A DNA stretch of 64,000 nt, taken from positions 62,001 to 126,000 of the forward strand of contig NZ_JAHHDX010000084.1 in NCBI RefSeq assembly GCF_018619335.1. The letters run 5' to 3'. This stretch comes from Alteromonas sp. ALT199 (lineage in GTDB: Bacteria > Pseudomonadota > Gammaproteobacteria > Enterobacterales > Alteromonadaceae). Of the stretch, positions 1 through 64,000 are shown piece after piece. Made by a program: the position numbers and the translations under genes. Within the stretch, counting starts at the first letter, position 1. Each line of letters begins with the position of its first letter. Below the pieces are notes generated by a model that searched no databases, had not been told where the DNA came from, and saw nothing but the letters and a program-made list of their open reading frames with translations.

Positions 1-2
1 AT

Positions 3-200
3 AATCCTTCTAAGGGCCGTTTTGTTCATCCGTGGCTCAACCATGGTATTACGCTTAGACATGCAGCGAGATTGCAATCTTTTCCTGACGAGTTTAATTT
101 TTATGGAAGTTCAACCGAGAAAGCGCGGCAAATTGGTAATGCAGTGCCACCATTACTCGGCAAAGTATTGATAAGTGATATATGTAGTAGATTGAACTAA
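3..200 (+). CDS. DNA cytosine-C5 methyltransferase, C-terminal end (5' truncated by window)
   Basis: An open frame enters from the left edge and ends at the TAA at 198-200, giving 65 residues. It contains the motif IX/X signature of the Dcm family: a 'LRHAARLQSFPDEF' segment (motif IX side) followed by 'RQIGNAVPPLL' (motif X, part of the SAM pocket), then a short C-terminal helix. The family transfers a methyl group from SAM to C5 of cytosine in DNA. The catalytic PCQ and ENV motifs and the target recognition domain lie outside the window, so its specificity cannot be judged. The next gene follows 49 bases later on the same strand, which suggests a shared operon with the GHKL ATPase and the receiver protein. 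Confidence 0.9.
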   Translation, partial: NPSKGRFVHPWLNHGITLRHAARLQSFPDEFNFYGSSTEKARQIGNAVPPLLGKVLISDICSRLN

Positions 201-249
201 ATAAAGTGCATACAATGTTAAGCACTTATTTAATAAATAACTATCTGAC

Positions 250-3200
250 ATGACTGAAAAAATAACAAAGAGATCTGTTTCGTTTAAGGCTCAAGCGCGA
301 ACGATAGACCATCTTGGTAAGGGGCAAATCGCGGATGCTCCAACGGCTGTCAGTGAGCTTTGGAAAAATTCATACGACGCTTATGCGCGGAACGTAGCAT
401 TGCATTTATTCGATGGCGATAACAAATGCGGATCAATAATTGATAATGGCTGCGGCATGACATATGACCAGCTTATAAATAGTTGGCTTACAGTTGGTAC
501 TGCTTCAAAAACTAAGAAAAAGTTACTTCCAGAAGAAGATAGATTTGGTCTTGATGACAGGTATACACAGGGTGAAAAAGGCATTGGTAGATTATCTACA
601 GCTTTTCTCGCGCCAGTAACCCTGATCGTAACAAAAAAAATGAACACTAAATTTTCGGCTGTTCTGATTGATTGGCGTTTATTTGAAAATACTTATCTAG
701 GCCTGAATGATATTAAAGTGCCTATGGAAGAGTTTGATAGCTTGAAACAATTGCCAGAAATATGCTCTGGCTTACAAAAAGAAATGCTTTCGAATCTTGC
801 TTTAGAGCCTAAAACAGAGGACGAAAAGCTTTTGCGTCGAATGTGGGAGCTATTCACTGTAGATGAAAAAGAAGCGTTCGAACTTCGCCACAATCCAACC
901 AATAATGACACCTTCGTCTCGACAGAAGATAAGGTTGAGGAACTATGCAATAATTTTATTTTTAATCCTAACTTCACTGATAGCTGGCAACCATTATTAG
1001 AAAAAGTTGAAGTACTAGATGGTTCGCAACATGGTACGGCATTGTACCTGTTAGATCTTGGAAGAGATTTAGAACTGCTAACTAATCGTGGAGATATGAG
1101 TAGAGACTCATCTGAATATCAAGAGGTTAAAAAAGACCTAGTAGACACTCTTCGAGCATTCGTTGATCCATTTAGCCGCAACCATCAAACTAAGAATGAA
1201 TTTTTATATGAAATCAAAGGGTTTGATTCGGATGGCTATTTATTAGGTGAACAAAACGAGATCCTTAATTATCAAGAAGTCTTCGGTTATGAAGAGTTTA
1301 AAGAGCTTGAGCATAAGGTTGAAGGAATAGTTGATGAAAAAGGTTGGTTCCGTGGAAGCATTACAGCTTTTGGAAAAGATTATTCAGATGTCGTTATTCC
1401 GTGCCGTTCTCCTGGTATGGAAGCTTTTACAAAGTCTGGACCCTTTGCTCTTAAGATTGGTACGTTTGAGATAGAGTTGTCTAAATCAACACATGAACCA
1501 GAGCATCACGCATTATTAAAAGAGCAAGCAGAAAAGTATGCAGGCTTTATGATTTTTCGCGATGGTCTTCGAGTTTTACCTTATGGACGGGCTAATAACG
1601 ACTTTTTCGAAATTGAAGAGCGACGAGGTAAAAACGCAGGTCGGTACCATTGGGCTACGCGTAGAATGTTTGGTCAAATCAAATTAGACCAAAAGGAAAA
1701 CAAGAGACTAGTAGATAAAGCTGGCCGAGAAGGGTTTGTTAAAAATCAAGCAGCAAGAGAGCTCAAAGCCTTAATGACTAATCTCTTGGTCCAATTAGCT
1801 GACAGTTATTTTGGTACTAAATCTGATGAACGAAAATCACTTTTAGAGCAATTATCTAAGGATAAAAAAAGGCAAAATAGAGCTCGTAGTTCGTCAGCTA
1901 GAATCAATAAACAAGTATTTGTTCAAGCATTGGAAACCAATCTTCCGAAACTTAATATCCAAGTTGAAAATGCTCGTAACGTTCATAAAGAGCTTGAAAA
2001 AGGCATAGAAGTTTCTCTGCATCATTTAGATGAACTAGCGGCCCAGATTGACAAACTAGAATCTCTTCGCCCCGAGCTGAAGACACCAAACAAACCTGCA
2101 AAATTAAGTGATTCACAAGAAGTACAGTATCGTAGCTACCGTGACCTTTTTGGGGAACTTAGCGAATTGCTGCAAACATGCCGTGAACGTTTGAACAAAA
2201 TTGAATCGCTTAGCCAGCAACGTAGCCCAATGGAGAGTGCACAAAATAAATATGACTCAAGTGACGCTGCTATTTCTAAGCAAATCAATCGTTATGCCAA
2301 AGCGATAGAAATGACGCTAGAGCGGCTTCAAGTCACTTGGAGACACGAAGTTCGAACAGATCGGGATACATATAAAAATCAGGCTATAAACATTTTAGAT
2401 GCTGTTACTAACTCCAGCGATACTGAATTTGTTCTCAATGAGCTTGACAAAGTGTATAGAGAGTTAGCCGATGATATTGCGACAAAATATGAAAACTTTC
2501 TATTTGCTATAGACAAGTTGGAACGGGGTATAGATATTGAATCCGCATTCAATCTTGCTGAAGAGGAAAGAGAAAATGCTGAACAAGAAATCAACCAAAT
2601 ACGTAATCTGGCTCAACTAGGTATTAGTTTTGAAATTCTTGCACATGAGCTGAGTGCACAAGACAAGGCGGTTACTCGTTCTCTTAGCTCTATGAGTTCA
2701 GGAGCAAAAGAAGAAATTGGCTTTAAAAATGCTATGCGGGCACACAAGCAATTTACAGATTACTTGCGCTTTTTATCACCTCTTAAGCTATCAGGTTATC
2801 AAGTAAGAGATGATATATATGGTCGAGATATAGTTAAAAATATAACAAACTTTTTTACAGATCAGTTTGAAAAGCAAAATGTACATCTGAATATTAGTGA
2901 TTCATTTCAAAGAATGAAAATAGTCGACGTGCAATCTCGCATTATCCCAGTATTTATTAACTTAGTTAACAACGCTCTGTACTGGGTAGGAATGGCAGAA
3001 GGCGAACGCATAATTAAAATTGATATCATCAACGATTTGGTCGTTATAGCGAATAACGGGCCTGCAATAGATCCTGAGGATGTGAAAAATCTCTTCCAAC
3101 TCTTTTATAGCCGGCGCCCGACTGGGAACGGTGTAGGTCTATACCTTTCACGACAGAATTTAGCAGTTGCTCGTCATAGCATATGGTATGCAGAAAACCC

Positions 3201-3267
3201 AGAAGAAAAACTTATTAAGGATGGAGCGAATTTTGTTATTCAGTTTCGCGGAATGGAAGTAAGATAA
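250..3267 (+). CDS. Double GHKL ATPase: N-terminal MutL/Hsp90-like plus C-terminal histidine-kinase-like domain
   Basis: This 1005-residue protein has two Bergerat-fold ATP sites. The N-terminal one shows an N-box with E36 and N40, a G1 motif DNGCGM (65-70) and a G2 motif GEKGIG (108-113), as in Hsp90/MutL/MORC proteins. A long charged helical, probably coiled-coil stretch follows (about 520-800). An H-box-like 'AHEL' places a possible phospho-acceptor at H799. The C-terminal HATPase has an N-box 'LVNNAL', a degenerate G1 'NNGPAI' and a G2 'GNGVGLYLSRQ'. No membrane segment or signal peptide is visible, so it should be cytosolic. It sits just downstream of a DNA methyltransferase and its stop codon directly abuts the receiver gene, which fits a sensor-kinase/receiver pair in a phage-defence or restriction-linked locus. 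That role is inference. Base composition is clearly AT-richer than the neighbouring housekeeping genes. Confidence 0.85.
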   Translation: MTEKITKRSVSFKAQARTIDHLGKGQIADAPTAVSELWKNSYDAYARNVALHLFDGDNKCGSIIDNGCGMTYDQLINSWLTVGTASKTKKKLLPEEDRFGLDDRYTQGEKGIGRLSTAFLAPVTLIVTKKMNTKFSAVLIDWRLFENTYLGLNDIKVPMEEFDSLKQLPEICSGLQKEMLSNLALEPKTEDEKLLRRMWELFTVDEKEAFELRHNPTNNDTFVSTEDKVEELCNNFIFNPNFTDSWQPLLEKVEVLDGSQHGTALYLLDLGRDLELLTNRGDMSRDSSEYQEVKKDLVDTLRAFVDPFSRNHQTKNEFLYEIKGFDSDGYLLGEQNEILNYQEVFGYEEFKELEHKVEGIVDEKGWFRGSITAFGKDYSDVVIPCRSPGMEAFTKSGPFALKIGTFEIELSKSTHEPEHHALLKEQAEKYAGFMIFRDGLRVLPYGRANNDFFEIEERRGKNAGRYHWATRRMFGQIKLDQKENKRLVDKAGREGFVKNQAARELKALMTNLLVQLADSYFGTKSDERKSLLEQLSKDKKRQNRARSSSARINKQVFVQALETNLPKLNIQVENARNVHKELEKGIEVSLHHLDELAAQIDKLESLRPELKTPNKPAKLSDSQEVQYRSYRDLFGELSELLQTCRERLNKIESLSQQRSPMESAQNKYDSSDAAISKQINRYAKAIEMTLERLQVTWRHEVRTDRDTYKNQAINILDAVTNSSDTEFVLNELDKVYRELADDIATKYENFLFAIDKLERGIDIESAFNLAEEERENAEQEINQIRNLAQLGISFEILAHELSAQDKAVTRSLSSMSSGAKEEIGFKNAMRAHKQFTDYLRFLSPLKLSGYQVRDDIYGRDIVKNITNFFTDQFEKQNVHLNISDSFQRMKIVDVQSRIIPVFINLVNNALYWVGMAEGERIIKIDIINDLVVIANNGPAIDPEDVKNLFQLFYSRRPTGNGVGLYLSRQNLAVARHSIWYAENPEEKLIKDGANFVIQFRGMEVR

Positions 3268-5171
3268 ATGCCAGAGTTATATAGAAATAAAATTGTAGAA
3301 GCATTTCGTGACAATGCTATTCGATCGGTTTTACTTATTGATGATGAGTATTTGCCATTTGAAAACTTAGTTGCTTCGAGCAGTTCATTTCGCAATGAAT
3401 TAGAGGCTATTTCAGCTGATGTTAATCCCACTACACCAGATAAAGAAACAGTTTATCAAGCCAGACTAAGTAAGTTACAAACTTTGCTAACACAAGCAAG
3501 TAGCAATCTAATGAGATCGATGTCGCTAAAGAATTCGTTAGTTTCTTTCATGAAAAACGACTTATCTGTGATGTAGAAGATAGAACAGATAGTTTAGATA
3601 AAGATAAGGTTCGGAAGAGTGACCTAATTGTTTTAGATTATTATTTAAAAACAGATGTGCAGAATAATCCTGCAGAGTACTCTTTAAGACTCATCGATGA
3701 ACTAAGTGAAAGTAAACACATGAATATCGTTGTTGTTTACACTAAAGAGAACCTTGATGACGTATGGTTTGAAGTTGCGGCTACGTTGCGTGGCAACCAT
3801 GACAATAATGCGGAAGCTTTTTATTCTGAGCCTTCACTAAACAGAGAATGGCAAACTAACCATGCTGAATGGAAAGAAGAATGGCAGTTAATAGTCTCAA
3901 AAGATATACATGAGCAGTTCCTAAAATCAGAGCATGTTATTGAGCAACTGACTGAAGATTTAAGAAATGCATGCAATGATCAAAATTATGAACTACCGAA
4001 TGTAGAACATGTAGAATGGCTCTTAGAGCAAGACATTCGCCCATATAATAAAAATAATTGCCCTATTTCTTCGTTTGAAATTCATGGTAAACGACAAAAG
4101 TGGCTGCAAGCTGGTGATGTATTTGTTGTCTTTTGTAGCAAAGACACTGGCGAAGGTGAGCAAAAACGAGATACAACCCCGGAAGAAGTATGGGAACTAA
4201 TTCAGGAAACCTTGATTGATTGGTATCCTAGCTTTTATCGTGTTGTTACATCGGAATTACAAAATCAAGTCGAAGATGCCAACCTCTCAATGGAAAAAGT
4301 ATTGGCAGCTGGAGATACCGAACAGATAGCAGCGTTGTGGGGGGTTTTAAGAGTAGAAGACTCTCAAAGAGAACAAGCAAGTAAGGAGTTATTAAACAAC
4401 TTGCTCAATGATGTTGTTGATAAGATCCAAAATAGCTCAGAGCTGCTCAGATTTATAAAAGAAACAGCTAATTGCGTTGATGAGAACTTACCACAATATA
4501 CAAGCCCAGATACTAATCAAGGCAAGTATGGTCAATATTTAAAAGACATTGTTAAATCAGCAGGAAAGAACCTTAAAGTTCCAATTGAAAATGTAACGGA
4601 TGAATTTCGAGGTGATGTTTTGCATGCGTTTAATGAGCAGCTGAGTATAGAAAAAGAACTTCCAGATCATATTTCTACTGGTGCGGTGCTTAAAGATATT
4701 GATGACAATGTATATTACCTTTGTATTGCGCCAAGTTGTAATACGGTCCCAAAACAAATGACTGGTGAGATAACAAAGAGGATGAAGCCGCACAGACCTA
4801 TGCGTTTCATTAGATTGGCTGATGTTACAAACAAAAAACTCGACCACCTAAGAAAAGCACATAGGTCACATGTAATATTTCTAAGTGATGAAGGTACCAG
4901 GCTTGCTCTTAATGTATATGAAAGTGATGACTCACCAACCATTGAGCAAGGTGTTGTTGTCAGTCATGACGATGAATATATAGCTCTAGGTAAATCGAAA
5001 GATGTACAGTTCTTGGTTACTAATCCTGAGACTCTTGCCTTAGAAGTGGCAACTCGAAAGTTTAAACTCGTAGCTAAGCTTCGCCCTGCGTTTGCATCTC
5101 GATACCAAAATTATCAAATACAATATGAAGCCCGTATAGGGGTGGATTTAGTAAGTGCTAATATGAAATGA
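3268..5171 (+). pseudogene. Receiver-domain (response-regulator-like) protein, frameshifted
   Basis: Two reading frames together make one protein. The first (3268-3576, 102 residues, ATG directly after the upstream stop) carries the acidic pair of a CheY-like receiver (D25-D26 in 'VLLIDDEY'). The second frame is open from 3504 to 5171 and carries the expected phospho-acceptor Asp ('LIVLDYY', codon 3636-3638) and the beta-4 strand 'NIVVVYTKE'. The receiver fold is therefore cut between beta-1 and beta-3 by a -1 shift between 3504 and 3576, just after an in-frame TAG at 3501. The second frame has no ATG before the phospho-Asp; its first usable start is a GTG at 3657, beyond it. After the receiver come about 400 residues I do not recognise, without a DNA-binding HTH I can see. 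It is either a decayed gene, a sequencing indel or a recoded gene. Pairing with the upstream HK-like ATPase is inferred from adjacency. Confidence 0.7.
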
Positions 5172-5217
5172 AATAAATAATTCATCGCCACTGACTGCTT
5201 AGGCGCCTCTGTGTTAG

Positions 5218-5427
5218 ATAAACAAGCGACTAAAAAGTGTTCATGAACAATTCAAAGTCGAAGTAATAAAAAAGTTACCGACACTGACCTTCTTTATTAC
5301 TTTCGCTAAATGTTTAGGGGCATCTAGTCATAACCTTTATGCTTGGATTAAACGCTACGGTTTTGGCTCAGAATCGCATCCTCATAAATCAGTGAAGTCT
5401 GCCAAAATAAGTTATTGTAGAAAGTGA
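5218..5427 (+). pseudogene. IS3-family transposase OrfA fragment (fossil)
   Basis: A 69-codon frame without an ATG start is open from 5218 to the TGA at 5425. Its translation has the features of the N-terminal HTH of IS3-type OrfA: 'EQFKVEVIKK' followed by 'LGASSHNLYAWIKRYG'. Between them the usual 'VADVAKR' helix is changed to 'FFITFAKC', and after the HTH the sequence leaves the family, so it lacks the leucine-zipper part and the OrfB integrase. I see no flanking inverted repeats. It marks the right edge of the AT-rich accessory island and points to past mobile-element activity. Confidence 0.65.
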
Positions 5428-5562
5428 CATGTTTGCGCATGTCATTTGCTTAAGGCACGCCTTTAAAGTTAGGAAAATAGTTTAGTAGCTATTCAAGGAA
5501 ACGGGTTTTGCCTATTACATTGTCACTAATTATTCTTACAACCCCCTTTGGCTTAGGTGCGT

Positions 5563-6744
5563 TTAAACCACCTGCCCTGCTGCCCAACCGCTGCTCCACG
5601 CCCACTGGAAGTTAAAGCCGCCTAGCCAGCCGGTAACGTCAACCACTTCGCCAATAAAGTATAGACCTTCAACATTTTTCGCCATCATGGTTTTTGATGA
5701 AAGTTCGTTGGTGTCTACGCCACCAATGGTGACTTCTGCTGTGCGGTACCCCTCTGTGCCATTTGGCTTTATTTGCCAATTTTCTAACGTGTCAGCAATG
5801 GCGTCGCACTCGCTGTGGGTAAGCTGTTTCACCGGCACGTTGCGCCAGTTATGATATTCAATAAAGCTTTGCACCATGCGTTTGGGGAATACTTTATTTA
5901 AGCAGGTAGCAAGCAGTGCATCTGGCGTTTCGGTGCGTGCGGTTTGTATAAGTGCAGTGGCATCGTCATTGGGCAGCGTGTTAATGCTTAAGCTGTCACC
6001 CGCCTCCCAATAACTTGAAATTTGCAGCATAGCAGGGCCGCTTAAACCACGGTGGGTAAAGAGCATCGCTTCTTTAAACGTAGTGTCGTTACAGCTGGCG
6101 TATACATCAACGGCTATACCGCTAAGTTCCGCCAGTGTTTCTTTGTCTTTATCGTGCAAGGTAAAGGGCACCAGCGCTGCACGTGTGGGTAATAAGTTTA
6201 GGCCGAATTGCTCGGCAATTTTATAACCGAATGGCGTGGCTCCTAGCTTTGGCATACTCAAGCCACCGGTCGCGATAACTAAAGACTCACAGCTATATTC
6301 GCCACTCGAGGTGTTTAGTAAGTACCCACCATCAACTTTTTCTACGCTTGATATTTCACAGCGGGCAGTAATGGTAACGCCTGCTTTATTACATTCGTTA
6401 AGCAATAAATTGACGATATCTTTGGCGCTGTCATCACAAAACAATTGGCCCAAGGTTTTTTCGTGATAAGCAATACCATGTTCGGCAACTAACCCAATAA
6501 AGTCCCATTGGGTGTAGCGGCTTAATGCTGATTTACAAAAATGAGGATTTTGCGAAAGGAAATTTTCTGGTCCCGCGTACATATTGGTGAAATTGCAGCG
6601 CCCACCGCCTGACATAAGAATTTTGCGACCTACTTTTTTGGCATGATCGAGTACTTCTACGCTGCGCCCTCTCGCTCCCGCCTGTGCCGCACAAAAAAGC
6701 CCTGCAGCACCTGCACCAATAACTATAACGTCGCGCTTAATCAC
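5563..6744 (-). CDS. HI0933/YhiN-family FAD-dependent oxidoreductase
   Basis: A 393-residue flavoprotein. The N-terminus has a dinucleotide-binding Rossmann motif 'VIGAGAAGLFCA' (about 7-18), followed by 'GRKILMSGGGRCNFTN', the signature of the HI0933-like (YhiN/BaiN) family. The second FAD contact 'IATGGLSMPKLGATPFGY' lies near the middle and the family ending 'GLYFIGEVVDVTGWLGGFNFQWAWSSG' closes the FAD site. Length is normal for the family. The physiological substrate is not known for most members; some reduce steroid or quinone-like compounds. It is a single gene, convergent with the accessory island and divergent from the MscS gene. It should be cytosolic. Confidence 0.88.
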   Translation of the reverse strand: MIKRDVIVIGAGAAGLFCAAQAGARGRSVEVLDHAKKVGRKILMSGGGRCNFTNMYAGPENFLSQNPHFCKSALSRYTQWDFIGLVAEHGIAYHEKTLGQLFCDDSAKDIVNLLLNECNKAGVTITARCEISSVEKVDGGYLLNTSSGEYSCESLVIATGGLSMPKLGATPFGYKIAEQFGLNLLPTRAALVPFTLHDKDKETLAELSGIAVDVYASCNDTTFKEAMLFTHRGLSGPAMLQISSYWEAGDSLSINTLPNDDATALIQTARTETPDALLATCLNKVFPKRMVQSFIEYHNWRNVPVKQLTHSECDAIADTLENWQIKPNGTEGYRTAEVTIGGVDTNELSSKTMMAKNVEGLYFIGEVVDVTGWLGGFNFQWAWSSGWAAGQVV

Positions 6745-7033
6745 TCTGTATTTACCTTACATCAAGCCAAAAAAACTTACGCTCATTGTAGCGCAAATTA
6801 AGAATTCGGGATTATACGTAATAAGCCATACTGCACAATGCAAAGCCGAGTCTTACGGAAGATTTAATCTAGTTCTTTAGTAGAAAATTATGGTTTTTAA
6901 TACTTTTTAACAATACTAAAAGATTTGTAATTCGCCTATAAATACGTTCCAGAATTGAGGTGCAACTCAATTTAGACGAACAAACAAACCAAACAAGCAG
7001 TAACTACTTCACAAATTACAGAGGATTGTATCC

Positions 7034-7864
7034 ATGGAAGAGTTCTTAGCATCACTCGATATTAACGAGTACTTGCCTGCGGCATTAGCCTGGGCTACCA
7101 ACATCCTTCTAGCCCTAGCCATTTTAGTTATTGGCCTTTGGATTGCTAGCAAGGTTTACAAGGGCATTGTTTCAATTGCCAATCGCCACCCTCAGCTTGA
7201 TGACACGCTGTTTAAATTTTTTGGTAGCGTAGCTCGCTATACTATTCTTGCGTTCGTGGGCATAGCGGTACTTAATCGCTTTGGTGTTCAAACTGCGTCT
7301 ATCATCGCGCTGTTAGGTGCAGCTGGCTTGGCGATAGGCTTAGCGCTGCAAGGCACATTATCTAATTTAGCAGCGGGTGTAATGCTTCTTATCTTCCGCC
7401 CCTATAAAGTGAACGACTTTGTCGATGCAGCGGGTAAATTTGGTAAAGTAACCGAAATTGACTTATTCACTACTATTTTGCAAACCTTCGATAATAAGCA
7501 AATCATTATCCCGAACAGCCAAATTTGGGGCGAGCAAATTGTTAATCATTCTCACCATGAAATTCGTGGCGTAGACATGACGTTTAGCATTGCCTACAAC
7601 GAAAATATTGATGCAGCTCGTGCAGTCATCGACAAAGTATTGGCGGACCACGCAAACGTACTTAAAGACCCTGCGCCATTTGTTGAAGTATCTACGCTTA
7701 ACGATAGCTCAGTAGACTTTATTGTTCGTCCATTCTGTCATGGGGAGCATTACTTCGACATTCTATTCTCAGTGCCTGAACAAGTTAAGAAAGCGCTAGA
7801 TGAAGCTAACATTGAAATTCCGTTCCCGCACCGTAAAGTGATTGTGGTAAACGAAAACGCATAG
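7034..7864 (+). CDS. mscS: Small-conductance mechanosensitive channel, MscS family
   Basis: At 276 residues this has the size and layout of E. coli MscS. Three hydrophobic segments fall at about 15-40, 60-80 and 90-125. The last is the pore helix TM3, rich in Gly/Ala ('LLGAAGLAIGLALQGTLSNLAAG'-like), followed by 'RPYKVNDFV', the start of the cytoplasmic beta domain, and an alpha/beta cage domain to the end. The channel sits in the inner membrane as a heptamer and releases small solutes on hypo-osmotic shock. An 'agaggat' ribosome site lies about 8 bases before the ATG. It is monocistronic: a long 5' region precedes it and a strong intrinsic terminator follows. Confidence 0.93.
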   Translation: MEEFLASLDINEYLPAALAWATNILLALAILVIGLWIASKVYKGIVSIANRHPQLDDTLFKFFGSVARYTILAFVGIAVLNRFGVQTASIIALLGAAGLAIGLALQGTLSNLAAGVMLLIFRPYKVNDFVDAAGKFGKVTEIDLFTTILQTFDNKQIIIPNSQIWGEQIVNHSHHEIRGVDMTFSIAYNENIDAARAVIDKVLADHANVLKDPAPFVEVSTLNDSSVDFIVRPFCHGEHYFDILFSVPEQVKKALDEANIEIPFPHRKVIVVNENA

Positions 7865-7896
7865 CGCGTATGTAAAAAATAACGTGCTAGTAATTA

Positions 7897-7924
7897 AAAG
7901 GGCAGCCCATAGGCTGCCCTTTTT
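7897..7924 (+). terminator. Intrinsic terminator after mscS (bidirectional)
   Basis: A perfect 8-bp GC-rich stem (GGGCAGCC / GGCTGCCC) closes a CATA loop. It is flanked by an A-run on the left and a T-run on the right, so it can terminate both mscS and the minus-strand iron ABC operon that ends at 7964. Confidence 0.93.
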
Positions 7925-7963
7925 GCATTCTGTTTTTTTAGTTAGTTTTAAGCGACTTACTAT

Positions 7964-8995
7964 TTAGTTTTTTGGAAATACGGCTAAAGGATGAGTAGTA
8001 ATTAACTGAACGAAAGCACGAGAATTTGGCTTAACCGCATTCTCATGACTTACACGTACTTTAAGTTCATCACCGCTATCTAGTACAACAGCGTAAAGTC
8101 GACTTTCGCCCTCATAACGCACCCACTTCACCGTACAGTTAGTTTCGCTATGGGCTGCATCTAAACTTAAATCATCAGGGCGTACCAGCAAATCTACATT
8201 GCCGTTAGCGCCTTGAAGCGGCGTACCTGGCACCTTGCCGATCTCTGTAACAACCGTTTTGTCTGTATTTACTTCACTAGCATCAAATGTTGCACTTAAA
8301 AAGCTTGCCTCACCCATAAAACGCGCCACAAAGCGGCTAGCTGGTGAAGAGTAGCAGGCTTCAGGGGTGTCTAATTGCTCCAGTACACCTTTATTCAGTA
8401 TCCCTACTCTATCGCCAACACTTAATGCTTCTTCCTGATCGTGCGTTACCCAAATTGCGGGTACGCCTGCCTTTTTAAGCGCATCGCGAATTTCCCAACG
8501 CAAGCTGTCTTTTAACGCTGCATCTAAGTTTGAAAGGGGCTCGTCTAGCAGTACAAAAGAAGGTTCGTGCGCTAGGGTACGGGCTAGCGCAACACGCTGC
8601 TTTTGACCACCTGAAAGACGTGCAGGTTTAGCATCGCGGAAATTATCTAGACCTAACAGTTTAAGCCAGTGATCCGCAAGCTTAGTGTCTTTTAAACGAA
8701 AGCATACGTTTTGCTGAACGGTAAGATGGGGAAATAACGCAAAGTCTTGGAACACCATACCAACGTTACGCTTTTCAGGCGGTACGTGTTTATTTGCTGT
8801 ACTTTCCCAATTACCTAGGCTCATAGCGCCTTCTGAAGTAGGGATAAGCCCTGCCAATGCTTGCAAAATAGTAGTTTTACCGCAGCCAGTTGGCCCCACC
8901 AACATCAGGATTTCGTCTTGCCCAAGCTCAAGATTTAACTTGTCGACAACGCGGGTAGACCCATAATTCACTGACAAATTACTTACACTAAGCAT
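7964..8995 (-). CDS. fbpC: Fe3+ ABC transporter ATP-binding subunit (FbpC type)
   Basis: A 343-residue ABC ATPase with Walker A 'GPTGCGKTT', Q-loop 'VFQDFALFPH', signature 'LSGGQKQR', Walker B 'VLLDEPLSNLD' and H-loop 'WVTHD', plus a C-terminal TOBE-like regulatory domain. It energises periplasmic ferric-ion import with the FbpB permease and FbpA binding protein. I use the ATG at 8995, which overlaps the permease stop as TAATG. A longer frame upstream to 9139 lies inside the permease gene and gives a Trp/Arg-rich peptide unlike the family. It is the last gene of the Fur-box-headed operon and is followed by the shared terminator at 7897-7924. Confidence 0.9.
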   Translation of the reverse strand: MLSVSNLSVNYGSTRVVDKLNLELGQDEILMLVGPTGCGKTTILQALAGLIPTSEGAMSLGNWESTANKHVPPEKRNVGMVFQDFALFPHLTVQQNVCFRLKDTKLADHWLKLLGLDNFRDAKPARLSGGQKQRVALARTLAHEPSFVLLDEPLSNLDAALKDSLRWEIRDALKKAGVPAIWVTHDQEEALSVGDRVGILNKGVLEQLDTPEACYSSPASRFVARFMGEASFLSATFDASEVNTDKTVVTEIGKVPGTPLQGANGNVDLLVRPDDLSLDAAHSETNCTVKWVRYEGESRLYAVVLDSGDELKVRVSHENAVKPNSRAFVQLITTHPLAVFPKN

Positions 8996-10518
8996 TACGA
9001 ACGACCATCCTCGGTAACAGTAAACTGGGCTTTTCTTTCGCCCGACAGCATGAGAACCAGCCCCACGCCAGATAATAAAACCAGTAGTAGCCCAGGTACG
9101 GCAGCGCGTCCAAAGTAACCCGCCTCGTAAACACGCCACATGTAAGTAGCTAAGGTTTCAAAACCTGTAGGCCCCAACATTAAGGTGGCGGGCAGCTCAC
9201 GCATGGCTTCCAAAAACACTAATGCAGCCCCTGCAATCATACCACGAAGGGTTAAGGGCAGCGTAACCCGTATAAAGGCCTCTCTTGGGCTAGCACCAAG
9301 TACGCGAGCAGCTTTTACTAAGCCCGAATCTATATTTTCAGCGGTACTTCTAACGCTTCCTACCGCTAGAGGGATAAAACGCAGCACATAGGCCATAACC
9401 AATAAACTTAAAGTTTGATACAGCGCAGGCAAGTACTTAAGGCCTACGTAAACCAGCGCCGTTCCCATGACAATACCCGGAACGCCAAAGCCGAAATAAG
9501 TAATACGCTCCATAAAGCGGCCAGCTTTACCTGCAATGGCCGCGTGAGCCACCGGAATGGCAAGTAGCACGGCTACAATCGCGGCGATAAACGACGCATG
9601 GGCTGAATTCCACGCATAGCTTAATTCAAAACCGCCTGTCCCCTCTCGCACTAACCACAGCGTAAAGATAGCAAGGGGAAGTACAATAGCCATAAAAACT
9701 ACGGGCATAGTCGCAAGCAGCATTAGGTTTCGCTGCCAGCGCGCAGGAAACAAGGACAAGTGCTTTCCTGGGCGTTCTTGAGCCCCACCTATTCGACTTT
9801 CTACAAACAGAATAAGCCCAACAATCACCATAAGCTGCAGGCTTAGCATAGCCGCTTGACTTAAACCAAAAGCGTTGTATTCAACAAAAATAACGCGGGT
9901 GAAGGTGTCAAAGCCCATTATCGCGGGCGTGCCAAAATCAGATAAGGCATAAAGCGCAGCAAGCAATGCCCCCGCAGCAACGCTATTTACTACGCGCGGT
10001 AGCACCACACGCCATAAACTTGCGCCTAGCGATAGCCCTAGTGTACGCGCCGCGTTAACCAAACTGGCATCTAAACTCAGCAAGCTTGAACGGGTTGTCA
10101 TCATCACAAAAGGATAGGTGTATAGGCTCATTACCAAAGCAGAGCCCCACAAACCGCTAATCGGCGGCGTAGAAAACCCTAGTATATTTTCTATTTCGCC
10201 ACCACGACCGAAAGAAAAATACATGGCGAATGCGCCAATATAGCTTGGCAGGGCCAGCGGCGCGGCCAGCAAAATAAGCCAGAACCGTTTAAATGGCATT
10301 TGCACATAGGCAGTTAAAAAGGCAAGGGGGACACCTATAAGCACCGAACCAATGATAGTAAGCACTACCAATGAGATAGTATTGCCTAGCACACGAAGGT
10401 TATGGGTATCGAAAAGTTGCGCACTATCTTGAGCTAAAGAAAATAAAACGCCGACGGGCAATAAAGCCATCAGCGCAATAAGTAGTGCCAGTGGATACGA
10501 CTTTGGCCAGTTTGTCAC
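8995..10518 (-). CDS. fbpB: Fe3+ ABC transporter permease, fused two-domain (FbpB type)
   Basis: This 507-residue inner-membrane protein has about twelve hydrophobic segments in two homologous halves, as in FbpB/SfuB permeases. Each half carries an EAA-type loop that contacts the ATPase ('AARTLGLSLGASLWRVVLPRV' in part in the first half, 'AARVLGASPREAFIRVTLPL' in part in the second). It passes Fe3+ from FbpA into the cytoplasm. Its ATG overlaps the end of fbpA by four bases and its stop overlaps the fbpC start, so translation of the three genes is coupled. Confidence 0.92.
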   Translation of the reverse strand: MTNWPKSYPLALLIALMALLPVGVLFSLAQDSAQLFDTHNLRVLGNTISLVVLTIIGSVLIGVPLAFLTAYVQMPFKRFWLILLAAPLALPSYIGAFAMYFSFGRGGEIENILGFSTPPISGLWGSALVMSLYTYPFVMMTTRSSLLSLDASLVNAARTLGLSLGASLWRVVLPRVVNSVAAGALLAALYALSDFGTPAIMGFDTFTRVIFVEYNAFGLSQAAMLSLQLMVIVGLILFVESRIGGAQERPGKHLSLFPARWQRNLMLLATMPVVFMAIVLPLAIFTLWLVREGTGGFELSYAWNSAHASFIAAIVAVLLAIPVAHAAIAGKAGRFMERITYFGFGVPGIVMGTALVYVGLKYLPALYQTLSLLVMAYVLRFIPLAVGSVRSTAENIDSGLVKAARVLGASPREAFIRVTLPLTLRGMIAGAALVFLEAMRELPATLMLGPTGFETLATYMWRVYEAGYFGRAAVPGLLLVLLSGVGLVLMLSGERKAQFTVTEDGRS

Positions 10519-11549
10519 AGTACGCCAACTTCCCTCATAAGGTTAAGTGTTGGGCGTAAATCAGCCAGTTTACGAAGGTCCATTTCAGGTGGCGAAAGCG
10601 TACTTAAATCCGCTAAGCCCTGTGGTGGTTCAACCCCTTGAACCAAAGGTATTTCATATGCTTCGCGAGCAAGGTAAGACTGCACTTCATGCGACAGCAG
10701 GTATCGAATAAAGTTAACCGGCAAATCTCCGTCGCTCAACGCCACAATGCCTGAAGCGTTAACGAGGCATCCCGCATCGCCTTTGCTGTAAGCAAGAGCC
10801 ACATTCGCGTTTGGCTTACCTGATTTAAGACGAAGGGTGTAGTAGTGATTAGCAAAACCAATATCTACTTCACCACGTTCAACGCCCATCACTACACCAA
10901 GCTCACCGGCGTACTTTTTAGAGTGCTTATTAATGCCTTTAAGCCACGCTTTGGTCGCTTTATCGCCTTCCAAAATACGCATGGCGGTAACGAAAGACTG
11001 GAATGACGAATAAGCGGGAGCCCAGCCAATTTTTAAATCACTATCTGCTAACGCCATCACGCTTTCTGGGATTTGCTCGGGCTTAACACGTTCTGTGTTG
11101 TACGGCAGTGTGCGCACTCGGCCTGTCACAGGTGACCAGCTGGGATACTGAAAGTCTTCGCGAAGCTGTGAACGCAAATCGTCAGGCAACGGCTTTGCAG
11201 CGCCGGTATCAGTAACAACACCAATAGAGCCCGTATCTACAGCCCAAAACAGGTCAGCACGTTTAACGCCAGCTTTTGTTTCAGCAACAATGGTATTTGC
11301 CAGTGCTGCTGAACCGCCGCGTCTAACTTTTAAGTTTAGTTTGGGGTTGCGCTTTTCGATGGCTTTTAGAACATTTTCGTACAGGCCGCCTTCACCACGC
11401 CCCAAATACAAGGTGAGATCACCTTCTAGTTTAGGCAAAGACTCTACTGACACGCTGCCCGTTTGGGTCATAGCGTGAGCAAAGCTAAACGGCAAGCCAG
11501 TTAATGCACCAGCTGCGGCTAGACCTTGCAAGAATGTTCTACGTTGCAT
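10515..11549 (-). CDS. fbpA: Fe3+ ABC transporter substrate-binding protein (FbpA type), Tat-exported
   Basis: This 344-residue periplasmic iron-binding protein begins with 'MQRRTFLQGLAAAGALTGLPFSFAHA', a twin-arginine (Tat) type signal: RRTFLQ, hydrophobic core and an AHA cleavage site near residue 26. The mature part matches extracellular solute-binding proteins of the FbpA/FutA group, including a 'NHYYTLRL' segment where adjacent tyrosines ligate Fe3+ in the family. Use of Tat suggests it may fold or bind metal before export; that is inference. The gene lies nine bases after the helical periplasmic protein gene and overlaps fbpB by four bases. Confidence 0.9.
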   Translation of the reverse strand: MQRRTFLQGLAAAGALTGLPFSFAHAMTQTGSVSVESLPKLEGDLTLYLGRGEGGLYENVLKAIEKRNPKLNLKVRRGGSAALANTIVAETKAGVKRADLFWAVDTGSIGVVTDTGAAKPLPDDLRSQLREDFQYPSWSPVTGRVRTLPYNTERVKPEQIPESVMALADSDLKIGWAPAYSSFQSFVTAMRILEGDKATKAWLKGINKHSKKYAGELGVVMGVERGEVDIGFANHYYTLRLKSGKPNANVALAYSKGDAGCLVNASGIVALSDGDLPVNFIRYLLSHEVQSYLAREAYEIPLVQGVEPPQGLADLSTLSPPEMDLRKLADLRPTLNLMREVGVL

Positions 11550-11558
11550 ACCCCTTCC

Positions 11559-12368
11559 TTAAAATACGTCTTTGCGACTTTGTTCAACTTCAACTAAAAG
11601 TGCGCGAGCGCGATCAAGTTTAGCCTGCATAGACTCTACAACTTTGCGTACTGAATCTACGCCAGTATCTTTCGAAATGGCCTGAGGAAGCGTTACGTTA
11701 AAGTCTTTTTCTAGGTCTTCTACCAAGGCTGCGTCTTTCGCAATCAAGTCACCTTCAACACCTTCAAAGCGCTGAAGGTAGGTGTCGTGAACTAATGTTG
11801 TTGCGACTTCGTGAAGCTGTTCTGCGTACTTGGCAACAACACGATCAAGACGTGTTTTAATATCATCGATAACTTCAGGGCCTGTAGTAGGTTCTTCTTC
11901 AGTGGTTTGAACTTGGCCTACCAGACCTTTTTTTTGATATTGAGACGCAAGTTTAACCGCGCCTAACGCCTGCCACAAGGCATGATTTAGCTTCTCTTGC
12001 TCTACGCGCACATCAGCAATAGGCTTGCCTTCATCAATGGCAACTTTCACGCCATAGATTCCTTGCCAAATAGAGGCGTAAATAGGCACATATTGGGTTT
12101 CTATAGCAGAGTGAAAATCTACTTCCTCCCAGTACTCAATAAGCGCGTCTGTCTTAACAGACTTATCTTTCGCTTCATACGCGTCAACAACACTACCAAA
12201 CTTGCTTTCTAACCAATGTACTTCTTCGGTATATTCGCCGATGTGCGCATGAAGATTGTTCACGTGTTCGCCAATGGCACCATTTGCAAGCGCCTGAGAG
12301 GATAGCATTGAGAAAGTAACCGCAGAAGCCAGTACCAAAGCACTTATTTTTTTCAGTGTTGTTGTCAT
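11559..12368 (-). CDS. Helical periplasmic protein of unknown function, first gene of Fur-box iron operon
   Basis: A 269-residue protein not assigned to a family. It begins with an Sec signal peptide (M, T-T-T-L-K-K, hydrophobic core, cleavage after 'SQALA'). The mature part is almost all charged helix, with a His/Glu-rich first helix ('EHVNNLHAHIGEYTEEVHWLE') and further His in 'VDFHSA' and 'LNHALW' that could bind metal. I start at the ATG at 12368, which has an AGGAAA ribosome site seven bases upstream; the frame continues to 12425, but that part runs through the Fur box. Being the promoter-proximal gene of the fbpABC operon suggests an iron-linked job such as metal capture or delivery. 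A link to EfeO/imelysin-type helical iron proteins is possible but unproven. Confidence 0.72.
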   Translation of the reverse strand: MTTTLKKISALVLASAVTFSMLSSQALANGAIGEHVNNLHAHIGEYTEEVHWLESKFGSVVDAYEAKDKSVKTDALIEYWEEVDFHSAIETQYVPIYASIWQGIYGVKVAIDEGKPIADVRVEQEKLNHALWQALGAVKLASQYQKKGLVGQVQTTEEEPTTGPEVIDDIKTRLDRVVAKYAEQLHEVATTLVHDTYLQRFEGVEGDLIAKDAALVEDLEKDFNVTLPQAISKDTGVDSVRKVVESMQAKLDRARALLVEVEQSRKDVF

Positions 12369-12400
12369 ATTTTTTCCTAAAACATTTGTCTTATCGCGCA

Positions 12401-12419
12401 AATGATACTTATTATCATT
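12401..12419 (-). promoter_or_regulatory. Fur box upstream of the iron ABC operon
   Basis: The 19 bases AATGATACTTATTATCATT form a near-perfect dyad (AATGATA / TATCATT around a 5-base centre) and closely match the Fur consensus built from GATAAT units. It lies 33 bases upstream of the ATG at 12368, where it would block the promoter of the minus-strand operon when iron is plentiful. Confidence 0.85.
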
Positions 12420-12663
12420 AAGCAAGTAAAGGTAACTAACCGAGGCTACATGCTAAGTAACGCAGTGCATCGGTCTTACGCTAGGCTTTAATTTTTCTAC
12501 GTTTTTCACCAAGAATAATGCATGTCAAATGATTAACCTTCGCTGAACACTTTGATATTCAACGCAATTAGCAAACTGTGAGATCATAGTTTGGTTACAT
12601 TTTAATGAAAATAGCGGCCAAGTATACGCATATATAAATTAATGAATATTCACAAAAAGCTAA

Positions 12664-12697
12664 AAGAAAAAAGCCCGCAACAATTGTTGCGGGCTTT
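12664..12697 (-). terminator. Intrinsic terminator after the peroxiredoxin gene
   Basis: A perfect palindrome (12673-12694, GCCCGCAACAATTGTTGCGGGC in two 11-base halves) is followed on the minus strand by a run of T (TTTTTTCTTTT). It ends transcription of the minus-strand block 20716-12723. Confidence 0.9.
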
Positions 12698-12722
12698 GAG
12701 TAATTAACGCCTTTTGAAAAAA

Positions 12723-13196
12723 TTAAAGGCTATCTAACATGCTCTGGGCATCGCTTACGTCAAAACGACCAGGGTCTTCAACGTTTAGCTTTTTCACTTC
12801 GCCATCTTCTACTAGCATAGAATAGCGTAGCGAACGCAAACCACCGAAGTTACCTGTACTCATGTCTAAGCCAATTTGCTTGGTAAAGAAACCATTACCG
12901 TCGGCCAGCATAGTAATTTCTTCTGCATTATTTGCTTTACCCCATGCATCCATAACGAATGCATCGTTCACACTAAGGCAAATAATACTATCAACACCTT
13001 TTGCCTTAAGCTTATCAGCAAGCGCTACATAGCCTGGCAAATGTGCTTGTGAGCAAGTAGGTGTAAAAGCGCCAGGTACTGCGAATAGTACAACGCGCTT
13101 TTCCGAAAACATTTCGTTCGTTCCTGGGTTAGTTATTTCGCCATTTTCTAAAAGGCTAAAATCTACTTCAGGCAAAGTGCCCCCAACTTGTATCAT
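12723..13196 (-). CDS. Peroxiredoxin, Prx5 (type II) family
   Basis: A 157-residue cytosolic thiol peroxidase. The motif PGAFTPTCS carries the peroxidatic cysteine C48, and C73 in 'SIICLSVND' is at the place of the second cysteine of Prx5-type enzymes. The conserved Arg is in 'SLRYSML'. These enzymes reduce H2O2 and alkyl hydroperoxides with glutaredoxin or glutathione as the electron donor. There is no fused glutaredoxin domain here, unlike Haemophilus-type PrxGrx. It is two bases after rsmJ in the same direction and is followed by a strong terminator. Confidence 0.92.
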   Translation of the reverse strand: MIQVGGTLPEVDFSLLENGEITNPGTNEMFSEKRVVLFAVPGAFTPTCSQAHLPGYVALADKLKAKGVDSIICLSVNDAFVMDAWGKANNAEEITMLADGNGFFTKQIGLDMSTGNFGGLRSLRYSMLVEDGEVKKLNVEDPGRFDVSDAQSMLDSL

Positions 13197-13197
13197 G

Positions 13198-13998
13198 CTA
13201 CTCTCCTAGATTTTTTTGACACAAATACACATCAAATCTGTGTTTTTTGCTTTCAATAGCCATTGATGCTTTTATTCCTGCCAGCACATCTGCACTGTTT
13301 GGGCGTTTAACCACTACCCGGTGCGTAGCTAGCTTTAGTGCTGGCGGTAACAGCGCATCTGCGTCTGGGTCATGACCAAGCAGTTGCTGAAACAGCCGCA
13401 TTTCCTTTTTCACCAAGGCTGACTTCTTTTTGTGTGGGAACATGGGGTCTAGATAAATAGCGTTCACATTCTCACCAGTGAAGTATTGCATTACCTCAGC
13501 GCTATTTCCATGCTGAAGCGACATTTTAGCTGCAAGTTCTGGAAAACTAAGTGCTAATCTGCGAATACCATCTTCAAGCAAGGCGGCAACCACAGGCGAG
13601 CGTTCAATCATAGTGACCTTGCAGCCCACGCTAACCAACACAAAGGCATCACGCCCAAGTCCTGGCGTTGCATCTACCACATGCCACGCTTCATTGCCTT
13701 TAAGGCCAATAGCTTTAACTATGGGTTCTTTTCGCCCACCGCCATGTTGCTTGCGATATAAGCTGGCCGGTGACGCAAAATCTACTTCAACGGGATGCAC
13801 TTTTTTCTCACCTGCGTCAGCAAGGCCCAGCACGCCATTTTGCACCTGTAGATACAAGCCTTCGTCGGGCTTTTCACTGCTACTAATAACAGGAAAGCCC
13901 CATTTTTCGCTGATTGAACTTATTAGCCAAGCGTCTTCGCTATTTGCTTTAGCGCTGTTGCCGTTATCGCAATCAATCAAAGGCACACTCTTAAGCAT
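13198..13998 (-). CDS. rsmJ: 16S rRNA (guanine1516-N2)-methyltransferase RsmJ
   Basis: A 266-residue SAM methyltransferase of the RsmJ (YhiQ) family. Markers are 'LYRKQHGGGRKEPIVKA' before the fold, SAM motif I 'DATPGLGRDAFV', the acidic motif II 'IERSP' and the catalytic 'YLDPMFPHK' loop. The family methylates N2 of G1516 in 16S rRNA of the small ribosomal subunit. Its start overlaps the 3' end of recG by eight bases, so the two are probably translationally coupled. Confidence 0.93.
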   Translation of the reverse strand: MLKSVPLIDCDNGNSAKANSEDAWLISSISEKWGFPVISSSEKPDEGLYLQVQNGVLGLADAGEKKVHPVEVDFASPASLYRKQHGGGRKEPIVKAIGLKGNEAWHVVDATPGLGRDAFVLVSVGCKVTMIERSPVVAALLEDGIRRLALSFPELAAKMSLQHGNSAEVMQYFTGENVNAIYLDPMFPHKKKSALVKKEMRLFQQLLGHDPDADALLPPALKLATHRVVVKRPNSADVLAGIKASMAIESKKHRFDVYLCQKNLGE

Positions 13999-16066
13999 GA
14001 CCGTATTGCTCCTTATGCCCTATCCATCTATTAATGATAGCTTGAGCGTGAGACGGGTATTTGTCCCAAAGGGTATAGGCAATTTCTTGTACTTTAGGAA
14101 TAAGAGCAGCATCGCGTACTAGATCAGCTATTTTAAGCTCCGCCATTCCGGTTTGTTTCGTACCCATAAATTCACCCGGCCCTCGAATTTCCAGATCACG
14201 CTGGGCAATATAAAACCCGTCGTTAGACTCACGCAGTACACCAAGGCGCTGAGTAGCGGTTTTAGATAGCGGACTTTGGTACATAAGTACACACTGACTT
14301 TCTACTGCTCCACGCCCTACTCGGCCACGTAGCTGGTGAAGCTGCGCTAAGCCCAATCGTTCAGGGTTTTCAATAATCATAATACTGGCATTCGGTACGT
14401 CTACGCCTACCTCAATAACCGTAGTTGCCACCAGCAAGTCCAGCTTACCGTCTTTAAAGTCAGCCATCACTTGGGCTTTTTCAGCGGGTTTTAAACGCCC
14501 GTGCACTAAGCCTACTTGCAAATCTGGCAATGCGGTACGCAAGGTTACCGCAGCGTCTTCAGCTGCCTGACACTCCAACACTTCCGACTCATCGATAAGC
14601 GTACACACCCAATAAGCCTGTCTGCCATTATCTTTACAAGCCTGACGCACGCGTTCTATCACATCGGCGCGGCGTGTATCAGGAAGCACCACGGTTTGTA
14701 CCGGAGTTCTGCCGGGCGGCAGTTCATCAATTATCGAAGTATCTAAATCGGCATAAGCTGTCATGGCCAATGTTCTTGGAATAGGCGTTGCCGTCATAAT
14801 TAACTGATGAGGGTAGCGACCTTGTTGTTCGCCTTTATCACGCAGAGCTAAACGCTGATGTACACCAAAGCGGTGCTGCTCATCCACAATAACCAGCGCT
14901 AGCTGCTGATAGTTCACGCTTTCTTGGAAAATGGCGTGAGTACCCACCAACATTTGAATATCACCAGCCTCTAAGCGCGCCATAACTTCATTGCGCGCTT
15001 TGCCTTTCAGCTTTCCGGCAAGCCAGCCCACTTCAATACCTAGTGGCTCTAGCCAACCTCGAAAGTTATTGGCGTGTTGCTCGGCCAATAGCTCTGTTGG
15101 TGCCATTAACGCTACCTGGTGCCCAGCGCCAATGGCCGATAACGCGGCCAGTGCTGCAACTAAGGTTTTACCCGAGCCCACATCACCTTGTACCAGGCGC
15201 ATCATAGGCCGCGCGTGCTGCATATCTTTTTGTATATCTTCGACTACCCTTGCCTGTGCACCGGTAGGCGAAAACGGCAGCTGAGCGAGCATTTTATCGA
15301 TAAGCGGTTGGTTAACCTTAATAGGAATACCAGGCTGCGCGTCTGATTGCTTTCGTACCTTAAGCACACTTAAATGATGAGACAGCAGCTCTTCAAGAAT
15401 TAATCGATATTGAGCAGGGTGCAGCCCCTCTTCCATTTCATGTACATCTACATCAGGCGGCGGACGGTGCACCAAATGAAGCGCTTCGTTGAGGCTAATC
15501 TGATCGTCATAAATGCCTTCTGGTAGCAAATCGGCCAACGCGCCTTTATCTAAAAGCTGTAAGGCTTGGTCAGTTAAATTGCGTAAAGTAAGTTGTTTTA
15601 CGCCATCTGTCGTCGGGTAAACCGGCGTAAGTGACTCTTCTGTGGGTGGCGCGTCTTCGTCCACTAGCTTAAATTCAGGGTGCATCATTTCAATGCCCCA
15701 CTTGCCAGTACGCACTTCGCCGAAACAGCGCACCGTATTACCCGGTGTCATTATTGAGCGCTGTACGGCGCCAAAGTGAAAAAAACGTAGGGTTATTGTA
15801 CCTGTTCCGTCGCTAAGCTTTACCACCAGCATGCGTTTCTTTCCGTATTGAATGTCGGCACTCATTACCTCGCCCTGTACGCTTACATGGGTAAACGGGC
15901 GGCATTCTGCCACGCTGTAAATGCGGGTTCTGTCTTCGTAGCGATGAGGGAGGTGAAACAGAATATCTTGAAGGGTAAACAAGCCAATTTTATTGAGCTT
16001 TTCTGCCACCTTTGCGCCTACGCCTTTAAGCGCAGTTATGGGTGTAGTGGCCAGTGCTTGCATCAA
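13991..16066 (-). CDS. recG: ATP-dependent DNA helicase RecG
   Basis: At 691 residues this matches RecG length. The N-terminal wedge/OB domain begins with an HhH-like 'LKGVGAKVAEKLNKIG'. Helicase motifs follow: Walker A 'GDVGSGKT', motif II 'VDEQHRFG' (DEQH box), motif III 'TATPIPRT', and the C-terminal RecG end 'GRVGRGAVESQC' with the TRG-type segment. It reverses stalled replication forks and branch-migrates Holliday junctions. It sits at the end of the gmk-rpoZ-spoT-ridA-trmH block, the normal gammaproteobacterial position, but 190 bases after trmH, so it may have its own promoter. A second ATG directly follows the first. Confidence 0.97.
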   Translation of the reverse strand: MMQALATTPITALKGVGAKVAEKLNKIGLFTLQDILFHLPHRYEDRTRIYSVAECRPFTHVSVQGEVMSADIQYGKKRMLVVKLSDGTGTITLRFFHFGAVQRSIMTPGNTVRCFGEVRTGKWGIEMMHPEFKLVDEDAPPTEESLTPVYPTTDGVKQLTLRNLTDQALQLLDKGALADLLPEGIYDDQISLNEALHLVHRPPPDVDVHEMEEGLHPAQYRLILEELLSHHLSVLKVRKQSDAQPGIPIKVNQPLIDKMLAQLPFSPTGAQARVVEDIQKDMQHARPMMRLVQGDVGSGKTLVAALAALSAIGAGHQVALMAPTELLAEQHANNFRGWLEPLGIEVGWLAGKLKGKARNEVMARLEAGDIQMLVGTHAIFQESVNYQQLALVIVDEQHRFGVHQRLALRDKGEQQGRYPHQLIMTATPIPRTLAMTAYADLDTSIIDELPPGRTPVQTVVLPDTRRADVIERVRQACKDNGRQAYWVCTLIDESEVLECQAAEDAAVTLRTALPDLQVGLVHGRLKPAEKAQVMADFKDGKLDLLVATTVIEVGVDVPNASIMIIENPERLGLAQLHQLRGRVGRGAVESQCVLMYQSPLSKTATQRLGVLRESNDGFYIAQRDLEIRGPGEFMGTKQTGMAELKIADLVRDAALIPKVQEIAYTLWDKYPSHAQAIINRWIGHKEQYGHA

Positions 16067-16256
16067 GCGACATCCTTCTTATGAAACATAGTTTACTTTA
16101 CCTTTAAAGGGCACAAGCTGGTGTTATTCAACATATTATTAGAAAAGAAGTGTAAAGGATTGTAGCAGGGTTGGCGAGTACGCTTTAGGCCAGTTTTTTA
16201 CGCTGGCCCCTATGCAAGTGAGAGCAAAAGTAAAAGCAAAACTAGTACGTTAGTTC

Positions 16257-16964
16257 TCAGTCGGCTTCTAGCGCATTGGCTTCTGCTTTCGTAATTTGCA
16301 TTTCTTGCCACCAGCTATCTTCGGCATCCACTTCACCTAGAGTATTAATAGCAGGTAATGGCAAACCTTTGCGTTGGCAAAGTTTATACAAACGAGGGTA
16401 ACCATTTTGAAATGCCAATGCCTGGCATTCTTCTTCAGGTAACTGCTGGGTATTGTACATACCCGCAATAGTACGCTGACGCTGGGCTTCATAAAGCACC
16501 AACGCTGCGGCTACCGATACATTTAGCGACTGCACCATGCCCATCATAGGAATAACGATGTCTTGATCGGCAATGGCTTTCGCCTCATCAGAGGCACCGT
16601 ATTTCTCTTGGCCGAATAAGATAGCAGTAGGCTTTGTGTAATCAACATCGCGAAAATCTACCGCTGTATCAGATAAATGAGTGACCAGCACCTGCATACC
16701 TTGGCCTTTTAGCTCAGCCATTGCATCGCTAATACCATCGTGGTTGGTTTGGCGCACCCATTGCTGGCTGCCCATGGCCGTGCCACGTCGAAACTGGTAT
16801 TTCTTTTCCCACACGGTGTGAACGCGATGAATTCCAACGGCGTCACAGGTTCGCACTATGGCAGAAACATTGTGAGGCTTATGCACATTTTCAAGACAAA
16901 CCGTAAGGTCAGTTTGCCTTTTTTCCAACACATCTCTAATGCGTTGGTAACGCTCAGGTGACAT
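16257..16964 (-). CDS. trmH: tRNA (guanosine18-2'-O)-methyltransferase TrmH
   Basis: A 235-residue SPOUT methyltransferase. Motif 1 lies in 'ENVHKPHNVSAIVRTCDAVG' (N and R required for catalysis), motif 2 in 'AILFGQEKYGAS' and motif 3 in 'IPMMGMVQSLNVSVAAALVLYE', the trefoil-knot SAM pocket. It methylates the 2'-OH of G18 in the D-loop of tRNAs. It lies three bases downstream of ridA. Confidence 0.95.
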   Translation of the reverse strand: MSPERYQRIRDVLEKRQTDLTVCLENVHKPHNVSAIVRTCDAVGIHRVHTVWEKKYQFRRGTAMGSQQWVRQTNHDGISDAMAELKGQGMQVLVTHLSDTAVDFRDVDYTKPTAILFGQEKYGASDEAKAIADQDIVIPMMGMVQSLNVSVAAALVLYEAQRQRTIAGMYNTQQLPEEECQALAFQNGYPRLYKLCQRKGLPLPAINTLGEVDAEDSWWQEMQITKAEANALEAD

Positions 16965-16967
16965 GGC

Positions 16968-17354
16968 TTACTCCGGCAGTTCCATCACACCATCAATTTC
17001 AATTTGTGCGCCTTTAGGCAGCGCTGATACCTGAACGGCAGCGCGAGCTGGGTAAGGCTTATTGAAGTAACGGCTCATAATTTCGTTAACCGTTGCGAAG
17101 TGACCCAGATCAATAAGAAAAATATTCACTTTTACTAAGTCGTTCGTGGTGCCGCCAGCAGCGTCACAAACCGCTTTAATGTTTTCAAATACTTGTACCG
17201 CTTGCGCTTCAAAATCGTCAGAAACCATTTCCATGGTTTCTGCAACCAATGGAATTTGGCCTGAAAGGTAAACAGTGGTGCCTGCTTTTACCGCTTGGCT
17301 GTAAGTACCAATAGCAGCAGGTGCCTTATCGGTCTGAATAATAGACTTAGACAT
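16968..17354 (-). CDS. ridA: RidA-family enamine/imine deaminase
   Basis: A 128-residue RidA (YjgF/YER057c) protein with '[13 protein letters not shown]' at the start, the conserved Arg in '[20 protein letters not shown]' and the terminal Glu of the active site. The family forms a cytosolic trimer that hydrolyses the reactive 2-aminoacrylate and other enamines released by PLP enzymes such as threonine dehydratase. It is inserted between spoT and trmH, 24 bases after spoT, an arrangement found in many gammaproteobacteria. Confidence 0.94.
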
Positions 17355-17378
17355 AGTAGTTCCTAAATTTTGTAGTAA

Positions 17379-19490
17379 TTAGTGTCGTGATTGACTATGA
17401 CGAGACACTTTCTGAACTTCCGGCATGGTGCGTATTTTCTTCATTACGCGCGCCAAGTGCACACGGTTGTGCGTGGTAAGTTCTAGGTCGATAAAGTAGA
17501 TATTACTCTCTTTTTCTTCAGTTTGCAGACCAATGATGTTGGAATCGCACCCTGAAATGGTGTTCGTTAAAGTTGCCAGTGTGCCCTGATGGTTTATCAG
17601 TTCTATGCGCAGTGATGCTTTGAATTCACCTTGCGGGTTGTCGTCCCATTGCATAGGCAGCACGCGCTGAGGCTCTTCTCGAGTAAGCTTGCGAATGTTA
17701 TTGCACCCAATTTGGTGAATAGTCATTCCGCGGCCTGGGCTTAATACCGCAACAATTTCATCGTCCGGTATGGGGTGGCAACAGCGAGAATAATGAACAA
17801 GCAGGCCTTCTGTACCGCGAATAGCCACATTACCCTTTTTGTCTGACAAATCAGTAGTGCTCTCGCCTAATAAACGGCGCGCTACAATTGCGCTTAATTC
17901 GTTACCAAGGCCAATGTCTACTAACAGGTCGTCAAAATTTGCATGTTTGGTTTCGGCTACCACACGTTCGATATCTTCGTTTGGAATATCGTCTAGTTTC
18001 ACGCTACCTAACGCATGACGCAGTAGACGATTACCCATGTTCACCGCTTCTTGAGAATGCTGTTTACGCAGATACTGGCGAATACGGGTACGCGCGCGAG
18101 CACTCACCACAAAGTTTAGCCAATTCGCATTAGGCTTCGCTTTAGGTGAGGTAATAATTTCCACGGTTTGACCGTTTTCAAGGGGCTTACTTAAGCTGAA
18201 GTTTCTGCGCTCAACTCGCACCCCCACGCAGGTATTACCTACATCAGAGTGAACCGCGTAGGCAAAGTCAACGGCGGTTGCGCCCATAGGTAATTCAATG
18301 ATGCGACCATCTGGGGTAAATACATAAATTTCGTCAGGAAACAGGTCTGTCTTCACAGACTCAATGAATTCAAACGAAGAACTGGCAGACTGCTGAAGCT
18401 CAAGTAAGCTTTGCATCCATTTACGAGCACGAAGCTGCGCTGTGGTGCCATTGTCGCCGGGCTCTTTATAAAGCCAGTGCGCTGCCACCCCTTTATCCGC
18501 CATTTGATCCATTTCCTGTGTACGAATTTGAATTTCAACAGGAATACCGTGAGGACCAATCAGCGAGGTATGCAACGATTGATAGCCGTTGGTACGCGGA
18601 ATAGCAATATAATCCTTAAAGCGGTTTTCAATAGGCTTATAAAGACCATGCATTGCACCTAAAGCGCGATAGCAGTTGTCTACCGAGCTCACCACAATGC
18701 GAAATGCGTAAATGTCCATTACCTCGTTGAACATGAGTTCTTTGTTTTTCATTTTACGGTAAATGGAATACAGGTGTTTTTCGCGACCTAACACCTCAGA
18801 TCGAATTTCATAAGCGTCTAAACGAGTGTTTAGCTCTCCGCGAATGTTTTCGATGATTTCTTTACGGTTGCCCCGTGCCTGACGCACAGCAGACTTCAAT
18901 GCGCGATGACGCATTGGGTACATGGCCTGAAAACCTAAGTCTTCAAGCTCATTTTTAATATCGTGAATACCCAAACGGTGAGCAATAGGTGAATATATCT
19001 CTAGCGTTTCGCGCGCTATACGACGGCGCTTATCTGGACGTAGAGAGCCCAACGTGCGCATATTGTGGGTACGGTCGGCAAGCTTGATAAGAATGACCCT
19101 GATGTCTTGAACCATGGCCATCATCATTTTACGGAAATTTTCTGCTTGCGCTTCTTGCTTGGTACTAAAGGCAAGTTTATCTAGCTTACTTACCCCTTCA
19201 ACAAGCTCTGCAACTGTCTCACCAAAAGCTTCGGCTAAATCGTCTTTGCTATAGTGTGTGTCTTCAATAACATCGTGCAACAAAGCAGCCATGATAGTTT
19301 CATGGTCAAGATGCATATCTGCCAGAATACCGGCCACTGCTACAGGGTGAGTAATGTACGGGTCGCCGCTTGAACGCATTTGCCCATCGTGCGCGTCTTG
19401 AGCTAGCACAAAAGAATCCTGAACCAGCTGAACGCGCTCTGCTGGCAAGTACTCTACAACTTTCTGCTTTAAACCTTCAAACAAATACAC
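17379..19490 (-). CDS. spoT: Bifunctional (p)ppGpp synthetase/hydrolase SpoT
   Basis: A 703-residue SpoT. The N-terminal HD hydrolase domain has 'HPVAVAGILADM' and the HDVIED metal motif. The synthetase domain has 'RFKDYIAIPRTNGYQSLHT', the RxKD form typical of bifunctional SpoT/Rel rather than the ExDD form of RelA. TGS ('DEIYVFTPDGRIIELPMGATAVDFAYAVHSDVG' region), a zinc-finger-like segment with 'HYSRCCHPIPDD' and a C-terminal ACT domain follow. It makes and degrades the stringent-response alarmone. It is 141 bases downstream of rpoZ, with a hairpin in the gap. Confidence 0.97.
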   Translation of the reverse strand: MYLFEGLKQKVVEYLPAERVQLVQDSFVLAQDAHDGQMRSSGDPYITHPVAVAGILADMHLDHETIMAALLHDVIEDTHYSKDDLAEAFGETVAELVEGVSKLDKLAFSTKQEAQAENFRKMMMAMVQDIRVILIKLADRTHNMRTLGSLRPDKRRRIARETLEIYSPIAHRLGIHDIKNELEDLGFQAMYPMRHRALKSAVRQARGNRKEIIENIRGELNTRLDAYEIRSEVLGREKHLYSIYRKMKNKELMFNEVMDIYAFRIVVSSVDNCYRALGAMHGLYKPIENRFKDYIAIPRTNGYQSLHTSLIGPHGIPVEIQIRTQEMDQMADKGVAAHWLYKEPGDNGTTAQLRARKWMQSLLELQQSASSSFEFIESVKTDLFPDEIYVFTPDGRIIELPMGATAVDFAYAVHSDVGNTCVGVRVERRNFSLSKPLENGQTVEIITSPKAKPNANWLNFVVSARARTRIRQYLRKQHSQEAVNMGNRLLRHALGSVKLDDIPNEDIERVVAETKHANFDDLLVDIGLGNELSAIVARRLLGESTTDLSDKKGNVAIRGTEGLLVHYSRCCHPIPDDEIVAVLSPGRGMTIHQIGCNNIRKLTREEPQRVLPMQWDDNPQGEFKASLRIELINHQGTLATLTNTISGCDSNIIGLQTEEKESNIYFIDLELTTHNRVHLARVMKKIRTMPEVQKVSRHSQSRH

Positions 19491-19569
19491 AGTGAAGCGT
19501 TACCCTTATATACCTAGACACCTTAAGAATACGTTTTATTGTGCAATAAGCCAATACACCAAAAGCAAA

Positions 19570-19599
19570 GCGCCAGTGCTTTTTTCAAAGCACTGGCGC
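19570..19599 (-). terminator. Hairpin between rpoZ and spoT, terminator-like
   Basis: A 12-bp stem (GCGCCAGTGCTT / AAGCACTGGCGC) with a 6-base loop is followed on the minus strand by TTTGCTTTTT. It could be a partial terminator that lowers spoT relative to rpoZ, or a true end of the gmk-rpoZ transcript. Confidence 0.65.
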
Positions 19600-19631
19600 C
19601 AAAATATCGATAAAACCGTTAAAAAGAGGTC

Positions 19632-19904
19632 TTATTGATCAGATAAAATATTTGCTACTGATGCAAATTCAGCGTGTTCTTGCTCTTCTTGAGCGTGCAG
19701 ATCCGCTTGTTCTAGCGTAGCAGCAGTTACCAAACCTTCTTCAATTTCACGAAGCGCTGTTACTGTTGGCTTATCGTTTTGAACGTCAACCATAGGATCT
19801 TTGCCTCCAGTGGCAATTTGACGTGCACGGCGTGCAGCAACAAGCACTAAGTCAAAGCGGTTACCAATTTTATCTACGGCATCTTCTACAGTTACGCGAG
19901 CCAT
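19632..19904 (-). CDS. rpoZ: RNA polymerase omega subunit
   Basis: A 90-residue omega subunit: '[29 protein letters not shown]' region and '[12 protein letters not shown]' are the family core. It helps assemble the beta-prime subunit and, with it, forms a ppGpp site. It lies upstream of spoT and downstream of gmk, the usual order. Confidence 0.97.
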
Positions 19905-20074
19905 GTATTTCTCCGAAAATTAGGTTGAGCAAGTTATTCAAAAAACGGCCGCGTAGTATACACATATACACTGCGCGATCCTAGCATTTTGTTTGAATTT
20001 GAAGCAGTCAGATCGTAGTGATTGAGCACGGTTCAACTGCCGACAAACAAAATTGCTAGTTTGTGTAGGTAAGC

Positions 20075-20996
<922 letters not shown>

Positions 20997-21668
20997 ATGA
21001 CTCAGCAACTTCTGCCGTGCGTAGAGATAAACCCATCCACTACGTCTGATGCCTGCGTTATCTGGCTTCATGGTCTAGGTGATTCTGGCCACGGTTTTGC
21101 GCCTATCGTGCCTGAATTAAAGCTTCCTGAATCGATGGCCGTTAAATTTCTATTCCCTCATGCTCCTGAACGCCCCGTCACCATTAACGGTGGAATGCGC
21201 ATGCGTGCATGGTACGACATCAAATCATTGGATTTTGAAAGCCGTGCAGATTTAGACGGTGTGAAAGAGTCTGCTGCGCAGGTAGAAGCACTTATTGAAG
21301 CGCAAATTGAAAGTGGTATTCCCAGTAAACGCATAGTGCTTGCAGGGTTTTCTCAAGGCGGTGTGATTGCACTTCACCTAGCACCTCGATATGCCCGTAA
21401 GCTTGCTGGCGTTATCGCACTATCAACCTATATGTGTGAGCCATCGCTACTTGCAAGTGAGGCAACAGACACAAACCGTGAAACGCCTATAATGATGGCA
21501 CACGGTGAACAAGATGAAGTGGTACCCGTATTCATGGGCAATGCGGCGTTTAAAACGCTAAGCGAAAGTGGCTTTAACGCTACGTGGCAGACTTACACAA
21601 TGCAGCACAACGTATGTATGCAAGAACTTAACGACATTAGTGCTTGGCTTCAACAGACTTTAAACTAA
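20997..21668 (+). CDS. Alpha/beta hydrolase, carboxylesterase / acyl-protein thioesterase-like
   Basis: A 223-residue alpha/beta hydrolase of the phospholipase/carboxylesterase (APT1-like) family. The oxyanion segment 'WLHGLGDSGHGF' is near residue 23. The nucleophile Ser is in 'GFSQGG', the acid in 'HGEQDEVVP' and the catalytic His in 'YTMQHNVC', a small change from the usual 'GMGHSVC'. There is no signal peptide, so it acts in the cytosol on short-chain esters or acyl thioesters; the real substrate is unknown. An AGGAAA-type ribosome site precedes the ATG. Convergent with the diguanylate cyclase gene across a long hairpin. Confidence 0.88.
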   Translation: MTQQLLPCVEINPSTTSDACVIWLHGLGDSGHGFAPIVPELKLPESMAVKFLFPHAPERPVTINGGMRMRAWYDIKSLDFESRADLDGVKESAAQVEALIEAQIESGIPSKRIVLAGFSQGGVIALHLAPRYARKLAGVIALSTYMCEPSLLASEATDTNRETPIMMAHGEQDEVVPVFMGNAAFKTLSESGFNATWQTYTMQHNVCMQELNDISAWLQQTLN

Positions 21669-21685
21669 GTTTTACAATGCATTAT

Positions 21686-21721
21686 CCAGTGTGATAGCTA
21701 CAGCGCTAGTTATCACACTGG
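21686..21721. terminator. 15-bp hairpin between convergent genes
   Basis: CCAGTGTGATAGCTA pairs with TAGTTATCACACTGG across a 6-base loop with one G-T wobble. It stands between convergent genes ending at 21668 and 21814, so it can act as a bidirectional stop or mRNA 3'-end stabiliser. The poly-T tract is lacking. Confidence 0.55.
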
Positions 21722-21813
21722 GTCCAGCAGTTATCCGACTATTATCGTTACATTCACGCGTTGCACTTATGCTTTGTAACTAAAAGTCAGAGCAATATAT
21801 TTCAAACATCGCG

Positions 21814-22875
21814 CTATTCAGCGACGCGGTTTCTGCCACCATTTTTCGCTTTATAAAGATTGTCGTCGGCTTGTTTCAAGCTAGCGTGCAGTTTGTCGTC
21901 GGTAAGCGCGGTTGCCACGCCAAAGCTGGCTGTAATATTGTGATTGATATCCCCTTCTATAAATGGGCTTTCTTCAACAACCTTTCTCATCTTTTCCGCA
22001 AGTTTTACGCCTTGGCTCAAAGGCGCTACAGGAAAGAGTACTAAAAACTCTTCACCGCCGGTACGCGCAACGATGTCAGATGCTCTAACAGCGCCTTTGA
22101 TGATGTTCGTGAAGTGGATTAGCACCTCATCACCGATATCATGCCCATAGGTGTCATTAATCTTTTTGAAGTGGTCTATATCGACAACCACTGCGGTTAG
22201 AGGGAAATAGGCGCCAGGATCTTTCATGGCCCGTTCAAAAAAGACGGTTTCTAAAAAACGTCTATTGGGTAATTTGGTGAGTGGGTCTGTATTAGCCTGT
22301 CTCATACGCTCTAAGTTTTCACGCAGCATTTCTTTTCGACTTTTGTGCCAGAAATTTTCGCCAATAAAGGCAACGCAAATGAAACAGAACGTAGCAATCA
22401 AAAACCGTGAAACATGCTCATCGGGGTATTTAGCAACAATAATGTCTTGGTTATAGAGCATATAAATAGACAGCCCTATGGTGACAGCAACGTAAAGCAT
22501 AGCGGGCTTAAATCGCACCACAATTATTTGAATAAAAAGTAGCGGAAATATGAAGTACAAGCCTGTGTTATTTAGCCCTCCGGTATATACCAGAGCATTG
22601 ATGGTGAAAAGAACAATAAGCCCTGCGAAATAATAAAACACATCACTTTTTGGGAAAATATGTGAGAGCGCAACGTTAAGGTAAATAACGGTGGCAGATG
22701 TAGCTAATACGCTAACCAATAATGGGTTATTGGTGCCAAAATTAAGCCACGCCATAAACGCGATTATGGTGCCACCAACATAGGAAATGAAATACAACGT
22801 AAGTTTGCGTCTTTTTACTTCAGCTTCGTCTTGTTGCGCGTTTCTTAGTAACTGTCCAATTGGCGTGTTGTCCAT
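21814..22875 (-). CDS. Membrane-anchored diguanylate cyclase (GGDEF)
   Basis: A 353-residue protein. About six hydrophobic helices (residues about 25-175) form an integral membrane sensor, then a short coiled linker, then a GGDEF domain. The active loop reads GGEEF, which is competent in many cyclases, with the substrate motifs 'DPLTKLPNRRFL' and 'DIDHFKKINDTYGHDIGD'. An RxxD inhibition site (RASD) lies five residues before it, so product feedback by c-di-GMP is expected. I choose the ATG at 22875 with GGGGAG upstream; the frame extends to 22983, but the extra Cys/Trp-rich peptide is unlikely. A PilZ protein elsewhere in the window (53769-55580) could read c-di-GMP. Confidence 0.87.
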   Translation of the reverse strand: MDNTPIGQLLRNAQQDEAEVKRRKLTLYFISYVGGTIIAFMAWLNFGTNNPLLVSVLATSATVIYLNVALSHIFPKSDVFYYFAGLIVLFTINALVYTGGLNNTGLYFIFPLLFIQIIVVRFKPAMLYVAVTIGLSIYMLYNQDIIVAKYPDEHVSRFLIATFCFICVAFIGENFWHKSRKEMLRENLERMRQANTDPLTKLPNRRFLETVFFERAMKDPGAYFPLTAVVVDIDHFKKINDTYGHDIGDEVLIHFTNIIKGAVRASDIVARTGGEEFLVLFPVAPLSQGVKLAEKMRKVVEESPFIEGDINHNITASFGVATALTDDKLHASLKQADDNLYKAKNGGRNRVAE

Positions 22876-23072
22876 ACTAACAACTCTACTCCCCAAATTT
22901 ATAAGCAGACACTTTGTCCAACTACAGCATAGACGTATATCCACGCAAAAACCAAGTAGAAAACTGCGTCTAATTTCAAACATTAACGCAGAAAATGCGT
23001 ATACTACAAAGCATCTCGTATAACGCAGAGTTACAGCGTTTAAGTTTATTTTTTACAGAGTTTGGAATAGCC

Positions 23073-24011
23073 ATGAGTTACCTCAACACTACCCGCACCG
23101 TTCGAATTGCTACCAGAAAAAGCGCGCTAGCGCTTTGGCAAGCAGAGTATGTGAAGGCAAAATTAATGGAGCACTATCCATCGATGACCGTTGAGCTTGT
23201 ACCAATGAGCACTCAGGGCGACAAAATTTTAGATACGCCACTGGCCAAAATTGGCGGCAAAGGCCTGTTCATTAAAGAACTTGAAATAGCTATGTTGGAA
23301 GGCCGTGCTGATATTGCAGTGCACTCAATGAAAGACGTGCCCGTAGCGTTTCCTGAAGGTTTTGGTTTGCACGCTATTTGTGAACGCGAAAATCCGTTTG
23401 ACGCATTTGTCTCTAACGATCACGATAGCCTAGATGCGTTACCACAAGGCGCAGTAGTGGGCACATCTAGCCTTCGCAGACAATGCCAAATTCGCAAGTA
23501 TCGCCCAGATCTCATCATTAAAGATTTACGCGGTAATGTGAACACGCGATTAGCAAAGCTAGATGCGGGCGAATACGACGCCATTATCCTAGCTTCTGCA
23601 GGTCTTATTCGCCTTGAAATGGAATCTCGTATTCGTATGCCGTTGCCTGCTGATATTTCGCTGCCGGCTGTAGGCCAAGGCGCGGTAGGTATTGAATGCC
23701 GTAACGACGACGAAGAACTGATTAACTTACTACAAGCGTTGAATCATACAGATACCAACACCCGTGTTACCGCAGAGCGCGCCATGAATGAAAGATTGGA
23801 AGGCGGCTGCCAAGTACCTATCGGTAGTTTTGCAACCCTTGATGGCGACGTACTTACTTTAACCGGTATGGTTGGAAAACCAGATGGTACTGAACTGCTG
23901 TTTGCGTCGGCTACCGCGTCGCGTGAAAAAGCCGCAGACATCGGCGTCGAAGTGGCTGACGCGCTTTTAGAGCAAGGTGCCGGAGAAATCCTTAAAGCAC
24001 TTTATAACTAA
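23073..24011 (+). CDS. hemC: Hydroxymethylbilane synthase (porphobilinogen deaminase)
   Basis: A 312-residue HemC that joins four porphobilinogens into hydroxymethylbilane. Visible marks: '[18 protein letters not shown]' at the N-terminus, '[28 protein letters not shown]', '[10 protein letters not shown]', and the dipyrromethane-cofactor cysteine in 'EGGCQVPIG'. I start at the ATG at 23073, which gives the family length; the frame extends to 22995, but the extra 26 residues are not family-like. First gene of hemC-hemD-hemX-hemY. Confidence 0.96.
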
Positions 24012-24029
24012 GTTATATTCAGTAGAAGC

Positions 24030-24057
24030 GCGCATTTCTAGGCACATAGGAATGCGC
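24030..24057 (+). promoter_or_regulatory. Hairpin between hemC and hemD
   Basis: GCGCATTTCTA pairs with TAGGAATGCGC (11 bp, one G-T wobble) around a GGCACA loop in the 77-base gap. No T-run follows, so mRNA processing or stabilisation is more likely than termination. Confidence 0.45.
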
Positions 24058-24088
24058 AACAAACTTAAAAGGATGAGAGTTCGATAAA

Positions 24089-24820
24089 ATGCTTCTGTTC
24101 ACGCGTCCACTGCCAAAATTAAAAGCGAGTGCTTCGGCTTTCGAACAAGCGGGCATTAATGCGGTAGGCGTAGCCACCTCTGACATTATTGATATTCCAT
24201 CTGAACGAAAAGCCTCTGAAGAGTATTTAGCTTCAAATACAGTAAACGCAATTATTGTTACCAGCGTATACGCTGTGAATAGTGTTATTTCGGGGCTGCG
24301 TAACACTGCCACCCCACTCCCTTTGATTATTGCCGTTGGCGATGCCACTGCGCGCAAGTTGCAGGCTGGCCTTGAAACGTTTTCTTCGGCCAACGTGGTT
24401 ACTCCAAAGGTCCATACATCCGAAGGTATACTGGCAATGCACCAACTTAATGAGGCAAACTGTCAGCATGTCGTTATTATTAAAGGTGAAGGTGGGCGAG
24501 ACGCCATAGCTAAAGGATTAGACGAAAAAGGTATTTTAGTGAATAGCTTTTGCGTTTATAAAAGAGAGCAACTTACGCGCCCAGTTTACACAAAACGGTG
24601 GAAAATGGGCGAAGTTAGCGGCATTATCGCAACAAGCGAAGCAATGGCACTGCAACTGATAGAAGAATTCGGTAACGCTTTGTTAGCCTTTAAATGGTTA
24701 ACAGTGAGTGACCGAGTCGCCCAAACCCTTAACAGCAAAGGTGTTGAAGAGGTAGCGGTTTGTCAGCGAGCCACCGATCAGGCACTCATCGCCTGGGTAA
24801 AGGATAACTGGGAGTATTGA
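24089..24820 (+). CDS. hemD: Uroporphyrinogen-III synthase
   Basis: A 243-residue HemD. The family is poorly conserved; here the N-terminal 'LLFTRPLPKLKASASAFEQAGI', 'IIVTSVYAVNSV' and the central 'VVIIKGEGGRDAIAKGLDEKG' with 'VYKRE' fit the two-domain fold. It closes and isomerises hydroxymethylbilane into uroporphyrinogen III. Position after hemC and before hemX, with an AAGGATGAGA ribosome site upstream, supports the call. The stop abuts the hemX ATG. Confidence 0.93.
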   Translation: MLLFTRPLPKLKASASAFEQAGINAVGVATSDIIDIPSERKASEEYLASNTVNAIIVTSVYAVNSVISGLRNTATPLPLIIAVGDATARKLQAGLETFSSANVVTPKVHTSEGILAMHQLNEANCQHVVIIKGEGGRDAIAKGLDEKGILVNSFCVYKREQLTRPVYTKRWKMGEVSGIIATSEAMALQLIEEFGNALLAFKWLTVSDRVAQTLNSKGVEEVAVCQRATDQALIAWVKDNWEY

Positions 24821-25993
24821 ATGGCCAACAATAATGAAAATAGCCCACAAAAAGAGGAACTCGTAAAAGTGGAAGCTGAAAAAGAAGTAATTGAGTCTTC
24901 TGCCACGCAGAGTGAATCGACTGAATCTGGCGCTAAGAAAAAGAAATCATCAGGCAATGGCCTGTTGTGGTTCGTCGTTATCATCTTATTCTTGGTAGTG
25001 ATAGGCATGGCTGGCGCAGGCTATTGGTATTACATGCAGCAGCAGTCGGCTAGCACAGACTCCGCCAATGCACAGCAAAGCAACACCGCAAAGTTAAACA
25101 ATATCGAACGAGAACGTAGCGACATTCTAGCGTCGCTAGAAGCCGTGTCGCGAACGAATAAAGCTCTACAAAGCACGGTTGGTGAGCTTAAAGCTGAGAA
25201 CGAAAAACTTAGCTTACAGGCTGAGTCTACACTTCAGCAGCTTAATAATATGGAAGGCCGCCGTCCGGCAGATTGGCTAATTGCTGAAGCCGACTATTTA
25301 GTTCGTATGGCGGGCAGAAAACTATGGTTAGAAAACGATGTACGTACCGCCATTTTACTACTCGTTAACGCAGACAAGCGTTTAAAGTCTTTGGCCGACC
25401 CTTCTGTGCTACCTGTTCGCGCTAACCTAGCTGAAGATATTCAAACACTACAACAGCTAAATCCTGTCTCGCAAAGCTCGGTAGCACTTGCGCTTACCGG
25501 CATGATTGCGCAAATCGACAAGCTTCCTCTTGATACATTCGAAAAACCAGAAGATGCTAACGCAGAAGACACCACCTTGTCAGAGTCGGCTGACGACTGG
25601 CAGGAAAACCTTGCGAAGGTGTGGCGTTCGTTGGTGAATGATTTTCTTACGGTTAAAACCATTGAAGGTCCTGTAGAGCCAGTACTTTCATTAGAAGCGC
25701 AGTTCCTGGCAAAAGAGCAGCTTCGCCTACAGCTTATGCACGCACAAACCGCAGCGCTTCAGGGCGATGCCGGGCTTTACAGCCAATCGCTTCAGTATGC
25801 GCAAACGCTGCTTATTGAAAAATATGATACTGAGAAGAGCCAGGTAACCGGCTTTGTTGATGCACTTCAAAACCTGATTGCTACTGATGTATCACGCCCA
25901 ATTCCTACAGAGCTAGCGTCACAAAAACCGCTAGAGCGTTTACTGGATAGCCGTGTTAAGCAGGCGTTTGGTCAAGGAGCAAGTGCACTATGA
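24821..25993 (+). CDS. hemX: HemX, uroporphyrinogen-III C-methyltransferase-like membrane protein (non-enzymatic)
   Basis: A 390-residue protein of the HemX family. A charged, Lys/Glu/Ser-rich cytoplasmic N-terminus (1-45) leads to a single transmembrane helix (about 47-68, 'GLLWFVVIILFLVVIGMAGAGYWYY') and a periplasmic helical domain with coiled-coil tendency. The family was once called a SAM-dependent uroporphyrinogen methylase, but no SAM motif is present. Its role beside hemD and hemY is probably structural or regulatory in haem synthesis. The start directly follows the hemD stop and its end overlaps hemY by four bases. Confidence 0.88.
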   Translation: MANNNENSPQKEELVKVEAEKEVIESSATQSESTESGAKKKKSSGNGLLWFVVIILFLVVIGMAGAGYWYYMQQQSASTDSANAQQSNTAKLNNIERERSDILASLEAVSRTNKALQSTVGELKAENEKLSLQAESTLQQLNNMEGRRPADWLIAEADYLVRMAGRKLWLENDVRTAILLLVNADKRLKSLADPSVLPVRANLAEDIQTLQQLNPVSQSSVALALTGMIAQIDKLPLDTFEKPEDANAEDTTLSESADDWQENLAKVWRSLVNDFLTVKTIEGPVEPVLSLEAQFLAKEQLRLQLMHAQTAALQGDAGLYSQSLQYAQTLLIEKYDTEKSQVTGFVDALQNLIATDVSRPIPTELASQKPLERLLDSRVKQAFGQGASAL

Positions 25994-27165
25994 AATGGTT
26001 AGCTATTGCCCTTGCGGTATTAGCCGCATTCGTTGTTGCGCTTATTGTTGGTCCAATGATACTTGGCGATAAAGGTTACGTACTTATTTCCTTAGGAAGT
26101 ACAGCTATTGAAATGACCGTGATCAGCTTTTGTATTTTGGTCATAGGTGCCGTCATTGCCTGGTATGTGTTATCTCGTTTTGTTCTGTGGGCGTTAAGCT
26201 TAATTACAGGCTCACATAAATGGTTTGGCACCTTAGGTGAGCGTAAGCGCAAGCGCGCATTTTACGATGGCTTGCACGCCATGGCCGCAGGTGATTTTGA
26301 TTCGGCGCAAAAAGCACTAGGCAAAACCACCAATGGTGATTTTGAAGGCGTAAACTATTTGGCCTCAGCGCAAATTGCGTTTGCCAACGACGACCTATCC
26401 AAAGCCCGTTATTTTCTGGTTCAAGCCACTGACTTTCCGAAAGCAAAAGTAGCCGCAACAGTAATGCATGCACGCATTGATGTAGCTGAAGAAAAGTTTG
26501 ATGCGGCGTTAGAAAAGCTTAACGAGCTAGACGAACAAGACCGTGAGAACAAGCAAGTTGTGCAATTGAAAGCACAAATTCTTGCCAAGCTAGGTAAGTG
26601 GCAGGTGCTTCAAGAGAATTTATCAGGCTGGCGTAAAGCCTTGCCTAAAGCTGACTACACCGCGTGGAGCCAGCGTATTGCTAAGGGTAAGTTTGCAGAA
26701 ATTGCCAGTAAGCAAGGTGCCGTTGAGCTTAAATCGTATTGGGACACCCTGCCCCGTAAGCTGCGTCACGACGACGCTTATCGCGCCGCTTACGTTCAAC
26801 AGCTACTTGACCAAGGCATGCATGCCGACGCTCAGGATTTGTTAGTTGAATGGCAAAAACGTGGACCGAACAGCGCCCTATTCCCGTTTTTCATGCAGCT
26901 TAATATTCCTGATGCATCGCCATCATTACGTTTACTTGAAAGCTGGATAAAACAGGACGAAGAAAACGTTGAGCTTTATTCCACGCTAGGCCAAGTGGCG
27001 TTTAACTCTGGCGATGATGTGTTAGCTGAGAAAGCCTTGCTTAAAGCCACTAAAATGCAGTCGCGTAAAGAAGATTTATTGCTGCTATCTGCCATTAGTG
27101 AGCGCAAGCATGACACAGCCACCGCCCTTCAGCTTTACAAAGAAGGTCAACAACTAGCTAGCTAA
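25990..27165 (+). CDS. hemY: HemY, TPR-repeat inner-membrane protein of the haem cluster
   Basis: A 391-residue protein with two N-terminal hydrophobic segments (about 3-25 and 38-65; HemY_N domain), then helical TPR-like repeats ('GLHAMAAGDFDSAQKAL', 'VELYSTLGQVAFNSGDDVLAEKALLKATK'). It is the proteobacterial HemY, not the Bacillus protoporphyrinogen oxidase of the same name. Its function is thought to be in assembling late haem enzymes or supporting metabolite flow. Overlaps hemX by ATGA, so it is translationally coupled. Last gene of the cluster. Confidence 0.9.
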   Translation: MKWLAIALAVLAAFVVALIVGPMILGDKGYVLISLGSTAIEMTVISFCILVIGAVIAWYVLSRFVLWALSLITGSHKWFGTLGERKRKRAFYDGLHAMAAGDFDSAQKALGKTTNGDFEGVNYLASAQIAFANDDLSKARYFLVQATDFPKAKVAATVMHARIDVAEEKFDAALEKLNELDEQDRENKQVVQLKAQILAKLGKWQVLQENLSGWRKALPKADYTAWSQRIAKGKFAEIASKQGAVELKSYWDTLPRKLRHDDAYRAAYVQQLLDQGMHADAQDLLVEWQKRGPNSALFPFFMQLNIPDASPSLRLLESWIKQDEENVELYSTLGQVAFNSGDDVLAEKALLKATKMQSRKEDLLLLSAISERKHDTATALQLYKEGQQLAS

Positions 27166-27284
27166 ATGAATATTCGTTTAGCTTTCTGGTAGTACTTGTA
27201 TTTCACGTAAAGTTGAAGATATAGTAAAAGGGAATTCTCGATTCGGGCTGTTTCAAAAATAAACGGCCTGTATCGACGCAAACA

Positions 27285-27380
27285 ACTTGTCGGAGTGCTT
27301 CACTGGTAACCCAGTAAGCTGAGACCGCGAAAGTGGGATCCGTAGAACCTGATCAGGCTAGTACCTGCGAAGGGAACAAG
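27285..27380 (+). ncRNA. TPP riboswitch (THI element)
   Basis: The core thi-box parts are present in order: 'GTCGGAGTGC' (P2 side), 'GCTGAGACC', then 'GTAGAACCTGATCAGGCTAGTACCTGCGAAGGGAAC', which is the conserved pyrophosphate- and pyrimidine-binding end shown here in its two overlapping halves. The P1 closing stem (CAACTTGT / ACAAG) frames it. It precedes thiC, the first gene of the thiamine operon, and should lower expression when thiamine pyrophosphate is abundant. Confidence 0.95.
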
Positions 27381-31229
<3,849 letters not shown>

Positions 31230-31237
<8 letters not shown>

Positions 31238-32093
31238 TCAATCTGTACATCATACAGCTAATCGCCCATTTAATTACGCTAATGGCTCTGTTAATACCGC
31301 TAATGGCCCACGTAATAACGCTAGCGGCTTTAGCCCCCAACTTTCGCACCAAGATATACAGCGTTACAGCAGGCAGCTTTTACTCGACTGTATTGACCAC
31401 GACGGTCAGCTTAATCTAGCGAACGCCCATGCCGTTATTGTGGGGCTGGGCGGCCTAGGAAGCTTAACAGCCCGATATTTAGCTGGCGCAGGTGTTGGTA
31501 ATATTACTTTGATAGACGGCGATACTGTCGACATCAGTAATTTGCAGCGCCAAGTTAGCTACAACGAAATGCACTTAGGCGAGCTTAAAGCCAAGTCGCT
31601 ATATAACGAACTTCGTAAAGTTAACTCTGATTTAAACATCCAGTTTAAAAGCAAGTTTGCTGATAGTAATAACTTACCAACCTTAATTTCATCAGCCACC
31701 TGTGTACTCGATTGCACTGACAATATTACGGTAAGACGGCAGATAAATGCGGCGACCTATCGCGCATCGATTCCACTTTTTATAGCGGCGGCAAGCGGGC
31801 TCACCTGGCAAGCGCTGAACTTGCCTCAAAACTCAGCGACCTGTGGTTGTTACGAGTGCCTAGTGAATAACATAGCCGTACGCGAAGACTGCCTGAGCAA
31901 AGGCGTACTTGGCCCCGTAGTTGGTATGGCAGCGTGCCATCAGGCAACACAAGCTTTGTTGTTTTTAGCAAAAGGGTTTAAGGCCGACATTAAATGGGGC
32001 CACTACCTAACCGGGAATGCTGGCTTAGGTTCCCTACAAAGCTTTGCATTACCCCCCTCTTCTACTTGTGAGGTTTGCAATGACACAAATTAA
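31230..32093 (+). CDS. thiF: ThiF, ThiS adenylyltransferase, with heptapeptide-repeat N-terminus
   Basis: A 287-residue E1-like enzyme that adenylates the C-terminus of ThiS. It has the nucleotide motif 'VIVGLGGLGS', 'DGDTVDISNLQRQ', the Asp of 'LDCTDN' and zinc-binding CxxC pairs ('CGCYEC' and 'CEVC'). The only usable start is TTG at 31230, inside the end of thiDE, with a perfect AGGAGG 4-5 bases upstream, which decides the start. Residues 8-35 are four 7-residue repeats (HTANRPF, NYANGSV, NTANGPR, NNASGFS), an Asn-rich tail that MoeB/ThiF proteins normally lack. Confidence 0.94.
31251..31334 (+). repeat. Four tandem 21-bp in-frame repeats at the thiF 5' end
   Basis: Four 21-base units encode 7-residue repeats. 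Units two to four start TAATTACGC, TAATACCGC and TAATAACGC and then continue TAATGGC or TAGCGGC; the first is more diverged. Being a multiple of three, copy changes would keep the frame. Confidence 0.75.
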
Positions 32094-32289
32094 AGTAAAC
32101 GTAAATAATCAACCTATGGACGTTATCTCGCCCATCTCACTTAGCGAGTTAATCGCCCTCAAACAACTGAATGACGACGGTGCCGCCATTGCTAAAAATG
32201 CCGCCATAGTGAGTAAAAAAGAATGGTCGACCACTTACCTTAAAGACAACGACACCGTTGATATCTTCACCCTAGTTGCAGGAGGCTAA
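32080..32289 (+). CDS. thiS: ThiS sulfur-carrier protein
   Basis: A 69-residue ubiquitin-like carrier ending in VAGG; the terminal Gly-Gly is adenylated by ThiF and turned into a thiocarboxylate that gives sulfur to the thiazole. The ATG at 32080 lies inside the 3' end of thiF and follows a GAGG ribosome site; an earlier in-frame ATG at 32044 is deep inside thiF and less likely. thiG starts two bases after the stop. Confidence 0.93.
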
Positions 32290-32290
32290 T

Positions 32291-33061
32291 ATGCTAACGC
32301 TTGCAAACCACACTTTTTCATCACGCCTTTTAACCGGTACAGGAAAGTTCAGCAACGCCGCCACTATGAAAGACGCAGTGGCCGCTGCACAAAGTAACAT
32401 TGTTACCTTAGCAATGAAGCGCGTGGCAAGTAATAGCGCGCAAGATGAAACGTTAACGGCGCTTCGAGAGTTAGGGGTTACCCTGCTGCCTAACACATCG
32501 GGGGCTAAAAATGCGCAAGAAGCTATATTTGCAGCAGAACTTTCTTATGAAGCGCTTGGTAGCCCATGGATAAAGTTGGAAATTCACCCTGACCAGCGCT
32601 ATTTGCTGCCCGACCCCATAGAAACCCTTCAGGCCGCTGAAGCACTAGTAAAAAAAGGGTTTAACGTACTGCCTTACTGTGGCGCAGACCCCGTTTTGTG
32701 TAAACGCCTAGAAGAAGTCGGCTGCTCCGCTGTTATGCCGTTAGGTGCCCCCATAGGTAGCAATCAGGGCTTACAAACTAAGCCTTTCTTGCAAATTATT
32801 GTTGATCAAGCCTCTATTCCGGTCATTGTAGATGCAGGTATCGGCAAGCCTAGTGAAGCCATGGCAGCTATGGAAATGGGCGTAGATGCAGTACTGGTAA
32901 ATACCGCCATCGCCACCGCCCAAAACCCTGTTGCTATGGCAGAGGCCTTTGCAAATGCTGTGGAAACAGGCCGAAAAGCATTTGAAGCAGGGCTTGGGGC
33001 AACATCTGATTTGGCGCAGCCCTCTAGCCCGCTTACTGCCTTTTTGGAGCCAGCGGTATGA
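32291..33061 (+). CDS. thiG: Thiazole synthase ThiG
   Basis: A 256-residue TIM-barrel enzyme that condenses DXP, dehydroglycine and ThiS-thiocarboxylate into the thiazole phosphate. The Schiff-base lysine is K95 in 'WIKLEIHPD'; 'LPNTSGA', '[12 protein letters not shown]' and '[11 protein letters not shown]' with 'VLVNTAIA' are the phosphate-binding parts. I use the ATG at 32291 with GGAGG at 32281; an ATG at 32276 would overlap thiS. The end overlaps thiH by four bases. Confidence 0.96.
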
Positions 33062-34191
33062 AGGTAGCACGGGCGCTAATGCAGCAAGACTTAGCTCATC
33101 TAGCTATGTCAATTAACAGTAAAACCGCGAGCGATGTAGAGCGAGCGTTAAACGCTAATACACCTTCGTTAGATGACTTTATGGCGCTTATCTCACCTGC
33201 TGGCTCACATTACTTGGAAGCAATGGCAAGTCGCGCGCAAGCACTCACCCGCCACCGGTTCGGCAATACCATGCAGCTATTTGTGCCTTTGTACTTATCG
33301 AACCTGTGTGCCAACGAATGTACCTATTGCGGCTTTACCATGAGTAACAAAATAAAGCGCAAGACCCTATCTATAAGTGAAGTACTTACCGAAATCGAAG
33401 CTATTAAAGACATGGGCTTTTCTCAGGTGTTGCTGGTAACAGGCGAACACGAAACTAAGGTGGGCATGGACTATTTTGAGCAAACCCTCAGCGCCATTCG
33501 CGACAAGGTAAGCTACATCATGATGGAGGTGCAGCCATTAAAAAAAGAGCAATACGAAACCCTAAAGCACCAAGGGTTAGATGCTGTTTTAGTGTATCAA
33601 GAAACTTATTCGCCCCAGCAATACGCCAGCTACCATACCCGAGGTAAAAAGCAGGATTTTTTATGGCGATTAGAAGCCAGCGACCGCATAGGGCAAGCCG
33701 GTATAGATAAAATAGGTATAGGTGCGCTACTTGGTTTAGGTGACTGGAGAGTTGATAGTGCTATGACCGCCCTTCACGGCAAATTAATCCAGCAACATTA
33801 TTGGCAAAGCCGTGTATCTATTGCTTTTCCGCGTCTTAGAAGCTGCGAAGGTAATAGCACTGGCGGGAATGCGCTCACCAACAGCAAGCTGCCAAATGAG
33901 CGAGACCTGTTGCAGTTAATTTGCGCCCACCGCTTGTTCAACCCGCAAGCGGAGTTATCCCTGTCTACCCGCGAGTCGGCTGCGTTTAGAGACGGCGTAA
34001 TGCCGCTCGGTATCACATCGATGAGCGCTGCGTCACAAACTCAGCCCGGCGGTTACAGTGAACCTTCACAGGCACTAAATCAGTTTGATATTGATGACAG
34101 TCGCTCGGTGCCAGAAGTGGTAAACGCGATTGCAAGGAAAGGGCTAGAGCCTGTTTGGAAGGATTGGATGCCCTTTGAAGTACGTGTTTAG
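33058..34191 (+). CDS. thiH: 2-iminoacetate synthase ThiH (radical SAM tyrosine lyase)
   Basis: A 377-residue radical-SAM enzyme that cleaves tyrosine to dehydroglycine and p-cresol. The cluster motif CxxxCxxC is C84-C88-C91 in '[12 protein letters not shown]'. 'LVTGEHE', 'EVQPL' and 'YQETY' are family features, and the C-terminal BATS domain ends the protein. Choice of ThiH over the oxygen-dependent ThiO means the thiazole branch here needs an oxygen-sensitive step. Last gene of the thiamine operon. Confidence 0.95.
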
Positions 34192-34297
34192 GCTTACTAC
34201 ACTGGATGCCTACTAACGCTCAAGGCATGATTAAAGCGCTGATTTATAGCCCATCAAACATTAGTTTTTTTAAGGCAAAATAAATAAAAAATTTGTT

Positions 34298-34326
34298 TTG
34301 CTTTCCCGTAAAACCCTCCGTAGAAT
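34298..34326 (+). promoter_or_regulatory. Sigma-70-type promoter in front of a terminator
   Basis: TTGCTT (34298-34303) and TAGAAT (34321-34326) are separated by exactly 17 bases, a good -35/-10 pair. A transcript would begin near 34333 and meet the hairpin at 34340 almost at once, which looks like an attenuator or a very short RNA ahead of the ThrE-like gene. Confidence 0.55.
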
Positions 34327-34339
34327 CCGCCCAAATTTT

Positions 34340-34372
34340 AGCCAGACGCTATTTTTAAGCGTCTGGCTTTTT
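34340..34372 (+). terminator. Intrinsic terminator upstream of the ThrE-like gene
   Basis: GCCAGACGC pairs perfectly with GCGTCTGGC around a 9-base AT loop and is followed by TTTTT. It can end the thiamine operon transcript and also attenuate transcripts from the promoter at 34298. Confidence 0.9.
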
Positions 34373-34420
34373 CGTCTTATTTATCCCATATTACATTTAT
34401 CAGAAGTTAAGGAATTGGCG

Positions 34421-35647
34421 TTGGATACTTTTGAATTTATTCAAATTCGAAAATTTATTGTGAAGCTTGGAAAAATGCTTCACAAATACGGTACGCCTGC
34501 ATTTCGGCTAGAGGCCTACCTTGGCGACGTGGCAGAGTATTTAGGCGTACATGCTTCTTTTATCTCTACTCCAACCTCGCTCACTTTTGTAATCTGGAGC
34601 GACCGTCACGAAGACGAATACAACCACTCGGCGCGATTACAGCCAGGCGATTTAGATATGAACGCGCTGTCGCTAACCGACGAATTAGCTAGCGAGCTAT
34701 TATCGGGAAACCTTTCGCTAACTGAAGCCGATAAGCGTCTAAATGAAATAGATGCGATGGGCAGCCCCTACGGCAAATTATCTACCGGAACGGCGTTTGC
34801 CATGGCCACGGGCGCATTCGCTATGCTAATGGGTGCAAGCTGGAGCGAAATTGGCTGGTCTGCGGCACTGGGCATTATAGCCTACCTGTGGACCTTATGG
34901 GCAGAGCGCTCGAAGCGCGTAAACCTAATGCTAGAACCTGTTACGGCATTCGTAGGCGGCATTTTAACCTGCGCCATAAGCCAGTATGTTGACCCGGGAA
35001 TTAACATTCCCTTGGTTGTGCTTTCATCGGTCATTGTATTTGTGCCTGGGCTTGCGCTGACGATGGGCTTAGCGGAACTATCTTCCCGTAACATGGTGTC
35101 GGGCACAGCCCGCACTATGGACGCCATTATGCAGTTATTCAAACTGTATTTCGGTGCGTTTTTGGGTGTTTCGGTAGGCTTTAGCGTATTTGGTGAAAAC
35201 GTGTATACCCCGGCTGAATCGTTGCCTTACTGGGCAACTTGGCTTGCTGTGTTTTTACTTTGTATTGCGCTTGTTGCGATATTTAGAACCCGTATTAAAC
35301 ACATCCCGTGGGCACTGGCAGCTGCATTTATTGCCTATAGCGCAACGGCGTGGAGCTCTGATTACATGAGCCCCGGGCTAGGTGCATTCGTAGGTGCGTT
35401 TGCATTAGGTATTTTTGCTAACGCGTTTACGCGCATTGCCAATCAGCCTGCGACTATTGTGGCTATGCACGGGCTTATCGTACTGGTGCCTGGGTCTAAA
35501 ACCTATATTGGCTTGAATTCGTTTATGACCGGCCAAGACTTTGTAAAAGCCGATCATTTGGGCCAAGAAGTGTTTCTGATCTTTATGTCGCTAGTGGCTG
35601 GGCTTATCTTTGCTAACGTGGTTATGCCCACCAAAAAAGCCCTGTAA
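34421..35647 (+). CDS. ThrE/DUF1212-family threonine/serine exporter-like protein
   Basis: A 408-residue membrane protein. The soluble N-terminal part ('KLGKMLHKYGTPAFRLEAYLGDVAEYLG') is typical of ThrE; then about ten hydrophobic segments make two membrane halves (ThrE and the second ThrE-like domain). Members export threonine and serine in Corynebacterium; here the substrate is unproven. I start at TTG 34421, preceded by AAGGA at seven bases, because the frame open to 34298 would code through a promoter and an intrinsic terminator. ATG at 34473 is a later option but would cut the conserved N-terminal helix. Confidence 0.8.
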   Translation: MDTFEFIQIRKFIVKLGKMLHKYGTPAFRLEAYLGDVAEYLGVHASFISTPTSLTFVIWSDRHEDEYNHSARLQPGDLDMNALSLTDELASELLSGNLSLTEADKRLNEIDAMGSPYGKLSTGTAFAMATGAFAMLMGASWSEIGWSAALGIIAYLWTLWAERSKRVNLMLEPVTAFVGGILTCAISQYVDPGINIPLVVLSSVIVFVPGLALTMGLAELSSRNMVSGTARTMDAIMQLFKLYFGAFLGVSVGFSVFGENVYTPAESLPYWATWLAVFLLCIALVAIFRTRIKHIPWALAAAFIAYSATAWSSDYMSPGLGAFVGAFALGIFANAFTRIANQPATIVAMHGLIVLVPGSKTYIGLNSFMTGQDFVKADHLGQEVFLIFMSLVAGLIFANVVMPTKKAL

Positions 35648-35778
35648 CAGCCTTTCTCGCGGGGCCGCCTCGGGAAACCTCACTTTTAATGCTCGAGTTG
35701 ATTACGCTACCTTGTAAGAGGCAGATTTTCCTAAATAAGCATAAAAAACAGCTTCAAAATGTAGCGTAGCTAGAAGCG

Positions 35779-36276
35779 CTATTTAAGCAGCTTGATTAGC
35801 GCTCTTCCTAAGCGAGCGTTAAGCGCACCTGCGGCAATGGCTTCAGCCGAGTTTTCCATAAACTTGGCTGACAAGCTACCGCCAATTTGATTAGCCACTT
35901 CGTCGGTAGCTAAGTCGAATACGCCCTGCGCTGCAATGTTTTGCGCCAATACTTTTAGCAGTTTCCAGTTTCCCGCTGTGCTTGGCCTTAACCCGTATAC
36001 TCGCGCCATGCGGCGAATGGTGCGAAAACTAATCCATACTACGGCAGAGGTTTGAATAAGGTTGTTAGGGCTAATAAATGCCAGGCTTCCTGCGGTTACC
36101 GATTCTTTATTTAACACCTTATGTGCTTTTTCCTGCACTGGCTTCAATACCGTATCTTCGTAAAGGCCAAGTCGCTCAGGCCCCGTCATGTCATCTTGAA
36201 GCTGCTGTTTGTAGCGGTCAAAACAATGCGCCGCGTAAGAGCTTCGAGAAAAGCGTTTGCCGTGCTGATTTAACAC
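35779..36276 (-). CDS. ycjF: YcjF C-terminal half (DUF697-type), separate frame
   Basis: 165 residues that match the C-terminal part of YcjF/TIGR01620 proteins: 'YEDTVLKPVQEKAHKVLNKESV', 'SPNNLIQTSAVVWISFRTIRRMARVYG' (hydrophobic) and a Gly/Ala-rich end 'GALNARLGRALIKLL'. The start is GTG at 36276, which overlaps the stop of the N-terminal half as GTGTTAA. Adding one C to the CCC just before it would fuse the two halves into one 359-residue protein, close to the 353 residues of E. coli YcjF. So it is either a one-base frameshift or a coupled split gene. Confidence 0.7.
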   Translation of the reverse strand: MLNQHGKRFSRSSYAAHCFDRYKQQLQDDMTGPERLGLYEDTVLKPVQEKAHKVLNKESVTAGSLAFISPNNLIQTSAVVWISFRTIRRMARVYGLRPSTAGNWKLLKVLAQNIAAQGVFDLATDEVANQIGGSLSAKFMENSAEAIAAGALNARLGRALIKLLK

Positions 36277-36854
36277 GGGTCTATTTGTTGCGGCGATGTT
36301 TCACTTCCTTTATTAGCCAGCAAATCTCGAATAACGCTGGCATCTTCCATCGCTGTGTTTACTTGCTTATAGCCACGCCACTCTTTAAAGCTTAGAAAGC
36401 TAAAACAGCTAACAAACCCCACCAGCAGCGCACCTAAAACGCCTGTTCCAATGGGATGCTCAGAAGCGTTCGCGGCAAGGGTGGTGTAGGCTTCAAATAC
36501 AAAAAAGCCAATTAACGAAACAACACCAAAACCCAAGGTTGCTGCACCTAACGAAAAGCCACCTTTTTTCGCTTCTACTTCCCAGACGTCTTCGGTGACT
36601 TGCTGTGGAAGCTTGGTTTCAGGCTGCGCGATATCTAAAGTTTGCGTTTTCACTTTGGTTTTGTACTGCGGCTTGTTTACTTCACTACTATTTTGCTCGC
36701 CCTGAGATGCTGTTTGAGATTTCGGGTTTGCTTCATCTTGCTGATCGCTATTTGCGCCATAAAGCGCTTCGCTTCTGATATTGGGCGAGTTGCTAATATC
36801 GGACGAGCGAGGCGGCTCTGGGCTTTCGTCAAATGTATAAGGTTTATCGCTCAT
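36270..36854 (-). CDS. ycjF: YcjF N-terminal half, membrane anchored
   Basis: 194 residues: a long polar, probably disordered N-terminus (1-100), two hydrophobic helices (about 105-128 and 138-158) and the conserved 'SFKEWRGYKQVNTAMEDASVIRDLL' region where YcjF continues into its C-terminal domain. Here the frame stops after 'SPQQIDPC'. The start overlaps the end of ycjX by four bases, the normal ycjX-ycjF operon. The pair is linked to envelope stress in enterics; its biochemical role is unknown. Confidence 0.75.
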   Translation of the reverse strand: MSDKPYTFDESPEPPRSSDISNSPNIRSEALYGANSDQQDEANPKSQTASQGEQNSSEVNKPQYKTKVKTQTLDIAQPETKLPQQVTEDVWEVEAKKGGFSLGAATLGFGVVSLIGFFVFEAYTTLAANASEHPIGTGVLGALLVGFVSCFSFLSFKEWRGYKQVNTAMEDASVIRDLLANKGSETSPQQIDPC

Positions 36855-38242
36855 TCTTGCTCTCCTTTGCCCAGTAAAAACTGAAGCAATCTGTCTACGC
36901 CCTTGCCCGCTAAAATACGCGCTTTGAAATCACTCGGCACACTTACATTAGGTACCGGGAAGTGACTGCCCTCTTCCATATCTTTTAATGTACGGGGTAT
37001 GGGTTCAAACGTAGATTCTACATAACGGCCATCGGTATCTTTGTAACGAATAGCGTCTGGGTTACTGCCGTCGTCAGTGACTTGCATGCTAGACACCAAA
37101 AAGTGTTCAAACTGAATAGGTTTTCCATCGAACCGTGCTCTGGCTCCCTCTGTAATTTGGGTGAGCAAGTTAAGTAAGTTTACGCGCTGATTTACCGGCA
37201 CTAAGTCAGACTTAGTGGCAACAAACGCCACTTTTCCTATCTGTTCTTTTTTCAATATATTGCGGGAAAACCAAGTACTTTGACCGTACACAAAAGTATC
37301 GGCCAAGTGACTTAACGTTTCTTTTAACTGATACAAATGCTGTCTGCTGTGGTTAAGCCCTTCAAACAAATCCACAAGAATAATTTGCTTATCGGTTTCT
37401 TTGAAAATGGACTGCTTTAAAGGTGTTAGCCAAGCACTTTGAAACTTCGAAAAATGCTTATCAAATATTTTAAACCACGGGTGCGACACGTCGCTGGTAA
37501 TGCTAGAAGGCAGCGGCGTAAAGCCAAAAGCCTGCCAATCAAAATCGCTCGACTCCAATAAAAAACTGCCCGGCTGAAGCAAGGATATGCCGTTAGCTTT
37601 AGCCTCAACCAAATAATCACGGTAGGCGTTAACAAGCAGCTGAATGCGCTGTTCCGTGGGCTCTTGTTCAAAATCAAACTGATTAACAAAAGCTTTCCAC
37701 TGGCTTGCAAAGTATTGCTGCGGCCCGCTGCTAAGCTGCGCCCATGCAGAGTCTGACCAATGAGCATAGGTTTTACTTAACATGGGAATATCGGTAACCC
37801 ACTCGCCAGGATAGTCAATGAATTCAAACACAACTTCGCTATGGGGCAAAACATGACGCTTAAGTGAAGCGGTTTCTTTTAAACGTACCACTAACTTAAA
37901 GCCAAACGCTTCTTCAGTAGCCTTAGGCCACTGGCCGTTTTCAAGATCAGCAATATTCTGCAAATGCGGAAAGGGTTTATAGCCTTCAATGGGCGCTATG
38001 CGCATATCAAGCACCTGGGAAGGTGGTAAATATCGCAGCAACGGTAGACAGGCATAGCCCTCTTCACTTCGGCTTTTCAGCATGGTGATAAGGCTGGTGA
38101 ACAGCATAGATTTACCACTTCGACTTAGCCCGGTAATAGTGAAGCGGTGCGTTTCTTTGTTAAACGCACTGCTAAGTTTGTCGCCAGTTAGCGACGCCAT
38201 AGCCCGAGTTTTGTCAAAAAGTGTAGCGATGTTTTTCTGCAT
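36851..38242 (-). CDS. ycjX: YcjX-like P-loop ATPase/GTPase (DUF463)
   Basis: 463 residues with a P-loop 'GLSRSGKS' (about 38-45), 'FIDYPGEW' as the Walker B/G3-like site and 'FVATKSDLV' resembling the NKxD specificity loop. The whole length matches DUF463/YcjX proteins. Members are stress-induced nucleotide-hydrolysing proteins of unknown target that occur next to ycjF. No signal peptide; probably peripheral at the inner membrane through YcjF. Confidence 0.9.
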   Translation of the reverse strand: MQKNIATLFDKTRAMASLTGDKLSSAFNKETHRFTITGLSRSGKSMLFTSLITMLKSRSEEGYACLPLLRYLPPSQVLDMRIAPIEGYKPFPHLQNIADLENGQWPKATEEAFGFKLVVRLKETASLKRHVLPHSEVVFEFIDYPGEWVTDIPMLSKTYAHWSDSAWAQLSSGPQQYFASQWKAFVNQFDFEQEPTEQRIQLLVNAYRDYLVEAKANGISLLQPGSFLLESSDFDWQAFGFTPLPSSITSDVSHPWFKIFDKHFSKFQSAWLTPLKQSIFKETDKQIILVDLFEGLNHSRQHLYQLKETLSHLADTFVYGQSTWFSRNILKKEQIGKVAFVATKSDLVPVNQRVNLLNLLTQITEGARARFDGKPIQFEHFLVSSMQVTDDGSNPDAIRYKDTDGRYVESTFEPIPRTLKDMEEGSHFPVPNVSVPSDFKARILAGKGVDRLLQFLLGKGEQE

Positions 38243-38469
38243 TATTGTTTTGTGTTCTGCCTTTGCAGCTCCTATAGCTTTAAACCTATACCTTTGAACC
38301 TATTACCATGAAGATAAGGTGCCGCGAGAGCAGTTTTCACTTCATTGCCCTCACTTTAGCATAGCGTTAGCGATATAAGAGTAATGCGGTTTCGTAGGGG
38401 AAAAGCAAGGGCAGTGCCATTTAAACACACCGTTTAGCAAAACAAGCCGCGCTATCTACAGCCTGATAA

Positions 38470-39231
38470 TTAATGTTCACGAGTTTGATTAAAAAGCTTC
38501 TTCTTTATACGGTTTTTACTGGAGTGCCAGTGGTTCTTAGGTTTGCGAGGTGCGTTCTCGATAACGTGCTCAAAATCAATATCCGACTTTTTAGTTGGCG
38601 GCACGTGCGCGCAAAAGAATGTATCAATTTGTGACTGAGCTAGCTTTTTTAAGCTTTCGCGATATTGGTTTGGGTGACACAAAGGATACGGTGGTACTAG
38701 CTCACCTTTCACCTGAACCAAAACATCGGCAATGTAAGCCTGCTGCGTAGGTATGTGCTGAAGCGTTAAGTCATGATCGGTATGGCCTGGCGTGTACATT
38801 ACCTGCCAATCGGGAAAACCCGGCAAAAGCTGATTGTCGGCAAGCGTGATATCTGGCGCTAAAATCGGGTTGTACCAAATGGGCATTTTTGGTTTGCCGA
38901 TACGGTTTGCCACCCACCAGGTTAACAGCAAATCAATACAGTGAGCGGTACGCCCAGCGAAGCCTGCATACCAGTTGATAGCTTTGGGGTGAGAGGCCAC
39001 CTGTGCCCCTGTGCGCTTACGCAATTCAATGGCGCCACCAGCATGATCGGGGTGCATGTGGGTAACGGCGATAAGCTTTAGGTCTGTTAACGGGCGGCCA
39101 AGGGTTTGCGTGATGTACTGACACACATTGTCTACGTCGGCTCGACTACAGCCATCAAGCAACAGCAAGCCACTGTTGTCTTCAACAAGATAAATATGCT
39201 GTATGTAGCCTGATAATGTGTGAATTTTCAT
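38470..39231 (-). CDS. Metallo-beta-lactamase-fold hydrolase
   Basis: 253 residues with the MBL metal motif 'THMHPDHAGG' (HxHxDH), then the third-metal-ligand His in 'TPGHTDHD', the bridging Asp in 'YIADVL' and a late His in 'FFCAHV'. The fold binds two metal ions and hydrolyses thioesters, lactones or similar. No signal peptide. It lies between ycjX and a LysR gene on the same strand; substrate unknown. The C-terminal 35 residues are strongly basic. Confidence 0.87.
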   Translation of the reverse strand: MKIHTLSGYIQHIYLVEDNSGLLLLDGCSRADVDNVCQYITQTLGRPLTDLKLIAVTHMHPDHAGGAIELRKRTGAQVASHPKAINWYAGFAGRTAHCIDLLLTWWVANRIGKPKMPIWYNPILAPDITLADNQLLPGFPDWQVMYTPGHTDHDLTLQHIPTQQAYIADVLVQVKGELVPPYPLCHPNQYRESLKKLAQSQIDTFFCAHVPPTKKSDIDFEHVIENAPRKPKNHWHSSKNRIKKKLFNQTREH

Positions 39232-39422
39232 TACTACTTCCTTTTCACCCGAACCTGCAGCGCTTGCTAAAAGTACTTCGTAAGAAGCACGCGCACTTAC
39301 TTCTACCCACTTTCAAAACCATCACAGCCTTTTACTATAAAGTCGCGAAGCACCACAATGCACAAACACTTTGCTGGTATTCGCCTTTCCCCAGCGACGA
39401 GTGGTATAAACCTTATCAAAAC

Positions 39423-40358
39423 CTATCTGGTATGACCAGATTCAGCAAACAAGTGTAGCATCAAATCCCGTAGCCACATCAATCCTGGCTCGCCTTCTTG
39501 TTGGCTATGCCAGTAAAGGTGTGTTTCCAGTGCGGGTATTTGATAAGGGAGTTTAGTGCTGATCAAGTTATCGTCGCTTACTGCATCGGCCACCGAACCC
39601 GGCAAAGTTAATAGCGCCTCAGTATTTGCCACCACATCTGCCGCAGCGCGATAGTTCTGGCAGCGCCACAAAGAGGGCCGACTTACGCCTAGCTGTTGCA
39701 GCGCAATTTCTTCCACCGACGCACCTTTAGCACGATTAGACACCGTAATATGACGGGCCGTTACATACTTTTTCTTATCTAAATTCTTTGCCAGAGAGTT
39801 TTGCTTATTCATAAGCACTTTGTAAGTATCGCGACGTAACAGCGAATGTGAAATAGGCGCGGCAACGGCACGACCAATATCAATAACTAAATGAAGATTT
39901 CGATTTGATAGGTCTGCCAACATGGTATCGCGATGTAAGCGGGTACTTACTATTTCGATATTGGGCGCTTGTTTTTCTAACGTAGATAACAATACAGGTA
40001 ACACACCTAACTCTAACGACTCCTGCATGGCAACAACAAAGCGCTGGTGACTGTGTAGCGGGTCAAAATTGGTAAACTCGCCTAATGCCTTTCGAATATC
40101 ACCCAGGGCTTTTAAGATAGCGGGCGCTAACCGTTCACAGGCAGCGGTAGGCAACATGCTTTGTTTTTCTTTTACAAAAAGCGGGTCGCCTAAAATATCT
40201 CGAAATCTACGCATGGCATGACTTACTGCCGACGGCGTAATGTGCAGCGCTTCGGCCACGCGGGTCATGTTTCTATGCTGCCAGAGTGCTTCGAAAACCT
40301 TGAGTAAGTTCAAATCTAGCTTTTCAAATTGCCTGTTTTCTAACACTCGCAACACCAT
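39423..40358 (-). CDS. LysR-family transcriptional regulator
   Basis: A 311-residue regulator. The N-terminal winged HTH 'LDLNLLKVFEALWQHRNMTRVAEALHITPSAVSHAMRRFRDILGDPLF' is split here as seen around residues 15-62, followed by a LysR effector domain. It is divergent from the acyl-CoA dehydrogenase gene with 266 bases between the starts, so control of that gene is likely. The effector is unknown; a fatty-acyl or CoA-linked metabolite is a guess. Confidence 0.92.
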   Translation of the reverse strand: MVLRVLENRQFEKLDLNLLKVFEALWQHRNMTRVAEALHITPSAVSHAMRRFRDILGDPLFVKEKQSMLPTAACERLAPAILKALGDIRKALGEFTNFDPLHSHQRFVVAMQESLELGVLPVLLSTLEKQAPNIEIVSTRLHRDTMLADLSNRNLHLVIDIGRAVAAPISHSLLRRDTYKVLMNKQNSLAKNLDKKKYVTARHITVSNRAKGASVEEIALQQLGVSRPSLWRCQNYRAAADVVANTEALLTLPGSVADAVSDDNLISTKLPYQIPALETHLYWHSQQEGEPGLMWLRDLMLHLFAESGHTR

Positions 40359-40624
40359 GAATATAATTCACACCATTTGAGGATTATATTTCATTTCATT
40401 CACCAATCAAGTTTCATTATTATGCGTTTAACGAATAGTTTGCATGCCTTCTCGATTACCAATCTTCATTGCTTTGTAAGCGGAGCAAGCTGCCCGAATA
40501 GGCGATATGAAGCTTTAACCCGCTGCTTTTAAGCATTGAAGTTTGCGGCTTTTAAGCGACGTTAAATGCGCGATGCGAAACAAAACGCTAATTTTAAGTG
40601 CAAAACAAATTAAAAAGGTGCCCT

Positions 40625-41845
40625 ATGGATTTTTCACATAACGACAAAACGAAAGCCTTGCTAGAAAAGCTAGATAACTTTATTGCTGAGCATATAGCGC
40701 CGATTGAAAATGAAGTTTACGACTTTCATCATAAAGAGAATAATCACGGCGATTGGAAAAGCTGGAAGCTGCACCCTGGTACAGAAGCACTTAAAGTCAA
40801 AGCACGTGAAGCAGGCTTAGCTAACTTATTTTTACCCGATGCTGAATTAGGCCAGGGCCTTACCACGCTTGAATATGCGCCAATGGCTGAACGCATGGGT
40901 AAATACTTATTTGCCCCTGAAATATTTAACTGTAATGCGCCTGATACTGGCAACATGGAAGTGCTTTATCACTTCGGTAATGATGCACAAAAAGAACAGT
41001 GGCTAAAACCCTTACTGGCTGGTGAAATTCGTTCAGTATTTGGCATGACCGAGCCAGATGTTGCATCGTCTGATGCCACCAACATGGCCGCAACCATTAT
41101 TGAAGATGGTGACGACGTCGTTATTAACGGCAAGAAATGGTGGTCGACAGGCTTAGGGCACCCTAACGCGGCCTTCACAATATTCATGGGTTTATCGAAC
41201 CCTGACAATGACAAACACAGCCGTCACAGCATGGTGATAGTGCCACTAGATACACCAGGAATTACCATAAAGCGTATGCTAGATGCCTACGGCGATTACG
41301 ATGCGCCATACGGCCACGGTGAAATGCACTTTGATAATGTACGCGTAAGTAAAAACAACATTGTAATGGGTTTAGGCAAAGGGTTTGCGATAGCTCAAGG
41401 TCGCTTAGGCCCGGGCCGTATTCACCACTGCATGCGCGCTATCGGCATGGCAGAAAAAGCATTAGAGCTTGCGCTTAAACGCGGTCATGAGCGCGTTGCG
41501 TTTGGAAAGCCTATCATCCGTTTAGGCGGTAATTTAGAACGCGTAGCCGATGCTCGCATGGCAATAGAGCAAGCGCGATTACTTACCCTTCATGCGGCGT
41601 GGAAGATTGATAATTTAGGTGTTAAGCACGCCATGACAGAGATCTCGGCCATCAAAGTAGTGGTGCCAAACATGCTACAAAGTGTAGTAGATATGGCATT
41701 ACAAATTCACGGTGGCGCAGGTATGTGTAGCGACTTCCCACTTGCGCGCTTTGCCGCAGGCGCCAGAGCCCTTCGCCTAGCTGACGGCCCTGACGAAGTG
41801 CATAAAGGCATGGTGTCTCGGTTAGAGCTTAAAAAGTATCAGTAG
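40625..41845 (+). CDS. Acyl-CoA dehydrogenase
   Basis: A 406-residue FAD enzyme of the ACAD10/11-like branch. Visible: 'FGMTEPDVASSDATNM' (FAD and substrate loop), 'INGKKWWSTG', 'GPGRIHHCMRAIGMAEKALELA', 'QIHGGAGMC' and the C-terminal 'RLADGPDEVHKGMV'. It oxidises acyl-CoA at the alpha-beta bond, passing electrons to ETF. I start at ATG 40625 with AAAGGTG upstream; a GTG at 40598 is possible. A strong terminator follows, so it is monocistronic and probably under the divergent LysR. Confidence 0.92.
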   Translation: MDFSHNDKTKALLEKLDNFIAEHIAPIENEVYDFHHKENNHGDWKSWKLHPGTEALKVKAREAGLANLFLPDAELGQGLTTLEYAPMAERMGKYLFAPEIFNCNAPDTGNMEVLYHFGNDAQKEQWLKPLLAGEIRSVFGMTEPDVASSDATNMAATIIEDGDDVVINGKKWWSTGLGHPNAAFTIFMGLSNPDNDKHSRHSMVIVPLDTPGITIKRMLDAYGDYDAPYGHGEMHFDNVRVSKNNIVMGLGKGFAIAQGRLGPGRIHHCMRAIGMAEKALELALKRGHERVAFGKPIIRLGGNLERVADARMAIEQARLLTLHAAWKIDNLGVKHAMTEISAIKVVVPNMLQSVVDMALQIHGGAGMCSDFPLARFAAGARALRLADGPDEVHKGMVSRLELKKYQ

Positions 41846-41858
41846 TCATAATTGATAC

Positions 41859-41887
41859 AAAAAATGCGGCTTAATGCCGCATTTTTT
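41859..41887 (+). terminator. Intrinsic terminator after the acyl-CoA dehydrogenase
   Basis: ATGCGGC pairs with GCCGCAT around TTAAT, with an A-run before and a T-run after, so it can work in both directions and also serve the convergent gene ending at 41912. Confidence 0.9.
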
Positions 41888-41911
41888 ATAGGTTCGAAGA
41901 AGCGCGAAGAG

Positions 41912-42439
41912 TTAGTTATCTTCTTCACGTTGCTTAATGCGCTGGTGAATAGCGTCTAGTTTAGTAAAGCTATCAAATAGTTCTGGGTGTGTGGCAATGA
42001 GCGCGGCAACATGCTCAAAAGCTTCTTCGCGCGTGTCGCTTGTTAGAAAGCGAATATGATCATCGCTAGGTAAGCGATTAAAGTCGATGCCCGTACCGGT
42101 AGAAGACGTTTGAATCTTCATAGCGCGAAAATCTTTTACATAGCGGGGTTCACAGCTTTTGCGGGCAATTTTGCTGCCAATGGGTTTTTGATACTTGCAG
42201 ATAACATCGAACTTCGCAGTTTCATTGATGCTATTGTACAGTTCTAAGAATTCGAAGCGCTGATTATCGAATGCTCTTTTTAATTGCGGTGTAGTCTTTT
42301 GGCCAAATACTTCAATGGTTTCTACATTTTCTTTGTCATTTTGCGCAGTTACTTGAAAGCTAGCCACAAGCGCCAGCGAAAGCGCAGCAGTTTTTATAGC
42401 ATGAAATCCATTTTTCCGTGGGTTTATCACAGTCAACAT
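41912..42439 (-). CDS. Secreted/periplasmic protein of unknown function
   Basis: 175 residues. A signal peptide follows a basic start: hydrophobic 'AALSLALVASFQVTAQ' with cleavage near residue 33. The mature part begins 'ETIEVFGQK' and has two cysteines ('VICKYQ' and 'RKSCEP') that could form one disulfide, then a mainly helical, charged C-terminus. I do not recognise a domain. The start could also be a later Met-free position; ATG at 42439 is the only good one. Convergent with the acyl-CoA dehydrogenase. Confidence 0.7.
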   Translation of the reverse strand: MLTVINPRKNGFHAIKTAALSLALVASFQVTAQNDKENVETIEVFGQKTTPQLKRAFDNQRFEFLELYNSINETAKFDVICKYQKPIGSKIARKSCEPRYVKDFRAMKIQTSSTGTGIDFNRLPSDDHIRFLTSDTREEAFEHVAALIATHPELFDSFTKLDAIHQRIKQREEDN

Positions 42440-42581
42440 CCTCGTTGTTTCATTTGTATACTACTCAAACTAGCAGCTGAACAAATTTCAGTCAAAAAAA
42501 ATACCGCTTCTTGCAATAAGAAACGGCATTTTATTTTACTTATAAACTAGCTAGTTAGCTTATTACCTAGCTAAAACTGGC

Positions 42582-45308
42582 TTAGTAAGTGTAGCGTGCC
42601 TGCACGTACCACATACCACCGTTGAAACCAAACGGGCTAGACTCAGAATAAAGCTGACCTAAGCTTCCTGCGCTAGGGTTTTCTTCTGGGTATTCGTCGA
42701 ACAAGTTGTTTACACCAACAACAAGATCTAAGTTTTCGCTATAAGAGTATTTGGCTTCTACGTCTATCAAGATAGCCGCATCAATACCATCTACGCCATT
42801 ACCAGTGTCGTCCCAACCACCGTAGTAGTTAGCACGAACTAGGGTGCGAAGTGCGCCTTGCGTGTGGGTCCATGAAATATTACCGCGAAGGTTTGGCAGT
42901 AAGTCTTCAATTGCAGCAACACGGCCTTCGCCAATTGGGTTAAGCGTACCTACATCGTCCACTTCTGTTTCGTTGTAGTTTGCCGCTAGCGTAATACGTG
43001 AATTACCTTCCCATAAATCGAAGCTGTAGTTACCTACGATGTCGATACCGCGTGTAGTGGTGTCGAAGCTGTTCGAGAAGAAGCGGAACTGTGATAGGTC
43101 GTCTAGACCAATAAAGTCTGAACGGTTGATAACACCCGATGCATCAAGCTCGGTAAGCGCTTCAGATACGGTTGCGTAGTCTGTACCGCCACCTGCAAAG
43201 TTAAGCGCCTCTAGGAAGTTAACATTAGCACCTAGGGCAACACGGTTTTCCATCTCGATGTTGTAGAAATCGATGGTCCAGCTCATGTCTGCCACATCAA
43301 TTGACGCACCAAACGAGAAGTTAACTGCTTCCTCTGGCCCTAAGTCTGGGCGTCCGTTACCTTGGCTTTCAATGAAATCTGCCGCTAGCTGACCTGCCGC
43401 CGATGACAATGGCAATGTACCTTGGTCAATCAGCACGCCGTTTACGTTTTGCGTGGTAACGTTAGTAATGCTTGCCTGCCCCGCTGTTGGCGCGTGGAAA
43501 CCGGTTGAGTACGCTCCGCGTAAACGGAAATCGTCAGTTACGTGGAAAATACCCGCTAGTTTAAAGTCGGTAGTATCGCCAAACTCACTGAAGTCTTCAC
43601 GACGCAACGCTGCTTGTAAGGTTAGTTGATCGGTAACATCAGCTTCTAAATCAATATAAACCGCGTTGCTGTCTTGCGACGAGCTGGTATCACGAGGGAA
43701 ACCACCAAAACCGTTCGAGCTAGACGAGAAGCCTTGGCTTGCTAGCGGGCCTAGTGCGTAAGACGCTTCATCACCGGCAAACAAATCAAACTCTTCTTTG
43801 CGGTATTCTGCACCAAACGCAACGTTTAAGTCAGATGCTAAACCTACATCTACACCGTATACAAAGTTAAGGTTAACCAAGGTTTCGGTTTGCTCTTGTC
43901 CACCAGGCACAAAATCACGCGGTGTATCTGGGCCTAAAGACGCATTAATGGTGTTCTTAATGAAAAAGTCAGTACGGTTAGAGCCCCGCTGTGCACTGAA
44001 GTCGTAGCCTAAGCCGTTACCAATTTCTAAGTCACCACGTACACCTACGGTAAACGCCATGTCTTCGTTATCGCCACCAAAGCGCGGTACAAAGCCCGTT
44101 GGGATGGTTTCAATGAACGAGAAACAGTTATCGTCAGCCTGTACTTGTGCTAGGAATGTTGGGTCTGGGAATACATTGCCTTCACCGCCAATTGGAATAC
44201 CGTCAATACAGCTTCCACCTACGCCTACACCGTCTAGGTCGCCAACAAGTACTGAGTGTACGCCGTCTGGGTCGGCTAAACCTGTTAGTGGGTCAACCGT
44301 TGGGCCTGCATATACACCGCCGCGCTGGCTTCCTTCCGTTACCGGGTTACGGTAGAAGAAACCACCGGTAACCGTACGTTTACCGTAGTTACCAAATAAG
44401 TAAAGCTCGGCTTTGTCGTTTAGCTCGTACGCTGAGTTAATAAATACTTTATAGTCGTCTTCTACGTCTGGCTGGCCCCAATACTGAGGTACTTCATTGG
44501 TATAGGTATTAATGGTAGAAAAATCTGACTGACTTAAGTAACCGGCATCGACCATACCTTGTACGTCGTCACGCACGACTGAGCGTACGGTACCTTCAAC
44601 ATCGCGAATTTCACCTGTGATATTTACAAAGCCGTCTGCGCCTAGCGAGAAACCGGCGTTAGCTGAAATAGTGTAGTTGTCGCCATCGCCTTCATAGGTA
44701 GAGCCATAGTTTGCGCGGAACTCAAAACCTTCATCGTCGTCGCGAAGCAAGAAGTTAAGTACACCTGCAATAGCGTCTGAACCGTATTGTGACGATGCAC
44801 CGTCACGCAGTACTTCTACTTGCTTCAAAGCAAGTGATGGAATTGCCGAAATATCAACACCCTGTGCACCATCTGAAATACCACCACCTAGGAAAGAAAT
44901 GATAGAGCCACGGTGACGACGCTTACCGTTTACCAACACCAACACGTTATCTGGCGATAGACCGCGCATGTTTGCCGGGCGCACAATGGTAGCTGCGTCA
45001 CTGATTGGCTGGGTATTCACATCGAACGACGGTACGTTAGTACGCAGCATGTCTTGCACGTCGCTAGATGAGTTTTGACGGAATTCATCGCCGGTAATGA
45101 CGTCTACCGGCACGGGTGAATCTGCCGCTGAGCGGTTGCTCATACGCGTACCGGTTACAATGATGTTTTCAACGTCTTCTGCTTTTTCTTCTGCTTCTTG
45201 TGCAAAAGTTGGCGCTGACATTGCCGCAAAAAACGGTAAAGAACTAGCAATAATGGCTGAGGTTATTCGATTAAGTTTTTTCCCCTTAGGGAAGTTACCT
45301 TGATCCAC
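42582..45308 (-). CDS. TonB-dependent outer-membrane receptor
   Basis: A 908-residue receptor. After a signal peptide (cleavage near 'PTFAQE', residue 36) comes a TonB-box-like 'VENIIVTGTR', the plug domain ('VPVDVITGDEFRQNSSSDVQDMLR', 'NMRGLSPDNVLVLVNGKRRHR', 'VLRDGASSQYGSDAIAGVLNF') and a long 22-strand barrel that ends with the C-terminal aromatic 'YVQARYTY'. It takes up a large solute across the outer membrane with energy from TonB. The ligand is unknown; no convincing Fur box is seen upstream, so iron is not implied. Confidence 0.92.
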   Translation of the reverse strand: MDQGNFPKGKKLNRITSAIIASSLPFFAAMSAPTFAQEAEEKAEDVENIIVTGTRMSNRSAADSPVPVDVITGDEFRQNSSSDVQDMLRTNVPSFDVNTQPISDAATIVRPANMRGLSPDNVLVLVNGKRRHRGSIISFLGGGISDGAQGVDISAIPSLALKQVEVLRDGASSQYGSDAIAGVLNFLLRDDDEGFEFRANYGSTYEGDGDNYTISANAGFSLGADGFVNITGEIRDVEGTVRSVVRDDVQGMVDAGYLSQSDFSTINTYTNEVPQYWGQPDVEDDYKVFINSAYELNDKAELYLFGNYGKRTVTGGFFYRNPVTEGSQRGGVYAGPTVDPLTGLADPDGVHSVLVGDLDGVGVGGSCIDGIPIGGEGNVFPDPTFLAQVQADDNCFSFIETIPTGFVPRFGGDNEDMAFTVGVRGDLEIGNGLGYDFSAQRGSNRTDFFIKNTINASLGPDTPRDFVPGGQEQTETLVNLNFVYGVDVGLASDLNVAFGAEYRKEEFDLFAGDEASYALGPLASQGFSSSSNGFGGFPRDTSSSQDSNAVYIDLEADVTDQLTLQAALRREDFSEFGDTTDFKLAGIFHVTDDFRLRGAYSTGFHAPTAGQASITNVTTQNVNGVLIDQGTLPLSSAAGQLAADFIESQGNGRPDLGPEEAVNFSFGASIDVADMSWTIDFYNIEMENRVALGANVNFLEALNFAGGGTDYATVSEALTELDASGVINRSDFIGLDDLSQFRFFSNSFDTTTRGIDIVGNYSFDLWEGNSRITLAANYNETEVDDVGTLNPIGEGRVAAIEDLLPNLRGNISWTHTQGALRTLVRANYYGGWDDTGNGVDGIDAAILIDVEAKYSYSENLDLVVGVNNLFDEYPEENPSAGSLGQLYSESSPFGFNGGMWYVQARYTY

Positions 45309-45690
45309 TGTGTTTCTCCTTCAAGACTTGTTGTTTTTTATATGGTTTTTATATTTTTATTATTGGCGTGGGTAATATTTAGCAGTGACTGCCAATAAAT
45401 ATGCATGACAGTTACACTAATAAACATCGAATAATTAGAATGGAATAACTAAAAAAGAACCCTGAAAGAGATAATTATCACTCATAAGGCTTAATTTATA
45501 TTAGTCTTTAGGATAGTTTCGCTTTTGGGCTTTCTGAAGGATGGGATTTAGGGCCGCTTTTACTTAAGGTAAAGCGAGCTGAAAGTAGAAGGGTTAATTA
45601 TTCTTAAGGTTTTGTAATCAGCGTAGTTATTAGACAAGCGGCAGCTAATCCTAAAAGATTAGCTACCTTTGCCATTTAATAGCGCTTCAA
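45309..45690. other. AT-rich intergenic region between two TonB receptor genes
   Basis: 382 bases without an ORF. It must contain the promoter of the minus-strand receptor that starts at 45308. At 45643-45664 AGCTAATC and GATTAGCT form an 8-bp hairpin after the end of the siderophore receptor, without a good T-run. A GATAATTATC palindrome is at 45470-45479, too short for a Fur box call. Confidence 0.5.
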
Positions 45691-47784
45691 TTAAAAGCTA
45701 TACGAAGCACTTAACTGCGCGTTAATGCCAGCGCCGTAGTAACCCACGGTATGTAGGCTGTTGATGTACTTCTTATCAAAGATGTTGTTAATGTTCATGC
45801 GAACCGTTAGGTCTTCAGTAAACGCGCGCGATGCATACAAATTACCCAAGAAATAGGCACCTTGTTCAACGTTATAATCAACATTGCTTATTTCAGACTG
45901 CCAACGACCGCCAAAGCCTACTTCCACTTCAGGTGCTTGTGGCACTGTGTACGCTATTTGGAAGGTTACTACGTCGCGCGGCGCCCATAGGTTAGCATCA
46001 TTGCCTTGCTCGTCTTCTACGTCGATAGCGGTATAAGACGCATTAACACGCAGCGCATCGGTTACCTGCCCCGCCACTTCAATTTCAAAACCATCAGACT
46101 CTACCGACACGCCTTCATAGTAATACTGCAGCGTTTCTGGGTTAGTGCCCGCATAGGCGGCTAGGTTGTCTTGCTCTGCGGTAAAGTAAGCGAACGTTGT
46201 TAATAAACGGTCATCAAACCACTGGGCTTTCACGCCCGCCTCAAAGTTTTGGCCTTTTGTTGGGTCTAGGTACTGACCGTTAATGTCGTACTGTTCTTGC
46301 GGCTGGTACACATCTGAATAACTTACATACGCGTTCAAGCCTTCCGTTACCGCGTAAGTAGCACCAACGTAAGGGCTGGCTTCGCTTTCTGAGTTATCGA
46401 TAACCGCGCCTGCGTTTTGCCCTGTACGCTCAAAATCAATAGCGTTGAAACCAGCAATTACATGCATTTCATCGGTAACGCTGAAACGCGCAGAACCAAA
46501 GTAACGCGTTAGGTTTTGCTCAATGTTCGAGTACTCGGCAGCAGCTAGCCAATCAGGCTCGGCAATAGCATTCAACGCGTAAGGGAACGCTGGCGTTGGG
46601 CCGAATGCAGGCGTAGTAGCGTAATCAAATGAGTGAGCAGAAGACACATCGTCGCTAGTAGCGTGACTTACACCAAAGTTCACTTCATGATTGCGGCCAA
46701 ACAGCTCGAAATCACCAAATACTCGGCCTTCTACAAGATGAGAATCGCGCTCAGAGTCGTAACGACCTGGCCAGCCAACAAGGCCTAAACCCGTGTCTTT
46801 ATCAATTGCGCCGTAGGCGTAAAACAGTTTACTTTGATCTTCAAAGTCGCGGTAGTTATAGCTAAGTAGTAGCTGCCAATCGTTATCGAACACATAGTCT
46901 AGCTCTACAAACGCATTGGTGGTTTCGGTATCCCATTTCGTCCACTCTTGAGCAGTGGTATCGCTAATGTCCCACTCGGCTTGGGTGCCATCGGTATAGT
47001 TAAACACTAGCCCGCCCCAGGTGTTGCCGTCGGTATTCGCATCTTGATAAGACAACCCAAACGTTACGGTAGCATTGTCGGTTAATTGGCCGTCGATAAC
47101 ACCGTACACAAAGCTGCGATCGTTCTCTAGGCCATCAAGGTGTGACTCTTTATCTTCAACACTTGCTACTACACGGGCTGCCCAGCTGCCGTCTTCGGTA
47201 AGCAGCATTGAATAGTCGCCCTGTACACGCTTAAAGTTGTACGAGCCAATGCTTGCACCAATCTCACCGCCCTCTTCATTAGTTGGACGCTTACGTACAT
47301 AGTTAATGGTACCTGACGCATTACCCACACCGGTTAGCAGGCCGTTAGCACCACGAATAACTTCAATTTCTTCATAACCATACGCTTCGACAGAGCCGGT
47401 AACAATGCCCCAGTCGTTCGGCAGGCCCACACCATCAATTTGAGTGTTTTTAATTTCAAAACCACGGGCGGTGTAGTTAGTACGGTTGGTTTCCCACTCT
47501 TCTACGTTAATACCCGGCGCAAGCTTTAGCGCATCATTAATATTAAACGCACCAAACGACTGCATTAAGTCTTCAGAAAGAATGCTAATAGACTGCGGCG
47601 TTTCGCTAATTTCCATGGTTAAGCCCGTTGCACCGCGGCTAACGCGGTTTTGACGAACGCCAACAATACGAATTTTTTCAACGTCTGCTTCTTTAACTTC
47701 TACCGTATCGTTTTGCGTAGTTTGCGCATTTACCGACAATGCAAACGCGATAGGCGTTAGGGCAAATAAACTGCTTAATTTCAT
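45691..47784 (-). CDS. TonB-dependent siderophore receptor
   Basis: 697 residues of the ferric-siderophore receptor class (FpvA/FhuE-like, TIGR01783). Signal peptide to 'VNAQ' (about 20). Plug domain starts 'RQNRVSRGATGLTMEISETPQSISILSEDLMQSF' region with the typical 'ETPQSISI', then 'GFEIKNTQIDGVGLPND' and 'EVIRGANGLLTGVGNASGTINYVRKRP'. The barrel ends 'INAQLSASYSF' with a terminal Phe. Directly upstream is a good Fur box, so expression should rise under iron starvation. It lies after the HlyD-RbbA-YhhJ operon on the same strand but has its own promoter region. Confidence 0.94.
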   Translation of the reverse strand: MKLSSLFALTPIAFALSVNAQTTQNDTVEVKEADVEKIRIVGVRQNRVSRGATGLTMEISETPQSISILSEDLMQSFGAFNINDALKLAPGINVEEWETNRTNYTARGFEIKNTQIDGVGLPNDWGIVTGSVEAYGYEEIEVIRGANGLLTGVGNASGTINYVRKRPTNEEGGEIGASIGSYNFKRVQGDYSMLLTEDGSWAARVVASVEDKESHLDGLENDRSFVYGVIDGQLTDNATVTFGLSYQDANTDGNTWGGLVFNYTDGTQAEWDISDTTAQEWTKWDTETTNAFVELDYVFDNDWQLLLSYNYRDFEDQSKLFYAYGAIDKDTGLGLVGWPGRYDSERDSHLVEGRVFGDFELFGRNHEVNFGVSHATSDDVSSAHSFDYATTPAFGPTPAFPYALNAIAEPDWLAAAEYSNIEQNLTRYFGSARFSVTDEMHVIAGFNAIDFERTGQNAGAVIDNSESEASPYVGATYAVTEGLNAYVSYSDVYQPQEQYDINGQYLDPTKGQNFEAGVKAQWFDDRLLTTFAYFTAEQDNLAAYAGTNPETLQYYYEGVSVESDGFEIEVAGQVTDALRVNASYTAIDVEDEQGNDANLWAPRDVVTFQIAYTVPQAPEVEVGFGGRWQSEISNVDYNVEQGAYFLGNLYASRAFTEDLTVRMNINNIFDKKYINSLHTVGYYGAGINAQLSASYSF

Positions 47785-47861
47785 GGTTTTCTCTGTTATT
47801 GATTTTGAAGGGTTAGAATATTTTCGGGCAGGAGTATAAAACAGACCAAAATTAATTTAAA

Positions 47862-47876
47862 TGATAATTATTACTA
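47862..47876 (-). promoter_or_regulatory. Fur box upstream of the siderophore receptor
   Basis: TGATAATTATTACTA matches 13 of 15 positions of the 7-1-7 Fur dyad (TGATAAT-N-ATTATCA). It lies about 78 bases upstream of the receptor start at 47784. Confidence 0.72.
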
Positions 47877-47933
47877 TTTATATTAAAAATAGGACAACCA
47901 AACAGAGACTGGAACCAAAACTAGATAACGCTT

Positions 47934-49055
47934 TTAAGCCATACTACCAATGGTGCTTTTAAACCTTTTAAGCGCTATAAAATAAAACGCACAACCAATA
48001 GCTAAAAGCGCCAACAACTGAGGGTATATAACGCTAACGCCCGCCCCTCGATACAATACCCCTTGGGAAGCCATTACGAAGTGCGTATTGGGCATTAGCA
48101 ACATTGCGTATTGAATGAATTCAGGCATGCTTTCTCTTGGTGTTACACCACCAGATAGTAACTGTAGAGGCAGTAAGACTAAGATGAGTAACAACCCGAA
48201 CTGGGGCATAGAACGCGCAATAGTGGCCATAAAAATACCCATACTCGATACGGCGAATAATTGTAAAGCAGCAGCCACCATAAAAAGCCATATTTCGCCA
48301 TTGATAGGCACCGCCAGTACCCACTGAATGATTAGATAAACCGAAAGCAAGGTAGCAACCCACACAACTACCCCCGAGGCCAATAGTTTAGACAGCATAA
48401 TTTCACTGTCTGATACTGGCATAGCTAACAAGTGCTCTATGGTGCCACGCTCTTTCTCTCGAATAAGCGCAGCCCCAGACAAAATTATAGCTACCATTGT
48501 TACAGCATTAATAAGCTCCATAACAGAACCAAACCAAAAGCTTTCGAGCGCGGGGTTAAAGCGGGCTCGCATAATCAGTTCGACAGGGTAAACCGTGTCA
48601 GACTTATAACCCTGTAAATATGCGTTTACTTCATCGGTGATTATTTCAGTAATGTAGCCATTACCGGTAAACGCCTGGCTGATACGCGTGGCATCAACGT
48701 TAACCTGAACGTCGGGCTGTAACCCGGCCATAATGTCTTTTTCAAACTCAGGGGGAATGGTAACCACAAAAGTATATTTACCTGTGTCTAAATACGTGTC
48801 GGCTTCATTACTTTCAATGATGTCTGGCGCTAGAAAATAGGGAGGGTAAAAAGCATCTATCACTCGATTAGATATCTGCGAGTTGTCGTGATCAACAAAG
48901 GCAATGGGCGCATTGTGCAAAGATTCGGGTACCGCAGTGGCCGCCGTGTAGATGTTTACCGTAAACACATAAGCAATGAGAATAAGCATGGCCGGGTCGC
49001 GCCATAGACTCCAAAGCTCTTTTATACTTAACTGGGTTACATTTTTAATTTCCAC
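47934..49055 (-). CDS. yhhJ: ABC-2 type transporter permease (YhhJ-like)
   Basis: 373 residues. One N-terminal membrane segment (about 20-38), a periplasmic domain of about 130 residues, then five hydrophobic helices (about 175-370) with the ABC-2 signature 'ALIREKERGTIEHLLAMPVSDSEIMLSKLL'. It completes a tripartite exporter with RbbA and the HlyD protein upstream; gap to rbbA is three bases. Substrate unknown. Confidence 0.9.
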   Translation of the reverse strand: MEIKNVTQLSIKELWSLWRDPAMLILIAYVFTVNIYTAATAVPESLHNAPIAFVDHDNSQISNRVIDAFYPPYFLAPDIIESNEADTYLDTGKYTFVVTIPPEFEKDIMAGLQPDVQVNVDATRISQAFTGNGYITEIITDEVNAYLQGYKSDTVYPVELIMRARFNPALESFWFGSVMELINAVTMVAIILSGAALIREKERGTIEHLLAMPVSDSEIMLSKLLASGVVVWVATLLSVYLIIQWVLAVPINGEIWLFMVAAALQLFAVSSMGIFMATIARSMPQFGLLLILVLLPLQLLSGGVTPRESMPEFIQYAMLLMPNTHFVMASQGVLYRGAGVSVIYPQLLALLAIGCAFYFIALKRFKSTIGSMA

Positions 49056-49058
49056 GGT

Positions 49059-51791
49059 TTAGCGCTCCTGCTTGCGCAACAAAACAGTGGCAAGCCACAG
49101 TGTAATTGGAATAGAAATAGCAATGGCAAACACTACAAAATCAAGCGTGCCAAAGCCTAACCCTTTGCTAAATATTCCCCGGCTAGCCGTTAAAAAATAA
49201 CTGATGGGGTGAAGCTCACCTATTAAGCGCCCTGCCCCTTCTAAAGCAGAAACTGGCGTTATCATGCCTGCAAACTGCACAGCCGGAACCATGGTGCCAA
49301 TGGTGGTAAGCAAAATTGCGGCAATTTGACTGTTCGTAAAAACTGAAGCCAACAAACCAAAGCTGGTAGAAAAAGTAACGAATAACAACGTTATAAAGCA
49401 CAACGCCACTATATCCCCTTTTAGTGGGATATCGAAAAGCCACACTGCCATTGCAACTAACAGCAAGAAGCTAACAAACGAAGTAGCGATATAAGGGAGT
49501 TGCTTGCCCACCAAAAATTCGATGCGTGTAACTGGCGTGACGTACAAATTGATTATTGAGCCTAGCTCTTTTTCACGCACCACCGCCAACGACGTTAGAA
49601 GCGCAGGAATCATCAACAATAACATGGGCATTACCGCAGGTACGATTGCTACTAAGCTTTGAACATCTGGATTATATAAATAGCGTGATTCCACATTAAT
49701 ACTGCTGGTCGACTGCACTTGGCTAGCTTGTGAAGCTTGCTGCAAAAGCCATTTCAAGTGAATACCTGTTACATAACCCTCTATCGTTTCTGCTCGTGAA
49801 GGCATAGAGCCATCAATCCATGCCCCTATTTCCACCTGCTCGCCCTTATGCAGTTTTTGGCTAAATTCGGGGGGAATTTCCACGGCCAAAGATAACTCAC
49901 CGCTTTTCATTCGCCTGTCCATATCGGCGTAACTGGTTATGGCAGGTTGCTCGTTAAAATAGCGTGAGCCCGATAAAGCATTGCGATAGTTAAGGCTAGT
50001 AGAAGTTTGGTCGCGGTCGAATACAGCATAGCTTAAGTCATCAACATCCATAGTAATGCCATAGCCAATAACCACCATTAACACCATGCTGCCTAAGAAC
50101 GACATAGTTAAGCGAATAGGGTCGCGAATAAGTTCAAGGGTTTCACGCGAGGCGTAGCTTAACAACCGTCGCAAGCCTTTTGCGCGTTTGCTTGGTGGTG
50201 TGGTTTCATTTGCGCTAAAACTTTCTTGTGCGCTTTGCTCTGGCTTTTGAGTCTGGTTCGCTGGCGTTTGTGCTTCAACCAAGTAATCGATAAACGCGCT
50301 TTCTAAAGTATCGGCAGATTTAGACGCTTTTATCCCCTCTGGTGTGTCGGTTACCAACACTTCGCCTGCATGCATTAGCGAAATTCTATCGCAACGTACT
50401 GCCTCATTCATAAAATGAGTAGAGATAAAAATGGTTACGCCGTCTTTTCTTGCTAGAGAAATAAGTAGCTGCCAAAAGTTATCTCGGGCTACGGGATCTA
50501 CGCCAGAAGTGGGTTCATCTAGTATTAATACTTCAGGTTTATGAACCATGGCCACAGCCAGAGACAGACGCTGGCGAATACCTAATGGAAGATCGTTAGG
50601 TAAGCTGTGTTGGTGATGGCTTAAGGCAAAGCGATTAAGCATTTCATCTACCCGCGAATTTAGTACCTTGCTTGCTACTTTGAATAGCTTGGCATGAAGT
50701 ACAAGGTTTTGCCGCACGGTTAGTTCGGTATACAAAGAAAAGCTTTGCGACATATAACCTACGCGGTAGCGGGTACTAATATCATTAGCAGCAAGCGGGC
50801 TGCCCAGTAACCATGCCTCGCCAGAGGTTTGCGGTAAAAGGCCGGTAAGCATTTTCATGGTGGTAGACTTACCACAGCCGTTCGACCCTAGAAAGCCAAA
50901 AATTTCACCTTTCCCAATAGTAAAGCTAACGTTATTTACCGCCGTAAAATCGCCAAACTTCATAGTAAGATTTTTAGCTTCAATAGCAGTTTGCGTATGC
51001 TCACTAGCCTTATAAGGCTGCACAACTACGCTGCGATGCTGATGCTTTGCGTCTGCGGGTAAAAGCGCTATAAATGCCGCTTCTAAATTGGTGGTTTGCG
51101 TTTCCTCAAGCAGTGCCTTTGGCGAGCCACTTGCCAGTATTTCACCTGCATTTAACGCTATTAGGTGATCGAACTGTTGGGCTTCATCCATATAGGCCGT
51201 AGCTACCAGTACCGTAATATTCGGCTGGGCTTTGCGGATATCTTTAATAAGCGACCAAAATTGACTGCGGGCAAGGGGGTCTACCCCTGTGGTGGGTTCG
51301 TCTAAAATAAGTAAGCGGGGGTCGTGTATTAAGGCACAGCATAAACCGAGCTTTTGCTTCATACCACCAGACAACTTACCAGCTGGGCGCGATAAAAACG
51401 GATAAAGCCCAGTTCGCTTGGTAAGGTTATCTATTCGAATGCGACGCTGCGCGCGATTATGCCCAAAAAGTTTGGCAAAAAACTGTAAGTTTTCTTCTAC
51501 CGATAGCGTGGGGTATAAGTTTTTACCTAACCCTTGCGGCATGTATGCAATATCGGAACATATAGCGGTGCGGTGCTTTTCATCATGCATATCGCCACCA
51601 AGTACCTGCAACTGCCCCTCTTGCATAACTCGCTCGCCGGCAATAAGCGAGAGCAACGTAGATTTTCCCACACCGTCAGGCCCAATAATGCCTACCGTCA
51701 GGCCTGCGGGAATAGAAAGGGCAATATTGTGAATGGCAGTGGTGCTTTTGTAACGAACCGTTAGAGCATTGCACTCAATAATGTTGCTCAT
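49059..51791 (-). CDS. rbbA: RbbA-like protein: two ABC ATPase domains fused to an ABC-2 permease
   Basis: 910 residues, nearly the 911 of E. coli RbbA. First ABC domain: Walker A 'GPDGVGKST', signature 'LSGGMKQK', 'LILDEPTTGVDP'. Second: 'GSNGCGKST', degenerate signature 'LPLGIRQR', 'LILDEPTSGVDP'. A membrane half follows from about residue 545 with an N-terminal helix, a periplasmic part and five helices ('AVVREKELGSIINLYVTPVTRIEFLVGKQL'). Known as ribosome-associated ATPase in E. coli, but the gene context is that of an exporter. The ATG overlaps the HlyD stop as TAATG. Confidence 0.93.
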   Translation of the reverse strand: MSNIIECNALTVRYKSTTAIHNIALSIPAGLTVGIIGPDGVGKSTLLSLIAGERVMQEGQLQVLGGDMHDEKHRTAICSDIAYMPQGLGKNLYPTLSVEENLQFFAKLFGHNRAQRRIRIDNLTKRTGLYPFLSRPAGKLSGGMKQKLGLCCALIHDPRLLILDEPTTGVDPLARSQFWSLIKDIRKAQPNITVLVATAYMDEAQQFDHLIALNAGEILASGSPKALLEETQTTNLEAAFIALLPADAKHQHRSVVVQPYKASEHTQTAIEAKNLTMKFGDFTAVNNVSFTIGKGEIFGFLGSNGCGKSTTMKMLTGLLPQTSGEAWLLGSPLAANDISTRYRVGYMSQSFSLYTELTVRQNLVLHAKLFKVASKVLNSRVDEMLNRFALSHHQHSLPNDLPLGIRQRLSLAVAMVHKPEVLILDEPTSGVDPVARDNFWQLLISLARKDGVTIFISTHFMNEAVRCDRISLMHAGEVLVTDTPEGIKASKSADTLESAFIDYLVEAQTPANQTQKPEQSAQESFSANETTPPSKRAKGLRRLLSYASRETLELIRDPIRLTMSFLGSMVLMVVIGYGITMDVDDLSYAVFDRDQTSTSLNYRNALSGSRYFNEQPAITSYADMDRRMKSGELSLAVEIPPEFSQKLHKGEQVEIGAWIDGSMPSRAETIEGYVTGIHLKWLLQQASQASQVQSTSSINVESRYLYNPDVQSLVAIVPAVMPMLLLMIPALLTSLAVVREKELGSIINLYVTPVTRIEFLVGKQLPYIATSFVSFLLLVAMAVWLFDIPLKGDIVALCFITLLFVTFSTSFGLLASVFTNSQIAAILLTTIGTMVPAVQFAGMITPVSALEGAGRLIGELHPISYFLTASRGIFSKGLGFGTLDFVVFAIAISIPITLWLATVLLRKQER

Positions 51792-52843
51792 TAGTCGACA
51801 AGCTCAGGTAGGTCGCTAGGCCATTCAGCGTTGTCATTTAACTTTACCCATACTTCACCTGGCAGCCCTGTTTTCACTTTTTCAATGTGCTGCTTTAACA
51901 AATCTACAGGAATTTGCGCTTTAACCCTGAACATTAGCTTTTCTCGTTCGCTTTGGGTTTCAACCGACTTAGGTGTAAATTGCGCTACATCGGCAACGTA
52001 AGAAATGGTGGCCGGAATAGCGATATCGGGCGCAGCATCAAGCACAATACGAGCTTCACCGCCCATTGTTAGCTTGCCCACCTGCGAGGCAGGTAAAAAG
52101 AATGTCATGTATACGTTTGTTAGGTCAACCAAACTAAGCACACGGCCACCTGCGCCAACAACTTCACCAGGCTCTACAACACGGTATTGAATACGTCCAC
52201 TGCGTGGTGCTTTTAACACCATATCGTTTATTTCAGACTGAATTTGCGCAATGGTTGCATCGGCCGCACTTACTGCCGCCTGTGCAGAATAGTATTGCGC
52301 ACGCGAAGCTTCAATGGTGGCATCGGCCGCGGTTAAACGAGCATTAGCAGCGTTTACTGCTGCCTTTGCACTTTCAACAGTGGTTAGGTTATCTTCTGCC
52401 AATTGCTTAGACACTGCGCCCGTTTTTGCCAATTCATTAGTGCGGGCAGCATGAGCCTCGGCTGCTTTTAGCTCGGCTTTAGTTTGTAGCAAGGCAGCTT
52501 GAAGTGCTGATTTTTCACTTTGGCGCTGTGCAACAGCCATATTTGCAGCTTCTACCGCACTTTTGGCTTGCTGACGCTGTGCCTTGGCCTGCTGAAGCTG
52601 GCTATTAATGGTAGTGGTATCGAGTTTAGCGACCACATCACCCGCCGTTACTCTGTCACCTTCGTTCACATAAATTTCTTCTACACGACCTGCCACCTTA
52701 GCTGAAATACCAATTTCAGTAGCTTCAATACGCCCGTTCCCCGACACCACATCTACATTTTCAGGGCCACTAAAGATAGTGCTAACAACCACAACCAAAA
52801 ACACAACGAACATAATAGATAGAATAAACGGCGTTTTTTTCAC
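51791..52843 (-). CDS. yhiI: HlyD-family membrane fusion protein (YhiI-like)
   Basis: 350 residues. An N-terminal membrane anchor (about 6-26) is followed by the lipoyl/barrel-sandwich part ('ISAKVAGRVEEIYVNEGDRVTAGDVVAKLDT'), a long Ala-rich coiled-coil hairpin (about 75-205) and 'LKAPRSGRIQYRVVEPGEVVGAGGRVLSLVDL'. It links the inner-membrane RbbA/YhhJ exporter to an outer-membrane factor, which is not encoded here. First gene of the operon. Confidence 0.93.
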   Translation of the reverse strand: MKKTPFILSIMFVVFLVVVVSTIFSGPENVDVVSGNGRIEATEIGISAKVAGRVEEIYVNEGDRVTAGDVVAKLDTTTINSQLQQAKAQRQQAKSAVEAANMAVAQRQSEKSALQAALLQTKAELKAAEAHAARTNELAKTGAVSKQLAEDNLTTVESAKAAVNAANARLTAADATIEASRAQYYSAQAAVSAADATIAQIQSEINDMVLKAPRSGRIQYRVVEPGEVVGAGGRVLSLVDLTNVYMTFFLPASQVGKLTMGGEARIVLDAAPDIAIPATISYVADVAQFTPKSVETQSEREKLMFRVKAQIPVDLLKQHIEKVKTGLPGEVWVKLNDNAEWPSDLPELVD

Positions 52844-53032
52844 AGCGGCGCTCCCTGTGGTTTAACAATAAAGGTGAGAAGTGGCGAAAACGCCAAGGTT
52901 AATAGCTTAAGTATACTGAGTAGTGCACTTTAGACTTTGCGCTGGATCAAACTTTTGGTAGGTTGGCTTTACTAGCCGAGTATTAAGGCATGCGGTAAAT
53001 TAAATTAAAACAACGAATGGACTCTGTTCACA

Positions 53033-53635
53033 GTGACAAAAACAATTGAACACTACAGTGAAAAAGCACAGCACTATTTCGATTTATACAACTCGGTAGA
53101 CGCCGAAAGTGTGCACAGCGACTGGAAAGCATTACTACAAAACGTCAAAGCAGGCACAGCCTTGGACGTAGGTGCTGGAAGCGGCCGTGACGCCAACTGG
53201 TTAGCCGAACAAGGATGGAAAGTAATAGCCGCAGAGCCTGCCGATGAGCTAAGAAACCTAGCACAGGCCAACTCACATAACAGTGTTACATGGTGTAACG
53301 CCCTGCTACCCGCGCTTACCGCCCTACCCCAAGCAATAAAGGCATACGACCTAATACTACTTTCTGCCGTGTGGATGCACTTGCCCGAAACGGAACGTCC
53401 ACACGCGTTAAAACGTTTGGCGGAGCTGCTTTCAGACAGCGGAACAATGTATATAAGCCTTCGATTCGGCCCCAATGATGAGGCAAGGCCCATGCACCCT
53501 GTCAGCTATGAGGAGTTGGTAACTTTAGCAAAAAGCAACGGATTAGCTGCACGCAATTTAAACCCAGTTCCGAGTCAGGATGGTTTAAAGCGAGATGACG
53601 TGAAGTGGGTTACGGTTGAAGTGGTGACGGGATAA
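53033..53635 (+). CDS. Class I SAM-dependent methyltransferase
   Basis: 200 residues with motif I 'ALDVGAGSGRDANWLA' (about 43-58), acidic motif II 'AAEPAD' and post-II 'YDLILLSAVWMHLP'. This is the Methyltransf_11/25 pattern, typical of small-molecule or protein substrates; the NPPY motif of DNA N-methyltransferases is absent. Start is GTG 53033; a short out-of-frame ATG ORF (53017) overlaps it. It is clearly related to the N-terminal 200 residues of the gene at 56069. Substrate unknown. Divergent from the HlyD gene. Confidence 0.85.
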   Translation: MTKTIEHYSEKAQHYFDLYNSVDAESVHSDWKALLQNVKAGTALDVGAGSGRDANWLAEQGWKVIAAEPADELRNLAQANSHNSVTWCNALLPALTALPQAIKAYDLILLSAVWMHLPETERPHALKRLAELLSDSGTMYISLRFGPNDEARPMHPVSYEELVTLAKSNGLAARNLNPVPSQDGLKRDDVKWVTVEVVTG

Positions 53636-53636
53636 T

Positions 53637-53657
53637 GTGGCACCGATATGGTGCCAC
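53637..53657 (+). terminator. Hairpin right after the methyltransferase stop
   Basis: GTGGCACC pairs perfectly with GGTGCCAC around GATAT, one base after the TAA. The following tract is only mildly T-rich, so termination is likely but not certain. Confidence 0.6.
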
Positions 53658-53768
53658 TGCATTTAGTTGTTGAGCTTCAATGCATACAACAATTTTTAGG
53701 TACAAATAGTCATTTCTGCCAACCCAATTTTTAGTTATCGATTAAGCGGCTTTTTTTACTTCGTGTAT

Positions 53769-55580
53769 TTATAACCCTTCTTGTAATAAAAAGTTTTGCG
53801 TAGGTACATTGTGGCAGGGAACCAGCAAACCTACTTCAAAACGCCTTCTCGACTTTCTTTTAGTCCAACGAACCAAAGCATCTATTGTCCCGCCATTAAA
53901 TATTTCAACCTTCACCTTGTCTCCAACATTATGTAGTGTCTGTGCGGTAATTTTCATGCCGGCTTGTGAAATATCTAAGACCAGTGCGGGCGGCCCACTT
54001 TCTGAAAGTCTGACCGGTATTTCCACTTCTTTACGCGGAAATTGGCGTAAGCTTTTAAGTAGCTGCGATCGTTTTGTATGTTGAATGAAAAACGAGATAA
54101 ACAACCCCAGTGACGCTCCTTTCATAAAGCCAATGGCCGCCATGTATGCCATTTTATTTTCCTGCGCAGTAAAGAAATGCATAATAGACACATAAGGCGC
54201 TGTAGTGTTCATATTAAAGGTGTACGACACTGCACATTGCATAAAGGCCAGCGCAACACCTAACGTAAGCCCATTTACAACAGCAAACCGTTTAAGATCT
54301 GAAGGATCGAGTGTACTGGTTACAATAGCCCGATAGACAATAGGACTTAATAAACCAAACGAAAGTGCTAACGTTGTTCGTGCTATCGGGTTGCTTTCAG
54401 AACGAACGTGTAACTCGTTGACCACAATGAAATAGATAGCAGAAGCTAAAGTAGAAAGGACTAAACACACCAACATGGCTGCGGCCTGATTGACATTGCC
54501 TCTACGCCCCTCAAATGACGCCACCACAGCAGCTGCAAAAATAGACAATAGAAACGACAGTAAACTGCCTAGCGACCACGTAAAAAAACGTTCCACGGTA
54601 ACTGGGACCGGACTGCTATTGGCTAGTACCTGTTGAATCATCAGGACTGACACCACTGATACGAATGCCACATACACACCACACACAAAAAACGACGAGG
54701 CCAACTTAGGCCTAAAACAATCATCGTGGTTAGTTTTAAAGCCGTAACTTTCCAGCGCCTGTATTCTGTCGGTAAGATTTTCATGCTTTTTAACGACACT
54801 TTTGCAAATACACACTTCCAAAAATTCAATAATGTCTTTGAGTTCCTTCCGGTAGTTACTGCTCTCTTGACCGTCACGGGTAATAATCAAGCTACCTAAG
54901 TCCTGCAACTTTCGTTCGGTGCTCTCCGTAGAGCCCAAAATGCGATAGGAACAAGTTTGCTTAGCCACTGTTAACATGTAAACGCAGTTCAAAAAATACC
55001 AAAAAATAGATCCCTTGCGTTTTTCTTCTTCGAAATTTTCCAAATACTCCAGCCAGCGCTGTTCCAACAAGCTAAACTGCGGTGAAAACTCTTTTCCTGC
55101 CTCAGCTATCTGTTCTTTGGCAATGCGGTAATAAAAGGCAGACGGTGTGAACCTGTCTACTGAATTTATTCGGCTGCGTAACTCCATAACATCGCGGGGT
55201 ATACGCGCTAACATATGCAGCCGATTGCGCCAGTCTTCCTCATACTTTTTCAGCGGGGGAACACTTACTAAGCACACGACAGCGAGCGCCCAAAAAGCAT
55301 AAGAGTCACCGTTTTCAGGCATATTTAAGCCGCTGAAAAGGTGAGAAATGGCGGGATAATTGGCGAGTTCAGGAATACCATGAAGAACAAGTATCATTAA
55401 AAGTACAGATAACACATACAGACTAAAAAACGCCAAGAAGCGTTTTACACTGATAAAATCGGAAGGCTTTCCTTTAATTCCTGCCAGCGATTCTCTCGGC
55501 CAAGCGTTAAAACGTACAATTGAAAACGTAATGACAATAACTGCTGTCGCGACCATATTTAAAAGCAAACTGATATCCAT
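53769..55580 (-). CDS. Membrane protein with C-terminal PilZ (c-di-GMP-binding) domain
   Basis: 603 residues. Hydrophobic helices at about 5-25, 45-67 and 92-110, then a long cytoplasmic helical region (about 115-290), then about seven more helices (290-500). The end (about 508-600) is a PilZ domain with both c-di-GMP motifs: RxxxR as 'RQFPR' and [D/N]xSxxG as 'DISQAG'. It should sense c-di-GMP at the inner membrane. The membrane part is not one I recognise. Monocistronic, between the two related methyltransferase genes, in opposite orientation. Confidence 0.82.
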   Translation of the reverse strand: MDISLLLNMVATAVIVITFSIVRFNAWPRESLAGIKGKPSDFISVKRFLAFFSLYVLSVLLMILVLHGIPELANYPAISHLFSGLNMPENGDSYAFWALAVVCLVSVPPLKKYEEDWRNRLHMLARIPRDVMELRSRINSVDRFTPSAFYYRIAKEQIAEAGKEFSPQFSLLEQRWLEYLENFEEEKRKGSIFWYFLNCVYMLTVAKQTCSYRILGSTESTERKLQDLGSLIITRDGQESSNYRKELKDIIEFLEVCICKSVVKKHENLTDRIQALESYGFKTNHDDCFRPKLASSFFVCGVYVAFVSVVSVLMIQQVLANSSPVPVTVERFFTWSLGSLLSFLLSIFAAAVVASFEGRRGNVNQAAAMLVCLVLSTLASAIYFIVVNELHVRSESNPIARTTLALSFGLLSPIVYRAIVTSTLDPSDLKRFAVVNGLTLGVALAFMQCAVSYTFNMNTTAPYVSIMHFFTAQENKMAYMAAIGFMKGASLGLFISFFIQHTKRSQLLKSLRQFPRKEVEIPVRLSESGPPALVLDISQAGMKITAQTLHNVGDKVKVEIFNGGTIDALVRWTKRKSRRRFEVGLLVPCHNVPTQNFLLQEGL

Positions 55581-56068
55581 ATTCTTATCCTCAGAACCAG
55601 ATTGTTATTTTTGTTCTGTGTGCAGTACCTCCCTATCTGCGTATGTAAGCATAGTCTAAAAAAACTAAATTGATCAATTTTTAATCAATAAGATTGCGAT
55701 TTAAGTGCCCAGTCCGGCGCCCTACCATAATATATCGATAAACGAGTAAGCAGACGAGCAGGCATCGCTACAACAAATTGTCTCGTGATATGTATTACCG
55801 TGAAGCTCTAATTGGGTAAGTCGGTCAGGTTGGCATACCGAGCAATCACATCCCCATTCAATACTGCTTAATCAGCATCCATTGCTGGGGAATACTGAAT
55901 GTAAACATTCCTTTCTATTGCTGTTGGTTGTTATTCTGGGGGGACGAGTTGTTCCCATATTACACAATGTTATGGCGCAGGAACGCATGGCATAGTTTGG
56001 ATTTGTATTTGCAAAAGAAATGATTTAGAAAATAACGATGACGATGGAAATGCCACAAAGTTAACGCC
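55581..56068. other. Intergenic region between the PilZ gene and the methyltransferase-HNH gene
   Basis: 488 bases, divergent promoters presumed. Near the right end a short frame ATG-ACG-ATG-GAA-ATG-CCA-CAA-AGT-TAA (56038-56064) stops four bases before the TTG of the next gene and could be a leader ORF. I see no other coding sequence, repeat or RNA. Confidence 0.45.
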
Positions 56069-57766
56069 TTGACTATAAATATAACGTATTACTCAACTAA
56101 CGCCTCTGCTCTGGCTAATGAATATGACAGCATTCCCTTCGAGTCTGTTCACAAAGACTGGTTACAGGCAATACCTAAAGAAGGAATGGTGCTGGATGTA
56201 GGTGCTGGTTCCGGTCGCGATGCTCGTTATTTAGCTGCAAAAGGCTTAGGTGTAGTCGCAGTTGAACCCGCCTCTGGCATTCGAGAACTTGCGCAAGCCT
56301 ATACGGTCTCTAGTCCTATTCACTGGATATCCGATTCATTACCTGAACTAACTGAAGTTTTTCGTCTACAAACAAAATTTGACCTAATCCTTCTAAGTGC
56401 AGTTTGGATGCACATCCCGCCATCATCCCGAGAACGCGCCTTTAGAAAACTATCTTCGCTATTAAAACCCAACGGTAAACTAATTATATCTTTGCGCCAT
56501 GGTGACTGCGCTGACGAACGCACCATGCACCCTGTTTCAGCAGACGAACTGGCTAAGTTTGCAAGTCAATTCGGGCTTACCTATCGACTACTTACCCCTG
56601 AAAAATCGAACGATGAATTGGGCCGTGTTGATGTCCAATGGCAAACGGTTTTACTCACGTTACCCGACAACGGCACCGGGGCATTTCCTTTAATTAGAAA
56701 CATTGTAATAAACGACAGTAAATCCTCAACGTACAAGGTTGCACTTTTACGGACACTACTCAGAATAGCCGAAGGCCATCCGGGCGCGGTTATAGAACAG
56801 ACTAACGAACACGTAATTCTGCCTGTTGGATTAGTAGCTCTTTATTGGTTGAAGCTTTATAAACCGTTAATTGATAAATTCGAAATGCAACAAAACAGCA
56901 ACTCTAGTAGAGGGTTGGGATTTATTACAACTGAAGGTTGGCAGCAGATTAAAGCCTTTTCTAGTAATGATTTTTATATTGGCGCGCACTATTCAGATAG
57001 TGCAACGGTACAGGCGATTTACCGAACTCTAAAAGACATCGCTTCGACTGTAAAAAATATGCCCGCCAAACACACCACGTTGCCTGGTACTGATAAAGGT
57101 GTTTTCAACGTTGAGCTCAATAAAACTAGAAAACCTAAAACCGATTTATTATTAGATTTCGATTTTTTGTCTTCGTTAGGAAAGTTCTATGTGCCCGTGC
57201 ATATTTGGGACTCATTAACTCAGTTTAGCGTGTGGATAGAGCCGACATTGATTAACGAGTGGTCATCTTTAATGGCAGGTTATGGTTTAAACAAACAAAG
57301 GCCGTTTACTAAAGTCGATTATCTAAATGCACTTCGGTGGGAAGACCCAGAACGCTCCACTTTTAAAATTCGAAAACGAGTTAATGAGTTACTCAGCAAT
57401 GAAGGCGTTGCATGCTGCTGGTCTGGAAAGCGGCTAAAACTTTCTGGCTACGCTATCGATCATGCATTTCCTTTTGCGCGATGGCCCAATAACGACCTGT
57501 GGAATTTACTACCGACTCAGTCGAGTATAAACGCTCGCAAATCCGATAAACTGCCCACCGGTTTGAAGATTTCTAACTCTCGTGAGCTAATCGTTTCTTG
57601 GTGGAAACAAGGCTGGCAAAACAATCAAACTGAGTTTTTTAGTCAAGCCAATTTAGCCCTACCTAACCTTAAGCCAAATAACACAAACTTTGATGACGTG
57701 TTTGAAGCGTTCGCTCTGCAACGTGACCGTATTAAGGCGTTGCAGCAGTTGGAAGATTGGCGGTAA
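56069..57766 (+). CDS. Methyltransferase fused to an HNH endonuclease-like domain
   Basis: 565 residues. Residues 1-200 are a class I SAM methyltransferase (motif I 'VLDVGAGSGRDARYLA', 'AVEPAS', 'LILLSAVWMHIP') like the stand-alone enzyme at 53033. Residues about 205-400 are a helical region with 'SSTYKVALLRTLLRIAEGH' and 'LPVGLVALYWLKLYKPLI'. Residues 445-500 form an HNH-type site: C450-W-S-G, D464-H465, N479 and N488 followed by K491, in 'YAIDHAFPFARWPNNDLWNLLP' and 'INARKSDK'. The third ligand is Asn rather than His (HNN form), common in the family. Start is TTG 56069, the only option in frame after a stop at 56039. Role unknown; a nuclease effector with a modification partner is plausible. 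Confidence 0.82.
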   Translation: MTINITYYSTNASALANEYDSIPFESVHKDWLQAIPKEGMVLDVGAGSGRDARYLAAKGLGVVAVEPASGIRELAQAYTVSSPIHWISDSLPELTEVFRLQTKFDLILLSAVWMHIPPSSRERAFRKLSSLLKPNGKLIISLRHGDCADERTMHPVSADELAKFASQFGLTYRLLTPEKSNDELGRVDVQWQTVLLTLPDNGTGAFPLIRNIVINDSKSSTYKVALLRTLLRIAEGHPGAVIEQTNEHVILPVGLVALYWLKLYKPLIDKFEMQQNSNSSRGLGFITTEGWQQIKAFSSNDFYIGAHYSDSATVQAIYRTLKDIASTVKNMPAKHTTLPGTDKGVFNVELNKTRKPKTDLLLDFDFLSSLGKFYVPVHIWDSLTQFSVWIEPTLINEWSSLMAGYGLNKQRPFTKVDYLNALRWEDPERSTFKIRKRVNELLSNEGVACCWSGKRLKLSGYAIDHAFPFARWPNNDLWNLLPTQSSINARKSDKLPTGLKISNSRELIVSWWKQGWQNNQTEFFSQANLALPNLKPNNTNFDDVFEAFALQRDRIKALQQLEDWR

Positions 57767-57780
57767 CATTGGCGGATAGT

Positions 57781-58914
57781 TTAATGAAACTTACTTCTAA
57801 ACCAGCGTCTAAAATCACCGTCCAGCGCTGCGATATTTCTTCCGTATAATCGCTGAATATCGCTCATTGAAAGCTCTTCACAGCCATTTTCGCTTTCTAA
57901 CAGTAAAAGTCGGCTCATAAAATCTTGGTTGTCGCTCATTAGAAAAGCAACGAAAGCCCAACTAGAAGCATAGAATTGATGCGGATCTTGGCGCCAACTA
58001 CTCTCCGTCCCTTCAAAGAGTGTGGTCAATACTAGCGGCTGATTACTTTTAAAATGATTAACCCATGCGCTGTCAGTCAAATTTCCCGGGGTTTCTGAAT
58101 ATTCCGCCATTCCTTCATTCAACCATTTCGCCACTTGGCCATACCAATATCGATTAATGGTATGCATTACCTCATGCGTTATAGTTTGGAGTGTTTCCTT
58201 ATTGTTCCGAATCAAAATGGCAGATTCATTTCTGCCCGAAGAATAAAAGCCTGTGCTTGTGGGTATAGAAAGATTAAAACGCTTGCTATATTTTTCATAC
58301 GCACCCTTATCGCGGAAACTCCTTATGTTAGCTACAACAGGAACCATTGATTCGGTAGGTGTAACAGGCGCAAAAGCATCTAATGCTTCTTGTACTCTTC
58401 CTCGTACCGCGCGCTGAACGTCAAACGGTAAATTATGCGAGAGAAAGTTAAGCGAAATAGCCTCTGGGTTAATTATTTTGGCTACTTGTACTGAAGTATT
58501 ACTGTTCAGTTTCCTAGGAGAGTCACTTATATGCTTAACGCCTTTCCCATCTGTCCATGTATAAATTGTCTTTCTCTCGGGTGGTTTTATCTTGTCTAAA
58601 CATTTATATGCGTGAGGGGCTTCATGCTCACCTATTCGAGAAGTACTTTGTCTATATCTGACTTCAGAATTTGCCTTAGGCTCTAAACTATTTTGGCCAA
58701 TAGAAATTTCTGACTGTGAACGTAAAACATTAGGTATAGAGATTTCTTGATTACTTTTTCCCTGAAGTTTAGCTTCTGTAAGCTCGAATACGAGATGCAG
58801 GAATTGAGGTAGCTTGAAACTATCACGCGCGAAGTATAGAACTCCTAAACTATTAATAACTATCACACTTGCGACTATAAACAACTTAGCGCCAATTCCA
58901 TTTCTGTTTACCAT
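57781..58914 (-). CDS. DUF4124 protein with gluzincin-type (peptidase MA-like) HExxH domain
   Basis: 377 residues. An uncleaved N-terminal membrane helix (about 9-27) anchors it to the inner membrane with the rest in the periplasm. A DUF4124-like segment 'IYTWTDGKGVKHISDSPRK' lies near 117-135. The C-terminal domain has the zinc motif HEVMH (around 245) and, about 20 residues later, 'NEGMAEY' with the third ligand Glu, as in peptidase MA proteins. A zinc metalloprotease acting in the envelope is likely. Its 3' end is 15 bases from the convergent methyltransferase-HNH gene. Confidence 0.78.
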   Translation of the reverse strand: MVNRNGIGAKLFIVASVIVINSLGVLYFARDSFKLPQFLHLVFELTEAKLQGKSNQEISIPNVLRSQSEISIGQNSLEPKANSEVRYRQSTSRIGEHEAPHAYKCLDKIKPPERKTIYTWTDGKGVKHISDSPRKLNSNTSVQVAKIINPEAISLNFLSHNLPFDVQRAVRGRVQEALDAFAPVTPTESMVPVVANIRSFRDKGAYEKYSKRFNLSIPTSTGFYSSGRNESAILIRNNKETLQTITHEVMHTINRYWYGQVAKWLNEGMAEYSETPGNLTDSAWVNHFKSNQPLVLTTLFEGTESSWRQDPHQFYASSWAFVAFLMSDNQDFMSRLLLLESENGCEELSMSDIQRLYGRNIAALDGDFRRWFRSKFH

Positions 58915-59162
58915 GCTAGTCCTTCAACACCGTCATATATCTAGACGTATAATCAGACTACAACATCATTTAAGAAACAAAGTATTAGTTAGAAGAATAG
59001 GTTTGAATTTCGATACATAGTTATAAGATAAAAACACTGACAACTATTCTCCAATCTGAAAAGATCGAGCAATAGGATATCTATATAAACGTAGCTACGA
59101 TACCGTAGTAGCACAACTTAGCTCAATAAAATTGCTCCCCATATAGCTTTTCAAGGATGATA

Positions 59163-59399
59163 ATGAAAAAGGCGTATACTTTACTTCCATTACTACTAAC
59201 AGCTACATATTCGTTGGCTGACTCTGACTTTAACCCTTCTAAATATCGATGCGCAGGCATAGAGCAGCGTATCGACAACATTAACTCAAAAATGCGCGCT
59301 GGTTACAGTACGAGAGAAGGCGAGCAATTAAAAAGCCAACTTCGAAACCTAAAAAAACAACGTTATGAATGCAAAAAGAAAGGGTTCTCAGTTAATTAG
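59163..59399 (+). CDS. Small secreted protein of unknown function
   Basis: 78 residues. Signal peptide 'MKKAYTLLPLLLTATYSLA' (cleavage near 19), then a short charged, helical mature part with two cysteines ('YRCAGIEQRID' and 'YECKKKG') and 'LKSQLRNLKKQR'. This resembles small DUF1090-like periplasmic proteins, without certainty. ATG 59163 has AAGG six bases before it; an ATG two codons earlier overlaps the ribosome site. Confidence 0.65.
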   Translation: MKKAYTLLPLLLTATYSLADSDFNPSKYRCAGIEQRIDNINSKMRAGYSTREGEQLKSQLRNLKKQRYECKKKGFSVN

Positions 59400-59414
59400 A
59401 TAGTAAAGGGACTA

Positions 59415-59452
59415 TTACACCGAACCCATGACCTTTGCCTCCGGAGTGCAAT
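59415..59452 (-). other. tRNA-Arg(CCG)-like fragment
   Basis: On the minus strand, TTGCA-CTCCGGA-GGCAA forms an anticodon arm with loop CTCCGGA (anticodon CCG) and one stem mismatch, followed by AGGTC and ATGGG-TTCG like the variable loop and T-arm start of tRNA-Arg. The T-loop then breaks off (GTGTAAT) and no acceptor stem or CCA is present. It looks like a decayed tRNA piece rather than a working gene. Confidence 0.4.
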
Positions 59453-59642
59453 ACCATGAATTAGCTTTTCATGGGTTAGCCCTCAATCGCCCGATCAAAG
59501 CTTTTATCTTCATCGAACACTTTAAACTCCTTACGCTATGGTTTAGCCACCCGCTTTTTAAATACGGTAATTATTGAAGCTAATTCAGTTTATAATAGCG
59601 GTTAAACAGCTTTTGAATTACATCGACCAACGTGAGTAGAAC

Positions 59643-59891
59643 ATGGCCCATAAAGTACGTTATAAGTTTAAAGGTGTGGCAAAAGAGATAAATTTTTCTT
59701 ACAGCCTCCATCAAAATATGCATGAAGCCGTGGCCGATGCTGAGGGAATAGACCTTTCCCAGTTCCTGCAAACTGAACAGCAGCTTGCCGCTATCAGTAA
59801 AGACAAAAAAACCGTGAGAAATTTCAGAGATACTGAATTTGCAAAAATGGGGTTTTCTGATTTGTACTTCTTAAAAAACGGTCAAGAATGA
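59643..59891 (+). CDS. DUF2960-family small protein
   Basis: 82 residues: 'MAHKVRYKFKGVAKEINFSYSLHQNMHEAVADAEGIDLSQFL' shape at the start and 'VRNFRDTEFAKMGFSDLYF' at the end. This fits the DUF2960 family of small cytosolic proteins found in Vibrio, Shewanella and Alteromonas relatives. Function unknown. Monocistronic; the ribosome site is weak. Confidence 0.75.
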   Translation: MAHKVRYKFKGVAKEINFSYSLHQNMHEAVADAEGIDLSQFLQTEQQLAAISKDKKTVRNFRDTEFAKMGFSDLYFLKNGQE

Positions 59892-60548
59892 TGGTTGCGC
59901 CCTTGCAACAAAGACTATCAAAACAACGCGATGCTTCTACCTTAAAGTCGGTGGAAAAACCGCGCTTAGCCGTAAGATGATGTAGCCACCGATAACCACT
60001 TTACACAATTAACTCTTATGAAGATTTCAGGCGTTGTACATTCCTAATAACGCCACAAACGCCTAAATTCCATCTATCTTTGGCACCAATAATAAACAAC
60101 TGATTAACTTTTAATCGTAATAAATTAACTTTTTTGAGATTTATTTTTAACTCGCTCAATGGGCTACAAGGCCCGTCAATTATGGGTTGTTCGAGTTTAC
60201 GAACCCTTATCAGAACTCAAAAACATCTTGTTTGAATGTGCGCTTGTTAAAAAGGACGCTTAGCAAACATGAATTTCATAGATTCCAGCCTGTCGATGTT
60301 ATGAGGCGAGTTAGCAGTTGCCATAAAACTTACAAAGTGCTGCTTATTCGAGTAAAGCACCCACTCTAAAACATCAACATATACAAGAACTGGAAATAAC
60401 AAATTGTCATTGTACTGCCTGCATAGCATACGCAAAATGCTGCTATAAAACGTGTATGACGAAGATTGTTTCCTAAAAATAATAATTTAATAAGTTACTT
60501 TCAAATGGCTGACATATTGCTCATAAATGAAAGTAAAAGGCTAAACAT
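59892..60548. other. AT-rich 657-base intergenic region before the TonB receptor
   Basis: No convincing gene. Small hairpins include GGGCTACAAGGCCC-type (60162-60175) and GGGTTGTTCGAGTTTACGAACCC (about 60183-60206, imperfect). A 62-codon minus-strand frame (60247-60435) has no ribosome site or family I know. The last 60 bases should contain the receptor promoter. Confidence 0.45.
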
Positions 60549-63275
60549 ATGAAACTAAACCAGCTCAATTTCCGTGTAAAACTTAGTCCCATTTTTGTCG
60601 CTATGGCCGCTGCCAATTTAACTTATTCTTTACCAAGTTTTTCTCAAGAAATCGATAACGAAGCCCCCGTTGTTGAAAAGGAAGAAAACACCGACGATGC
60701 CCCAGATATTGAAGTATTAGAGAGAATTACTGTATCTGCTACCAAACGTGATACAGACCTAATGAACACGCCAGTTGCAATTTCTGCCTTCACCGAAGAG
60801 CAATTGAACAAGATTGGCATTACTAATGTAAAAGATTTGAATAACGTGGTGCCTAATATGAGCATCATGACGGATAGAGAGTCTTCAGCTCCAATCATTA
60901 CCATGCGAGGCGTACGCTCAACCAATACTACTGAGTGGGGAGATCCTGCCGTTGGTGTGCATTATGATGGGATTTATTCACCGCGCCCCCAAGGTGCCCT
61001 TTCGTTAATTTTCGATGTAGAGCGAGTTGAAGCACTACGTGGTCCTCAAGGTACATTATTCGGACGTAACTCTACGGTAGGGAGCTTGAATATCATCTCC
61101 GCAAAACCGAATTTAAATGAGGTAGAAGGCAAAATTGAATTAGAAGCGGGACGATGGAATCAACAAGTCATCAAAGGAGTATTAAATGTTCCTATTTCAG
61201 ATTCATTTGCGTTAAGAGGCTCATTCTTTAAAGAAACAAGAGACTCTAATTTAAACGGTTATTACGACCCTAACCAATGGGATCAGCGTTACCTAGGTCT
61301 TGATACATCACAACTTACGCCCATCAGTGAAGGCATCACTCCAGCGGATCGCGATACTGACAACCGCACCTATTTTAATGACACCTTATATGAACCCATA
61401 AAAGCCGATCCCGCTGATTTTTATAATAACTCAGACCAATATGCTTTCAGGATTTCTGGGCTATATTCCCCAAGTATAGATTTTTCTTGGCAGTTGACTT
61501 TCGAGCGTTATGTTGATCAAGGTGCTGGCACAGCTGCTTCCCGTGATTGTGAGAAGATAAAAGATAGACCTTCTGATGTGAATGGTGGCTCGTGTACCGA
61601 TTTGTGGGGAACGGAGGATAATCATACCGTATATGTAAATGTTCCGGGTAAAGTAGATTTGACCCTAGATAGCTATCGTTCGAGCATTCACTATGACATA
61701 ACCGACGATATTCAGTTTTCCTATTTAGCAGGTTTTCAAAGCCAGGAGCGTTCAGGACAGGTTGATTTAGATCAGGGTATGTATTTCTATGATCAAATAC
61801 TCAAATGGATTGATACGGATTATGACTCTTGGTCCCATGAGTTACAGTTTAAGTCTACGGGTGAAAGCGATTTACAATGGATTGTGGGCTATTTCAATCT
61901 TAAAGAAGATAACTCAATGAACGGCCAATATCATGGGGCAATGGGAGGGGTCTCATGGTGGCTTCAACCATCGCGCACGGTAGAGTCTGAGGCATTTTTT
62001 GCGCAGGGTACTTACGCGTTTACGGATAAGTTGTTTCTAACCCTAGGTGCTAGATATACGGAAGACCAGAAAGAAGATAAAGGTGGCCGAAACCTAGGGT
62101 GTTTCTCAAACGAATGTTATACCGATGTGGCTTGGGGAGAGGTCTGGGATTATATTGATTGGTCAATTCCTTTAGATGAGCAAATTGAGAATACCAGCGC
62201 GGTGCGTGCGAATTTAAATGCACTACCTGTTGATTACTACGACTCGCCTGTTGAAGGGGCTGAAGTAGACAGCGAAAATGACGTAAAACAAAGCTGGTCA
62301 AAAACCACTTGGCGTGTGGGCTTAGATTATCAAGCCACTGCAGATACCCTGTTTTATAGCTATATTGCCAATGGCTTTAAAGGCGGCGGTATTGGCGACA
62401 TTTTAATCAAGCAATCAGATGGTACACGCTTTGATACCAGTTACGATGGTGAAGAAGTGGTGACTTATGAGATTGGTGCCAAAACAACACTGTTAGACGG
62501 CAAGATGAATCTGCGCGCAAATTACTTTTTCAGTGATTATAAAAACCAACAGTTCTCTACTTGGACAATTTACGACACTATCACTGAAATGCAGGAAGAC
62601 CCGCGTACCGGTGAGATGATTGAAATGACCCAAGATTTTGGGACATTTTTAACCCGCAATGCATCTAACTCAAAAATCTCTGGCTTAGAGTTAGAGTTGG
62701 ATTTAGTACCTTGGAAAGGTGGTTTCATTGGCGGTTATTTAACTTTTCTTGATACCGAAATTACATCTGACTATTGGAAAGCTTGGGGCTCAGAACCATC
62801 ACAAGTTTTTGCTAATCCAGACGACGTAGAGATACCAGGAACCCTAGATACGTCTCAGCCTTGGTTTAGGAACCTAAAAGGCAATCAGTTAGCCTACTCC
62901 CCCGAAGTCTCGTTTACATTGAATATCAGTCATACCTTTGAGTTGAGTAACGGTGGGCGAATCATCCCATTCGTTAATATTCATTGGGAAGACGACTCTT
63001 ATACCTCAATCGACAATACCGATAAATGGGATATTCCTGCGGAAGCATTAAACGAAGGGATTGATTTAGATATCTACTCTGATAAACGAGAAGCATGGGC
63101 GATGATTAATGCGAACTTGAAGTACGAGACAGCTGATAGTACTTGGTATATAGAAGGAGGAATTTATAACCTTACCGATGAAGATGTGAATTGGTGGCAA
63201 GGCTATTCTGGTAGTACACCTGTTGCTGGTAAAGCAAGACGTAACTGGAACATTCGAGTTGGATACAACTTTTAA
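60549..63275 (+). CDS. TonB-dependent receptor, probably for a carbohydrate
   Basis: 908 residues. Signal peptide to about residue 34 ('SLPSFSQE'). TonB box-like 'LERITVSATKR', plug ('NTPVAISAFTEEQLNKIG', 'VVPNMSIM', 'TMRGVRSTNT', 'VEALRGPQGTLFGRNSTVGSLNI') and barrel ending 'RNWNIRVGYNF' with terminal Phe. The plug is of the type common in alteromonad polysaccharide loci. The next gene is a FucP-type sugar symporter, which supports oligosaccharide import; the sugar cannot be named. Confidence 0.9.
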   Translation: MKLNQLNFRVKLSPIFVAMAAANLTYSLPSFSQEIDNEAPVVEKEENTDDAPDIEVLERITVSATKRDTDLMNTPVAISAFTEEQLNKIGITNVKDLNNVVPNMSIMTDRESSAPIITMRGVRSTNTTEWGDPAVGVHYDGIYSPRPQGALSLIFDVERVEALRGPQGTLFGRNSTVGSLNIISAKPNLNEVEGKIELEAGRWNQQVIKGVLNVPISDSFALRGSFFKETRDSNLNGYYDPNQWDQRYLGLDTSQLTPISEGITPADRDTDNRTYFNDTLYEPIKADPADFYNNSDQYAFRISGLYSPSIDFSWQLTFERYVDQGAGTAASRDCEKIKDRPSDVNGGSCTDLWGTEDNHTVYVNVPGKVDLTLDSYRSSIHYDITDDIQFSYLAGFQSQERSGQVDLDQGMYFYDQILKWIDTDYDSWSHELQFKSTGESDLQWIVGYFNLKEDNSMNGQYHGAMGGVSWWLQPSRTVESEAFFAQGTYAFTDKLFLTLGARYTEDQKEDKGGRNLGCFSNECYTDVAWGEVWDYIDWSIPLDEQIENTSAVRANLNALPVDYYDSPVEGAEVDSENDVKQSWSKTTWRVGLDYQATADTLFYSYIANGFKGGGIGDILIKQSDGTRFDTSYDGEEVVTYEIGAKTTLLDGKMNLRANYFFSDYKNQQFSTWTIYDTITEMQEDPRTGEMIEMTQDFGTFLTRNASNSKISGLELELDLVPWKGGFIGGYLTFLDTEITSDYWKAWGSEPSQVFANPDDVEIPGTLDTSQPWFRNLKGNQLAYSPEVSFTLNISHTFELSNGGRIIPFVNIHWEDDSYTSIDNTDKWDIPAEALNEGIDLDIYSDKREAWAMINANLKYETADSTWYIEGGIYNLTDEDVNWWQGYSGSTPVAGKARRNWNIRVGYNF

Positions 63276-63310
63276 CTGACAATACCAATTGGTCTTGTTG
63301 ACCGCACAAG

Positions 63311-63349
63311 CAAGGCCTCGTGATATCTCTTCAGATTCGCGAGGCCTTG
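63311..63349 (+). terminator. Inverted repeat between receptor and sugar transporter
   Basis: CAAGGCCTCG and CGAGGCCTTG pair over 10 bp with a 19-base loop. It lacks a T-run, so it may be a weak attenuator or RNA processing site separating the receptor from the MFS gene. Confidence 0.45.
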
Positions 63350-63391
63350 ATCAACGTATTTATCTTGATTTTATATTACCAAGGAAGCGCG

Positions 63392-64000
63392 ATGACAACT
63401 CCTAGTTTTGTTATCAATAGCCAGCACCATACGCAAAACCCTAGTGGGTACGTGTTCCCACTAACGGTGCTCACCTCATTGTTTTTTATGTGGGGTTTTA
63501 TCACCTGTTTAAACGATATACTGATCCCCCATTTAAAAGCAGCATTTAGCTTAAGTTACACCCAAGCAATGTTGGTTCAATTCTGTTTTTTTGGGGCCTA
63601 TTTCATTGTTTCATTACCCGCAGGTAAATTACTGAAACGCATCGGCTATCAAAAAGGGATTGTGGTGGGTTTGGTGATAGCTGCATTAGGCTGTTTACTA
63701 TTTTACCCAGCCGCCTCTAGCCATAGTTACCCTTTATTCCTTTCTGCGTTGTTCGTACTTGCCTCGGGAATCACTATTTTACAAGTCTCAGCAAACCCTT
63801 ATGTGACCTTCCTAGGGCCAACTAAGACTGCGTCTTCGCGTTTAACATTAACTCAAGCATTTAATTCTTTGGGTACGACAATTGCGCCCTATTTGGGGGC
63901 GTTATTTATTCTTAACGAAGCAGTAAGCACAGTTTCAGTTAACCCATCTGCTGAGTCGGTGCAAGGGCCCTATTTAGTGCTGGTGGCATTGTTATTATTG
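63392..64000 (+). CDS. FucP-family MFS sugar:H+ symporter, N-terminal part (truncated by window)
   Basis: 203 codons are open from ATG 63392, with AAGGAAG five bases upstream, to the window edge. The protein starts with a short polar tail and then '[19 protein letters not shown]', the signature of the L-fucose/glucose-galactose permease (FucP/GluP) group. '[27 protein letters not shown]' and '[13 protein letters not shown]' are further family features. Six membrane segments can be seen. It would carry the sugar released from TonB-imported oligomers across the inner membrane. Confidence 0.9.

What the first reader, a model, noticed from the sequence alone, without database searches (positions are those of the whole stretch)
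250..3267. Two-GHKL protein with a histidine-kinase-like half beside a DNA methyltransferase
One protein carries an Hsp90/MutL-type ATPase at the front and a kinase-like ATPase with an H-box-like AHEL (H799) at the back. It is wedged between a cytosine methyltransferase and a receiver-domain gene. Seen: the motifs and order. Known: GHKL proteins occur with Dcm, Vsr and Z1 proteins in predicted restriction-type loci. Inferred: a sensing ATPase that signals by phosphotransfer in anti-phage defence.
Basis: partly seen in the sequence, partly recalled or inferred. Interest (0 to 1): 0.6.

Follow-up and report, generated by a model that had tools for sequence, protein, structure and literature searches.

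The report
Methylase-linked MORC/histidine-kinase phosphorelay island
A bacterial DNA-methylation gene travels together with a soluble sensor kinase and its partner switch protein, a trio already described from genome comparisons in 2021 whose job I found no test of, and in this genome the switch gene is interrupted by a frameshift.

Summary
The protein at 250-3267 (1005 aa) has a MORC-like ATPase half and a histidine-kinase half with H799 in a true H-box, between a C5 cytosine methylase and a receiver gene. [quoted passage not shown] a 2021 paper (PMC8011034) already describes this architecture, its receiver partner and the methylase/Vsr neighbourhood. It is a new member of a known, apparently untested kind. 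Added here: (1) H799 is conserved in 83 of 83 aligned proteins, the receiver active site (D, D, D, T, K) in 78-82 of 82 partners; (2) the receiver gene is directly downstream in 82 of 82 loci, a C5 methylase within 5 kb in 80; (3) kinase and receiver co-diverge (rho 0.88), the methylase less (0.40); (4) the locus is a 7.27-kb insertion absent at that site from the three relatives examined; (5) the window's receiver gene carries one frameshift; (6) a shorter sister form without HEF_HK match keeps methylase, two-ATPase kinase and receiver with the same unnamed output domain (5 loci, 2 of them the starting ones). No nuclease partner recurs, so that output domain is probably the effector. Phosphotransfer is well supported; anti-phage defence is inferred.

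The parts
1..200 (+). 3' end of the C5 cytosine DNA methyltransferase gene (392 aa; the gene begins 979 bases before the window, L005:17022-18200)
   Evidence: PF00145 1.3e-66; motifs GPPCQ, ENV, QIGNA present; stop at 198-200
250..3267 (+). Two-ATPase (paraMORC-like + histidine kinase) protein, 1005 aa
343..687 (+). N-terminal GHKL ATPase domain HATPase_c_3 (residues 32-146); with the following S5-like part (to about residue 525, K490 invariant) it matches MORC3
   Evidence: PF13589 2.5e-14; MORC3 5ix2_B Z 17.8, 329 residues, rmsd 4.0; E36, N40, D43, D65, K490 83 of 83
1825..2523 (+). long coiled-coil linker (helices between residues 526 and 758)
   Evidence: predicted structure
2614..2787 (+). 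HEF_HK dimerisation/phosphoacceptor helices (residues 789-846); H799 codon 2644-2646
   Evidence: PF19191; H799 in helix 763-813 of the model; 83 of 83 His
2932..3246 (+). C-terminal kinase ATPase domain HATPase_c (residues 895-999), N904/N908, G937, G959/G961/G963
   Evidence: PF02518 7.9e-15; ThkA 3a0t Z 17.8
3268..5171 (+). Response_reg_2 receiver + output-domain gene, interrupted by one frameshift (ORFs 3268-3576 and 3657-5171). Active-site codons: D-D 3340-3345, phospho-acceptor D 3636-3638, T 3741-3743, K 4140-4142
   Evidence: PF19192 with one stop inside, 63.8 bits; frame mapping; codons checked
4599..5165 (+). conserved unnamed output domain of the receiver protein (TG ... C..P.C[D/N] ... 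RIGVD)
   Evidence: profile A8 match 4.2e-51; alignment
5236..5424 (+). remnant resembling a transposase HTH (IS3-type OrfA-like, recalled) near the right end of the insertion
   Evidence: PF01527 0.0061, below cut-off
1..5561 (.). right-hand part of an insertion of about 7.27 kb (contig C102:60296-67561) absent at that site from the three relatives examined; CGTTT at both ends
   Evidence: clean empty sites in L123 and L125; other DNA at the place in L124

Best explanation
It is a mobile, methylase-linked cytoplasmic two-component system. The MORC-like front half is an ATP-gated dimeric sensor that engages DNA or a DNA-bound complex. Its closure, passed through the coiled coil, lets the C-terminal kinase domain phosphorylate H799. 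The phosphate goes to the invariant Asp of the downstream receiver protein and switches its C-terminal output domain, which is the effector or controls it. The cytosine methylase supplies the self mark that keeps the sensor quiet on host DNA. Shown here: the domains, predicted folds, active-site conservation, gene order, co-divergence and horizontal acquisition. Inferred: phosphotransfer itself, DNA as the signal, the methyl mark as the discriminator, and a role in defence against foreign DNA. In this genome the relay is probably off, because the receiver gene is frameshifted (or the assembly is wrong there).
For: Kinase half folds as DHp-CA (HK853 6rgy_B Z 16.6 over 216 residues, rmsd 6.1, model 778-1002) and front half as MORC3 (5ix2_B Z 17.8, 329 residues, rmsd 4.0). 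H799 83/83, E800 81/83 (2 Asp), N904, N908, G937, G959, G961, G963 83/83. Partner folds as a receiver (VbrR 7e90_B Z 11.5, 115 residues, rmsd 2.6) with D25 82/82, D26 78/82, D124 82/82, T160 80/82, K293 81/82. Receiver gene within 60 bp or overlapping in 82/82, C5 methylase within 5 kb 80/82, directly upstream on the same strand 59/82, Vsr within 5 kb 30/82. Kinase-receiver distance correlation 0.88 against 0.40 for kinase-methylase over 77 loci (0.93 and 0.54 over the 60 with adjacent methylase). Matches spanning most of the 1005 aa in only 5 of 59 same-genus genomes, at 100, 38, 36, 28 and 25% identity, while the nearest relative is a Vibrio at 83%; empty sites. Same trio in a compact form.
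Against: My searches found no phosphotransfer or phage assay for any member. HEF_HK scores slightly under its Pfam cut-off in the single-protein scan. The kinase model has pTM 0.59 with weak stretches just after the phospho-His helices, and Foldseek alone found nothing at E <= 0.001 for the receiver model, whose receiver fold rests on VIA-align and Pfam. The G1-box Asp is Asn at N935 in this protein (15 of 83 have Asn), though ThkA has Asn there too. The output domain has no recognised fold or family, so the effector step is a guess. Defence-type neighbours are only modestly more frequent near the locus than far from it. 485 of 5426 E. coli genomes carry an IS3 junction that leaves the kinase without its MORC-like half, so that half is not always kept.
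Confidence: 0.6

Rival explanations
1. The pair is an ordinary regulatory two-component system that sets expression of the methylase or of other host genes according to DNA or nucleotide state, without restricting anything.
For: HK/RR pair is complete and co-diverges; no conserved nuclease partner (45 of 63 other same-strand neighbours scanned; no Pfam family in more than 3 of the 45, HNH_2 in 3); PMC8011034 itself speculates about signalling that controls R-M systems.
Against: No DNA-binding output family was found in the 52 of 82 receiver proteins scanned; patchy distribution, insertion at a clean site, and copies in proviral contigs or beside an integrase gene fit a mobile conflict system better than a housekeeping regulator.
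Confidence: 0.22
2. The protein is mainly a restriction-type ATPase like the BbrUII/HgiDII enzymes; the histidine-kinase half is a second ATPase or dimer clamp and no phosphate is passed.
For: NCBIfam BbrUII/HgiDII model matches residues 17-212 (8.9e-18) and PADLOC REase_II residues 16-141 (5e-13); C5 methylase neighbour.
Against: The NCBIfam match is 64 bits against a cut-off of 550 and covers only the ATPase core; an invariant H-box His and an invariant receiver Asp next door are hard to explain without phosphotransfer.
Confidence: 0.1
3. A methylation-directed repair or epigenetic maintenance module (MutL-like ATPase plus Vsr plus methylase) that limits damage from 5-methylcytosine deamination.
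For: Vsr within 5 kb in 30 of 82 loci; MORC/MutL-like front half.
Against: No Vsr found within 5 kb in 52 of 82; Vsr accompanies many cytosine methylases anyway (recalled); does not explain the kinase and receiver.
Confidence: 0.05
4. In this genome the locus is a decaying remnant with no present function (compatible with the main reading for intact relatives).
For: Receiver gene frameshifted; transposase-like remnant and unidentified short ORFs at the island ends.
Against: Methylase and kinase genes are intact; the remaining receiver sequence is 72% identical to the intact orthologue with no second lesion seen; the assembly is a 178-contig draft, so an assembly error is possible.
Confidence: 0.3

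Closest known systems
HEF_HK (PF19191) / Response_reg_2 (PF19192) two-component-like pair, group 1 architecture (Bellieny-Rabelo et al. 2021, PMC8011034)
   Same: Same domain order HATPase_c_3 + HEF_HK + HATPase_c, adjacent Response_reg_2 gene, C5 methylase upstream, Vsr in a subset
   Different: Here the receiver gene is frameshifted; in the parts I read (1-5 of 7, no supplements) the paper does not report output-domain conservation, the methylase's looser co-divergence, an empty site or the compact form
paraMORC / prokaryotic MORC ATPases of R-M loci (Iyer et al. 2008, PMC2292703)
   Same: GHKL plus S5-like ATPase half with MORC fold, beside Dcm-type methylase and Vsr
   Different: No helicase in this island and no recurring nuclease partner; a histidine-kinase half and a receiver partner are added ('receiver' does not occur in that paper's text)
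BbrUII/HgiDII restriction enzymes (NF050001)
   Same: Shared N-terminal ATPase core
   Different: Far below the family cut-off; the match ends at residue 212
VcSduA, GHKL-type Shedu (likened to paraMORC3; PMC12137116)
   Same: N-terminal GHKL ATPase proposed to control an effector
   Different: VcSduA carries a PD-(D/E)XK nuclease in the same chain; this system has a separate receiver protein
Detocs, a two-component phage-defence system (recalled, not tested)
   Same: Histidine kinase and receiver used in defence
   Different: Recalled to use a receiver-linked enzyme effector; no methylase and no MORC-like half

Membership tests
HEF_HK/Response_reg_2 pair (PMC8011034) | HATPase_c_3 + HEF_HK + HATPase_c in one protein | tested here: met
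   HEF_HK 23.0 bits, just under the cut-off of 24.1; 27.3 bits, over the cut-off; two ATPase domains well over theirs
HEF_HK/Response_reg_2 pair (PMC8011034) | Adjacent Response_reg_2 gene | tested here: met
   (63.8 bits across the frameshift); 52 of 52 homologous partners scanned (of 82) match PF19192
HEF_HK/Response_reg_2 pair (PMC8011034) | C5 methylase neighbour | tested here: met
Two-component system | H-box His and N, G1, F, G2 boxes in a DHp-CA fold | tested here: met
   the G1 Asp is Asn here
Two-component system | Receiver fold with acid pair, phospho-acceptor Asp, Thr/Ser and Lys | tested here: met
   on the intact orthologue L023; same residues in the window on both sides of the frameshift
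Two-component system | Autophosphorylation and phosphotransfer | not testable with these tools
   needs purified proteins
paraMORC/MORC ATPases | GHKL plus S5 ATPase module with MORC-like fold and an R-M neighbourhood | tested here: met
   which of paraMORC1-5 it is, if any, was not tested
BbrUII/HgiDII restriction enzymes | Whole-length family match over the cut-off | tested here: not met
   64.2 bits against 550, residues 17-212 only
   The listed non-antisense ORFs of 100 aa or more in the island are the methylase, the kinase and the receiver pieces; among 45 scanned neighbours of homologues Z1 and DUF4420 match 1 each
Known anti-phage systems (PADLOC 2023) | Kinase or receiver matches a specific model over its length | tested here: not met
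   Only partial hits: REase_II 46 bits over residues 16-141, JetC and LmuB over the coiled coil; 2 of 52 receivers with one marginal hit each
Anti-phage defence system | Protects against phage | not testable with these tools
   needs plaque assays

The most novel reading that the evidence does not exclude
This is a restriction-like immune system without a dedicated nuclease: a methylase marks self, a MORC-type DNA clamp reads unmarked DNA, and a His-to-Asp phosphorelay fires a previously unnamed effector domain (TG...C..P.CD...R.G) that defines the system across at least two receiver types, the long HEF_HK form and a compact form not matched by HEF_HK or Response_reg_2.
Probability: 0.25. Interest if true: 0.72.

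Novelty: new member of a known kind. Interest (0 to 1): 0.36.

Why it matters
It joins three things usually kept apart: DNA methylation, MORC-type ATPases and two-component phosphotransfer. If the inferred mechanism holds, bacteria would judge DNA as self or foreign through a phosphorelay, and bacterial MORC relatives, close in fold to the eukaryotic MORC chromatin proteins, would have a measurable output (receiver phosphorylation). The pair also occurs in about a tenth of complete E. coli genomes (560 of 5426), though there mostly with the kinase's front half missing. The single locus is not itself surprising, because the family was published in 2021; the open question is what the receiver's output domain does.

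Tried and rejected
Defence-island test: 75 of 211 proteins within 3 kb and 75 of 248 beyond 5.5 kb, drawn at random from 53 loci, were scanned with PADLOC at 1e-15. About 14 different system labels appeared near and about 6 far, each family in one protein. This is suggestive only; it was not counted per protein and not tested statistically.

Output-domain identification: Pfam, PADLOC and NCBIfam on 52 of the 82 receivers, PDB sequences, Foldseek on PDB and viral models (nothing at E <= 0.001 in either) and VIA-align gave only the receiver domain or scattered weak hits. The searches used the whole chain, so a known fold in the output half is not excluded.

Programmed frameshifting of the receiver gene: judged unlikely, since the best receiver ORF in each of 82 homologous loci is a single frame of 518-698 aa. 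PMC8011034 mentions a split receiver gene in one Pectobacterium assembly and ascribes it to misassembly or gene-prediction error.

Literature: nine searches of open-licence papers only. PMC8011034 and PMC10663231 alone hold the Pfam names (the latter seen in the listing only). No experimental work on the pair and no description of the compact form came up. PMC8011034: parts 1-5 of 7 read. PMC2292703, PMC12137116, PMC12839542 and PMC7159879: passages only. Other papers: listings only.

Plasmids and phages: the kinase has matches in 3 of 72,556 plasmid records (E <= 1e-40) and 0 of 50,697 phage records (E <= 1e-20), so it is neither plasmid- nor phage-typical there.

Rows dropped or not followed: L019 (same contig as L061) was left out of the counts; L018 and L020-L022 (other HEF_HK hits) were not counted, because L018 is a divergent form and the others show no such locus in the stretch read; the tool kept the best 80 of 195 relatives. 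Of 63 same-strand neighbours, 45 were scanned, and 25 of the 50 families found were shown. In one search, the weak or fragmentary hits in G129, G218 and G219, and the one in G332, were not resolved. Of 29 viral-collection loci, 8 were read. In one search an automatic alignment failed to place the compact form's H-box; searches show it. The E. coli search with a Citrobacter locus gave only short matches.

Full report
What is there. The window is bases 62001-126000 of one contig of a 4.63-Mb, 178-contig genome. The ORF at 250-3267 is intact, 1005 aa. Pfam finds HATPase_c_3 (residues 32-146), HEF_HK (789-846) and HATPase_c (895-999). Upstream lies a 392-aa C5 cytosine methylase ending at window position 200. 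Downstream lies a receiver gene whose two pieces both align to Response_reg_2 (0.13 and 1.6e-6) and which the genome scan reads as one family match with a stop inside (63.8 bits). The families are rare: HEF_HK in 8 of 369 and Response_reg_2 in 5 of 369 genomes of the class.

Prior knowledge. [quoted passage not shown] parts 1-5 of 7 read). That paper reports 91.6% linkage of the two gene families over 644 regions, the same three-domain architecture in 174 of 222 proteins, frequent C5 methylases upstream, Vsr genes in 20 genera, and proposes a two-component-like system tied to R-M systems and paraMORC ATPases.

Fold. AlphaFold2 with an alignment of 39 sequences (mean pLDDT 81.5, pTM 0.59, weak stretches among them 842-850) puts H799 in a long helix (763-813) followed by a second helix (823-842) and a kinase ATPase domain. 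VIA-align matches residues 778-1002 to HK853 (6rgy_B, Z 16.6, 216 residues, rmsd 6.1), the ATPase domain alone to ThkA (3a0t, Z 17.8, 143 residues, rmsd 2.3) and residues 15-528 to MORC3 (5ix2_B, Z 17.8, 329 residues, rmsd 4.0). A profile of the family aligns H799 with the H-box His of ThkA and of a FixL chimaera. The intact Vibrio orthologue of the receiver protein (L023; mean pLDDT 86, pTM 0.81) has a receiver fold spread over residues 16-320 (VbrR 7e90_B, Z 11.5, 115 residues, rmsd 2.6), although Foldseek alone gave no match at E <= 0.001.

Conservation. One scan of species genomes gave 80 loci (the best 80 of 195 relatives); with two more from whole genomes this makes 82, or 83 kinases with the window's own. 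H799 is His in 83 of 83, E800 Glu in 81 (2 Asp); front-half residues E36, N40, D43, D65 and K490 are invariant; in the kinase domain N904, N908, G937, G959, G961 and G963 are invariant, while the G1-box Asp is Asn in 15 of 83 including the window. Receivers (82): D25 82, D26 78, D124 (phospho-acceptor, end of strand 3 of the model) 82, T160 80, K293 81. The window keeps all five, on the two sides of the frameshift.

Neighbourhood. The receiver gene starts within 60 bp of, or overlaps, the kinase gene in 82 of 82; a C5 methylase lies within 5 kb in 80 of 82 (misses L043 and L079, on contigs of 13 and 16 kb), directly upstream on the same strand in 59; Vsr lies within 5 kb in 30. Of 63 other same-strand neighbours, 45 were scanned: HNH_2 in 3, and no family in more than 3. 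Over 77 loci, pairwise distances of kinase and receiver correlate at 0.88, kinase and methylase at 0.40; no permutation of 500 reached either. Over the 60 loci with an adjacent methylase the values are 0.93 and 0.54. So the pair is inherited as a unit and the methylase is exchanged more often; variable target-recognition parts of the methylase may lower its value.

Acquisition. Three same-genus genomes were compared at this site. In two (L123, L125) the flanks meet with nothing between them; the third (L124) has other DNA there. The insertion is about 7,266 bp (contig 60296-67561), with CGTTT at both ends, which may be a target duplication or chance. Of 59 same-genus genomes (the own one included) 49 have some match, mostly to the kinase domain alone; 5 have one spanning most of the protein, four of these at 25-38% identity, against 83% for a Vibrio. 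The locus was most likely acquired horizontally. One proviral contig (L177) carries kinase, receiver and methylase next to an ORF that I read, from recall, as a phage late-control protein. In E. coli, 560 of 5426 complete genomes hold the pair; 485 carry an IS3 junction that leaves a 572-aa kinase without the front half. In the one region whose annotation I fetched, it lies between IS3 and an integrase-domain gene followed by a primase-helicase gene, which from recall resembles a P4-like satellite.

The frameshift. The first frame matches the intact orthologue from residue 1; another frame matches residues 68-635 at 72% identity. There is one lesion and the rest is well kept, so it is recent or an assembly error. 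The best receiver ORF in each of the 82 homologous loci is a single frame, so programmed frameshifting is unlikely. If real, the kinase here has lost its partner.

The output domain. Beyond the receiver fold, the partners share a C-terminal domain with conserved N457 (81 of 82), G473 (82), C487 (77), C492 (82), D493 (78; Asn in the window), R624 (82) and G626 (81). The 52 receivers scanned match no Pfam, PADLOC or NCBIfam family there beyond single weak hits. A profile of it found two shorter receiver proteins (E 9.9e-6 and 4.6e-5) in other genomes. Each lies beside a C5 methylase and a 724- or 737-aa protein with HATPase_c_3 and HATPase_c but no HEF_HK match; one of the two receivers matches PF00072 weakly (28.8 bits, cut-off 30.2), the other no family. 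A search with one of these kinases found full-length relatives in five of 369 genomes, the two starting loci and three more; all five have a C5 methylase and the short receiver, three have Vsr (the receiver of L185 runs to the contig end). All five kinases keep the H-box (A.LG...HE) and all five receivers the acceptor Asp and the TG...P.CD motif. The output domain, not the receiver type, looks like the common mark of this kind of locus. I found no description of this compact form.

How it most likely works. MORC-type ATPase modules dimerise on ATP and engage DNA (recalled for eukaryotic MORCs and MutL; MORC2-DNA structures are among the matches). Kinase domains of this fold phosphorylate an H-box His and pass the phosphate to a receiver Asp (established, recalled). 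The simplest reading is that the front half senses DNA state, the back half converts it into receiver phosphorylation, and the output domain acts; the methylase marks self. The kinase and receiver steps rest on fold and invariant residues; DNA sensing, the effector and self marking rest on association and on recalled relatives. I put 0.6 on this reading, 0.22 on a plain regulatory role.

Verdict. Interest is moderate; the open question is the effector domain.

Noticed in passing
   Followed up: partly
L143, L144, L183, L184, L185: Compact sister form: C5 methylase, 724-740-aa two-ATPase kinase, 362-383-aa receiver with the shared output domain, Vsr in three of five; the two kinases scanned with Pfam show no HEF_HK match.
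   Followed up: yes
window 5236-5424: Transposase HTH-like remnant (PF01527, 0.0061, below cut-off) between the receiver gene and the right end of the insertion.
   Followed up: partly
L005:16522-16952: Two short minus-strand ORFs at the left end of the insertion, without Pfam match, that look like pieces of one decayed gene.
   Followed up: no
E. coli chromosomes, for example NZ_LR782232.1:1440524-1443992: 560 of 5426 E. coli genomes carry the pair; 485 have an IS3 junction that removes the kinase's N-terminal ATPase half; in the annotated example an integrase-domain gene and a primase-helicase gene follow.
   Followed up: partly
L177:147-7717: A proviral contig carries kinase, receiver and methylase beside what looks like a phage late-control gene (label recalled), that is, a possibly prophage-borne copy.
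   Followed up: no
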